From positions 1 to 44,169 of the IMG/VR virus record IMGVR_UViG_3300042945_003593: a DNA stretch of 44,169 nucleotides, one strand, 5' to 3'. Both the position numbers and the translations under genes were made by a program. This stretch comes from a virus. The notes beneath the pieces are model-generated. The model was given only the letters and a program-made list of their open reading frames with translations, was not told where the DNA came from and did not search any database. Every line of letters starts with the position of its first letter. Within the stretch, counting starts at the first letter, position 1. Positions 1 to 44,169 of the stretch are shown piece by piece.

Positions 1-330
1 TAAACCTGCTATGGTCATATATTGAATACCCATAGAAATTTGGTCTGAACCTTCTAAAAATTTGAGAGCTTGTTGGAATTGTTTAATTCCAATTAACCCA
101 ACTTTAAGATTTTCAGGTAAATTTTCGTCTTTAATTTGAAGGATTTCATCAATATTCAAGGATGAATATTTGATTGCACTTCTGTCGGGAGTATAAGTTT
201 TGGCAAAAAACTCATTTGGAGTAATCTCTAATAAGAGATTTTCGTCAAAATGTGTGAATCTGTCCAAAAAATCTGACATTTTATTGCCATTTACATTAAG
301 AATGTCCAGTTTTTTTGAGTTTTCTTTCAT
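1..330 (-). CDS. Probable sliding clamp (gp45-like), N-terminal part, cut by window edge
   Basis: The frame is open from an ATG at 330 to the left edge and gives the first 110 residues. The stretch around residues 41-62 (EFFAKTYTPDRSAIKYSSLN) and the following LKVGLIGIKQFQQALKFL have the strand-helix layout of the N-terminal domain of phage sliding clamps, the ring that tethers the replicative polymerase to DNA and, in T4, also activates late transcription. The gene diverges from the structural operon at 471. A clamp loader of the gp44/gp62 type is encoded at 27329-28741, so a clamp is expected in this phage. The C-terminal part lies outside the window, and the match is by pattern, not by a conserved catalytic motif, so the name is tentative. 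Confidence 0.5.
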   Translation of the reverse strand, partial: MKENSKKLDILNVNGNKMSDFLDRFTHFDENLLLEITPNEFFAKTYTPDRSAIKYSSLNIDEILQIKDENLPENLKVGLIGIKQFQQALKFLEGSDQISMGIQYMTIAGL

Positions 331-421
331 CGGATTTACCTTTGAATTGTTGAATAATTAAAGATTTTATATTCTATTATTAGAATAAATTTAAGTTCTT
401 TTAACCATAATATTTTTTTTT

Positions 422-430
422 GATATATAG
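422..430 (+). promoter_or_regulatory. Candidate late promoter core GATATATAG
   Basis: A perfect copy of the recurring intergenic motif, with 40 bases between it and the ATG at 471. It lies in the divergent gap between the clamp gene and the first structural operon. The promoter role is inferred from recurrence and position. Confidence 0.55.
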
Positions 431-470
431 AATAACATACTAATTTAATAATAAATCTACAAACAAACAA

Positions 471-3400
471 ATGAAATCATCAGATAATAGTTTACACGAT
501 GTGTTACAAGAACTTATGAGGACACATGCCAATTCTTTAGAAATATTAGCAAAGTTCTCCGAAGCATTTACATCAACAACCGATTCCGTTTCGGTTAATC
601 TAGTTGATAATTCAGGTCAAACCACTACATATCAAATTCCGTCTATTGGTTATTTAAATTCTGAATTAAAAAGATTGGAAGAAAACATCAAAGGATTAGC
701 TGGTGTTGATACAGGAAGTGCAACTATTCGTTTAGAAGATGGTACATATAAAAGAATCTTAGCATCTGAAAATTCAAAAGAACCAAGTAGAATCGGTAGT
801 GTTACTATTCCTAATTCTTTTACCAGAAGAAATAATTGGTTTTTTGATAATTTTATTAACCCTATGCTTGTAGTAACTTTTGATGTTACAAATTATGTTT
901 CTTCAGATGTTCGTAGTGTATGGTATCGTAGAATTATTGTTAATACTGATACTGATGAAAAAAGAACAATTTTTGACCAAAATATCAAAGGTAGAAATGA
1001 TATTGATTATGAAACATTAATGTTATTTCTAAATGGTAGGGGCATAAATCACTTTGTTGATGAAGACGAATATAGATTTCCTCCTTCTATAAGTCAATTT
1101 ACGGGTACATTTGATGTTATAAGTATTTTGAATTCAGATACATCAAGTTCTGGAAATTCAAAGATTTATAGATTAAATAAATTAACATACACAAATAACT
1201 TAAATCAAGTAATTGATACTGAAACTCTTAAAATTGGAGATATTCTTTCAACGAGAGGTGGTGCTCGTTATCGTGTAGATGAATTAAACAAAATAGATAA
1301 TACTATACGATTGACTTTGACTTCGGGATATGAACTTATTCCTATTGGAACAGATGTTTTATACATTTATTCTGAGGTTTTAACATTAAGACAAGTTGAA
1401 GTTTCTATTGGACATGATGAACGACAAGTGATTTTCTTCAGACCTGTGAATAATAGCACTCAAGTTGCTTCAACTAAATGGTCACCTGGTGCAGGAATTT
1501 ATTCAAATGAATTAAGAATCCGCACAGCCGATTCAGAGATGTCTCTTGATGATTATTATCGTAAATATTGTATTGACTTTGGAGCATATCTGTTAGATGC
1601 TGCAAAAAATAAACCTGTTCCAACAATTTTAGGGATAAAACCAGATTCTCCTCTTTTGAGAGCAGATTATTTTAAAGTCGTTATCGCTAATGAGCATAAA
1701 ATACAATCACAAGATGCTGAATCTTTGAGATTAAAATTTGCAGAAAAAAATAGATTACAATCTGAAATTCAACAACTAGAATTAGCGATTTCTAAAACTA
1801 AAGAAGAATTACAAAAATCATATTTAGGTAATCCTGCTGATAATAGAATTATAAATAACAAATTAAAAAATCTAATAGATCAAAAGAATAGTCTTTCAAC
1901 ACTATACTCTACTATAGTAAGAGAAATGGGAGCTATGAGTACGACTGAAATTGTTAATGAATCTCCAAAATATAGAATTAGAGGATTTTTTCCTATCCCA
2001 ACACCAAAGATTGAAAATAAAAGTGGTGCTCAAAATATAATACAATTTATCATTCAGTATAGATATTTGAGACTTGATGGTACTGCAAATGGTTCAAAAT
2101 CTTTTGAATTTACAGATAATACAGGTAATAATCTCAAAGGATATTATTCAGAATGGGTTGAAGTTTTAAGTCCAGTTAGAAAGCAAGTTTATGATACAAC
2201 TACTCAAAAATATGTATGGGCAAATGAAGATGTAAATGATGCTGATGCCGTAAATATTAATCAAGTTGATATACCAATTACTTCAAATGAGAAAGTTGAA
2301 ATAAGAATTGCTTCTATTAGTGAAGCTGGATTTCCATTAAATCCATTAAAATCAGATTATTCTCAAAGTGTAATAATTGATTTCCCTACAGAACTTGTAC
2401 AAGCAAATGAAAAATCATTATTACAACAAGCACAACAAGAATTAAACAAAGTTGAAGTTATATCAGAACTCAATTCACAAGGTTTAGATGTTGTATTATC
2501 AAATGTATTTTCACTTGGTGATAAAGTTTATGTAACTAAAGGTGATGTCGTTGCTTCAGGATTTACAACAGATTCTGGAACTCAACTTTCTGTATTTGAA
2601 AAATTCAGAGATATGGAAAGTAAAATGTTAAGTCTTCAAGAAATGGTGACTGCCACAAAAGGTAAAATGGATGTTTATCTTTTGGATGATGCTAATAACA
2701 GATATACAATATCCAATGGTGGTCTTCTTGAATTACATGCTGGATTTTATTCCGAAATCGTACAGCAATTCCCTGAAAATGAAAGAAAAGGAGCAATCGT
2801 TACAGCTAAATATTGTATCGTTATAGAAAATCTTAATTCTACTCCTTTAGAACTAGTAACTAGATTTCCTGGTGGTATAAATCAATCAATAGAATATTTA
2901 TATGATAAAGTAAATAAAAATCCTGAATATCTAAACAGAAATTATCATTTAGCACCATTACTCCATAATAATGTTTCTACTGATAGATTAAGTAGAAATA
3001 GTCCTTATTGGTTAGCACCATTTATGAGTTCACAAGTACCCAGTCAATTTGCATATGCACGAGGTAAGGCATTAGGTTTAGTAGAAGATTTGTATAAGAG
3101 ACCAACTGACAATAGATATTTGATACCAACTGAATTTACTCAAACAAATATCAATCCAGATGCATTTGTTTGGACAGGAGTGTATGATACTACTGGTAAA
3201 CCTTATGGAACAACAAATGTAACAGATTTCTGTGTTCACATAGATCATCCAGATGTAAGAAGTAAAGCATTTGCAGGATCTCCGTCTCAAATATATGAAC
3301 CAAATGTTATAGAAACTACTACAATTCCAAATCAGGTCAATCCAAAAATACGTCATGCAAAATACTTTAATTTACAAATGAGTGAGCAAGATGGTATGGT

Positions 3401-3947
3401 TCAATTAGGTTATAAAGATATTGTTGATGATAATATTTGGAAACAAATAGCATCAAGTCAATTAACTCAAGCACAACCATTCCAGAAAAGAGCAAATTAT
3501 CAAGATAAATTAGGTTTTTCTCCTAATGATAGATATTTAATTGGTAGTAAAACTTGCGGATCGTATCTAATGTTTGCTCCCGCTTCTACTCAACAACTAA
3601 TGGTAAATGGAACAGATTATAGATCCAATTTATTATTAGAACAAGGTGAAGATAAAGCTATTAGAATACCTGTTATTTTCCAATTCAGAATGACTGATTA
3701 TCATGGTGTAGGAAGTAGTGGAACAGGGAAAGTTGGTGGATTCAATCCTTCTTCAACTATTGAACTTACAAATATTACTTATGGTAAAAAAATAGGAATG
3801 GATATTTATGTCAAAGATGAAGGAGTTTATAGTTTTGACATACTTGTTAAGGCAAGTTATGCAAGAGAAAGTTTGACACAAGTTGTTCAATCACCAGGAT
3901 TTATTGATAGAACAAGAAGAGCAGTTCAAGATTTCTTCAAAACATAA
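471..3947 (+). CDS. Large virion structural protein, probably a baseplate wedge component (gp7-like size and place)
   Basis: An 1158-residue protein, first gene of a three-gene rightward operon that continues with a 2062-residue protein and a fibre protein. The N-terminus (residues 1-100) has a helix followed by a QIPSIGYLNSELKRLEENIK segment and a short beta motif (ATIRLEDGTYKRI). I recall this arrangement from unnamed structural proteins of T4-like phages. Residues about 415-490 are charged and heptad-like, suggesting a coiled coil. The remainder is beta-rich with many Tyr, Asn and Thr. There is no signal peptide or membrane segment. T4 gp7, the largest wedge protein, is about 1030 residues, and gp6- and gp25-like genes occur in the window, so a baseplate role is reasonable. 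This is inference from size and neighbourhood; I see no diagnostic domain. The start has no clear Shine-Dalgarno sequence but lies 40 bases from a late-promoter motif. Confidence 0.6.
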   Translation: MKSSDNSLHDVLQELMRTHANSLEILAKFSEAFTSTTDSVSVNLVDNSGQTTTYQIPSIGYLNSELKRLEENIKGLAGVDTGSATIRLEDGTYKRILASENSKEPSRIGSVTIPNSFTRRNNWFFDNFINPMLVVTFDVTNYVSSDVRSVWYRRIIVNTDTDEKRTIFDQNIKGRNDIDYETLMLFLNGRGINHFVDEDEYRFPPSISQFTGTFDVISILNSDTSSSGNSKIYRLNKLTYTNNLNQVIDTETLKIGDILSTRGGARYRVDELNKIDNTIRLTLTSGYELIPIGTDVLYIYSEVLTLRQVEVSIGHDERQVIFFRPVNNSTQVASTKWSPGAGIYSNELRIRTADSEMSLDDYYRKYCIDFGAYLLDAAKNKPVPTILGIKPDSPLLRADYFKVVIANEHKIQSQDAESLRLKFAEKNRLQSEIQQLELAISKTKEELQKSYLGNPADNRIINNKLKNLIDQKNSLSTLYSTIVREMGAMSTTEIVNESPKYRIRGFFPIPTPKIENKSGAQNIIQFIIQYRYLRLDGTANGSKSFEFTDNTGNNLKGYYSEWVEVLSPVRKQVYDTTTQKYVWANEDVNDADAVNINQVDIPITSNEKVEIRIASISEAGFPLNPLKSDYSQSVIIDFPTELVQANEKSLLQQAQQELNKVEVISELNSQGLDVVLSNVFSLGDKVYVTKGDVVASGFTTDSGTQLSVFEKFRDMESKMLSLQEMVTATKGKMDVYLLDDANNRYTISNGGLLELHAGFYSEIVQQFPENERKGAIVTAKYCIVIENLNSTPLELVTRFPGGINQSIEYLYDKVNKNPEYLNRNYHLAPLLHNNVSTDRLSRNSPYWLAPFMSSQVPSQFAYARGKALGLVEDLYKRPTDNRYLIPTEFTQTNINPDAFVWTGVYDTTGKPYGTTNVTDFCVHIDHPDVRSKAFAGSPSQIYEPNVIETTTIPNQVNPKIRHAKYFNLQMSEQDGMVQLGYKDIVDDNIWKQIASSQLTQAQPFQKRANYQDKLGFSPNDRYLIGSKTCGSYLMFAPASTQQLMVNGTDYRSNLLLEQGEDKAIRIPVIFQFRMTDYHGVGSSGTGKVGGFNPSSTIELTNITYGKKIGMDIYVKDEGVYSFDILVKASYARESLTQVVQSPGFIDRTRRAVQDFFKT

Positions 3948-3976
3948 TTTTCTTACACATTACAAATTGAGTTTAT

Positions 3977-6900
3977 ATGGCAGACTTACAAATAACTACG
4001 AAAGATACAATTTTATTTTCAAGTACGGATGTTTTCTTTGTTTCATTAAAAAAGAACATACCAGACGATAGAGAAATTTTAGTTTGGTTTGATGATACTG
4101 AACCTTCAGTACCAGAATACTGGAATATAGAAAGACATTACAAATGTGAAGACTTTACTGAAGAAGGTAATGCCTTTATAATTTATGCTCCTAATTCTAA
4201 AGATATTGTTCGTGAAGTCTCACTTGCTATTTCATTGAGACAGGGTGTTGTATTACCCAAATCAACTTCATTAAAAATATACTGCCGTATAAATAAAGCA
4301 GGTAATCCTATTTTAACAACAACTATTTATTATCAATCAACATATAATCCATATAGCGAATCAGACGATATTTATAGTATTAATCCGAATTACAATTTAC
4401 CTATTTATACTGATGGAACTAAACAATTATTAAGAACAAATCCTAAATTAACTGGAAATATAAAAATCACAATTGATAGTAATCAAGATATTTGGTTGAA
4501 TACCATTGATGCAAATATAGATTTATCTTCAAATAGATTTAAAAAATTCAAACTTTCTAAAGATGGTTCTTATGCTTATGATGTAAGAAAACTTTTAGAT
4601 AATGGTCGTTTAGATTCTAAAACTTTATTTACACTCAATAATAAAGATGAAACATCAGTAAAAACAAATATAGCAGAGCAATACAATACATTTTATTGGA
4701 GTGGATGTGAATATTTTCCAAGTTTAATGTATAATGAGGAGTTTTCATGTTTTGCTCCTCTATGGATTGATAAAACTATACCAGATTACTTTGTTATTTT
4801 TTCTTCAAGTTCTTTAGTATCTGACAATTTGAAATCTGATGTAGAAAATTTCAAAGATAGTATAATTAAAAATTCAAGGATTGTAAAAGTATTTTCTCTC
4901 AAAGAAAATACAAATATAGGAACATATTTACGATCTATATTAAATTCTAATGTTTATAGTTCATCACCTATAAAAGTTAATTTTGAAAATCTTAAATCAA
5001 TCTCATATAGAGGTATTGATTTTCAAAATGGTATTTATACTGAAAAGAACGAACTGATTGATGACTTTATAGAAGAAGATAATCCTATTCTTCATTTTGA
5101 AGAAAGAATAATTCAAGGATTTGAAAGAAATAACTTGATTTGCTATAACTTATTGAATTTAGAATTTCTATTTAATGATAATGATTCTTATGAATACGAT
5201 ATAAGAAGATATTTCGGTTTTTATGTTAATGAAAATGAATTATCCAAATTTACAATAGATGAAGAAGCATTTTATCAAAATTATACAGACATTCCAAGAA
5301 ATAAGGTTAAAGTAGATAACCAATCGGATTTTGATATATTTGATAATGATGGTATATCCATAGCAGCAAGTTTAGAAGGTGATGTAAAAGTTCCGAGTTC
5401 TGAGCTTGTAAAAGAATCCGAAAGAATTTTCTACATAAAAGGGAAGTATAATCTCTATAAGATTAACGATACTTTAATAGATGAAATTAAAGGTAATAAT
5501 TTCTTTTCAAGAAGTTTTGCTAATTTGAAAACGAGTCAAAACTATTTACAATTTTCAGATATTACAGGATTCTCAAGTCCAAAATTTGTTGCTAAATCAG
5601 AAATAAAAAATGATTATGGATTTCCTTTTGAAATTTCTATTAAAAATAAATTAAATGATTCTGATTCTATCAGTATTATCTATCAAAAAGGAAATATTCA
5701 AAAAGAGTGGCGAGTTATTGGTAATTCTTATGCAGTAGGTGTTGGTAAAACTCTTGAAGAAGAAATTATCAGAGAAAGTGCAAATGTTAATTTAGCCCTA
5801 CCTTTAAAATCATTTGATAATTATAGTGGATTTAATGTTGGTCTTTTTGAAATACCCGAATTATTAGATTTTGAGATAGGTTCTTACATTCAATTAGAAT
5901 ATAACAACAAAATTATTTCTGCATCTAATTCTATTTCAGAATCCGTTTCGCTTACTAATGGTTTAAATACATTTACAGTTTCTTCTACAAATAACTTAAT
6001 TGTGAAACAATTTGTAAGTGGTACAGGCATTCCTTCAGGTACAATTATATCATCTATTGATACCACTACAAATACTATTACTATTTCAAATAATGCAAAT
6101 CAAACAATTACTTCAAATATTACATTTTCTGCTTATATCGCAGTCAAAGGTGATTACACAACTTATGTTGAAAATGGAGAAGTAATAAATATTATAAATA
6201 TGAATGATAAAAGTTCTTTTGAAGCAACATTGAACTTTACTCCACAAATTAATTCATCTAATAATACAATAATTAATCTTCAGACTAATTCTAATTTAAA
6301 CAATGTAAATTCTAATATTTCAAATTATGCTGTAAATTTAGACTATACCATTAACCCATCATTATTGAAAGAAAGAAGGTGTGAAGTATCTCATATTGAA
6401 AAAAATAATGGGACATTTACAACTTTTCTTTATGTAAAGGATAATAGTAAAACAATCATAAATAATTCTAATTTTTCAGATAATATTATATTCACATTAC
6501 GATATACAAATGATTTTATTTACAATTATTTTAATCCCAATGGTTCACCAAGTCAATATTTAGATTCAATTATTTCTGCTTTTAATACATTTGATTATAA
6601 AAAATTTACAATAACAAAAAAAGATTCTGGACTTTTAATAAGAAGTAATTTTGAACCTGATGCTGTATACAAAGTTAAAATAGATTTATCAAATAATCAT
6701 ACTGAAATATCAGATATTTCTATACATAATATTTCATCAAATGGGTATCTCTATAAATACGAATCTAATGTTCCAAAATATAAAAAGATTGTATTATATG
6801 AATATCAATATTATTCAAAAAGAAATTCAATCTTGATTCCAAGTGATTTCAAAAATAATATACTTGGAGATGAGTGGATTAAAACACCAAATGGAAACAA

Positions 6901-9900
6901 AAAATTACAATCATATTCTCTTGATAGTAAAATCTTTTTCTATCTTAATAATGAATCTACATCTTTTATTGAAATAGAATTACAAGATAGTGCAATACCT
7001 GAAATTGACAAAGAATCTAATGTTATATTCTATAATTTACATAAAAACTCATTAGGGGTTATGAGTTTTATTCCTATCGCAGATTTTGATATGGATTATT
7101 TAGATTCTGATTATTCTTATGTTCCTTCTGAAGAATTAAAACTAAATTTTTATAGATTCAAAGAAAACGAAAAAATACCAATTAATCAGATCTATAGGAT
7201 ATTCACAGAATATAGAGTTAATAATTCTACAACAATAAATCTTTTTGCAGTTTTATCAAATGGAGAAGAAATTGAAGTTGATTCTAAAATCATAACAACA
7301 GATGCTTCTACTAATTTTATATCTATGCATACCATACCTGCATTGTATAATGATACAATAGGTAATATAGAGGTTTCTCATTTCTATTTTAATTATACTG
7401 AAACTATATCATCAATAGAAAAGCCATACTTTCAAAATTCAAAAGGTTTTAGATTAATGACAAACAATTCTTTTCAAAGGAATATGTTTGTTTCATCTGC
7501 TAATTTCAATATTACTTTTATAAATGGAGATGTAAGTGGACTTTCGGTTGGTTTATATGTAAAAGGAAATGGTATTCCATCTGGATCAAGAATAAAATTT
7601 ATATCAACAACAAGCACACCAAACTATTTTACTATTGATAAAGTAGCCACTATTCTAAATATAAATACTCTTTTAACTTTTAGTTTATATGGAGAAATTG
7701 ATACATTCACTCAAGAGTTTAATGTTAATCTTTTTGAGGGATTTAATGGTATAAATGACTTTTTAGATGAAACTGAAACAAGTCTTTTAGAACAACTAAA
7801 GAATAACAATAATCCTGAAAGATTTTCCTTTAATCTTTTAAGAAGCGAGTATGATCGTTTGAGAGAAAATTTCAATAAGAATCTATGCAATAAAAGTAGA
7901 AATATAGCTTATATCAATAAATGGGTCATACCCAATTCTTCTGATGTTCGTTCAAATGAATATAGGTTAAATACAAATTTAGCATTTGGTGTTAGAAACT
8001 TTAGTCCTGATAATATTATAGAATTACCCAGCAGTTTATTATTACATACTCATGAGTGGTATTACATCAATGGTATGCCTTTTTGGTATTCTGAAAATGC
8101 TGCTATATCTGATCGAAATTACACATTTTCAAATGTGAACGATGCTGATTTATACAATGTTAATTATGATGGGTTCTCTCGTTTATTTATACGTGGATCT
8201 CATAAAGAAAGGTATAAAAGTCAAGTTCTGAATTCAGAATTTAGAAATTTATTTACTCACATTAAGTATGATAAAGTATTAGACAAATCTTTTGTATTTT
8301 TCAAAGGAACAAGATTTGAGTTAAATGTTACAAATCCCCTATTTTATAATGATTGGAGATTTACTTCTGTATTAAAACCAATTATACGAAAACCATTTGA
8401 GTCTGATAAAAATTACAATATAAGATTAGTTGAGAATAGAAAGTGGAAAACATTAACTTTTATTGTTGAAATATTTGTACAATCTTATGAGTTTCCAAAT
8501 TCTGAAATGAATCTTATAGGTTTGTATACAACTGATTCTTCAAAAAATATTTCAATTGATAGTGATTCTAAATTTGTTTTTACACCTTTTGATTTACAAT
8601 TAACAAGTTCATTGAATCCAACATATTTATACACAAATAAAGATGAAAATAACGATTTAATAACCTTTGATACAAGTGATGATTTATCAAATCAAATTAC
8701 TATAAATTCTTCAGGAGTTTTTAGCGATATAAGGGTATTTGGATTTGGAAAAAGAACAGGTGTATATTCTGATTCTAAATATATTAATTTACAAATTTAT
8801 GGAAAATTTCTAAATTCTTTAACATCTACTTCTATCAAATATAACTATAATCAAACGGATGTTTTTCCGACTATTAATGATGCTATCGCTTATGAATTTT
8901 TAGGTCTTTCAAATTATCAAACTCTAAATGATAATCCTAATGAAAGATACACTAATCCACCAATTCATGAAGATTCTAATTTAGGTGTTTCATATTCATT
9001 CAATAAATCATCAGCATATTATTTAAAGAATGATGCTGGTTCATTGAAAGAGATTATTAAAAAAGTTTCTTTTGCATCATTGTTAAAAACTATAAATAAT
9101 CGTAATTATACTCATATAATAATTGATGAGAATGGTAATAAAACAGAAAATTACAATTACGAATTATTTGGATTGCAATATCAAAATCCATCAAAGATAT
9201 CTAAACAAGCTCTTTTACAACCAGATGTTGATAGAGATATACCAACAGAATTTACAACTAATAATGTTATTGGATACAATATTGTCAAGAGTGATTATGA
9301 TTTTGAAATAATTCGTTATGGTGGAGATTATGTTCCAAAAACAAGAAACATTTTACCATTTTATATGGGAGAATCTTTAACATTTCTTGAAGAATTTTAT
9401 GATTCAAAAAAACCTAATACAAGATTTAATTTTAATAATTCAAATTTTGCTAAAATTTTGAATTTAGGTTATCATAAGGTTTCAGATAAAAAGATTCTTA
9501 CTCTTGCAGATACAACTTATACAAGCGATTATCCTCTATTAGACGAGACAGGTATAGACTATAAAGATTTTTCTGTAATATCATCAACATGGGATTACAA
9601 TTTCTATCAATTTTATGATAGAAAAGATGCATCAACTCCTATTAATCCTTTAGTTGAAGCAGAAGAAATAAAATCATTTTTCGGTTCTAAATTAATTAAT
9701 ACACCAAATTTCTTGACACTTGAAGATTTTACATTTTCAAATAGTAAAGATATAAGTAAAGATTTTTGGTATGAATTAAATAATAATGAAATTATGATTC
9801 ATATATTTCCTGCAAATATGATATTAAAATGTTTGAATATTGATTTTCTAAAAAATAACATATTAAGTTCTATAAATCCTTTAAGAAATAATGATTTATA

Positions 9901-10165
9901 CACAGACAAATTTTTTGAAGAATATATACAACTTAATCTCTTAAAAATTTACAAAATTTCAAGTGTTAAACTATTTACAAGAGGAGATAGAGAGACACAA
10001 GATATATTTATCAATACAAATCCTATAACGAGAAATGAACTAGAATTTAGAGAAGAAATAGGAGTTAATTTAGATACTCGTATTGAAGATGTTCTGATAA
10101 AGAAAAACATAGATAATTTAGCAAATGCTCAACTAACAATGTCTATAGCATTTGAAAAAATATAA
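3977..10165 (+). CDS. Giant virion structural protein, 2062 residues (baseplate/tail-fibre type)
   Basis: The largest gene in the window, starting 29 bases after the previous stop. The sequence is almost entirely beta-type, rich in Asn, Ser, Tyr and Ile, with no long coiled coil. That argues against a tape measure protein. Two segments, about residues 651-720 and 1168-1240, share a repeat with the signatures VSGTGIPSGTIISSI and VKGNGIPSGSRIKFI, followed by a threonine/isoleucine-rich strand pair. This kind of GIPSGT repeat occurs in phage tail and fibre proteins. The C-terminus (about residues 1850-2062) is more charged and ends in a helix-strand pattern. Its place between a baseplate-like protein and a fibre suggests an external baseplate or fibre-attachment protein. 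No enzyme motif is visible. No Shine-Dalgarno sequence is seen before the ATG. Confidence 0.6.
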   Translation: MADLQITTKDTILFSSTDVFFVSLKKNIPDDREILVWFDDTEPSVPEYWNIERHYKCEDFTEEGNAFIIYAPNSKDIVREVSLAISLRQGVVLPKSTSLKIYCRINKAGNPILTTTIYYQSTYNPYSESDDIYSINPNYNLPIYTDGTKQLLRTNPKLTGNIKITIDSNQDIWLNTIDANIDLSSNRFKKFKLSKDGSYAYDVRKLLDNGRLDSKTLFTLNNKDETSVKTNIAEQYNTFYWSGCEYFPSLMYNEEFSCFAPLWIDKTIPDYFVIFSSSSLVSDNLKSDVENFKDSIIKNSRIVKVFSLKENTNIGTYLRSILNSNVYSSSPIKVNFENLKSISYRGIDFQNGIYTEKNELIDDFIEEDNPILHFEERIIQGFERNNLICYNLLNLEFLFNDNDSYEYDIRRYFGFYVNENELSKFTIDEEAFYQNYTDIPRNKVKVDNQSDFDIFDNDGISIAASLEGDVKVPSSELVKESERIFYIKGKYNLYKINDTLIDEIKGNNFFSRSFANLKTSQNYLQFSDITGFSSPKFVAKSEIKNDYGFPFEISIKNKLNDSDSISIIYQKGNIQKEWRVIGNSYAVGVGKTLEEEIIRESANVNLALPLKSFDNYSGFNVGLFEIPELLDFEIGSYIQLEYNNKIISASNSISESVSLTNGLNTFTVSSTNNLIVKQFVSGTGIPSGTIISSIDTTTNTITISNNANQTITSNITFSAYIAVKGDYTTYVENGEVINIINMNDKSSFEATLNFTPQINSSNNTIINLQTNSNLNNVNSNISNYAVNLDYTINPSLLKERRCEVSHIEKNNGTFTTFLYVKDNSKTIINNSNFSDNIIFTLRYTNDFIYNYFNPNGSPSQYLDSIISAFNTFDYKKFTITKKDSGLLIRSNFEPDAVYKVKIDLSNNHTEISDISIHNISSNGYLYKYESNVPKYKKIVLYEYQYYSKRNSILIPSDFKNNILGDEWIKTPNGNKKLQSYSLDSKIFFYLNNESTSFIEIELQDSAIPEIDKESNVIFYNLHKNSLGVMSFIPIADFDMDYLDSDYSYVPSEELKLNFYRFKENEKIPINQIYRIFTEYRVNNSTTINLFAVLSNGEEIEVDSKIITTDASTNFISMHTIPALYNDTIGNIEVSHFYFNYTETISSIEKPYFQNSKGFRLMTNNSFQRNMFVSSANFNITFINGDVSGLSVGLYVKGNGIPSGSRIKFISTTSTPNYFTIDKVATILNINTLLTFSLYGEIDTFTQEFNVNLFEGFNGINDFLDETETSLLEQLKNNNNPERFSFNLLRSEYDRLRENFNKNLCNKSRNIAYINKWVIPNSSDVRSNEYRLNTNLAFGVRNFSPDNIIELPSSLLLHTHEWYYINGMPFWYSENAAISDRNYTFSNVNDADLYNVNYDGFSRLFIRGSHKERYKSQVLNSEFRNLFTHIKYDKVLDKSFVFFKGTRFELNVTNPLFYNDWRFTSVLKPIIRKPFESDKNYNIRLVENRKWKTLTFIVEIFVQSYEFPNSEMNLIGLYTTDSSKNISIDSDSKFVFTPFDLQLTSSLNPTYLYTNKDENNDLITFDTSDDLSNQITINSSGVFSDIRVFGFGKRTGVYSDSKYINLQIYGKFLNSLTSTSIKYNYNQTDVFPTINDAIAYEFLGLSNYQTLNDNPNERYTNPPIHEDSNLGVSYSFNKSSAYYLKNDAGSLKEIIKKVSFASLLKTINNRNYTHIIIDENGNKTENYNYELFGLQYQNPSKISKQALLQPDVDRDIPTEFTTNNVIGYNIVKSDYDFEIIRYGGDYVPKTRNILPFYMGESLTFLEEFYDSKKPNTRFNFNNSNFAKILNLGYHKVSDKKILTLADTTYTSDYPLLDETGIDYKDFSVISSTWDYNFYQFYDRKDASTPINPLVEAEEIKSFFGSKLINTPNFLTLEDFTFSNSKDISKDFWYELNNNEIMIHIFPANMILKCLNIDFLKNNILSSINPLRNNDLYTDKFFEEYIQLNLLKIYKISSVKLFTRGDRETQDIFINTNPITRNELEFREEIGVNLDTRIEDVLIKKNIDNLANAQLTMSIAFEKI

Positions 10166-10179
10166 TATTAGAGGAAAAA

Positions 10180-12183
10180 ATGCCAAACATAAACCTTACA
10201 AAATTAGTAACAAATCAAGATACCTTCGGTGAAATGGTAGAGAAAATAAACTCTAATTTTGATATTATTTCACAGGCACAAGGATTAAGGGGAGAAGAAG
10301 GAAAAAGAGGTGCTGCTGGAGTACCAGGACCTCCAGGTGTAATTGGATCACAAGGAACACAAGGACCTAATGGAACACCTGGTTCTCGTTGGTATTTTGG
10401 TGATACATTTACTACATTTGATAAAACAGGTACAAATGTTGGCGATTTCTTTTTAGAAGCCGATACTGGTTTTGTATTTGAAAAAATTTCTGCTGTTTCT
10501 GCTTCTCAATGGACTAATAGAGGAAGTATAACTGCTACAGGTAGTGGTGGTTCTGATTTGTTTAATATCTTTGAACCTACCGTTAATAACAAAACCAAAG
10601 TTATTAAGCCAATCAAAACAAATTATACTCTTGAAATTTCAGATGTCACAGGAACTTCTCCAACCTTTATCGTTGAACCTTTTTCTGTTGATGGTGCGGA
10701 TACTGCGGAATTTGTTTTAGGTGGTAGCACAACAACTCAAAATTGGCTACAAGAAATGGCTTTGAAGATTTATACTTCTGAAGGTAATGTTAGTTCTTCA
10801 ATTTATGGTGATGGTAAAAATATACATTTAGCCAATTCAACAGGACTTATCTATAATAAATTATATGGTTGGCAAAATCAATCAGGTTTTACTTTAACAG
10901 TTAATTGGGGTGGAGTTTTAAACAGACACGAAGAAACCTTAAAAATTGCATCTGTTCCTTCAGGAGATTCTAATCATAAACAAATAATTGATTTAACAGC
11001 AAATGAAATTCAATTAAATTCAGATTATACTTTTGTTAATTCTCCTATTACACTTTATTCAATAGACAAAGATACAATACCAACAGGCGATTTACAGAAT
11101 GGTATGTTAATTTATGATACAGATGAAAATGCTGTTCTTGCTTATGAAGATGGTCAATGGGTTAAATTAAGTACAACCTCCTCTGGTTCAACAGGATATT
11201 ATTTTGATGTTACAAGAGTATATGATTCATCTGGTAACACAAAGTCAATGGATCAAACAGCAGACACATCAACTACAGTTTTAAGGTTAAAAGAGGGAAG
11301 TGGAATAACTATTGATAGTGTTGGTATTTTAGAAGGAGGAACAAGTTATGAAGCTCTTGAAATAAGATTATCGTCTTCAAGTGCAACTGCTACTGATTAT
11401 TATGGAACAGTTAGAGTATATGATGAAGATGGAATAACTAAATTTTCATTACCTGCAAGTGGTAATGATATATTAGAATTACAGGAAGGAAATAATGTTA
11501 CCCTTACACAAAGTTCAGGTAAAATTATTGTAAATACTACATCAGGAAGTGGTTCTTCTAATTTTGAGGGATTCAAGTATAAGTGGGGTCAAGTTGGTAA
11601 CTTAAAACAACCTATAAAACTAAACAATACACATATTGAATATAGAAATATTATAGTTCAAAATGATGGAACTCTTGCAGATACAAAACCTTTAATTTTT
11701 GATCAAGTTGAAATTACAAAACCAATTTATACAAATGTTGTAACTGATAATACTCTTGGGCAAACAGTTTTTGTACCAGGTAAAAAAGGATTTTGGCAAT
11801 TTAATGTATTCGCTTTTGGTTTGGTGGAAATACCTGAAGAATATACGGCAGATGGTATTTTATATCCTTATACTATTGCTGGTTGTATAACTAAAAATAG
11901 CCAACAACATTCTTATATTTCAATAGCAGAAAGTTCTACTATCAGCCCAAATGCTATATTTGGATTGAATACAATTGGTGAGACATCACAATTTCCTTGG
12001 CCAACATGGACAATAAATTGTTCTGATATTCTACAATTAAATGATACAGATAGAATTACTATTGGTGTAGGTGGTTTATATGCTCCGACAGGTGCTCCAA
12101 ACTACTCTTACTTACCAGGTGCTCAATTAAATCTATGGTATATGTCAGGGTATGTAAGTGCTGTATATTTGGGAGATAATTAA
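10180..12183 (+). CDS. Tail fibre protein with short collagen-like neck
   Basis: A 667-residue protein with a good ribosome binding site (GAGGAAAAA just before the ATG). The N-terminus contains DTFGEMVEKINSNFD, a short helical segment I recognise from the virion-proximal end of phage fibre proteins. About ten Gly-X-Y triplets follow (residues about 36-69, from GLRGEEGKRG to GTPG), which should form a trimeric collagen-like neck. A WYFG motif and beta-rich domains come next. Residues about 340-460 hold a twofold repeat (FDVTRVYDSSGNTK and YGTVRVYDEDGITK, each followed by a L-E-G-x-x-I/V-T strand). The C-terminal 190 residues form a separate domain that probably contacts the receptor. It is the last gene of its operon, and its stop codon overlaps that of the convergent gene. 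Confidence 0.7.
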   Translation: MPNINLTKLVTNQDTFGEMVEKINSNFDIISQAQGLRGEEGKRGAAGVPGPPGVIGSQGTQGPNGTPGSRWYFGDTFTTFDKTGTNVGDFFLEADTGFVFEKISAVSASQWTNRGSITATGSGGSDLFNIFEPTVNNKTKVIKPIKTNYTLEISDVTGTSPTFIVEPFSVDGADTAEFVLGGSTTTQNWLQEMALKIYTSEGNVSSSIYGDGKNIHLANSTGLIYNKLYGWQNQSGFTLTVNWGGVLNRHEETLKIASVPSGDSNHKQIIDLTANEIQLNSDYTFVNSPITLYSIDKDTIPTGDLQNGMLIYDTDENAVLAYEDGQWVKLSTTSSGSTGYYFDVTRVYDSSGNTKSMDQTADTSTTVLRLKEGSGITIDSVGILEGGTSYEALEIRLSSSSATATDYYGTVRVYDEDGITKFSLPASGNDILELQEGNNVTLTQSSGKIIVNTTSGSGSSNFEGFKYKWGQVGNLKQPIKLNNTHIEYRNIIVQNDGTLADTKPLIFDQVEITKPIYTNVVTDNTLGQTVFVPGKKGFWQFNVFAFGLVEIPEEYTADGILYPYTIAGCITKNSQQHSYISIAESSTISPNAIFGLNTIGETSQFPWPTWTINCSDILQLNDTDRITIGVGGLYAPTGAPNYSYLPGAQLNLWYMSGYVSAVYLGDN

Positions 12184-12986
12184 AAACCTATAATCTTATA
12201 GGTCAATCCTATTCCTATTTGTGGCATTATAGTAAAGTTAGTGCCAAAACCAGCACCAATAAAAGGACCAATAATCCATTTATCTTCATTGATAAGTGGA
12301 TTTTTATTTAATTCTATCGGATTTACAAAACCTTCAACATTAAGAATTGCATTAGGATAATCTGTTCTTAATACATATTCGTACATATCATCGGAATCTC
12401 TTTTTCTTAAAGATGCAAAGATTGTTAAATTCATCTTATCTTCTGTAAGTTTATCATATAGAGGTTGTGCAAATGTACTATCAGTAGCATTCTTAATAAA
12501 AAGAACAGATTTACCTTTAATACTTCTATTCCAAGTTTTTCCAGAATCAAAAAAACTAAAATTTGCTTCTAATGTATCATTTTTTAAGAAAATTGGAGGA
12601 GTATTTCTTCTATCTTGTTCCATATCTACTAATGTACCCTCAATACTTACAATAGTTTTAGACATAGAGACTATTCTACCATTCATTTTTTGAACTTCAT
12701 CATATAATTCTTTATTTAGAGTTTTTAATTTATCAACATCAGAAACAAAAGATAATTTCAAATATTGAAGTTCTCCATTTTTATTTTTTTCAGTTCTCAA
12801 TTCATCTTTTATAGCCATTATGTTATTCTTTGAATATTCTACTTCTAATTGAGCAGATTTGCAACTACGAGAGGTAAATATCAATGCAATAATTAAGACT
12901 ATTATTAATAACCAATAAAAATATCTTGAATCAGATTTAATTTTTTGAATCATAGATTCTAAAAGATTTGAGAAGAAATTTAACAT
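12180..12986 (-). CDS. Membrane-anchored coiled-coil protein with beta C-terminus, unknown function
   Basis: A 268-residue protein with one hydrophobic segment at about residues 24-41 (YWLLIIVLIIALIFTSR), followed at once by a Cys. Residues about 45-130 form a charged, heptad-like region. The second half looks beta-stranded and ends in a glycine-rich, alternating hydrophobic tail (GPFIGAGFGTNFTIMPQIGI), reminiscent of a small outer-membrane-type hairpin. Inner-membrane anchor, periplasmic coiled coil and outer-membrane-like end together would suit a spanin-like lysis protein. They would also suit an exclusion or adsorption protein. This is inference from layout only. It is the last gene of the leftward fibre operon, starting one base after the stop of the 948-residue gene. 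Confidence 0.5.
   Translation of the reverse strand: MLNFFSNLLESMIQKIKSDSRYFYWLLIIVLIIALIFTSRSCKSAQLEVEYSKNNIMAIKDELRTEKNKNGELQYLKLSFVSDVDKLKTLNKELYDEVQKMNGRIVSMSKTIVSIEGTLVDMEQDRRNTPPIFLKNDTLEANFSFFDSGKTWNRSIKGKSVLFIKNATDSTFAQPLYDKLTEDKMNLTIFASLRKRDSDDMYEYVLRTDYPNAILNVEGFVNPIELNKNPLINEDKWIIGPFIGAGFGTNFTIMPQIGIGLTYKIIGF
12186..12203 (-). terminator. Weak intrinsic terminator overlapping the end of the leftward operon
   Basis: The inverted repeat ACCTATA-atct-TATAGGT is followed, read leftward, by five T residues. It lies in the last codons of the gene at 12180-12986, so transcription could stop as the operon ends. The stem is only 7 base pairs and AT-rich, so this is tentative. Confidence 0.35.
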
Positions 12987-12987
12987 A

Positions 12988-15834
12988 TTAAACGATAGTT
13001 ATATTACTGAATACCTTATAATTACCTCTGATTCTTACTTGAACTTCTCCAGTTCTTGCAGTTGCACCAAATGTAATCATTCTTTGTGTTGCTGTTGAAT
13101 TAGCAACATCTAAAGCAGCTTCATTGTAATTTTGAGGATCACCTGAAATATACTTAGAATTAGCATCTAACCAATCTGTACTTGAAGAACCTACAACTCT
13201 TAATTGTAATTCAAGATTTTCGGTCATTCTTATACCATCAACAAAATCTTGAGCTATTGTTCCATTTGAATTATTTATGCTAAACTCAACTTCAGTTTGG
13301 TTTATAATATTTCCAATTGTAAAATATGCCCAATCTTGACTTATGATAGTTGGTTCATAATTATCAATATTTGTAAATGTTGCATTTGAAGTTTCATCTA
13401 AACCAATCCTTACATATACTATACCTGATTTCGCAGATTGTCCAAATGTTACTCTTCTTATTGTTGCATTTGAAGAACCTAAATCCAAAGCAGAATCTCC
13501 ATCATTAGTAGGATTTTCTAAAGAAATCGGATTATATGCTTCATTTGCATCAACCCAACCTAAAGTCGGTGAAGAACCATCTACTCGAACTTGCAAAATT
13601 ATATTGTTAGACATAGTAGTTCCATTGCTTAAATCTTGATAAATGCCCGTAGCACCCTTAATTACAAGATTAACATACTTTTGGTCAGATATTGTACCAA
13701 GATTGAATGTAGCCCATCTGTAGCCCGAAATTCCACTATAATCAGGTGCTGTAACACTTACTAATGATATATCTATCATATCAGGACTACTGAAATCTTG
13801 AGATGTGTATTGATATATTCCACAGAATAATTGTAATTCTTCATTTCCGCCAGTTGTTAAGTCTTGTTGCGATTGAGTAGAATCATATACATTTCCATAT
13901 CCAGTTGTCGGATATGTATCTACACCAGATGTATATCTAACTCCTTCTTCTTTTGAAACATCATCAATAAATATCTTGTAAGCCGAAGTAGTTACATCAG
14001 TTATGTTTTGTATTCCAGTTGTACCAACACCTTTAGCATTATGGACACTTAAATCAAATGTTTGAGTTAAAGATGTACTATATGAATCTGCAATTATATC
14101 ACTTTCTGCATCTGTAAAATTAACAATTTGAGATAAAGCTGTAAATGGTAAAGATGATGTACATGATGAGTCAGTTTGTGGTAGTAGTTTTTCATTTACA
14201 TACGGACCTAATATTTTTACTATATGGTCTTTATGATAAAAGTAACCAACACAATTTTCAGCATCAAAACTAAATCTAATATTATCACCTTGTTCAAGAA
14301 CAGGAATACCTGAAACATATTTTGCACTCCAAACGCCTTTGACATCAATTGAACTCAAAAGCGGAGCTGAACTAATTTGTTCTACATAAAATTCAAGTTC
14401 TGCTGTTGTATTTCCAAAAGTACTATCATATTCTATACCCATCATATATTGAATAGTATCACTTGCTGGAAGAACTGAACCAGTCTTTGCTAATTCAAAT
14501 GTAAATTCATTATAAAGTTTTCCTTCAAAATCTTCATTTCCAGCAAAAGCATCATTTTTAACTAATTCTAATGATAATACTGAACCTGTTTCTGTTGAAG
14601 TTGTGGCTGGTGGATGAATTGAAGGTGCAACATTATAAACACTTGTGGAATCTAATGAACCATTGAAATCACAATATCCAAAAATTTCTCCCATTTCATA
14701 CGATCTAAATGGTTTTATACTTTGAATAATTGGTAATTCCTGATCTGTAAAAACATTTGGTTCTACAAGACCTGTATCATACCAACGAGCAGAAAAACCA
14801 TTTTGGGCTTCAATAGTATTATTGTTAAGTTGATTTGAAGGAATCGTTGATGGTTGAGATTCTATTTGGTTTAGTAAAAATTTATTTATATCATCAAAAG
14901 CATCAAGTATAAGTGTACTTGGTGTCCAAGCAAATAAACCATCATTCCAATTTCCATCAGTCGGATATGAACCAATATCGGAAAATGCTGAACCTTGAGT
15001 ACCTTGACCTCCAGATCCACCCGAACCACAACATATTTTAATTATTTTACCATCATCAATATCGTTTTGAATAGATGAATCATCCGATTGATGCGTTTTA
15101 ATTACCCAATAAAGTTCTTGATTGTATTTAAGAATTTGTTGACTAAAATATAATGTTGTATAATTCCAAGGATGGACAGTTAATCTTCTTCTTTGCACAA
15201 AATCTTTTGTAGTTACTACTGGCAAAGGAAATGTTGATAATGCTCCTTGTGAATGACTTAATGGATATAAAGTTGATGTAGGTAAACCATTTGGATAAAT
15301 CCAACAAACTCCAATAAAATAATATCCACTTGGAACATCTGGTGGTTCAGGCTCTGATGCTGGAGTTCCTTTTACTACTAAAAACTCTGTTCCATATAAA
15401 TCCAATCCTGAATAGTAAAAAGTAGGATCACCTTTTATACAAATTGTATCAATTCTTGGATGAGAACTTGTATTTGGTTCAATATAAATATTTGTATCTA
15501 CAACATCAACTGGAGTAGGTGTCCAATATGTTTTTCCCTGTAATCGAATTTTACCTTGAGTAACAGAAAGATATTGTGATGAAACTCCTGATGTTTGAAG
15601 AATATGACCACTCATTATAGCATCTTCTTTATTCAATTCAATAGGCTGTCTTCCATCTTGAGTGAATAAGGTTCCCTCTTCAATATTTATACTTATCTCG
15701 CCTTTATAAATAGTATCAGAAGTCCAAAGATTAAAATCATCTACATGATTTGTACCAATAGGTGGAACTTTAGGTCTTGAACTACTAATTATCTTTTCCA
15801 CTCTTCTCTTAAATTCTGTTATGAGAGATGCCAT
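12988..15834 (-). CDS. Fibre-like structural protein with duplicated C-terminal domain
   Basis: A 948-residue protein beginning MASLITEFKRRVEKI, with a beta-rich N-terminal third like the virion-binding parts of phage fibres. Around residues 275-285 there is a glycine-rich linker (GSGGSGGQGTQGS), a very short relative of the collagen-like stalks in neighbouring proteins. The last 250 residues contain a clear tandem duplication, about 707-813 and 835-939. Both copies share W-A-x-F-x-[LI]-G, L-Q-[VL]-R-V-x-G-S-S, W-[VL]-D-A-N and [VM]-[IT]-F-G-x-[ST]-A-[KR]-[ST]-G. It lies between a small protein and the membrane protein in the operon driven from 21257. A receptor-binding or decoration role is inferred. 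No enzyme motif is seen. Confidence 0.6.
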   Translation of the reverse strand: MASLITEFKRRVEKIISSSRPKVPPIGTNHVDDFNLWTSDTIYKGEISINIEEGTLFTQDGRQPIELNKEDAIMSGHILQTSGVSSQYLSVTQGKIRLQGKTYWTPTPVDVVDTNIYIEPNTSSHPRIDTICIKGDPTFYYSGLDLYGTEFLVVKGTPASEPEPPDVPSGYYFIGVCWIYPNGLPTSTLYPLSHSQGALSTFPLPVVTTKDFVQRRRLTVHPWNYTTLYFSQQILKYNQELYWVIKTHQSDDSSIQNDIDDGKIIKICCGSGGSGGQGTQGSAFSDIGSYPTDGNWNDGLFAWTPSTLILDAFDDINKFLLNQIESQPSTIPSNQLNNNTIEAQNGFSARWYDTGLVEPNVFTDQELPIIQSIKPFRSYEMGEIFGYCDFNGSLDSTSVYNVAPSIHPPATTSTETGSVLSLELVKNDAFAGNEDFEGKLYNEFTFELAKTGSVLPASDTIQYMMGIEYDSTFGNTTAELEFYVEQISSAPLLSSIDVKGVWSAKYVSGIPVLEQGDNIRFSFDAENCVGYFYHKDHIVKILGPYVNEKLLPQTDSSCTSSLPFTALSQIVNFTDAESDIIADSYSTSLTQTFDLSVHNAKGVGTTGIQNITDVTTSAYKIFIDDVSKEEGVRYTSGVDTYPTTGYGNVYDSTQSQQDLTTGGNEELQLFCGIYQYTSQDFSSPDMIDISLVSVTAPDYSGISGYRWATFNLGTISDQKYVNLVIKGATGIYQDLSNGTTMSNNIILQVRVDGSSPTLGWVDANEAYNPISLENPTNDGDSALDLGSSNATIRRVTFGQSAKSGIVYVRIGLDETSNATFTNIDNYEPTIISQDWAYFTIGNIINQTEVEFSINNSNGTIAQDFVDGIRMTENLELQLRVVGSSSTDWLDANSKYISGDPQNYNEAALDVANSTATQRMITFGATARTGEVQVRIRGNYKVFSNITIV

Positions 15835-15845
15835 AATTTTTATAT

Positions 15846-16166
15846 TTATTTGTTTTTAAGATTTATTTGACTCATCAATCCTTTTCGCATAAAGTTATTA
15901 TTTGCATTACGACTTCTTTTATATCCTATAAAAGCTGCTTCATTTTCTTGAAATTCCATTTTATGTACAACAATAGGATAAATTGCCCCTTGTATAAAAC
16001 TTTGAGGTGGAAATTCAATGCAATCATTAGATGAATATGTCCATATTTTTATGGGACATGTATTTGTCTTTGTACAATGAATTTGAAAAATCACTGTTTC
16101 ATCATTTTCAGGATAATATTCTATGCCTGATTCAATATGTAAAAATATGTCCGATGAATTTATCAT
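15846..16166 (-). CDS. Small hypothetical protein between two fibre genes
   Basis: A 106-residue protein with no recognised family. It is compact and probably beta-rich (FLHIESGIEYY, ETVIFQIHCTKT, CPIKIWTYSS), has three Cys in its first half, and has a basic C-terminus. A perfect GATATATAG motif ends only five bases before its ATG, closer than for any other gene here. If that motif is a promoter, the message would have almost no leader. Its position between two fibre genes suggests a small structural or chaperone-like partner, but the sequence itself does not show this. Confidence 0.55.
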   Translation of the reverse strand: MINSSDIFLHIESGIEYYPENDETVIFQIHCTKTNTCPIKIWTYSSNDCIEFPPQSFIQGAIYPIVVHKMEFQENEAAFIGYKRSRNANNNFMRKGLMSQINLKNK

Positions 16167-16171
16167 AATAA

Positions 16172-16180
16172 CTATATATC
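16172..16180 (-). promoter_or_regulatory. Candidate late promoter core GATATATAG (short spacing)
   Basis: A perfect motif copy on the minus strand, 5 bases before the ATG at 16166. The spacing is an outlier compared with the 22-25 or 40-46 bases seen elsewhere, so this copy may serve the 948-residue gene further on or be non-functional. Confidence 0.4.
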
Positions 16181-16197
16181 TTAATTTATTTTTAAGT

Positions 16198-19100
16198 TTA
16201 TTGAGGTGGATTGGGATCTGCTAATATTTGATAAGTAAACATAACATCCATTCTATATGTATATTTTGTAGGTCTATATTCAACAATAGCCCTATCATTA
16301 GTTCCAGTATAAACACCTAAAGTTGTAGAAGTACATGCATAGATTATAGCACTTTGTATATCTATATTTCCATCAACATTTGCACAATCTAAAGAACCTA
16401 CACCATTTAAATCACATTTAGATGTAAAATAACTTGTTATAGGTAAAGATATTGTAAGAGCTGTAGTATTTGTAGTATATGCTGGATCAAAATCACTTGT
16501 AACATCAACTTGACCACTCACATGCACTATACCACCTATACGAATATATTTAAAACCACATGCAGTCACGGTATCAAGATGCGTAGTTTCAAAACTATCA
16601 CATTCACCAATACTAACCTGATAATAATCATTAGCGTGAACAATTGGAGAATAGGTTCCAGAATCTATCGTGAATAGTGTACCAGGTCCCTGTCTTCCTT
16701 GAACTCCCTGTACTCCCTGTACTCCCTGTGTGCCTTGTGTTCCCTGATTACCTTGTGTACCTTGAACACCTTGATTTCCTTGTGTTCCCTGATTACCCTG
16801 ATTGCCTTGATAACCCCAATAACCTTGATCTCCCTGATATCCTTGTAACCCTTGAGTTCCTTGAACACCTTGAACTCCTTGCGTTCCTTGGTTACCCTGA
16901 TTACCCTGATTACCTTGAGTTCCTTGGGTTCCTTGGGTACCTTGAGTTCCTTGAGTACCTTGGTTACCTTGAGTTCCTTGGGTACCTTGAGTACCTTGGG
17001 TACCTTGTACACCCTGAATACCTTGATAACCTTGTGGACCAACTTGAGTATACATCACTTGTATTACTGTAATTATAGCAGAAGGTATGGCAGGATAAAT
17101 ACCTGTTGCTGCAGAAGCTTCTAATTGTATAGACGTATTATCCGTTGACCATATAAGCTCTAAATAATCTCCTGCATTCACAGTTAATAAAAAGTCCCAA
17201 GCCGCTACAACATATGGATTATTACTTTGTACAGTAACTTGAGTATCAGTATCTGAAATATTATTTCCATTTTTTTTGAGCCATATATTTACAGTATTAC
17301 CTGCACCTGCGCCACCAGTGTGATGTAATTGTAATGAGAATTGAATATCATATGTTCCAGCATAAGTAAATGTTATTTGTGAATCACTATTAATTACAAT
17401 ACCATTTGCTTCAGCAGTAGTTCTTACTTTTACAGGATAAGCTGTATTTGTTAATGCAGCAGTTTGATCTAAACTATCGAAAAATGAACCATAATATCCT
17501 AATACTCCACCTGCTCCTTGTTGTCCTGTAGTTCCTTGTCTGCCTTGAACACCTTGTGTTCCTTGAACGCCCTGAGTCCCTTGCGTACCTTGGTTGCCTT
17601 GGTTACCTTGAGTGCCCTGAACACCTTGAGTACCTTGAGTTCCTTGGTTTCCTTGATTACCTTGATTGCCTTGGTTACCTTGAACACCTTGAGTTCCTTG
17701 AACGCCCTGAGTACCTTGCGTACCTTGGTTGCCTTGGTTACCTTGTGTTCCTTGATTGCCTTGATTACCTTGCGTACCTTGGTTACCTTGGTTACCTTGT
17801 GTTCCTTGGTTACCTTGGTTACCTTGTGTTCCTTGAACACCCTGAGTTCCTTGTGTTCCTTGAGTTCCTTGGTTGCCTTGGTTACCTTGATTGCCTTGGT
17901 TACCTTGAGCCCCTTGAGTTCCTTGGGTACCTTGTACTCCTTGAACTCCTTGAACTCCTTGATCTCCCTTTAAACCTTGTGTAACTAAGATTGCAGATAA
18001 CCAAGTACCTTCATCGCCCCCTCCAGATTGTATTACTTGTGAAGTACTAGAAGATGTATATGCAGTTAAAAGTAAATAATCTGTGGTTCCATTAAGATAA
18101 ATAATTTTTGAACCAGTAACGGATCTACCAGCAACTCCAGTTGGTACTACTTCTTGAGCAATTGACATAGAAGTATTACCATTTTTATTTATTTGAACAT
18201 TTATTTGATCTGCTGATGCACTAGTTCCTACTCCATACCAAACACCAAATGATATTAAATAATAGCCTGCAATATTAGGTGTAAATCTATAATTAGAAGT
18301 ATTAAACCAATTTTGTGGATCATAATGATCTGTTAACTGAATAGTATTATCTACACCTGATGTTAATGTTTGATTATCTGCTAAAATTGCTTGCATTACA
18401 TAATCACCAGCAGCAGTCACTGCTCCAGATGGTCCTTGAATCCCTTGGATACCAACTCCTTGAATCCCTTGTACACCTTGAGTACCTTGGGTACCTTGAG
18501 TTCCTTGATTGCCTTGATTGCCTTGGTTACCTTGGTTACCTTGGTTACCTTGATCACCTTGGGTACCTTGATTACCCTGAGTTCCTTGAACACCTTGATC
18601 ACCTTGAGTTCCTTGAGTTCCTTGATCACCTTGGGTACCTTGGTTACCTTGAGTTCCTTGAGTTCCTTGAGTTCCTTGAGTTCCTTGATCACCTTGGGTA
18701 CCTTGATCACCTTGGGTACCTTGTGTGCCTTGGTTACCTTGAACACCTTGTGTTCCTTGTACACCTTGTGCTCCTTGATTACCTTGAGTTCCCTGATTAC
18801 CTTGTGTGCCTTGGTTACCTTGAGTTCCCTGATTACCTTGAGTTCCCTGATTACCTTGAGTTCCTTGTGTGCCTTGAGTTCCTTGTGTGCCTTGGTTACC
18901 TTGTGTGCCTTGGTTACCTTGAGTTCCCTGATTACCTTGATTACCTTGTGTGCCTTGAGTTCCCTGATTGCCTTGAGTTCCCTGATTGCCTTGGTTACCT
19001 TGAGTTCCCTGATTGCCTTGGTTTCCTTGAGTTCCCTGATTACCTTGATTACCTTGTGTTCCTTGTACACCTTGTGTTCCTTGTGTACCAACACCACCAG

Positions 19101-19491
19101 TTGATGGTCCTTGAACTCCTTGTACGCCTTGTGTCCCCTGTCTTCCTTGAGTTCCTTGAACACCTTGAGTACCTTGTGTACCAACACCACCAGTTGATGG
19201 TCCTTGAACACCTTGAACACCTTGTGTACCCTGTCTTCCTTGATTTCCTTGTGTTCCTTGAACGCCTTGAACTCCTTGAACACCTTGAGTTCCCTGAGGA
19301 CCTTGATTTCCTTGTGGACCCTGTATTCCTGAACCTCCACCGATAGAAGGTCCTTGTGGACCTTGAATACCAATTCCTTGTGAACCTTGTGTGCCATTAG
19401 TTATTGTTGGAGTTATGTTTTGATTTACCCAATAAACTAATTCATCAAAACCTCCACAACATGTATAATTAAAATTAGAAGAGTCAGCCAT
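16198..19491 (-). CDS. Long collagen-like tail fibre (Gly-X-Gln repeats) with two C1q/TNF-like domains
   Basis: A 1097-residue protein made of three collagen-like stalks (about residues 33-356, 503-660 and 817-935) alternating with globular domains. The stalks are Gly-X-Y repeats in which Y is almost always Gln and X is mostly Thr, Asn, Val or Asp. The inserts at about 357-502 and 662-816 have jelly-roll features of C1q/TNF-like trimer domains (YRFTPNIAGYYLISFGVWYG with later strands; ITFTYAGTYDIQFSLQL). The C-terminal 160 residues (GFKYIRIGGIVHVSGQVDV) form another beta domain, probably the tip. The protein should form a long trimeric fibre. It follows the gp6-like gene by 16 bases in the same operon, so it is probably baseplate-attached. 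Collagen-type stalks are common in phage fibres, but such a uniform Gln in the third position is unusual. Confidence 0.75.
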   Translation of the reverse strand: MADSSNFNYTCCGGFDELVYWVNQNITPTITNGTQGSQGIGIQGPQGPSIGGGSGIQGPQGNQGPQGTQGVQGVQGVQGTQGNQGRQGTQGVQGVQGPSTGGVGTQGTQGVQGTQGRQGTQGVQGVQGPSTGGVGTQGTQGVQGTQGNQGNQGTQGNQGNQGTQGNQGNQGTQGNQGTQGTQGNQGNQGTQGNQGTQGNQGTQGTQGTQGTQGNQGTQGNQGTQGNQGTQGNQGTQGNQGAQGVQGTQGVQGNQGTQGTQGDQGTQGDQGTQGTQGTQGTQGNQGTQGDQGTQGTQGDQGVQGTQGNQGTQGDQGNQGNQGNQGNQGNQGTQGTQGTQGVQGIQGVGIQGIQGPSGAVTAAGDYVMQAILADNQTLTSGVDNTIQLTDHYDPQNWFNTSNYRFTPNIAGYYLISFGVWYGVGTSASADQINVQINKNGNTSMSIAQEVVPTGVAGRSVTGSKIIYLNGTTDYLLLTAYTSSSTSQVIQSGGGDEGTWLSAILVTQGLKGDQGVQGVQGVQGTQGTQGAQGNQGNQGNQGNQGTQGTQGTQGVQGTQGNQGNQGTQGNQGNQGTQGNQGNQGTQGNQGNQGTQGTQGVQGTQGVQGNQGNQGNQGNQGTQGTQGVQGTQGNQGNQGTQGTQGVQGTQGVQGRQGTTGQQGAGGVLGYYGSFFDSLDQTAALTNTAYPVKVRTTAEANGIVINSDSQITFTYAGTYDIQFSLQLHHTGGAGAGNTVNIWLKKNGNNISDTDTQVTVQSNNPYVVAAWDFLLTVNAGDYLELIWSTDNTSIQLEASAATGIYPAIPSAIITVIQVMYTQVGPQGYQGIQGVQGTQGTQGTQGTQGNQGTQGTQGTQGTQGTQGNQGNQGNQGTQGVQGVQGTQGLQGYQGDQGYWGYQGNQGNQGTQGNQGVQGTQGNQGTQGTQGVQGVQGVQGRQGPGTLFTIDSGTYSPIVHANDYYQVSIGECDSFETTHLDTVTACGFKYIRIGGIVHVSGQVDVTSDFDPAYTTNTTALTISLPITSYFTSKCDLNGVGSLDCANVDGNIDIQSAIIYACTSTTLGVYTGTNDRAIVEYRPTKYTYRMDVMFTYQILADPNPPQ
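16690..17040 (-). repeat. Collagen-like repeat tract 3 (Gly-X-Gln)
   Basis: The third stalk, about 39 triplets before the C-terminal tip domain. It includes a short interruption with aromatic residues (GYQGDQGYWGYQG). Confidence 0.85.
17510..17985 (-). repeat. Collagen-like repeat tract 2 (Gly-X-Gln)
   Basis: The second stalk of the same fibre gene, about 53 triplets, mainly Gly-Asn-Gln and Gly-Thr-Gln, placed between the two globular inserts. Confidence 0.85.
18425..19395 (-). repeat. Collagen-like repeat tract 1 (Gly-X-Gln)
   Basis: About 108 codon triplets encode Gly-Thr-Gln, Gly-Asn-Gln, Gly-Val-Gln and Gly-Asp-Gln units. On the + strand it reads as endless variants of CCTTG(A/G)(G/T)T blocks. 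Synonymous codon changes are frequent. Confidence 0.85.
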
Positions 19492-19507
19492 ACTGAAAGT
19501 TTAGAAT

Positions 19508-21232
19508 TTATTTTAATCCTTTCAATGATCTAACACTTGCTGAATGTAATTCAATATTTACACTCTTTGGTGTTATTTTTGCAACATCAATATTAATAGA
19601 ACTAGTCACATTCAAATCAGAATTTTCTTGATAAAAAACTCCATATCTATCTGACCATCCCCCTCTAATTATTGGATATTCACTTTTACCTATAACAATA
19701 TTACCATGTTCATCTAAACCTATATCATTTGGTTCAATAGCAGATGGATTATTAATTTGTTCTTGTAACCAATTAAATTTGTTTAATTCATTTCCTTCAT
19801 ACAAGAAATATAAATCAACAGAATCTACACCATCTATTGCTTCAATTATTGCTACTAAATCTGATTTAGGTATTCTGTCTCTTCGCTTATTATTTAAGAA
19901 ATACTGTGATACTCTTTCTACAATTTTTTCTCTGATTGTATCTACATCATATCCTTCATAAATAATTATAGACACATTAAGGACATATCTAGTAATTACA
20001 GGATCAAGAACTTTTACAGCAGTTGTAACTATCATTTGTCCAGATTCTTGTAAAAGTCTATAAATTGAGTCTTTTTCAGCATCAGAAAGAATAAATGTTT
20101 CTTGAGGAATTGTAAAATATTCTTCGTTTTTACGAACTCTTTTTAGAATATCTGGAATAGCAAAAACATAAATAACATTGTCATCTTCCAAAACATTATC
20201 ATCAAATGTTGAAAAACATTCAACTATGCTGAAATAATTCATTTTTTGTAAGAATATAGAATAATTTTCAGCATTTGCTAAAACAAAAGAACGGCTTGTT
20301 CTCGGTGCAACCAATCTTGTAAGTTCAATTGGTTCATGGTCTGAACCAAAAGTAATTGGTGTAACTAAACTTGTTGTTAAAGCCGAATTTAAATCAACAT
20401 CATTTCCTGTTACATCATAACCTGTTTCATCCCATCTAAACGAAACATTGTTTATGTTGGTTAGAATATTTCCAAAAGATCCATTAGTTATTAAATATTC
20501 TATTCTTATGGTTGAACCTGCTATCGGTATTTTTCCATTAAACCCAGTTCCAAAAAATATATCTACTCCAGATGTCATACCTGTTCTTATTAAGCAACCA
20601 GGTTTTTCATAAGGAATATCATATAAAGATTCATACTTTGGAAAATACTCACCATTTACATAAACTTTTACCATATTGTTATCTATCTCTTTCCTACCTC
20701 GTATATTTACTTCAAAAGATTGTAAAGGTGATCCAGTTCCTGTAAATGTTTGATTTTCCCAAGTTCCCTGAACTATTTTAACTTTAATTCTTTCACTATT
20801 TGTAATATTTATTCTTATCTCATCTTGATTCAAATCAAGAATGTAACTTTGGTTATTATTTAGACAAAATACTTTGGTATAATTTGGTATAATTATATTC
20901 TGTCCAACCATATCAACACTCTGTCCAGAATATTCAATAGATATATCTCCACTTGCAGCTATAGCACGAGTAGCAGAATGACCATTTGCCGCTGCAATAC
21001 CTATTACCGATTGTCTTCTTGAAGCCGTATTAATATTAAGTTCTGTTATACTATCTTCAATATAGTAGAATATCATTTGTGAAAGATTAATGAGGGTTTC
21101 TAATAATTGCCCCCAAGGAGAAGCTGGTGTAAATTGGTCTGCCGTTAAATTATAAACAGTTTGAAACCAAGTTCTTGCATCTTCATATAACCTTTGAAAA
21201 GTAATTCGATTTAACTTAAAAAATTGCTTCAT
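19508..21232 (-). CDS. Baseplate wedge protein, gp6 / baseplate J-like
   Basis: A 574-residue protein with the layout of the T4 gp6 / P2 gpJ family, which forms the inner ring of the contractile-tail baseplate. The N-terminal region (FQTVYNLTADQFTPASPWGQ, then LLETLINLSQMIFYYIEDSI) matches the usual opening helices, followed by AASGDISIEYSG strands. The middle has the typical VDIFFGTGFNGKIPIAGSTI segment, where the insertion domain contacts neighbours. The C-terminal part (VDTIREKIVERVSQYFLNNK, then IPKSDLVAIIEAIDGVDSVD) matches the conserved end of J-like proteins. T4 gp6 is 660 residues, so the length fits. It is the first gene of the operon transcribed from 21257 and is followed by fibre genes. 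The start is 25 bases after the promoter motif. Confidence 0.85.
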   Translation of the reverse strand: MKQFFKLNRITFQRLYEDARTWFQTVYNLTADQFTPASPWGQLLETLINLSQMIFYYIEDSITELNINTASRRQSVIGIAAANGHSATRAIAASGDISIEYSGQSVDMVGQNIIIPNYTKVFCLNNNQSYILDLNQDEIRINITNSERIKVKIVQGTWENQTFTGTGSPLQSFEVNIRGRKEIDNNMVKVYVNGEYFPKYESLYDIPYEKPGCLIRTGMTSGVDIFFGTGFNGKIPIAGSTIRIEYLITNGSFGNILTNINNVSFRWDETGYDVTGNDVDLNSALTTSLVTPITFGSDHEPIELTRLVAPRTSRSFVLANAENYSIFLQKMNYFSIVECFSTFDDNVLEDDNVIYVFAIPDILKRVRKNEEYFTIPQETFILSDAEKDSIYRLLQESGQMIVTTAVKVLDPVITRYVLNVSIIIYEGYDVDTIREKIVERVSQYFLNNKRRDRIPKSDLVAIIEAIDGVDSVDLYFLYEGNELNKFNWLQEQINNPSAIEPNDIGLDEHGNIVIGKSEYPIIRGGWSDRYGVFYQENSDLNVTSSINIDVAKITPKSVNIELHSASVRSLKGLK

Positions 21233-21256
21233 AAATAATATATTTTTGTAGTCTTA

Positions 21257-21265
21257 CTATATATC
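21257..21265 (-). promoter_or_regulatory. Candidate late promoter core GATATATAG
   Basis: A perfect motif copy on the minus strand with 24 bases to the ATG at 21232. It lies just after the strong terminator at 21294-21320, so the baseplate and fibre operon needs its own promoter at this place. Confidence 0.6.
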
Positions 21266-21293
21266 CTTGAAATTTCACAAGTATTATTTATAG

Positions 21294-21320
21294 AAAAAAA
21301 AAGCATCGCAAAAGCGATGC
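21294..21320 (-). terminator. Strong rho-independent terminator after gp25
   Basis: The stem GCATCGC-tttt-GCGATGC (7 GC-rich pairs) is followed, read leftward, by nine T residues. It lies 7 bases after the gp25 stop codon and separates the S1/gp25 transcript from the gp6 operon. Confidence 0.9.
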
Positions 21321-21326
21321 TCACTA

Positions 21327-21689
21327 TTAAATCTCAAATCCTAAAACTCGTTCTTGATTTATCAGAATATCTATAATAATGTTATCTTTATAAGTTCCTT
21401 TTGTTGTATCAACAATAGACCTAAGATTATATTTAGATGCTTCTGGAATATACTTTGAAAATTGACTATTAATTTCATTATAAATAGCAGCTCTATCAAA
21501 GAATGTTTCAAAAATAAATTGTTCTAAATCTACACCAAATTCAGGATCACCTAAAACATCACCTTTTTTCGTAAGAATAATCATTCTTACCTTTGAAATA
21601 AGTGCTTCTATTTCATCTTTAACTTCAAGACGATTATCTTGATAATAATCATCATTAGGCAGACGATTGTATATTTCACTTATAGCCAT
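21327..21689 (-). CDS. Baseplate wedge protein gp25 (GPW/gp25 family)
   Basis: A 120-residue protein, close to T4 gp25 (132 residues), a small wedge subunit that contacts the sheath and helps start sheath assembly. The conserved core is clear: an N-terminal helix (VKDEIEALISKVRMIILTKK), then GDVLGDPEFGVDLEQFIFE with the family's G-x-x-x-x-x-P-x-F-G pattern, and a C-terminal strand pair (DNIIIDILINQERVLGFEI). It begins three bases after the stop of the S1-like gene and is followed by a strong terminator, so the two form one short late transcript. Confidence 0.92.
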   Translation of the reverse strand: MAISEIYNRLPNDDYYQDNRLEVKDEIEALISKVRMIILTKKGDVLGDPEFGVDLEQFIFETFFDRAAIYNEINSQFSKYIPEASKYNLRSIVDTTKGTYKDNIIIDILINQERVLGFEI

Positions 21690-21692
21690 AAC

Positions 21693-22847
21693 TTATATAT
21701 TTACCATATTTAGTGTCATGCGTCTTTTATCTACATCAATCTTTTCAATTTTTACACGCAATTCATCAGAAACTTTCAAAGGAGCAGTTTTGAATTTTTT
21801 GAAATCCTTTTCTGAAAGTGCTCCAATTATATCATCTTCGATTTTTACTAATACAACATTAGGTTTAACTGATATAATATGACCTAAATACACTGGTTTT
21901 TGTCCTGTTTGTTCCATTTCAGAATCATATGTAGCAAGATTTTCATATTTTTGATTCATTGCTGTTTGGTCTACAAATGTTAAAATAATTCTATTATCAT
22001 TTGTAATTTCTTTAACCCAAAATTCAATCTCATGACCAGGTTTCCAAACACCTTTCTTGAACTCTTCAATATGATCTTTCGTCATTTCAGTTGTATGAAT
22101 CAGACCAGTCAATATCGTATTAAATTCAACAAAAATTCCAAATTTACTTGTTCCTGTAACTATACCTTTATATTTATCTACTTTATTCAATTTCTGAATT
22201 TCAATAGGAAGCATTGTTTTGATATATTTCTTATTAGAAAATATAAACATATCTGATTCAGCTAAATAATCTTCAACCATAACTTGAACATCTTTATTTA
22301 GATATAAATCAAAATCAAGAATTCTATTAGCGGCTGCTAAAGAACCAGGTAAAAATCCTTTAAGACCATTTACACTAACTAAAAATCCACCTTTGTTTCT
22401 CTCTAAAATGTGAGCAGTATAAATTGTTTTAGGATTTTTAATCTCTTGATAAAGATTTTCTTTTAAAGCATAAATATGTGCTCCCATAAGTGTACCTTCC
22501 ATTTCTGAACCATATTTAATAGTCATAACATGGGTAGGTAAAATTAAATTAGGAGATTGTTCTTCTAAATCCTCAATGAATTTTTCTACTGTTGAATCAA
22601 TCAATTTGAGAAATTCTTTCTCTTTACGAAGTTGAACGGTAATCTCACCATTGTCTTCTGTAATCACAGTAATTCTATCTTTACCAAATGGTATGATATT
22701 TGAGATTTTGTAAACACTACCCGATTGTAAATCTTTCGTGATTGTTTGGTTTTGGAGAATTTTTTCCAAATAAATCTCATCACTCATTGTCAAGAGATTA
22801 TCGTCAAAATTTCCGAAGAGGAGGTCAGCAACGACTTTTTCTGTCAT
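21693..22847 (-). CDS. S1-domain RNA-binding protein (ribosomal protein S1-like)
   Basis: A 384-residue protein if started at the MTEKVVADLLF methionine. I chose this ATG because AAGGAA lies about seven bases before it. A longer frame to 22958 would start upstream of the promoter-like motif at 22888 and overlap the next gene. Three S1-type OB-fold repeats are visible, at about residues 120-195 (AHILERNKGGFLVSVNGLKG), 205-285 (KYKGIVTGTSKFGIFVEFNT) and 310-384 (GHIISVKPNVVLVKIEDDII). S1 domains bind single-stranded RNA. In ribosomal protein S1 they hold mRNA on the 30S subunit. Co-transcription with gp25 implies late expression. A role in favouring phage mRNA is an inference; RNA protection or a structural role are alternatives. 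Confidence 0.75.
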   Translation of the reverse strand: MTEKVVADLLFGNFDDNLLTMSDEIYLEKILQNQTITKDLQSGSVYKISNIIPFGKDRITVITEDNGEITVQLRKEKEFLKLIDSTVEKFIEDLEEQSPNLILPTHVMTIKYGSEMEGTLMGAHIYALKENLYQEIKNPKTIYTAHILERNKGGFLVSVNGLKGFLPGSLAAANRILDFDLYLNKDVQVMVEDYLAESDMFIFSNKKYIKTMLPIEIQKLNKVDKYKGIVTGTSKFGIFVEFNTILTGLIHTTEMTKDHIEEFKKGVWKPGHEIEFWVKEITNDNRIILTFVDQTAMNQKYENLATYDSEMEQTGQKPVYLGHIISVKPNVVLVKIEDDIIGALSEKDFKKFKTAPLKVSDELRVKIEKIDVDKRRMTLNMVNI

Positions 22848-22887
22848 TTCGCATTTCCTTATAAATAATAAAAAAAAATTAACTTTT

Positions 22888-22896
22888 GTATATATC
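22888..22896 (-). promoter_or_regulatory. Candidate late promoter core, variant GATATATAC
   Basis: A one-base variant of the recurring motif, 40 bases before the chosen ATG at 22847. The distance matches the copies at 422 and 40844 and supports that start choice. Confidence 0.45.
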
Positions 22897-22929
22897 CATA
22901 AGGAAATTCTTTTTTTGAAATTTTCCGTA

Positions 22930-23154
22930 TTAATGAATTCTATTGTAAAATTCATCATAATCTAACCATTCAATAACAACATCACCGATGGCAGAATAAT
23001 GCTTGGATATTTCTTTTATAGAATTTATTACTAAAATTGTTTTAGTTAAAAATTCATGTAAAGCAATATTTTCATTATTAAATTCAACACCTTCTGCTAT
23101 TGCTCGTTCAACATCGGTATTGAAAAATCTAACATAAACAACAAATCGTTTCAT
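22930..23154 (-). CDS. Small hypothetical protein coupled to RNase H
   Basis: A 74-residue protein, MKRFVVYVRFFNTDVERAIA at its start, rich in acidic and aromatic residues and with no recognised family. Its ATG overlaps the stop of the RNase H gene by one base (TAATG), so the two are probably translated together. The length and the beta-helix-helix-beta look would suit a small regulatory or binding protein, but nothing more specific is visible. Confidence 0.6.
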   Translation of the reverse strand: MKRFVVYVRFFNTDVERAIAEGVEFNNENIALHEFLTKTILVINSIKEISKHYSAIGDVVIEWLDYDEFYNRIH

Positions 23155-24275
23155 TAGCCACCAAAAGAACTGAAAAATGAATCTAATTTATCATTTTTAC
23201 CAACTTTTGATCTTGGATCTTGAAAGTATTTAGTTCCTTTCAAAAATTCTTCTTTTTGTAATTTTTCTATTATTTCTGATGAATATTTTTCTTTGAATTC
23301 AACTAAAAGATTATTAGGGAAGAATTTGTGATGTAAGCACATTAATTTACAATTTCTTTCTATGTTTTGCTTTATAGCATCTTCATCAGTAGAAATAGAA
23401 GTTATAAATTTTATTGAATCATATAAAGCATTCTTAAAAAATTCAAAATCATTAACCAAATAATACAATGGTTTTTCGTTTATAGTTTTGAAATTTTTTA
23501 CAATTTTATCAGCAATTGTAGGAGTGATTCGCTTTTTCTTTCCATTTGAAGTCGTCCAAGTCCATACAGACGGAACATTATCTCCATCGTCTCCTATCAA
23601 TATTTTTTTCAATATAAAATCTTCAACACTAATATCTTCAATAGTTTCAACTTCTTCAATAACAGATTTTATTTTCAATCTTGAATTTGAAAAGACCTCA
23701 GAAACATTATAAATAGTTATTTCTAAACCATTTTCTGATAAGTCTGTTTTAGGATGCTTATACAATTTTGGAGTTTTAAAATTGTTGTTATAAACAATAG
23801 TAAAGTTGTTGGTTTTTGTATTATTTACAAGTTGAAGTAAGTCTTTGTCTTCACTAATGATTATACAATCATTTCCAGAACTATTTAATTTTTTTGACCA
23901 AAGGTATAGTAAATCATCTGCTTCTGAACCTTCAATTTTAGAAACCTTTACATTGTGTATATTTTGAATTTTCTCACAATAATCTTCTACAAACCTAAAA
24001 TATGCGTCCCAATTTACAGCATCATCATATTCTCTATTTGCTTTATATTCAGGATAATATGATTTTCTCCATGTTTTATTATCAAAACATAAAATAAAAC
24101 CAACAACACCTTCAAATTTTTCTAATAAGGAGAATAATGAATTACCGATTACATGGGAATATTCTATAATTTGTTCTTCTTTTTCAAACAAAACTTCGCT
24201 CTTTCGCATACCACTTTTGTATGCAAAGAGATTTTTTATAAAGAAATTATTCGCATCAATAAGAACATATAACAT
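23154..24275 (-). CDS. rnh: 5'-3' exonuclease / RNase H (FEN family, T4 Rnh-like)
   Basis: A 373-residue flap-nuclease family protein that would remove RNA primers and 5' flaps during lagging-strand synthesis. Metal-binding acidic motifs appear in the usual order: LIDANNFF (Asp7), FDNKTWRKSYYPEYKANR (about 64-81, with the basic helical-arch residues), EGSEADDLL (115-123), SEDKDLLQL (141-149) and, further on, IGDDGDNVPSV before the helix-hairpin-helix region (TPTIADKIVKNF). T4 RNase H is 305 residues, so this version has an extra 70 or so residues, including an acidic insert around 200-225. It is co-directional with the clamp loader and polymerase genes. Confidence 0.9.
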   Translation of the reverse strand: MLYVLIDANNFFIKNLFAYKSGMRKSEVLFEKEEQIIEYSHVIGNSLFSLLEKFEGVVGFILCFDNKTWRKSYYPEYKANREYDDAVNWDAYFRFVEDYCEKIQNIHNVKVSKIEGSEADDLLYLWSKKLNSSGNDCIIISEDKDLLQLVNNTKTNNFTIVYNNNFKTPKLYKHPKTDLSENGLEITIYNVSEVFSNSRLKIKSVIEEVETIEDISVEDFILKKILIGDDGDNVPSVWTWTTSNGKKKRITPTIADKIVKNFKTINEKPLYYLVNDFEFFKNALYDSIKFITSISTDEDAIKQNIERNCKLMCLHHKFFPNNLLVEFKEKYSSEIIEKLQKEEFLKGTKYFQDPRSKVGKNDKLDSFFSSFGG

Positions 24276-24344
24276 ATATTGAATTTCCTAATAAGTATCA
24301 TCAATTTAGATTTGTACAATTTAATGAATTTTTTTCAAAATTCT

Positions 24345-24929
24345 TTACCATAATCCAAATTGTGTCAATTGTGGAAGACCTTGATAAAACCAAAAGAATA
24401 CTTCACATTTACATTTCAAATATAGTATTTGATTTTCAAGTCTTGTTTTTATCAAGTTGTAAAGTTTAGAATCAGATTTTTTCAACTTCTCTGCTTCTTC
24501 ATCCTTTTGTAGTGTTAAAGTTAAAAATTGTTCAATTCTTTCTGAATTTTCATCTTTTTCTTGACCTAAAATATAAGTAAAACCTTTAAGCATATTTTTA
24601 TCACTATTGAATAAATACACATAATATGGAGCATAAGGCATTTTGTAGATTTCTTGTAAAGCCGATATAATATCATCATTTTTCAAAAATTTCAAAGCAT
24701 TTTTGCATCTTTCATATGATAAACCAACACTCTGAGGATAACCCTCTACCCATTTGAAAGAAGAAGCGGCACAAACAAATTCATCAGAATTAGAAATTTT
24801 GATTGTGATTGTATTATTATCTTGATTGTATTTTGCTGAACAATCTAAAGTTTTTAATACAATAGGAGAATCTTTTACATAAGGTAAAACTTCTGAAGAT
24901 TCGTTTATATTGTAATTTCTATTTTTCAT
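24345..24929 (-). CDS. Hypothetical protein, 194 residues
   Basis: I do not recognise this protein. The N-terminal 60 residues include beta strands (DNNTITIKISNSDEF), the middle is helical (LSYERCKNALKFL, IISALQEIYKM), and residues about 120-175 form a long charged helix (ENSERIEQFLTLTLQKDEEA). The end is aromatic (EVFFWFYQGLPQL). There is no membrane segment or signal peptide. It begins 3 bases after the stop of the 540-residue gene, so it belongs to the transcript from 26581. Confidence 0.6.
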   Translation of the reverse strand: MKNRNYNINESSEVLPYVKDSPIVLKTLDCSAKYNQDNNTITIKISNSDEFVCAASSFKWVEGYPQSVGLSYERCKNALKFLKNDDIISALQEIYKMPYAPYYVYLFNSDKNMLKGFTYILGQEKDENSERIEQFLTLTLQKDEEAEKLKKSDSKLYNLIKTRLENQILYLKCKCEVFFWFYQGLPQLTQFGLW

Positions 24930-24932
24930 AAA

Positions 24933-26555
24933 TTAATCAAATTTTATTCCTGTTTTCTTTGCATTTCTTGGTGATGCAATGCCTGTTTTTTCAATAGGTG
25001 CTTTTTGATTTTTTCTATCTTCTTCAAATTTTGCTTTTAAGTCAAGAGATCCATTTTTAAATGCCTCCCATATCGGTAATCCAGTAAATTGTGGATAAGA
25101 TTTTGCTATATCAAAACCGACTATATCTTCGGCTGTCGCTACAAATAATACAGCAGATGCTACATTTAATAGAAGAAGAATAAGACCAAATGTACCAGGA
25201 ACATATCCTGATGTAATCCATAAAGAATCTCTAACATCTAAAAAAGTACCTAAACCATTTTCTTCATTATAAGATTCTTGAACCAATTTATGTGCTGTAA
25301 ATCCTGAAACTAAACCTACTGTCGGATATGTATAACCTTTAATGCTTGATAATTGCTCTTGCACAAGAGCTTGTGTGCAAAGTTCAAGATTTCTTTCAAT
25401 TTCTTTATCATCAACCAATTCTCTTTCAAGTTTTAATAACCAATTAAAAGGTTTTTTTTCTCTCAATTCATAATACATAGTTTCAAAAATTGGATTATAT
25501 GATTGAAATTGAGAACTTTTGAAAGCATCAAATTGAGGAAGTGTTTCTTGTTTATTTTCTATAATTAAGAAAAATTCGTCACCATGCTCTTTAATTATAT
25601 TAGGGATAATTTCCCAAATTGATTCTTCAAGATTATTGAAAAAATTATTTTCAGAACTCTCATTAAAAGATATCATTGCTTTCACAGGTTCAACAACCTT
25701 TACTTGCTTAATTTTTTCGTCTGTTATTTTCATAACATCAGGCCACGCTTCTTCAACAGATTTTCTAATATCATTATTTGCATTATCTAAAACAAAATAC
25801 TTACTTACATCAGTTGCTAATTGTAAGACAGTTGCAGATTCTTGTAAAAATCCCTTTATATTACTTCCTCTGATAGCAAGAGCTGGAGATTCTAAAAAAT
25901 ATGGTGAATTACCAAAAACTTTTTGAATCTTTTCAGGTGATTTTAGCCATGCTTCTTTTACAATTTGATCTGTTAGATATATCACTAAAGCAACGAAATT
26001 CTCTACATCTTCTGAAATTTTTTCAATATAGTTTTTGATATTAGTCTTACCTATATTTCTTTCAGTTTTCATAATTAAATCATAATAAGAATTCTTTGAT
26101 GCTTCTATATCAGTTTTTATTCTTTCATCGTCAGACATTGCCAATTTATCCATATGACGATACATGTAAGGAATTTGATTGATATATTTCTCTCTATCTT
26201 CTTTATGTGCTTTAAGATTTTGCTCTGATTTTGTAGTTGCTGGTTCGGTTGATTTTAACTTTATTGGATTTTTTTCAGACCAATCGCCAAAACTTGCTTG
26301 TTTTTTTTCTTTAGCAATATCTCCACTTACATTACCAGAAAATCTATTAAAAGCACTTTTTATTTTATCTGGACTAAGAGTTACCGAATCATCTTGAGAA
26401 GATTCAATCAATAATTCTTCTTCTTTAGAACTCAAGTATTTCCAGTAAGCAATATCAATATTAGATTCTTTAAGATAGGTAAGTCCCGCTTTAATCTTAG
26501 TATCAAAAGAGGTGTAATTACAAATAGCTTCAATAATTGCTTTAGTATTACGCAT
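24933..26555 (-). CDS. Hypothetical protein, 540 residues, with C-terminal membrane-like segment
   Basis: This protein is not recognised. Residues 1-60 are helical and 60-130 polar and probably disordered (Lys, Glu, Thr, Pro). The bulk is alpha-helical. Near residue 455 lies the only strongly hydrophobic run (FGLILLLLNVASAVLFVATA), which could be a transmembrane helix or a buried hairpin. The last 60 residues are basic. It has its own perfect GATATATAG motif 25 bases before the ATG, the arrangement of late genes, so I favour a virion or assembly protein over a replication enzyme despite its place among replication genes. A portal- or neck-associated role cannot be excluded. Confidence 0.55.
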   Translation of the reverse strand: MRNTKAIIEAICNYTSFDTKIKAGLTYLKESNIDIAYWKYLSSKEEELLIESSQDDSVTLSPDKIKSAFNRFSGNVSGDIAKEKKQASFGDWSEKNPIKLKSTEPATTKSEQNLKAHKEDREKYINQIPYMYRHMDKLAMSDDERIKTDIEASKNSYYDLIMKTERNIGKTNIKNYIEKISEDVENFVALVIYLTDQIVKEAWLKSPEKIQKVFGNSPYFLESPALAIRGSNIKGFLQESATVLQLATDVSKYFVLDNANNDIRKSVEEAWPDVMKITDEKIKQVKVVEPVKAMISFNESSENNFFNNLEESIWEIIPNIIKEHGDEFFLIIENKQETLPQFDAFKSSQFQSYNPIFETMYYELREKKPFNWLLKLERELVDDKEIERNLELCTQALVQEQLSSIKGYTYPTVGLVSGFTAHKLVQESYNEENGLGTFLDVRDSLWITSGYVPGTFGLILLLLNVASAVLFVATAEDIVGFDIAKSYPQFTGLPIWEAFKNGSLDLKAKFEEDRKNQKAPIEKTGIASPRNAKKTGIKFD

Positions 26556-26580
26556 GGTAAATGAATTTAATTTATTTACC

Positions 26581-26589
26581 CTATATATC
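26581..26589 (-). promoter_or_regulatory. Candidate late promoter core GATATATAG
   Basis: A perfect motif copy on the minus strand, 25 bases before the ATG at 26555, in the 39-base gap after the ankyrin-like gene. Confidence 0.6.
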
Positions 26590-26594
26590 TAACT

Positions 26595-27329
26595 TTACTT
26601 TATTCCGTGAACAATTTTCAAAAAAACAGACTCTATTTCAGGTAAAAGACCCTTTCTTTTTCTAATTACAGGACTATTTTGAGTCTTATTACCAATTTCA
26701 TTACTTATTACAAATTTCTTTAATGGACTATGTGTGTATATTATATTTAAACTTTCACTAACTAAATCATTTATATTCCTTTCTCGTAAAAACGGAAGTT
26801 CTTCTTGAAATGAAATCATTGTCATAAGAATATCAATAGGTCTTGATTCCCAATCAGGATGTTCAACCCAAAAATCAAAACCTTCTTCAGCCAAACGAAA
26901 TAACATATCATTTCTTAAATATTGTATAGAAAGATATACCGCTTTTGAAGAATAATCATAATGACCTAAATCTAAAAGTGCATGAAATGTTGATAAAGCA
27001 TCTATCTTTATAGATAAGTCTAAAGCATGAATACCTCTTTTACAAAACTCTTCATTTACTTGCTCTTCTAAAATCATAGTTGAAGCCATCTTTAAATTGC
27101 TTCTACCATAATTTTTATACTTATGATTAGTAATCTCAAGAAAATTTTGAGAAATGTAAGCCATAGGTTCACATATTCCCAAAATTTTATGATTTGAAGG
27201 TAAATTAAATCTTTTAATTATATCTAATACACCATCAGATTCATCTATAATGATGTTTTTGAATAATAATAAATCTACAACAGATTTTATTTCCTTGTTA
27301 TAAAGTTCTATTGATTTCTTATTCTTCAT
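26595..27329 (-). CDS. Hypothetical protein with ankyrin-like helical repeats, coupled to clamp loader
   Basis: A 244-residue protein whose ATG overlaps the clamp-loader stop by one base (TAATG), implying coupled translation. Residues about 97-170 (GIHALDLSIKIDALSTFHAL, then SKAVYLSIQYLRNDMLFRLA) resemble two or three degenerate ankyrin repeats: an A-x-x-L-S-I helix, a second helix, and a G-[HF]-D/Y turn. The C-terminal 50 residues are basic and polar. In T4 the equivalent place after 44 and 62 is held by regA, but this protein is twice as long and does not resemble RegA. It may bind a replication or host protein; the sequence shows no enzyme motif. Confidence 0.55.
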   Translation of the reverse strand: MKNKKSIELYNKEIKSVVDLLLFKNIIIDESDGVLDIIKRFNLPSNHKILGICEPMAYISQNFLEITNHKYKNYGRSNLKMASTMILEEQVNEEFCKRGIHALDLSIKIDALSTFHALLDLGHYDYSSKAVYLSIQYLRNDMLFRLAEEGFDFWVEHPDWESRPIDILMTMISFQEELPFLRERNINDLVSESLNIIYTHSPLKKFVISNEIGNKTQNSPVIRKRKGLLPEIESVFLKIVHGIK

Positions 27330-28297
27330 TAAGATTTCATAAGCATTTGAATTTCAAAGAAACATCCATTTAATGCTACAATTGGATCTATACATTGATG
27401 TTTATCTGCTTGCCATTTACCTATCAAAACTAAAGACATTGGTATTTTGTTAATTAAATCTGGCTTATTTTCTGAAATCCATAATGGAAAATCATTATGC
27501 AGACTCATTAGAACATCATCTACTTTATTAGAGCAATTTTTTACTACATATTTGTAATTTTCAACAGGATCTGAATCTTTTTTCGTAATCAGTTCAAATA
27601 AATCATTAAATGAATAATTTAATTCCTTAATCTCATTCATTGTGATTTTATCTTTACCAGAGATATTCCAATTTTGAATTTTATTAATCATAGCTCTCAT
27701 ATCTGGAAAATTTCTTTTCACAAATTCAATGAGAGCATCTTTTTCAAAATCAATGTTAAGAGTTTTGAATAGAAAGGCGATTCTTTTTGCTTGATCTTTC
27801 ATCAATGCTAATTCTTCTTCTTTGTTTGCTGGATTAAAATCTAAAACAAAAAAACGAGAACGTATTGGATCTGGTATTTTATTTACATAATTTGCCGTAC
27901 CTATAAATCTAACCTTTGAGACATATCTTTCATCTTCCATTACGCCTCGTAAAGCCTTATAGAACTGATCTGATGCTCCATCCATCTCATCAAGAATTAC
28001 TATTTTCATAGAATCTTGACCATCTATGACAGATATTCTTTCGCAATATCCTTTAATTTTATCTCTAATAACATCTACTGATGATTCATCTGAAACATTA
28101 ATATACATATACGGATATTTATCTGCTATCGCTTTTGCAGTAGAGGTCTTACCCATACCTTGAGAACCAATCAATAATAGATGCTGTTGAATCTTATCTT
28201 GACCTATTGCATTTTTGATTCTCGGTGCAAGAATAATATCTTCAACTTTTTTAGGTCTAAATTTTTCTGTAAATAATTGTTCAAGGGCATTTGACAT
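27329..28297 (-). CDS. Clamp loader large subunit (AAA+ ATPase, gp44-like)
   Basis: A 322-residue RFC-type AAA+ ATPase that opens and loads the sliding clamp. Visible motifs are the N-terminal FTEKFRPKKVEDI box, Walker A GSQGMGKT (residues 44-51), Walker B VILDEMDG (100-107), sensor 1 FIGTANY (131-137) and the arginine-finger motif IRSRFF (145-150), here SRF where many family members have SRC. T4 gp44 has 319 residues. It follows the gp62-like gene by 9 bases and is coupled to the ankyrin-like gene, as expected for a clamp-loader operon. The loader would work with the probable clamp at 1-330. Confidence 0.92.
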   Translation of the reverse strand: MSNALEQLFTEKFRPKKVEDIILAPRIKNAIGQDKIQQHLLLIGSQGMGKTSTAKAIADKYPYMYINVSDESSVDVIRDKIKGYCERISVIDGQDSMKIVILDEMDGASDQFYKALRGVMEDERYVSKVRFIGTANYVNKIPDPIRSRFFVLDFNPANKEEELALMKDQAKRIAFLFKTLNIDFEKDALIEFVKRNFPDMRAMINKIQNWNISGKDKITMNEIKELNYSFNDLFELITKKDSDPVENYKYVVKNCSNKVDDVLMSLHNDFPLWISENKPDLINKIPMSLVLIGKWQADKHQCIDPIVALNGCFFEIQMLMKS

Positions 28298-28306
28298 ATC
28301 TTTACC

Positions 28307-28741
28307 TTATTCGTTATTAGTTTGTAAATTCTTTTTTGATTTTAATAATTGTGAATACATTGGAATTTCTTGTTCAAGAATTTGAGGAGCAAATTTTTGA
28401 ATCATATTAAATTCTTCTTGACTACATTTATTGTATTCACAATATAACTTTATGATTTCAATGTCTATATTTACATCATTTTTTTCATTTTTTGATGCCT
28501 TTTGACCTTTAGTATAAATCCAATCTGGTATTTTATTATACAATCTTGATAATTGTCTATTCCAATAATCAAGAACATGCTCTTTCGGTATATGTTTAAT
28601 ATTAAACATTGATGCTTGTTTAGGCAACCCAATAGAGATAAAACGATTTATCATAAAAAAATATCGGTCTTTATCCGTTCTCGCAACTTCTTTCCATTTT
28701 GTTTTATGGAAAATAGCATTGACTACATCAAAAAGTTCCAT
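28307..28741 (-). CDS. Probable clamp loader small subunit (gp62-like)
   Basis: A 144-residue protein directly before the gp44-like gene, with a GAGGG ribosome binding site. The pattern KTKWKEVARTDKDRYFFMIN followed by RFIS and a helical PKEHVLDYWNRQLSRLY segment resembles short clamp-loader small subunits in T4-like phages. These lack an ATPase and act as the fifth subunit of the loader. T4 gp62 is longer (187 residues). The assignment rests mainly on gene order plus the FFMINRFIS motif, so I hold it with moderate confidence. Confidence 0.6.
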   Translation of the reverse strand: MELFDVVNAIFHKTKWKEVARTDKDRYFFMINRFISIGLPKQASMFNIKHIPKEHVLDYWNRQLSRLYNKIPDWIYTKGQKASKNEKNDVNIDIEIIKLYCEYNKCSQEEFNMIQKFAPQILEQEIPMYSQLLKSKKNLQTNNE

Positions 28742-28760
28742 AATTAACCCTCAGAATAAA

Positions 28761-28790
28761 ATAGGATACCTACAAATATAGGTATCCTAT
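28761..28790 (-). terminator. 12-bp hairpin after the ribonucleotide reductase gene, probable terminator
   Basis: A perfect inverted repeat, ATAGGATACCTA and its complement around a 6-base loop, followed leftward by TTTATT. It lies between the reductase stop and the gp62-like gene. The T tract is short, so it may also act as an RNA-processing or stability element. Confidence 0.65.
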
Positions 28791-28811
28791 CCTTAAAAAC
28801 ATAATTATTTA

Positions 28812-30992
28812 TTATCCAAAAGTAACTTCACAAGCTCCACCTGCACAAGCTAATTCACCTAAAAGATTTGTGTTATCTTCTATCTCAACAACTTTTGTCA
28901 AATCTATTGATTTAAGATTTTTCATCATTGTGTTATAGGTTTCTTCATCACACTCTTCAAAAGGTGCTTGTTTGTAAATAGCATCAGAATAAGGAAGAAC
29001 TGCTATACCTGAATATACACTTCTGTTTTCCCACATCCACTTACCAACTCTATTCCATTCATTTGGTCGAACAGAAATAGTGCAAGAAACATTATGCTGA
29101 TTTGGACCACTACGATGACCAGGTGTAACCCAATGCTCATTGAAAAATCTTACTCTTTCTAATGTATCAATAGCTGTTTCTTCTTCACGAACAATTGAAT
29201 CAGCAGGAGATTTTTGTGGTAAAGCAACAACAATATTCAAAGGATTAAATTCTTCTTCTTCAACTAATTCAGGATGATGCTGAATGAGATATTGAGCAAT
29301 CGGTTCTTGCTTATTGTAACGGATTCTACGAATATAATATTTTGCATGACGAGCATGAATACCTGATGCTGTTCCCATAACACAAGATGCAGTACCTTCA
29401 GGTTTAATACATGTGATACGAGATGCTTTGTTTATACCCAATTTTTCTGCAAATTCCTCATTTACTTTTGCAGAATGTTCAGATGCTTTATGCCAATCAA
29501 ACTTTGTATAATCAATATCACAAATACCTGTCAATGAAACACCAAGAAGTCTTTCATCTTGTTGATTTTCTTGCCAATTTTCAGATATGTAATCAAAGTT
29601 GTCATAAGTTGCTTGAAGTGTTCCAATCAATGTTGCAGCCCATACACGATTTTCTAAATCTTTTTGGTCTTTAAGTGTGCTTACATTGATAGATGAAAGA
29701 TTACATGTTTGTGCAGATTTCAAACTAATTTCACCACAAGGATTTGTTCCGTAATCAGGATCATTAGTCCAAAATACACCTGGTTCTCCTGAACCTGATG
29801 CTTCACATGCTTTCCAAACTTTCATAAAATCTTCTTGATTTGTAGCTTCTACAATATCTTCATAATATCTATCTTCAACATTATGTGTTGCCAAATATTC
29901 ATTTACGAAGTTTGTAAAGGTATTTACCAAAGATTCTTGTGAATGTTCATTAATACCAAATTCTTTCTTCAATTTAGCAATAATCTTTTCTTCTGTTGTT
30001 TCTTTGCCCAAGAATCTTTCACGGAAAAATACAGCAGAATTATTAGCTCTTGCTCTTTGTGGATGAAACCAATACCAAGGTAATGTTCCTTCTTTTTCAA
30101 ATTTATCAAACTCTTGTTTAGAAAGATAAACTTGAACTATTTTACCATTATGTTTCGCATCTCCTACAAATTGCTTTGTTTGTTTATTAAAAACAAAATC
30201 TGATTCAAATTGAGCAGACAAATATCCTTTGCAATTGAGCATTTCTTCATCAAAAGCATCAAAAAGTGCGATTGTTGCGGATCTTCTAATACCACCTGCT
30301 AAAATACAATCAGCAATATGACAAACAATATCATGAACTTCAATAGGTCTTAATTTTTCACCAACGATTTTTCTCGTAAAAATTGCTTGAATTTCGTCCA
30401 AGCACTTACGCAAAGGTTCTGGACCTGGTGCTTTACCACCTGAAGTTTTTAACGGAGTTCCTTTTGCTCTAATTTGTGAATAATCAAAGATTGGCATCTG
30501 TGTTCCATAAAAATATGATTTTATGAGTGCTTTCAAAGCATCTGCCCAACCTTCAATAGTATCCTCAATTACATATTTTTTACTTCTTTTCGGAGTTTTA
30601 ATTTCAGGTAGTTTATTAATATGACGATATTGAACTGAATAACCAACTCCAGTCCCAGCCATCAATAAAACCATAATCTCTGAAAAAATAGCAGGTCTTT
30701 CAATAGCTATAAAAGAACAATTAAAAATACGAATGTTCATTTTTTCAATAGCTTCACCACCAAATTGCATTGAACGCATAGATGGTACAACCTCTTTTCT
30801 TCTCACATAATCAAATGCTTTAACAATATCATCAGTTAAAGCTGGAAATTTATTAATGTGCATTTGTTCAACTCTTGCAACATTTTCTTCCCAAGTTTCT
30901 CGTCTTCCAATATCTTCTTTAAATCTTGCATATTTTGAAAATGCAGTCAATTCAGAGAGGATTTCAATCGAGAGGTCACGATTTTTTGCCAT
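28812..30992 (-). CDS. nrdJ: Class II (adenosylcobalamin-dependent) ribonucleotide reductase, monomeric type
   Basis: A 726-residue enzyme that would convert ribonucleotides, probably triphosphates, to deoxyribonucleotides for phage replication. Its size and motifs fit the monomeric class II enzymes exemplified by Lactobacillus leichmannii RTPR (739 residues). Cys92 lies in IFNCSFI. Cys419 and Glu421 lie in NPCGEISL, giving the thiyl-radical Cys and the catalytic Glu. Cys430 lies in TCNLSSIN, and the redox pair Cys716/Cys721 lies in ELACAGGACE at the C-terminus. The glycine-rich AGTGVGYSV and AGGIRRSATI segments are also conserved in reductases. No radical-generating small subunit is needed or present. 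A host-type promoter lies upstream (31064-31093), giving a leader of about 65 bases, too short for a cobalamin riboswitch. Confidence 0.92.
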   Translation of the reverse strand: MAKNRDLSIEILSELTAFSKYARFKEDIGRRETWEENVARVEQMHINKFPALTDDIVKAFDYVRRKEVVPSMRSMQFGGEAIEKMNIRIFNCSFIAIERPAIFSEIMVLLMAGTGVGYSVQYRHINKLPEIKTPKRSKKYVIEDTIEGWADALKALIKSYFYGTQMPIFDYSQIRAKGTPLKTSGGKAPGPEPLRKCLDEIQAIFTRKIVGEKLRPIEVHDIVCHIADCILAGGIRRSATIALFDAFDEEMLNCKGYLSAQFESDFVFNKQTKQFVGDAKHNGKIVQVYLSKQEFDKFEKEGTLPWYWFHPQRARANNSAVFFRERFLGKETTEEKIIAKLKKEFGINEHSQESLVNTFTNFVNEYLATHNVEDRYYEDIVEATNQEDFMKVWKACEASGSGEPGVFWTNDPDYGTNPCGEISLKSAQTCNLSSINVSTLKDQKDLENRVWAATLIGTLQATYDNFDYISENWQENQQDERLLGVSLTGICDIDYTKFDWHKASEHSAKVNEEFAEKLGINKASRITCIKPEGTASCVMGTASGIHARHAKYYIRRIRYNKQEPIAQYLIQHHPELVEEEEFNPLNIVVALPQKSPADSIVREEETAIDTLERVRFFNEHWVTPGHRSGPNQHNVSCTISVRPNEWNRVGKWMWENRSVYSGIAVLPYSDAIYKQAPFEECDEETYNTMMKNLKSIDLTKVVEIEDNTNLLGELACAGGACEVTFG

Positions 30993-31063
30993 AAAGTTTC
31001 TCTTTTATTTTTACTTTAATAATTAATTATTTGCTTACTTTTTTGCAAGTTGAGGAATACTTA

Positions 31064-31093
31064 CAAAAATAATGTTATTTATATAGAAACAAA
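31064..31093 (-). promoter_or_regulatory. Host-type (Bacteroidota) promoter for the reductase gene
   Basis: Read leftward, TTTG (31093-31090) is followed after 18 bases by TATTTTTG (31071-31064), matching the Bacteroidota -33/-7 pattern TTTG/TAnnTTTG. It lies about 70 bases before the ATG at 30992. It contrasts with the phage-type motif before late genes. Confidence 0.5.
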
Positions 31094-31171
31094 AACATTT
31101 GAAAAAAACAACAAAAGTTCAATTTTTTGATGAATTTTTTTTAATCGTTTCTAACACAAACCCAAGTTCTT

Positions 31172-31861
31172 TCAAATCAAAGATTTAATAACTTTTGGAT
31201 TCATAATAAGATTGTATTTTTCTAGTATTTCTCTTAATTCTTCTTCACTTTTTTTTCCATTTGGTAATTTCCATTCATGAGAACTAATAGAACGAGAGTG
31301 TTTTACGTCCACTGAATCTATTATTCCTATCTGTTCATCACCAAGTAAAGAAGCCCATAAGAAATCTAAACCCCAACTTGAATAATTAAGCGAGAATGTC
31401 CACATTACCTGTTTAAGAGATTCAGATGTAAATAAAGGACACATGACTTCAACGAAATTAGTAATTCTAACCTTTGATGAAGGATTATGTCTTGTTATAT
31501 CCCAAGATATAAAAGAATCTGAAGAAAGAGATGGTTGGCACATACTCAAATTATAGAGTTTTGCATAATCAACTAATCTCACTAAATCTTCTTCTGTTAT
31601 CTCAATATCCCAATCAGGAAACCAAAAATATTCATATTGATTTATGATATTATTTTCTTCAAGATACTCTTTTATACTATGATATTTATATCCACCAAGA
31701 TTTTCATAAACTAAATCTACTTTATCTCTTGCAGGACTTTTATCCTTTTCTGAAGTATAATCAATTACAACTAAATCAAATATGGGATTATCAATTTCAA
31801 TATATTGTTTTAATCCTAAAAGTTCATGTGTTGTGGTCAATATAACACAAAGAGATTTCAT
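31172..31861 (-). CDS. DUF707-like glycosyltransferase
   Basis: A 229-residue protein with the signatures I associate with DUF707 (Pfam PF05212), a glycosyltransferase-A-like family: YFWFPDWDIEI with an acidic D-x-D-like site (PDWD, 82-85), CQPSLSSDSFISWDITRHN, VRITNFVEVMCPLFT, SSWGLDFLWA, then IGIIDSVDVKHSRS with a conserved His. It would transfer a sugar from a nucleotide-sugar donor. The acceptor is unknown: phage DNA bases (as in T4 glucosylation), virion proteins or host surface glycans are all possible. The gene overlaps the truncated polymerase gene by four bases (ATGA) and follows it in the same transcript, which weakly favours a DNA-related role. No signal peptide or membrane segment is seen. 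Confidence 0.7.
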   Translation of the reverse strand: MKSLCVILTTTHELLGLKQYIEIDNPIFDLVVIDYTSEKDKSPARDKVDLVYENLGGYKYHSIKEYLEENNIINQYEYFWFPDWDIEITEEDLVRLVDYAKLYNLSMCQPSLSSDSFISWDITRHNPSSKVRITNFVEVMCPLFTSESLKQVMWTFSLNYSSWGLDFLWASLLGDEQIGIIDSVDVKHSRSISSHEWKLPNGKKSEEELREILEKYNLIMNPKVIKSLI

Positions 31862-33279
31862 TTTTTTGATTCTAAATGCTTCTTTAAAATCTCAATCTCT
31901 TTTTCAACTTCATAGGATTGATATTTGGCTTGTTTTCTTTTATCGTAAAAGTAATCCAATGCATTTCTCAAGACACTATCTTTGGTATCGAAGATAGCAC
32001 CATTTGCACAAACAATCTTATCTTCTATATTTTCTATTTTTTCTTTTTTATAGTCAAAAATACTTTCAGATATTTCTTCTCCAACTTGACCAAGATATGA
32101 TTCTGGTGAAATATTGAATTGTCTCATAACAGATGGATAAAGACTAGCAAAGTCAAATGCGGCAACATATTCATATAGACCTACTTTCGGTTTATGAACA
32201 TGAGCACCTTTATACTTCTTATCTTTATTGTTCTTAGATTCTATAGGAATCATAACTAAGTTTTTCTCTAATAACCCTCTACATAAAACATTTTCTGTCA
32301 TATGTACTGGAGAAAATGCTTTTTGGTATTCAGATTTAGTTAATGTTCCAAGTTTGAAGAAAATATCAGCAACAGAAGTTTTCTTATCAAGCAAATTTAC
32401 AAGGTGCGTATCAACAGCATTGTAAAATACAAAAAGATTAAAATCATTATGGTATAATTCTTTCAAACTTCCTGCGTACTTAACCTTGGAAAGTCCCAAT
32501 CTATTTTTTGCAGTCCAATCTAATGTTAAATTTTCTTTGAGAGTTTTATCCCATTTTTCATAAATCTCTTTATAATCAACAATTACCTTATGCATCGGTG
32601 TTTCATGCATTCCTGTGAGTTTGTTGGTTAGAGAACTTTTATAGACAGGAATATCAAGTTTTTTTGCTCGTGTAAGAAGATATTTCCAGTCAAAGTCAAG
32701 GAAATACCAACCTGTTAAAAATGGTATTTTTGGTAAAAATTTGACAAAAAATGTATAAAGCATATCATATTCACTATTGAAGTGAACATATTTGAATTTT
32801 ACATCAGGTGTATAATCTTTGAAATAATCTTTAAGTCTTTGATCTATTGAATTTATATTTGTTTCTGATAGTTCTTTAAGTCCTAAAACTGTTATTAGAT
32901 TGTCTTCATCTGAAAGAGCTATTGTAACAACAGGAGTTAGAGCTAAGTGTGCTTCTGGAAACCCATCTTGTATTTCAACCTCAATATCACAAAAGAATTT
33001 TTTAGGTTGATGAAAATCAAATATTTTAGATTTATCTTCTTCACTAAAAGATTCAATCCATTCTATAATTCTAAATCTATTTAATTTCTTTGCACTTGTG
33101 TTTTTTTGAACTGGTTTTTTATCCCAACTTTTTACATAATCTTCTCTTTTCTTATCGGAATAATACTCCCATTCAAACAATTGGTCTTTAGGAATAATAA
33201 ACTCATGGAGTTCAACCATTCCTTTCTGATTAAAATTACTAATGATTAATTTATTTTTTCTTTGCTCAAAATTTATCAT
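31858..33279 (-). CDS. Family-B DNA polymerase, N-terminal part only (exonuclease plus motif A), gp43-like
   Basis: A 473-residue protein with the three proofreading exonuclease motifs: FFCDIEVE (Asp98/Glu100), HFNSEYDML (Asp172) and FYNAVDTHL (Tyr286/Asp290). Palm motif A follows, AFDFASLYPSVMRQFNISPE, with Asp376. The frame then continues through a Lys/Glu-rich finger helix (YDKRKQAKYQSYEVEKEIEI) and stops before motif B (K-x3-N-S-x-Y-G) and motif C (Y-x-D-T-D). T4 gp43 is 898 residues. The missing half is not encoded next to it or elsewhere in the window, so the polymerase is split, or broken, between motifs A and B. Split T4-like polymerases are known, for example in some Aeromonas phages. 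A terminator lies just upstream, at 33338-33360. The downstream gene is the glycosyltransferase. Confidence 0.88.
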   Translation of the reverse strand: MINFEQRKNKLIISNFNQKGMVELHEFIIPKDQLFEWEYYSDKKREDYVKSWDKKPVQKNTSAKKLNRFRIIEWIESFSEEDKSKIFDFHQPKKFFCDIEVEIQDGFPEAHLALTPVVTIALSDEDNLITVLGLKELSETNINSIDQRLKDYFKDYTPDVKFKYVHFNSEYDMLYTFFVKFLPKIPFLTGWYFLDFDWKYLLTRAKKLDIPVYKSSLTNKLTGMHETPMHKVIVDYKEIYEKWDKTLKENLTLDWTAKNRLGLSKVKYAGSLKELYHNDFNLFVFYNAVDTHLVNLLDKKTSVADIFFKLGTLTKSEYQKAFSPVHMTENVLCRGLLEKNLVMIPIESKNNKDKKYKGAHVHKPKVGLYEYVAAFDFASLYPSVMRQFNISPESYLGQVGEEISESIFDYKKEKIENIEDKIVCANGAIFDTKDSVLRNALDYFYDKRKQAKYQSYEVEKEIEILKKHLESKK

Positions 33280-33337
33280 AATAAACTATCTAATAAAATA
33301 ATTACACAATATACTAATATTTTTGCAAATTTACAAC

Positions 33338-33360
33338 AAAAAAGCCCACTTAAAGTGAGC
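33338..33360 (-). terminator. Rho-independent terminator between the 86-residue gene and the polymerase gene
   Basis: The stem GCTCACT-tta-AGTGGGC (7 pairs, one G-T) is followed leftward by six T residues. It sits 6 bases after the stop of the gene at 33367. The + strand side also has a T-rich run, so it may act in both directions. Confidence 0.85.
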
Positions 33361-33366
33361 TTTGTT

Positions 33367-33627
33367 TTAGGAAATTGCTTCTGAATTTTCTTCTTCTAAT
33401 TCCGTTTTACTTAACTCTTCAATTAGAGAATCATTCATATCTTTATCTTCTTCTCGTAATTTAACTTGTAGATTCACAAGATACTTAATTGATTCCCATA
33501 CTAATGATGCTTCTTCAAAAGTATAAGCACCTTTAGATTGACCTAAAAGAGCAGCATTTATAAGATTTTGAACTGCGGCTAATGGTTCTGTTATAGGAAC
33601 CCAGGTTTTTGGTTCTGTATTGTTCAT
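33367..33627 (-). CDS. Small acidic hypothetical protein
   Basis: An 86-residue protein with a GGAG ribosome binding site six bases before its ATG. It is largely helical (EPLAAVQNLINAALLGQSKG, then FEEASLVWESIKYLVNLQVK) with a strongly acidic C-terminal tail (ELEEENSEAIS). The family is not recognised. The helical-hairpin form with an acidic end is seen in small phage scaffolding or accessory proteins, but that is only a resemblance. It is the last gene before a terminator. Confidence 0.6.
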   Translation of the reverse strand: MNNTEPKTWVPITEPLAAVQNLINAALLGQSKGAYTFEEASLVWESIKYLVNLQVKLREEDKDMNDSLIEELSKTELEEENSEAIS

Positions 33628-33702
33628 ATATTCTCCATTTATATTTTGACTAATATAAGTAAATTAACCTTAAAATCAAAATATCTTTGAAAAATAAATA
33701 CC

Positions 33703-34434
33703 CTATCTATTTATGTCCTTAAAGTTCTCAAGTCTAAATTCCAATCTTCTTAATTGATCCCTTGTCAAGTATTTTCTTAATATATTCAAAGAATCAGAAC
33801 TCATTGTATAAACTTGATCCATATTGAAATTATTACTGATATTTACATTAAAATCATTTGGATTAACAATTATTTGATTTCTTCTGAAAGCATCATGAAG
33901 CCAAATCATTTGAAGTGGTGTTAATTCTCCATCATTTGAATATACATCAAATAAATGACTAACATATTTATCATTGGTTTTTTCATATAAATCATTCAAT
34001 ACATCCAAAACTGATAACTGTTTTGCATCTTTAGTTAATTCCTTAACATCTTTATTTATCAACCTAATAATCAATCTTTCATCAAATACTCTATTACCAT
34101 AAATATCATATACTCTAATAGATTTAGTGTCTTCTGCTGAAAATCTTTTTATACATTCGCTACCTATCTTTAATATATGATTGACAAATGTATTTCTAAT
34201 TGTGAAAAGATATCTTAAACCTGTTTGTCCACAAATTTCACAAGTTTCATAATCTACTAATTCACACTCATTAATATATTTCCATTCTTCTAATGCCTTT
34301 TCAATATCATTTTGCTCTTTACTACTCGCAAATATATTTTTCTTCACCTTTGCTACCCAATGAGGTGCATATTTTAGAGATAATATATTTTCTAATCTTG
34401 TTAAAGTAGTTTCAAAAAGTTTTATGTACTTCAT
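33703..34434 (-). CDS. Four-cysteine zinc-binding-type protein with capsid-targeting-like N-terminus
   Basis: A 243-residue protein starting MKYIKLFETTLTRLENI, one of six neighbours with this kind of opening. Residues 57-97 carry Cys57, Cys65, Cys68 and Cys94 in CELVDYETCEICG and ILKIGSECIKRF, the pattern of a small zinc-ribbon-like family of unknown function found in phages (ICG, then an I-R-N strand, then G-S-x-C). The remainder is helical. I infer metal binding. If the N-terminal sequence is cleaved after LFE by a prohead protease, the mature protein would sit inside the head. The 86-residue gene follows in the same transcript. Confidence 0.55.
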   Translation of the reverse strand: MKYIKLFETTLTRLENILSLKYAPHWVAKVKKNIFASSKEQNDIEKALEEWKYINECELVDYETCEICGQTGLRYLFTIRNTFVNHILKIGSECIKRFSAEDTKSIRVYDIYGNRVFDERLIIRLINKDVKELTKDAKQLSVLDVLNDLYEKTNDKYVSHLFDVYSNDGELTPLQMIWLHDAFRRNQIIVNPNDFNVNISNNFNMDQVYTMSSDSLNILRKYLTRDQLRRLEFRLENFKDINR

Positions 34435-34462
34435 AATTGATTTTCTTGTTTAGTATAATAAC

Positions 34463-35227
34463 TTAAAGTCTATCTATAAGAGCATTTGCTTCTTTTAGTT
34501 TGGTTTTATATTCTGATATGTTTTTTTCTAAACCAAATAAATAACCATACTTTTTGATTCCATACCAAGCGTTCTTGAAGAAATTAGAAACTTTTGAAAT
34601 TATTGATTGAACATTTCCTTCTCCAGCCACAGATTCAGAAACTTCTGGTGAAACTTTAGCATATCTGAAATATGGTTCTCTTGATCTTTCAGAACCTTGT
34701 TCTTTTTTATAGAAAATACCCATTTCCATATACTCAAAAAATTCATTAATCATACCAATAGAACGAGCATATGCTTTGATTGTACTTATTTTTTTCTCTT
34801 CCAATTCTTCTAACATTTCAAATACTTTCAACTTATCCCCATCGCTAAAATGATACATTTTCTCTTTTTCTGATATTTTAAGAACTATATTATCAAATTC
34901 AATATTTCCATTTTCAATTTCAATACCATGCTTTTCTAATTCTGCTATATTTTCTTGAACAGATTTTAACATTTTATTATAACTATCATCTAAATTGTTT
35001 TTTAGAGAATACATAAGTTTCTCCATTTCCTTTTTTTGATTCCAATATTCATTCAATTCGGCTTCTAATTTTTCACCGACACTTTTTTTGACTATCTCTT
35101 TATTCCTTGATTCAATTTCCTCAAATTCTTCAGGACTAAGGAAAAGTTGAGATTGTTTTGATTTCAAGGATTCTTCTTCATTGATATTGAGAAGTTCTGA
35201 TTCAAATGGACGGATAAATTTTTTCAT
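34463..35227 (-). CDS. Helical hypothetical protein with capsid-targeting-like N-terminus
   Basis: A 254-residue protein when started at MKKFIRPFESELLNINEEES. A longer frame to 35422 would run into the divergent terminase gene and past both promoter motifs, so I reject it. Residues about 35-125 are highly charged and heptad-like (probable coiled coil). The C-terminal part ends in a helical SKVSNFFKNAWYGIKKYGYL segment and a second charged helix. The N-terminus resembles the T4 capsid-targeting sequence, with possible cleavage after PFE or NEE. A core or internal head protein is my best guess; no enzyme motif is seen. It diverges from the terminase with a 60-base promoter region between. Confidence 0.55.
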   Translation of the reverse strand: MKKFIRPFESELLNINEEESLKSKQSQLFLSPEEFEEIESRNKEIVKKSVGEKLEAELNEYWNQKKEMEKLMYSLKNNLDDSYNKMLKSVQENIAELEKHGIEIENGNIEFDNIVLKISEKEKMYHFSDGDKLKVFEMLEELEEKKISTIKAYARSIGMINEFFEYMEMGIFYKKEQGSERSREPYFRYAKVSPEVSESVAGEGNVQSIISKVSNFFKNAWYGIKKYGYLFGLEKNISEYKTKLKEANALIDRL

Positions 35228-35249
35228 AATATAAAATTTTATTTCAAGG

Positions 35250-35258
35250 GTATATATC
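35250..35258 (-). promoter_or_regulatory. Candidate late promoter core, variant GATATATAC (leftward)
   Basis: On the minus strand, 22 bases before the ATG at 35227. It adjoins a mirror-image candidate for the terminase gene, forming a compact divergent promoter. Confidence 0.45.
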
Positions 35259-35267
35259 AATATATAA
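35259..35267 (+). promoter_or_regulatory. Possible promoter core AATATATAA for the terminase (rightward)
   Basis: It shares the ATATATA core but not the flanking G residues. It lies 20 bases before the ATG at 35288, similar to the shorter spacing class. An AAAGG ribosome binding site follows at 35277-35281. Confidence 0.3.
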
Positions 35268-35287
35268 TCTAATAAAAAGGAAAATTT

Positions 35288-37069
35288 ATGGCTTGGAGTT
35301 CTAAAGCAGTTGCAGATTTGATGGAAAGTATTACTAATGGGGAGAGTATGCCTAGACAAAACCCATTTTCTGAAGGTGATACGGATTGGAGAGGTGCAAA
35401 TATAGCATTTGAATACGAGCAATTAGAACTTGAAGAAATTGTCAGATGTCAAAAGGATATCCTTTATTTTGCTAATAATTACTGCTTTTCAAAGACTGAT
35501 AATGGTATAGAAAAAATTCGTTTAAGGGATTATCAAGAAAAGGTTATAGAAGCATATGCTAAAAATGAGAGAGTTATTTTTTTGGCATCAAGGCAGATTG
35601 GAAAAACAATAACAACCTGTATTTTTTTATCTTGGTATCTTTGTTTCCATTTTGATAAAAATGTGTTGGTGATTGCAAATAAAAGAGCAACATCTGAAGA
35701 AATTTTAGATAAAACTAAAACAATTTTAAGGTATTTGCCATTTTATATGAAGCCAGGCGTTAAGGTAAATAATATAGGTAGAATGGCTTTTGATAATGGA
35801 TGCCGAATTTTTGCTGAAGCATGTACAGAAACTCCTGCGATTGGTTTTACTTTTGATGTGATATTCGCAGACGAGTTTGCTCATATTCCTGAAAAAATAG
35901 CAAGGTCATTCTATAAATCTATTTTACCTACTCTATCCTCTATAAAAGATTCAAAGATGTTGATAACTTCAACCGCTAATGGATTAAATCTATTTTACGA
36001 AATCTACGATAACGCTGTAAAGAAAAAAAGTGATTTTGTGCCTTTGAGAGTTGATTGGTGGCAAGTTCCTGGTAGAGATGAAGCATGGAAACAAAAATGG
36101 ATAGGTGATTTAGGTAGTGAAGAAGCATTTAATCAAGAATTTGGAAATCAATTCGTAGCAAGTTCATCATTTCTTTTAGATGGGCAGTCTATATCATTTG
36201 CAAAAAGATGTGAAAGTAAGTATGAATTTAGAGAAATAGAATCATTACATGATCAAGATATTAATTACAAAGATTTACTATGGGATACTTCTTTTGATTT
36301 TGATTACAAAGATAACAACGGAAGATTTAGATTAGGTAAAAGATTTTTTGTTATATCAATAGATTTAGCAGAAGGTGCTAATAGAGATTATACTATTCTT
36401 AATATATTCCAATTAGTTCCGCTTAGTATGGGTGCAATGAGAAGACATAAACTTTATCAAGGTGAGATAGATTTCTTTGGTCTTAAACAAGTTGGAATTT
36501 TCAGGTCAAATACAGTTTCTATTTCAGATTTTGTAAAAATTACAAATGCTGTAATTTATGATATACTTGGTGAAGAAAGAGTAAAGATAGTTCTTGAAAT
36601 GAATTATAATGGTAATTACTTTTTAGAACTTATGTCTCAACATGAAGAATTTTTTACAGAACTGTTTATAACGACTAAACATAAGTCTGATGATAAGGTA
36701 TTCAAACCTGGTATCAAATTAAATAATCAATTAAAAAGAATATATTGTGAAGACTTTAGACCAGCGTTTAGAGCAAGGAGAATTATTTTAACTCATGATA
36801 TAACTATATCCGAATTTACAACATTTGGCGTAAATGAAGCAGGTACATATTCTAATGAAAGAGGACACGATGATTGTGCTATGAGTTGTGTAAATCTTAT
36901 GGCATTTTTTAAATCTGGTGTTTTTCCAGATTGTGTTAGTGAAATTTGGGATGAAGGTGTCCAAGAAAGATATAAAAAAGAAATCAATAACAAACTAGAA
37001 AATATGGGGAATGATAATTCTATGAATGTGAAAAATATGGGTGATATTTATAAAATGATGAGAAATTAA
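35288..37069 (+). CDS. Terminase large subunit (gp17-like packaging ATPase-nuclease)
   Basis: A 593-residue motor that cuts concatemeric DNA and pumps it into the prohead; T4 gp17 has 610 residues. ATPase motifs are the adenine-binding LRDYQ (79-83), Walker A SRQIGKT (101-107), Walker B VIFADEFAH (191-199) and the coupling motif TSTANG (227-232). The RNase H-fold nuclease shows the expected acidic triad in ISIDLAEGANRDYT (Asp359), VLEMNYNG (Glu437) and RGHDDCAMS (Asp528/Asp529). It is the only rightward gene among leftward genes from 21 to 40 kb. Its stop codon overlaps the stop of the convergent gene in a shared TTAA. No small terminase subunit is recognisable in the window. Confidence 0.95.
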   Translation: MAWSSKAVADLMESITNGESMPRQNPFSEGDTDWRGANIAFEYEQLELEEIVRCQKDILYFANNYCFSKTDNGIEKIRLRDYQEKVIEAYAKNERVIFLASRQIGKTITTCIFLSWYLCFHFDKNVLVIANKRATSEEILDKTKTILRYLPFYMKPGVKVNNIGRMAFDNGCRIFAEACTETPAIGFTFDVIFADEFAHIPEKIARSFYKSILPTLSSIKDSKMLITSTANGLNLFYEIYDNAVKKKSDFVPLRVDWWQVPGRDEAWKQKWIGDLGSEEAFNQEFGNQFVASSSFLLDGQSISFAKRCESKYEFREIESLHDQDINYKDLLWDTSFDFDYKDNNGRFRLGKRFFVISIDLAEGANRDYTILNIFQLVPLSMGAMRRHKLYQGEIDFFGLKQVGIFRSNTVSISDFVKITNAVIYDILGEERVKIVLEMNYNGNYFLELMSQHEEFFTELFITTKHKSDDKVFKPGIKLNNQLKRIYCEDFRPAFRARRIILTHDITISEFTTFGVNEAGTYSNERGHDDCAMSCVNLMAFFKSGVFPDCVSEIWDEGVQERYKKEINNKLENMGNDNSMNVKNMGDIYKMMRN

Positions 37070-37482
37070 AGAAAATCTATACTTACTATCTTTGATTTTT
37101 CAACCTCATTTTCAAAGTATTCATCTTCTTCAAGTTTTAAGAAATTTGAAATACCTCTTTTAATCATTTCATTGATACCTATTTCATCTAACTCTACATT
37201 TTCAAAAACTAATTTGGCTTTAACACCATATTCTGATTGTATTTTATTTGACTTTAATGGAATATCAGATATGTGATCCATATCAAAAGAATAAAAAGTT
37301 ATATCCGAATAAGTAAAGGGAGGTTTTATTGATTCAATAAACTTTTCTTTAATTTTTCTTTGTAAAGTTTCACTTTTAACACCTCTCCACAATAAAAAAC
37401 GAAAAGTTACATCAATTTCTCTTTGTAATGTAATTTCTAAATCTTCTCTAAATTCTTCGTAAAGTTTGATATATCTTTTCAT
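37066..37482 (-). CDS. Hypothetical protein with capsid-targeting-like N-terminus, 138 residues
   Basis: It starts MKRYIKLYEEFREDLEITLQ, matching the MK-x-I/F-K-x-F/Y-E opening shared by its neighbours. The rest alternates strands and helices (ITFYSFDMDHISDIPLKSNK, then VKAKLVFENVELDEIGINEM) and is not recognised. It is the last of a leftward run that begins near 39681, and its stop overlaps the terminase stop in TTAA. It may be an internal head protein if the N-terminus is a real targeting sequence; cleavage could follow LYE. Confidence 0.55.
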   Translation of the reverse strand: MKRYIKLYEEFREDLEITLQREIDVTFRFLLWRGVKSETLQRKIKEKFIESIKPPFTYSDITFYSFDMDHISDIPLKSNKIQSEYGVKAKLVFENVELDEIGINEMIKRGISNFLKLEEDEYFENEVEKSKIVSIDFL

Positions 37483-37502
37483 ACTTTTCTTTTATGTTAA
37501 AA

Positions 37503-37946
37503 TTATTTCTCTTTTTTTGGAAATGTTTTACCTATAATTCGTTCAAGCATACTTTTCTTTTCTGATTCAGGATTTGAAGTTTCTATATCTTTTTTAGGGT
37601 TTTCAATAATACCTAAATACAATGAATTGATTAGAGCATTTGCAGAACTCTTTCTTTGAATACGAATTCTATCAATAGATATAATCCATAACTTATTCCA
37701 ATCATGGAATTCAATATTTGCTGATTTAAAACCAAATTTATGAAGTGAATTTACAATATTTTCTCTTTTCTTTGGTGATAAGTCATTGACATCAAATGCT
37801 ATTGAAGTTAAATCTCCTATAGAATCCCTTTCAAATCTAAGTAGTCTTGATGAAATTCCCTTTTCTTCAAGGATAGTAGAAATATAATCAAGTGAATCAC
37901 CCATTGTTTCTACTGATTCTGCAAGATAATCTTTAAATTCTTTCAT
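37503..37946 (-). CDS. Putative internal head protein with best capsid-targeting-like N-terminus
   Basis: A 147-residue protein starting MKEFKDYLAESVE. This is very close in form to the opening of T4 internal proteins (MKTYQEFIAE), which is cut by the gp21 prohead protease after the Glu of a hydrophobic-Ala-Glu site. The mature part would have a helix-strand-strand-helix layout (SLDYISTILEEKGISSRLLR, then SIAFDVNDLSPKKRENIVNS) and a basic C-terminus (FPKKEK) suited to lying against packaged DNA. Targeting and cleavage are inferred from the T4 model; no protease gene is in this window. Confidence 0.55.
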   Translation of the reverse strand: MKEFKDYLAESVETMGDSLDYISTILEEKGISSRLLRFERDSIGDLTSIAFDVNDLSPKKRENIVNSLHKFGFKSANIEFHDWNKLWIISIDRIRIQRKSSANALINSLYLGIIENPKKDIETSNPESEKKSMLERIIGKTFPKKEK

Positions 37947-37964
37947 ATACTTTGTAATTTTTAA

Positions 37965-38672
37965 TTAAAAATCTGAATCCTTTTTTCTATCTACATTGTC
38001 TTTGTAAACATCAAAGAATATTTGATTAGGTGTATTAGGACGAAAATCCTTTTTTCTTCTTGTAGTTATTACTCTGAACACATAATCTTTGTTTTGTAAA
38101 CTAATATGTTCTTCACCTCTTTGCATTTTTTTATCTTCATTGTCCATAAAAAGAGTTATATCCTTGTAAGGATGATTTCTTAATTTTCCTTCTTCTTGTA
38201 CTGGATCTCTATACATACCCTTTTTATGATAATTATCTCTAATTGTATTTATTTTACTTGCATTAAATATTTCTCCAGTAACTGCTATATTTTCTTTTTT
38301 TACAGAAATATCTTCTTTTTGACGAGTTTTAGGATTATAATCAAAAACTACTATTATTTCATGTGGTATTTTTTTTGTTCTATCTCTGAGTGTGCAAATT
38401 ACTTGTTTATTACCAGAGGTATCCATATTATCTGAATATTTATTAAAAGAATTTATTATTGATGGGGCAGCTTTTTGAATTAATTCTTCAATTTCAATTT
38501 TATCAATTTTAAAATTATCAGCTTGTTCATTTCCATGATCTGAAAAAACAACTTTTAGTTCTTCTGTAATTATGTCGTATTCAATCTCACCTTCAAATAA
38601 AGACCAATCTATTGAATAAGTATAATTTATATTTGTTTTATCAAAATTCTCAAGCGTTTTAATATTTTTCAT
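37965..38672 (-). CDS. Hypothetical protein with capsid-targeting-like N-terminus, 235 residues
   Basis: It starts MKNIKTLENFDKTNINYTYS. The fold looks mixed: strands in the first half (EGEIEYDIITEELKVVFSD, VICTLRDRTKKIPHEIIVVF) and a basic, charged second half (RRKKDFRPNTPNQIFFDVYK). No family is recognised. It lies 18 bases upstream of the 147-residue gene in the same transcript. The TLE triplet at residues 6-8 is a possible prohead-protease site. If packaged, it would be one of several internal proteins; otherwise it is an ordinary phage protein of unknown role. Confidence 0.5.
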   Translation of the reverse strand: MKNIKTLENFDKTNINYTYSIDWSLFEGEIEYDIITEELKVVFSDHGNEQADNFKIDKIEIEELIQKAAPSIINSFNKYSDNMDTSGNKQVICTLRDRTKKIPHEIIVVFDYNPKTRQKEDISVKKENIAVTGEIFNASKINTIRDNYHKKGMYRDPVQEEGKLRNHPYKDITLFMDNEDKKMQRGEEHISLQNKDYVFRVITTRRKKDFRPNTPNQIFFDVYKDNVDRKKDSDF

Positions 38673-38681
38673 AAGAAAGAA

Positions 38682-39230
38682 TTATTTTATATTGAATTCC
38701 TTTTGGATTTCTTTTTCAATCATTTCTATATCTTCTTTGAGTATAGTATAAAGTTTATTCATAGTTTTAATTTTCTTTGTTATCCACTTTTTGAAATTAA
38801 CTATTTCTTTCTTTATAATTTTAATGATATCTCCAATTTTTGATTCATTGACTGAATCAAGTTCAACTCCTGTTTCTGCTAAAGATTCAGATAAATTTCG
38901 TACCTCAATAATTAATTCTTCAGCTTCTGAAAGATAACTTTCAAATTGTTTTTGAATTTTTGAAGAAGAAGCAGATATTCCGTTACGGAGTTTATCAAAT
39001 TTTTGATACATTAAATGAATTTCATGTAATTCATTATGTGAATTTTCAATTAAATAGGAAAAGGGATTATTACTATTAATGATTGAAATCAAATCTTTGT
39101 ATGCTGTATCAAATCTTTTATTAACTTCTGCATATTGTTTGTATTTATCTTGAAGAGATTTAGTTTCTAATGATTCTTCAAAAAGTTTCTTCATTTTGAA
39201 GTATTCTTCGGTAATAGGTTTAATTCTCAT
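38682..39230 (-). CDS. Coiled-coil hypothetical protein, possibly capsid-targeted
   Basis: A 182-residue, almost fully helical protein (FDTAYKDLISIINSNNPFSY, LIIEVRNLSESLAETGVELD, KIIKKEIVNFKKWITKKIKT). Two starts are possible. The first methionine gives MRIKPITEEYFKMKKLFEES. The second, at 39194, gives MKKLFEESLETKSLQDKY, which fits the capsid-targeting-like openings of the neighbouring genes better. No Shine-Dalgarno sequence decides between them. The first start lies one base before the stop of the upstream gene, which favours coupling and the longer form. The helical, charged composition resembles scaffolding-core proteins. Confidence 0.5.
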   Translation of the reverse strand: MRIKPITEEYFKMKKLFEESLETKSLQDKYKQYAEVNKRFDTAYKDLISIINSNNPFSYLIENSHNELHEIHLMYQKFDKLRNGISASSSKIQKQFESYLSEAEELIIEVRNLSESLAETGVELDSVNESKIGDIIKIIKKEIVNFKKWITKKIKTMNKLYTILKEDIEMIEKEIQKEFNIK

Positions 39231-39231
39231 A

Positions 39232-39633
39232 TCATTTTTTTTTGTTTATGGACTTTTGGTATTTATCAAAACTTTCGAGCAAATTTTCAATATTTTGCTT
39301 ACCAAGTCCTTCTTCAGCGTGTATTTTATACTTTGGTAGACTGATTTCATAGTCTAAACAATATTCAATAAGCCAAACGGCACAATCATAACCTGTCTTG
39401 TCTTTATACGAACTATAATTGATTTTCGTCTTATTTTGTCTTATTATATGTTCGTCACTTAAATTATGATCAAACGATATACGAACTGGAATACCATTAT
39501 CCTGAATAGTTTGAACAAATGAATTGTAGTCTTTAACTATAACCCAATTATATACAGCATATTCTGGACTTTTTATATGATTCCATATATCGCTAGGATT
39601 TCTTTTATCATCTAAAAATAAATTATAGCTCAT
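39232..39633 (-). CDS. Cyclic-phosphate processing receiver-like (cREC) domain protein
   Basis: A 133-residue protein if started at MSYNLFLDDKRNP. A 16-residue upstream extension to 39681 begins inside the promoter-like motif and is less likely. The motifs LFLDDKRNP, VRISFDHNLSD and TGYDCAVWLIEYC match the small receiver-derived domain family described as cyclic-phosphate processing (cREC, Pfam PF20274). It is proposed to act on 2',3'-cyclic phosphates or related nucleotides in RNA-repair and signalling contexts, and is often found in phages. The DD pair and the SFDHNL Asp would bind metal. The biochemical role is poorly known. It is the first gene of the leftward run toward the terminase. 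Confidence 0.7.
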   Translation of the reverse strand: MSYNLFLDDKRNPSDIWNHIKSPEYAVYNWVIVKDYNSFVQTIQDNGIPVRISFDHNLSDEHIIRQNKTKINYSSYKDKTGYDCAVWLIEYCLDYEISLPKYKIHAEEGLGKQNIENLLESFDKYQKSINKKK

Positions 39634-39679
39634 AGAGCATGATATAAATGTTAGTAGTTTATCAATAATAAACCATTTC

Positions 39680-39688
39680 ATATATATC
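39680..39688 (-). promoter_or_regulatory. Candidate late promoter core, variant GATATATAT
   Basis: On the minus strand, 46 bases before the ATG at 39633. It is embedded in a TATAGATATAGATATATA run. It would drive the five-gene leftward run ending at 37066. Confidence 0.4.
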
Positions 39689-39773
39689 TATATCTATACC
39701 TATAAATTAGAATAATGTGTTAAATAGGAAAAAAAATACCATAAATTGCAAGTAAAAAAAAACAATAGTCTAA

Positions 39774-39864
39774 TCTTTCAGAGTAGACACACTTTCCCCC
39801 GTTCAATTCATTTACTTTAAGCATTCAAATCCCTTTAGGTTTGAAGCACCTTGTCTATGAAAGA
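39774..39864 (+). ncRNA. Candidate structured RNA in the long intergenic region
   Basis: An outer helix of TCTTTCA (39774-39780) with TGAAAGA (39858-39864) and TAGAC (39784-39788) with GTCTA (39853-39857) encloses an inner hairpin at 39821-39847. The inner stem has 10 pairs with two bulges (GC-a-TTCAAA-t-CC against GG-TTTGAA-GC). A competing hairpin, CTATG with CATAG (39855-39875), precedes long T tracts from 39881, so a switch-like or terminator arrangement is possible. It is not a recognisable tRNA, and no known riboswitch class is recognised. Strand and function are uncertain. Confidence 0.35.
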
Positions 39865-40023
39865 ACAGTACATAGCAAAGTTTTTTTATAATTTTTTTTT
39901 ATTTTTTAATCAACTACCTAGCAACCAATAGTTTTAAAAGAAATAATAAAAAAATAAAAAAAAAGGAGCTGATAGTTTAAACTGGAATGGTTAATATTCT
40001 ACTTAAAACTTACTGAAAGTTTA

Positions 40024-40104
40024 CTATTAGCCAATGTGAGTAATAAGGGTAAGGCTAAGGGGCTAGGCTAGGTTGCTCTGCTTTGTTGTCATTACCCCTA
40101 TGAC
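40024..40104. other. GC-richer repeat/palindrome element in the long intergenic region
   Basis: Three GGCTA copies (40053, 40061, 40066) and an opposing TAGCC (40028) lie in DNA with clearly more G than its surroundings. ATAAGGGTAA (40043-40052) can pair with TTACCCCTAT (40092-40101) with one mismatch, and GTCAT/ATGAC (40088-40104) forms a small hairpin. It could be a replication origin, protein-binding site or RNA element. The rest of 39689-40281 holds A and T tracts and no open reading frame I can support. Confidence 0.35.
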
Positions 40105-40281
40105 TATATAACACACGAAACGGCAAAAGGTTACAAGACGTGGAAAACTTTTTTGAAAAAATGACGAAAAACCGCAATTTTTTTAAAATTTGAACCTTTT
40201 TTTCAAAAAATTGTAAAATATGTATGCAACATAATAATATGTGCAGTTATAGATAATTTGTTACATTTAATGGAGAAAACG

Positions 40282-40845
40282 ATGCCGAAAGTCATCAATG
40301 CCGAAACAAATACTACAATTGTAGAAGATGTAGTACAAATCCCAACCGAATCATCTCAAACAACTTTGAATGGAAGTTGGGATGATGAAAGTTTATCTCT
40401 TGAGGAGAGAATTCAGTCTATTTCTGATGAAATTCAAAGACTTGAAAATGAATCAGTTACTAAACGATACACTATTGAAGGTGGTTTGAATACTGCCGAT
40501 GAACTTAAAAAGTTCATTCACGATAGAGTAAAATGGCGTTTTACTGATGCTTTTTTGGTTTGCAATGTTCATAGTGAATTGGAACAAGCCATAAAAGAAT
40601 GCAGAAAAACACAAACATTTGAAATAACTGGTATCTTTATTGAGCCGATTTTACAAATGCTTCAATCAGCAGAAGGTGTAGGTTTCCAATCCGCAAAGAC
40701 TTTTTATGAGAAATTGTTAGTTCCAATTTCAGAAACAGTCAATATTTATAGAAAAGACACCACTTTGCTTCAAAATTTGAAATTAAAATTAGGTGCTTTG
40801 GAGAATAATTTGAATCCAAATGAACTAGAACCTAATGAAAATTGA
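40282..40845 (+). CDS. Hypothetical helical protein, 187 residues
   Basis: I start it at MPKVINAETNTTIVED because GGAG lies about seven bases upstream. An in-frame ATG at 40258 has no such site. The protein is acidic and mainly helical. There is a heptad-like segment (LSLEERIQSISDEIQRLENE) at about residues 37-56, then a compact middle (ELKKFIHDRVKWRFTDAFLV) and a C-terminal helix pair (LLQNLKLKLGALENNL). The family is not recognised. It is the first gene after the non-coding region, and its TGA stop overlaps the next promoter motif. Confidence 0.55.
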   Translation: MPKVINAETNTTIVEDVVQIPTESSQTTLNGSWDDESLSLEERIQSISDEIQRLENESVTKRYTIEGGLNTADELKKFIHDRVKWRFTDAFLVCNVHSELEQAIKECRKTQTFEITGIFIEPILQMLQSAEGVGFQSAKTFYEKLLVPISETVNIYRKDTTLLQNLKLKLGALENNLNPNELEPNEN

Positions 40846-40852
40846 TATATAG
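40844..40852 (+). promoter_or_regulatory. Candidate late promoter core GATATATAG
   Basis: A perfect copy, overlapping the stop codon of the preceding gene and 40 bases before the ATG at 40893, the same distance as the copy at 422. Confidence 0.6.
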
Positions 40853-40892
40853 AAATTAAATAGCATTTGCTATTCAATAAAAATAACTCAAT

Positions 40893-41171
40893 ATGATGTT
40901 AGAAAAACTCAAACAAAATCTACCATTGATTGCAATTTGTTTCTCATTGGCAACTTTGTTTTCTCAATGTTCAACTTGCTCAAGAGTTTCTAATGCCGTT
41001 AGTGCTGTAGAATCTCAAAAGAAATTCAATGATTCACTTATGATTGAATATTCTTATCAGGTTAAAACAAACGGAGAAGCAATGAAAAAGATTGAGACCA
41101 AAATTGATTCTGCTATGTATGGTGGGGTTAATAAAAAATCTCAAGCAAATTATATTGTAATCAAAAAATAA
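40893..41171 (+). CDS. Small membrane-anchored protein, 92 residues
   Basis: The N-terminus MMLEKLKQNLPLIAICFSLA is a basic stretch followed by a hydrophobic helix (residues about 10-24), then QCSTCSRV with three nearby Cys residues. The rest (AVESQKKFNDSLMIEYSYQV and a Lys-rich end) is polar and helical, so it would project from the membrane, most likely into the periplasm. A strict lipobox is not seen. It has its own promoter motif and a strong terminator, making it a single-gene transcript. A lysis accessory or superinfection-exclusion role is possible but not shown. Confidence 0.6.
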   Translation: MMLEKLKQNLPLIAICFSLATLFSQCSTCSRVSNAVSAVESQKKFNDSLMIEYSYQVKTNGEAMKKIETKIDSAMYGGVNKKSQANYIVIKK

Positions 41172-41195
41172 TTGTTAAATCTATCAATTATTTGA

Positions 41196-41233
41196 GCCAT
41201 CATGCTAAAAATAGTATGATGGCTTGTTTTTTT
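41196..41233 (+). terminator. Strong rho-independent terminator
   Basis: GCCATCATGCTA-aaaa-TAGTATGATGGC forms a stem of about 12 pairs, including one G-T pair, followed by TTGTTTTTTT. It ends the single-gene transcript from 40844. The next promoter motif starts three bases later. Confidence 0.9.
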
Positions 41234-41235
41234 AA

Positions 41236-41244
41236 GATATATAG
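41236..41244 (+). promoter_or_regulatory. Candidate late promoter core GATATATAG
   Basis: A perfect copy directly after the terminator and 24 bases before the ATG at 41269. The terminator-motif-gene order is the best positional evidence that the motif starts transcripts. Confidence 0.65.
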
Positions 41245-41268
41245 ATAACTTAAAATACTCATTAAAGA

Positions 41269-42330
41269 ATGAAACTTAAACCTAATGATTTTCGCAAAAT
41301 AGTCGTTGCATCATTTTTAGCAGTTCCTGCGCTTTCCTCTTTAATATCTACTATCCATATTATTACATTCTTTGGATTAGGTAATATGACATGGATGGCG
41401 ATAATATTAGCATTGGCTTTTGAAATAGGATCAATAGCTTCCCTTATGACACTTGCTGTTCTTGATAAAATCAATCGTTTTGCAGTTTGGTTTATATTTG
41501 TAGTTCTTGTTGCTATGCAAATGCTTGGTAATGTTTATTATACTTATGATTATATTTCACAAGCTATGGCTACAAATCCGCAATGGATTGATTCTTTTAT
41601 AGATCTTGTTGAAATGATGACTATGCAGAAATTAGAACAAAGAACTACTAAATTTATTCTTTCTCTATTGATTGGACTTCCTATTCCAATTATATCACTT
41701 GCATTCTTAAAGTCTGTATCAGATTATCTTAAACCAGAGGAAAAGACTAAATCTACTGAAAAGCAATTAGAAGAATTAGTTGTAGATACAAATGATGAAG
41801 TCATAGAAACATCAGAAGTCAAAGAAGATACAAAAGAAGAAGAAAAAGAAGAAATTGTAGCAAGTGAAGAAACTGAAGAAATTAAATCAGAAGAAACACA
41901 ATCAGAAGAAACTTTTGATATTGATATAGAAGAAACAGAAGAAATAGAAATAGTTGAAGAAACTAAAGAGGATGAAATAATTGAAAATATTGAAGAAAAT
42001 AATACCGAATCAATCGTATCAGAAGAAGAAATTGCTACAATAGAAGAAGAAACTATACTTGAAAATACAGAAGAAATTGTATTGGAGGAAACAAAAGAAG
42101 AAATAGTAGTTGAAGAACAAATAGAATCAGAAAATATAAAAGAAGAAGAGATTAAAGATATATATGAAAAAGAACCAACTGAATCTTTTTTTGATGATTC
42201 TACAATTGAAGAACAGCATGATGATTTCATAGATGAAGAAAACGAGGATGAAAAAAAAAAGTCAATAATTGACTATAATCATTCAAAAGTTCTCCATCAG
42301 CAAATAATTAATTCAATGAATTTAAAATAA
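41269..42330 (+). CDS. Four-helix membrane protein with long acidic cytoplasm-type tail
   Basis: A 353-residue protein with four predicted membrane helices at about residues 11-35, 41-65, 71-91 and 128-150. A tail of about 180 residues follows, extremely rich in Glu with Thr, Ile, Val and Ser (for example SEETFDIDIEETEEIEIVEE). The last 20 residues become basic again (KKKSIIDYNHSKVLHQQIIN). No family is recognised. The tail is low-complexity and probably disordered, like a DNA-mimic or scaffold surface. It heads the rightward run that continues with a small protein and a collagen-like fibre, so it is probably a late product. A holin-type or membrane-remodelling role is conceivable. Confidence 0.6.
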   Translation: MKLKPNDFRKIVVASFLAVPALSSLISTIHIITFFGLGNMTWMAIILALAFEIGSIASLMTLAVLDKINRFAVWFIFVVLVAMQMLGNVYYTYDYISQAMATNPQWIDSFIDLVEMMTMQKLEQRTTKFILSLLIGLPIPIISLAFLKSVSDYLKPEEKTKSTEKQLEELVVDTNDEVIETSEVKEDTKEEEKEEIVASEETEEIKSEETQSEETFDIDIEETEEIEIVEETKEDEIIENIEENNTESIVSEEEIATIEEETILENTEEIVLEETKEEIVVEEQIESENIKEEEIKDIYEKEPTESFFDDSTIEEQHDDFIDEENEDEKKKSIIDYNHSKVLHQQIINSMNLK

Positions 42331-42340
42331 AATTGTATTT

Positions 42341-42766
42341 ATGGCAATAACATTTGTTCAAAATATGCCTCTTGATTGTTATGATGACGCATCATCTAAT
42401 CAAAGATTTGTTACTTTTAATCTATGTGGAAGAGCAAGTGTTGTTCAGGGTTCAAATACAATAGACAAAGTAGATTTATCCAAAATATCTATTCCAATCT
42501 CTGAATTTACACATACAAGCACTATATTAGAGAATGGTGATACTTTATTAAATGGGGTGGTTAATTTGAAATTTATGATGATATTAGTTACATATCCAAC
42601 AGATGAATCTATTACATCTGCTAATAGATATATTGAGTGGTCTATGGACAATACTAATTGGAATGTTTTAAGAGAGATGATGGTTTTAACTGGCGAAGAT
42701 AATTTGGTCTATATAAGAAACACGAGAGGTTTTTCAGTTAGACTTGAAATTTTAGCAACAAAGTAA
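42341..42766 (+). CDS. Small probable structural protein, 141 residues
   Basis: This is not a family I can name. It is compact and beta-rich, with strands such as RFVTFNLCGRASVVQG, VVNLKFMMILVTYP and RYIEWSMDNTNWNVLREMMV, ending in a jelly-roll-like LVYIRNTRGFSVRLEILATK. The composition and size are those of small phage head-decoration or fibre-associated proteins. It starts 10 bases after the membrane-protein gene and ends 13 bases before the collagen-like fibre gene, so it is probably made with the fibre. Confidence 0.55.
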   Translation: MAITFVQNMPLDCYDDASSNQRFVTFNLCGRASVVQGSNTIDKVDLSKISIPISEFTHTSTILENGDTLLNGVVNLKFMMILVTYPTDESITSANRYIEWSMDNTNWNVLREMMVLTGEDNLVYIRNTRGFSVRLEILATK

Positions 42767-42779
42767 AATATAGAAAACT

Positions 42780-44048
<1,269 letters not shown>

Positions 44049-44059
44049 GGAATTAAATT

Positions 44060-44169
44060 ATGGGTTGTAATTGTAATAAAAAACAAATACTTACATCTTC
44101 TACTGAAATAAATTCAAGTAAAAAAGTAGAAGAAACTAAATCACAGCCATTTCAACCACATATTCTTCC
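44060..44169 (+). CDS. Small Cys-containing protein, cut by the right edge
   Basis: An AAGGA site precedes an ATG at 44060, giving MGCNCNKKQILTSSTEINSS and more polar residues to the window end. The CNC motif at residues 3-5 is distinctive, but the family is not recognised. It follows the fibre gene by 11 bases in the same direction. Confidence 0.5.
   Translation, partial: MGCNCNKKQILTSSTEINSSKKVEETKSQPFQPHIL

Follow-up and report, generated by a model that had tools for sequence, protein, structure and literature searches.

The window analysed here, a 44,169-nucleotide stretch of DNA from a large T4-like bacterial virus, carries a gp17-type large terminase gene (35288..37069, plus strand; phrog_5989, E 9.8e-52), and on the opposite strand around it lie several genes whose products begin with similar short peptides, while the terminase itself does not. 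This raises the question of whether these openings are one signal and, if so, where that signal would send the proteins. A sequence-only reading of the window had listed six such genes (here A to F) and likened their openings to the capsid-targeting sequence (CTS) of phage T4. Judging from sequence comparison, we consider it quite likely that the shared opening is a T4-type CTS used on a large scale; this explanation fits genes A, C and D well, probably holds for gene B and possibly for gene E, and does not apply to gene F.

Openings of the window genes

All six openings are present in the sequence, and the bodies that follow them are unrelated, as had been claimed (all-against-all BLASTP of the six window proteins gave no E below 0.2). 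The orthologues examined come from relatives that include L001-L007, whose terminases are 80.9-91.9% identical to that of the window. Gene A (33703..34434, minus strand; 243 aa) combines the IKLFE-form tag MKYIKLFE (residues 1-8; 34411..34434, minus) with a cargo containing a CxxC..C cluster, and its tag has the top PSSM score among all window ORFs (19.7 bits). IKLFE was invariant across all orthologues examined, down to 35% identity, and residues 2-8 were 94% identical vs 50% for the body. In the AlphaFold2 model of gene A, the tag residues are the least confident (mean pLDDT 28) yet among the most conserved. Gene C (37066..37482, minus; 138 aa) begins with MKRYIKLYEEF (residues 1-11; 37450..37482, minus; 15.4 bits), of which IKLYEE[FY] was kept in all orthologues examined (tag region 79% identical, body 52%). 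Gene D (37503..37946, minus; 147 aa), which like gene C has an unknown cargo, carries a T4-form tag, MKEFKDYLAE/S (residues 1-10; 37917..37946, minus), with the same spacing as MKTYQEFIAE of T4 IPII/IPIII; the T4-form regular expression matches both. MKxF[KRQ][ED]YLxES was found in nearly all gene D orthologues, with M1, K2, F4, Y7, L8, E10 and S11 invariant, but the body is conserved to an equal degree.

Gene B (34463..35227, minus; 254 aa) has a variant tag, MKKFIRPF...INE, followed by a helical cargo. Its orthologues show that the true start is at 35227 (MKKFIRPFESEL) and not at the mechanically called 35422, and the extent of the tag (residues 1-17, MKKFIRPFESELLNINE; 35177..35227, minus) is likewise based on orthologue conservation. 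I[KRQ]xF and a [VIL]xE at residues 15-17 were kept where the bodies were 22-57% identical (59% for the tag region vs 35% for the body), and the tag is of the same class as MKHLKPYTSFINEG in L337. The possible tag of gene E (37965..38672, minus; 235 aa), MKNIKTLENF, is degenerate (6.5 bits); its orthologues start with MKNILNYDFFSFLNES (L002), MKNIRSYESLITEN (L004) and MKNILPYTSSINEH (L003), MKNI being common to most, and most have a hydrophobic-x-Glu soon afterwards. Gene F (38682..39230, minus; 182 aa), which encodes a coiled-coil-like protein, was rejected as a tag carrier: three distinct orthologues (L001, L002 and L004) do not have this N-terminus, and the internal Met from which MKKLFEESLE would start is Leu in L006. 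Its resemblance to the other openings is likely due to chance. Hence the proposed set of six shared openings stands for A, C and D, with B as a variant and E as a weak member, and fails for F.

The window tags also differ in detail. Gene A has F7 without an aromatic at position 10, and gene C has two aromatics three apart (Y8/F11). Hydrophobic-x-Glu follows in B and D, occurs in A and C only as the L-F-E or L-Y-E within the tag, and is absent from E.

A recurrent N-terminal tag in environmental viruses

In environmental viruses, the consensus of the shared opening was MK[HY]IKLFEQF[IV]NE (about 13 residues), which was found at the N-terminus of 112 families with unrelated bodies; forms with the IKLFE block were the commonest. 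These families were gathered on residues 1-8 only, and residues 9-13, which played no part in the selection, showed an independent consensus, [NQED]-F(65%)-[IV]-N(35%)-E(47%). Position 10 was F in 65% and Y in 12% of these tags, and the two aromatics, F7 and F10, stand three apart. Searching 257 Gb of prokaryotic genomes with a stringent DNA version of the tag gave a single match, a 254-kb phage contig carrying the protease discussed below. We found no report of the IKLFE-type tag in the open-access literature.

Tag-bearing contigs contained 12 to about 60 tagged ORFs each. Five relatives combined 12-24 tags per genome with a T4 gp21-type prohead protease (tagged proteins observed/expected: G009, 14/0.5; G020, 24/0.6; G028, 14/0.4; G001, 13/0.2; G006, 12/1.0). 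None of 109 ORFs with T4 homologues was tagged, vs 77 of 1102 other ORFs (p 8e-4). Tagged genes adjoined each other more than by chance in five of seven genomes; the suggestion that they form a cluster confined to the terminase region was not borne out, as tags occur genome-wide in the 200-kb relative G001, where a run of genes after the portal gene includes several with tag-like starts. A T4 late-promoter motif, TATAAATA, exceeded shuffled controls and was set aside, since it lies mostly inside genes.

Prohead protease and head gene order

The sequence-only reading would have been undermined by the absence of a prohead protease. Since the window is a 44-kb fragment, this point was examined in relatives; no S77 protease was found within the window, as expected for a fragment. 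Peptidase_S77 is the family of T4 gp21, and it is encoded by the 92%-identical relative (L006/G002) as well as by G001, G003 and G006. The assignment is based on a Pfam match over the cut-off and on phrog_207 (E 4.3e-33), and the proteins contain G-x-[LM]-x-HP and SSR motifs, with the catalytic His and Ser aligning with those of T4 gp21. Among tag-bearing contigs of at least 80 kb, S77 was detected in 12 of 26 and phrog_207 in 13 of 26, which counts against capsid targeting, although the others may be fragments. Tag-bearing contigs of 40-80 kb had S77 in 2 of 13, and controls in 1 of 24; as the controls are mostly smaller contigs, no clear association stands out once size is taken into account.

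The head genes of G020 and G009 are arranged in the order portal, tagged gene, protease-scaffold fusion, major capsid protein (MCP), tagged gene; G028 shows the same order, except that one more tagged gene precedes the MCP and another gene follows it. The first tagged gene of this cluster in G020 has a strongly acidic tail. The place between portal and protease is that of core gene 67 in T4, and the tagged gene found there in G009, G020 and G028 is probably a head-core gene.

Comparison with known packaging signals

In T4, the CTS is carried by the internal proteins IPI-III and Alt and is processed by gp21. The environmental tags resemble it in being N-terminal, 10-19 residues long and followed by unrelated mature proteins, in having two aromatics three apart (Y4/F7 in T4, F7/F10 here) and then, in many copies, hydrophobic-x-Glu, in the presence of a gp21-type protease in several of the genomes, and in that core and shell proteins also bear tag-like ends. 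They differ in that the commonest form has an extra IKLFE block, that 12 to about 60 ORFs per contig are tagged vs few in T4, that the protease is fused to the scaffold, and that some lineages mostly have no cleavage motif. Residues 4 and 7 of the T4 signal drive targeting, and residues 8 and 10 processing (PMC9026906).

The IKLFE-form PSSM did not single out the T4 internal proteins (ranks 19-54 of 233 T4 proteins), and we therefore classify genes A, B and C as CTS-like rather than as proven T4 CTS carriers, and base the identification with the T4 signal on mixed forms, gene order and the protease. As to mixed forms, T4-form openings (F/Y-x-x-F-[LIV]-x-E) were found in the same genomes as IKLFE-form tags (observed vs expected: G001, 6 vs 0.97; G014, 7 vs 0.5; G016, 5 vs 1.1), for example MINFKQFITEA, MKTYLQYIKEA, MNFQDFLNEG and MKEFKEYLNES. 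When an artificial doubled consensus was compared with phage records by BLAST, all hits were to T4-type phages and, where annotation existed, to internal head proteins of the Ip10 class, an anecdotal result at E = 9; a second such query had no match in these records.

The phiKZ/SPN3US system is similar in that many internal proteins are packaged and ejected, their propeptides being cut by an S80/gp21-like protease after short Glu-ending motifs, and the parts of the literature consulted describe identical N-termini on the divergent proteins gp53/gp54 (PMC5694885). It differs in that several propeptides exceed 100 residues, and the descriptions consulted contain no shared short tag. By terminase (33-34% identity), the nearest annotated isolates are Tenacibaculum phage PTm1 and Sphingomonas phage PAU. 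One PTm1 gene bears the annotation prohead core scaffolding protein and protease, but the phage has at most three tag-like starts genome-wide and almost no IKLFE or T4-form tags.

Alternative explanations

The tag might instead dock proteins elsewhere, for example on a phage-made compartment, on the membrane, tail or neck, or on a chaperone or adaptor. They would then act in the infected cell without being packaged. PTm1, with a protease and almost no tags, is in line with this, as are some lineages in which about 40-60 ORFs are tagged, most of them lacking a cleavage motif, and whose contigs yielded no head protease. A cleavage motif is missing downstream of most tags in G014 and G016/G032, with no clear excess of it over untagged ORFs. 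We set aside the idea that cleavage site and protease were lost together there, because these contigs resemble fragments of genomes and G016 and G032 appear to be one virus. However, T4-form starts occur even in G014 and G016, three genomes have the tag on the gene at the gp67 position, and in protease-bearing genomes [LIVMF]xE at about residues 10-21 was found in 71-86% of tagged vs 20-26% of untagged ORFs (G009, G020 and G028), although part of this enrichment arises because the tag model itself contains E13. Docking elsewhere is thus unlikely, if still the strongest competitor of capsid targeting.

It is very improbable that the common opening matters only at the level of DNA or expression, as a cassette (a translation-initiation context or a recombination hot spot for gene shuffling) encoding a functionless peptide. 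Tagged genes do cluster, and many are tandem paralogues (L081, L065), but codon pairs for the same residue differ synonymously in 34%, the 112 families have 73 distinct 24-mers, conservation reaches the spaced residues F10 and E13, and the reversed-order control gave 9 stretches vs at least 120 for the real tag. Chance likeness of Lys/Ile/Phe/Glu-rich N-termini in AT-rich genes is hardly credible and is disfavoured for A, C and D: single copies are short and some window genes look superficially alike, e.g. the gp6-like gene at 19508-21232 (MKQFFKLN), but the opening persists in orthologues at 35% body identity, and of the 219 ORFs of G001, 11 have [IVL][KRQ][LRPT][FYL]E in residues 2-18 where 0.5 would be expected (p 2.6e-12), and 9 have the T4-like form where 1.1 would be expected (p 2.5e-6).

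Proposed packaging route and cargo

If capsid targeting is correct, an N-terminal peptide with two aromatics three apart would dock each protein on the prohead scaffold core, and the scaffold-fused gp21-type protease would cut many of the tagged copies after hydrophobic-x-Glu. The tagged proteins would thereby become part of the prohead, be trimmed, stay in the head alongside the DNA and probably be injected into the next cell. In lineages that mostly have no processing site, it may be usual for the tag to target proteins without being removed.

The sequence-only reading had also suggested that the locus could deliver diverse packaged proteins against the host or its defences. Packaging of diverse cargo is consistent with the tag on the gp67-position gene, the unrelated bodies and predicted anti-defence proteins in other genomes; gene F and the notion of a terminase-confined cluster drop out of it. 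No specific anti-host function could be supported for the window's own proteins, for which comparison with Pfam, PHROG, PADLOC and PDB folds gave nothing informative; moderate structure models of genes A and D had no PDB match either. In relatives, the tagged cargo includes predicted ArdC-type anti-restriction, Acb1-like, zeta-toxin-like, ankyrin, GNAT and endolysin-like proteins. A protein with the ArdC domain is encoded at 1501-2802 of L111 and an Acb1-like one at 982-1518 of L154. We give roughly equal weight to the truth and falsity of the broader proposal that, in a widespread group of large T4-like phages with Bacteroidota among its hosts, one interchangeable N-terminal address loads tens of unrelated proteins into the capsid for injection. 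The same half-confidence applies to the proposed content of that load, which would include predicted proteins of anti-restriction and anti-CBASS-like type as well as kinases, acetyltransferases, and ankyrin and leucine-rich-repeat proteins.

If true, a 13-residue string that can be read straight from the sequence would predict which proteins a large group of uncultured phages carries in the capsid and, likely, which it injects as effectors, with a repertoire far above that of T4. The otherwise unannotated internal proteins of this group would become recognisable, and ready candidates for anti-defence or host-takeover proteins would be at hand, including the ArdC-like, Acb1-like and zeta-toxin-like proteins and many families without a Pfam match. 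The tag would also offer an address that could be moved from protein to protein to load them into giant capsids.

Relatives of the window

The window, at 44,169 bases, makes up the entire record and is a piece of a large T4-like myophage genome, encoding gp6- and gp25-type baseplate proteins, a clamp loader, ribonucleotide reductase and a gp17-type terminase (35288-37069). Seven environmental contigs (L001-L007), including the 199,927-base L005 (here G001), have terminases with 81-92% identity to this one; among annotated isolates, Sphingomonas phage PAU and Tenacibaculum phages PTm1/PTm5 come closest, at ~34% identity. A DNA polymerase-like ORF (31858-33279, minus strand) has just 473 aa, apparently ends soon past its DFASLYPS motif and adjoins an unrelated ORF (31172-31861); it is possibly a split polymerase, like that annotated in PTm1.

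Conserved openings near the terminase

The sequence-only reading had described six minus-strand genes around the terminase with shared openings. All six openings are present. Gene A (33703-34434) has IKLFE in all orthologue copies, at overall identity as low as 35%, B (34463-35227) has a conserved variant that combines I[KRQ]xF with hydrophobic-x-Glu at residues 15-17, C (37066-37482) keeps IKLYEE[FY] and D (37503-37946) MKxF..YLxES. Gene E (37965-38672) has MKNI in most copies, soon followed in most orthologues by hydrophobic-x-Glu, which the window copy lacks. Gene F (38682-39230) was rejected as a tag carrier, its opening not being kept at all among orthologues. Pairwise identity over residues 2-8 and from residue 31 to the end was 94/50% for A, 59/35% for B and 79/52% for C, whereas the terminase had the reverse trend (62/85%). 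In the AlphaFold2 model of gene A, the tag is the lowest-confidence segment (mean pLDDT 28, residues 1-10) yet among the most conserved, as would be expected of a detachable address. The window's own cargo proteins had no informative match. A cREC_REC (cyclic-phosphate processing receiver) protein (39232-39636, minus strand; Pfam E 3.9e-17) adjoins the tagged genes; its N-terminus, MSYNLFLD, is highly conserved and lacks the tag.

A modular peptide in environmental phages

A scan of 2.9 million viral contigs with a degenerate DNA pattern for MK[HY]xKLFE gave at least 120 matching stretches (controls: reversed residue order, 9; generic MKKLEKxE start, 86). The tagged ORFs form 112 families with unrelated bodies; although selection used residues 1-8 only, residues 9-13 have an independent consensus, [NQED]-F-[IV]-N-E. 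Tag codons differ synonymously, and therefore the peptide is what is conserved. Across 257 Gb of bacterial and archaeal genomes, a longer form of the pattern matched once, on a phage-like, protease-bearing 254-kb contig of a Bacteroidetes MAG. In the phage contig from a Bacteroidetes MAG bin, one ORF (L337:3078-3500, plus strand) resembles by eye a homologue of SmpB (trans-translation). Two tandem arrays of largely paralogous genes, eight at L065:1446-5241 and six at L081:645-2970 and 6977-8732, are tag-initiated throughout (MKHIKLFEDY..., MKYLKLFENF...).

Counted per genome, the tagged ORFs number 12-24 each in G001, G006, G009, G020 and G028 (0.2-1.0 expected), and 39-63 each in G014, G016 and G032 (0.5-1.5 expected). 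G016 and G032 look like one virus. In these last three, tagged ORFs make up 16-20% of all ORFs, mostly with a form free of the cleavage motif (e.g. MKYIKTFE in G016); many of the genes are short and tandem, several with a VGDYV motif.

Head protease and head-gene neighbourhood

Proteases of the T4 gp21 family (Peptidase_S77) occur in G001, in G002 (the window's 92%-identical relative), in G003 and in G006. Complete copies are open frames of 620-820 aa, and a match to phrog_207, the head-maturation-protease family, was likewise obtained for those tested. Alignment with T4 gp21 matches up the His and Ser motifs; the counterpart in PTm1 carries the annotation 'scaffolding protein and protease'. 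A second, short S77 match on G023, the contig of L109, is separated from the main protease-scaffold gene by ~40 kb. No protease was seen on the G014 and G016/G032 contigs. PTm1 has the protease but few tags, a weak point of the capsid-targeting reading, as is the lack of size control in the contig-level association of tag and protease.

G020, G009 and G028 each have, at the position of T4 gene 67, a gene flanked by portal and protease that starts with MRYVKLFEQFIKE, MKIIKTFEDFITE and MKHIKLFE respectively (the last at an internal Met of the called ORF); its tail is strongly acidic in G020. A second tagged gene lies soon past the major capsid protein (MKLSKKLMLFEEF, MKLKSKLKLYEQFVNE, MKFKKVLLFEEL), which itself begins MxxL[IL]NEA or similar. 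In G001, several genes in a run after the portal have tag-like starts (MRIFKEYKEQKVNEA, MNRKKIYSFGEFVLNE, MIKRFNEYENKLNEE).

Comparison with the T4 signal

In T4, residues 4 and 7 of the signal matter for targeting and 8 and 10 for processing, Asp at 10 stops processing and leaves targeting intact, and gp21 cleaves at L/I-X-E (PMC9026906). The environmental consensus has the identical layout with a three-residue offset, and genuine T4-form starts occur alongside it. [LIVMF]xE soon follows the start in 71-86% of tagged versus 20-26% of untagged ORFs in G009, G020 and G028; G014 and G016/G032 had no clear excess. A weak point of the T4-type reading is that an IKLFE profile fails to single out the T4 internal proteins.

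Cargo and possible function

The tag was found on 0 of 109 ORFs with T4 homologues versus 77 of the 1102 remaining. Most tagged proteins had no domain match. Those with recognisable domains include ankyrin-repeat and DUF5824 proteins in G001 and, in G020, a cytidylyltransferase and a kinase of zeta-toxin-like type. G001 genes with T4-form or tag-like starts encode an ATP-grasp ligase, an endolysin-type protein and a protein that binds peptidoglycan. Domains among 99 tagged families include GNAT, SET, 2H RNA ligase, ankyrins, leucine-rich repeats, ArdC and Acb1. One tagged protein has an ArdC N-terminal anti-restriction domain (L111:1501-2802, plus strand; 44 bits, cut-off 22.6), and another a marginal Acb1 anti-CBASS/2H match (L154:982-1518, minus strand; Acb1 28.3 bits, cut-off 27).

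The simplest account is a capsid-targeting sequence of the T4 type whose use extends far beyond that in T4. The analysis demonstrates that the tag exists, that it is modular and that it goes together with head-core genes and the protease. From this we infer that tagged proteins would be packaged into the head, trimmed and injected, and may act against the host.
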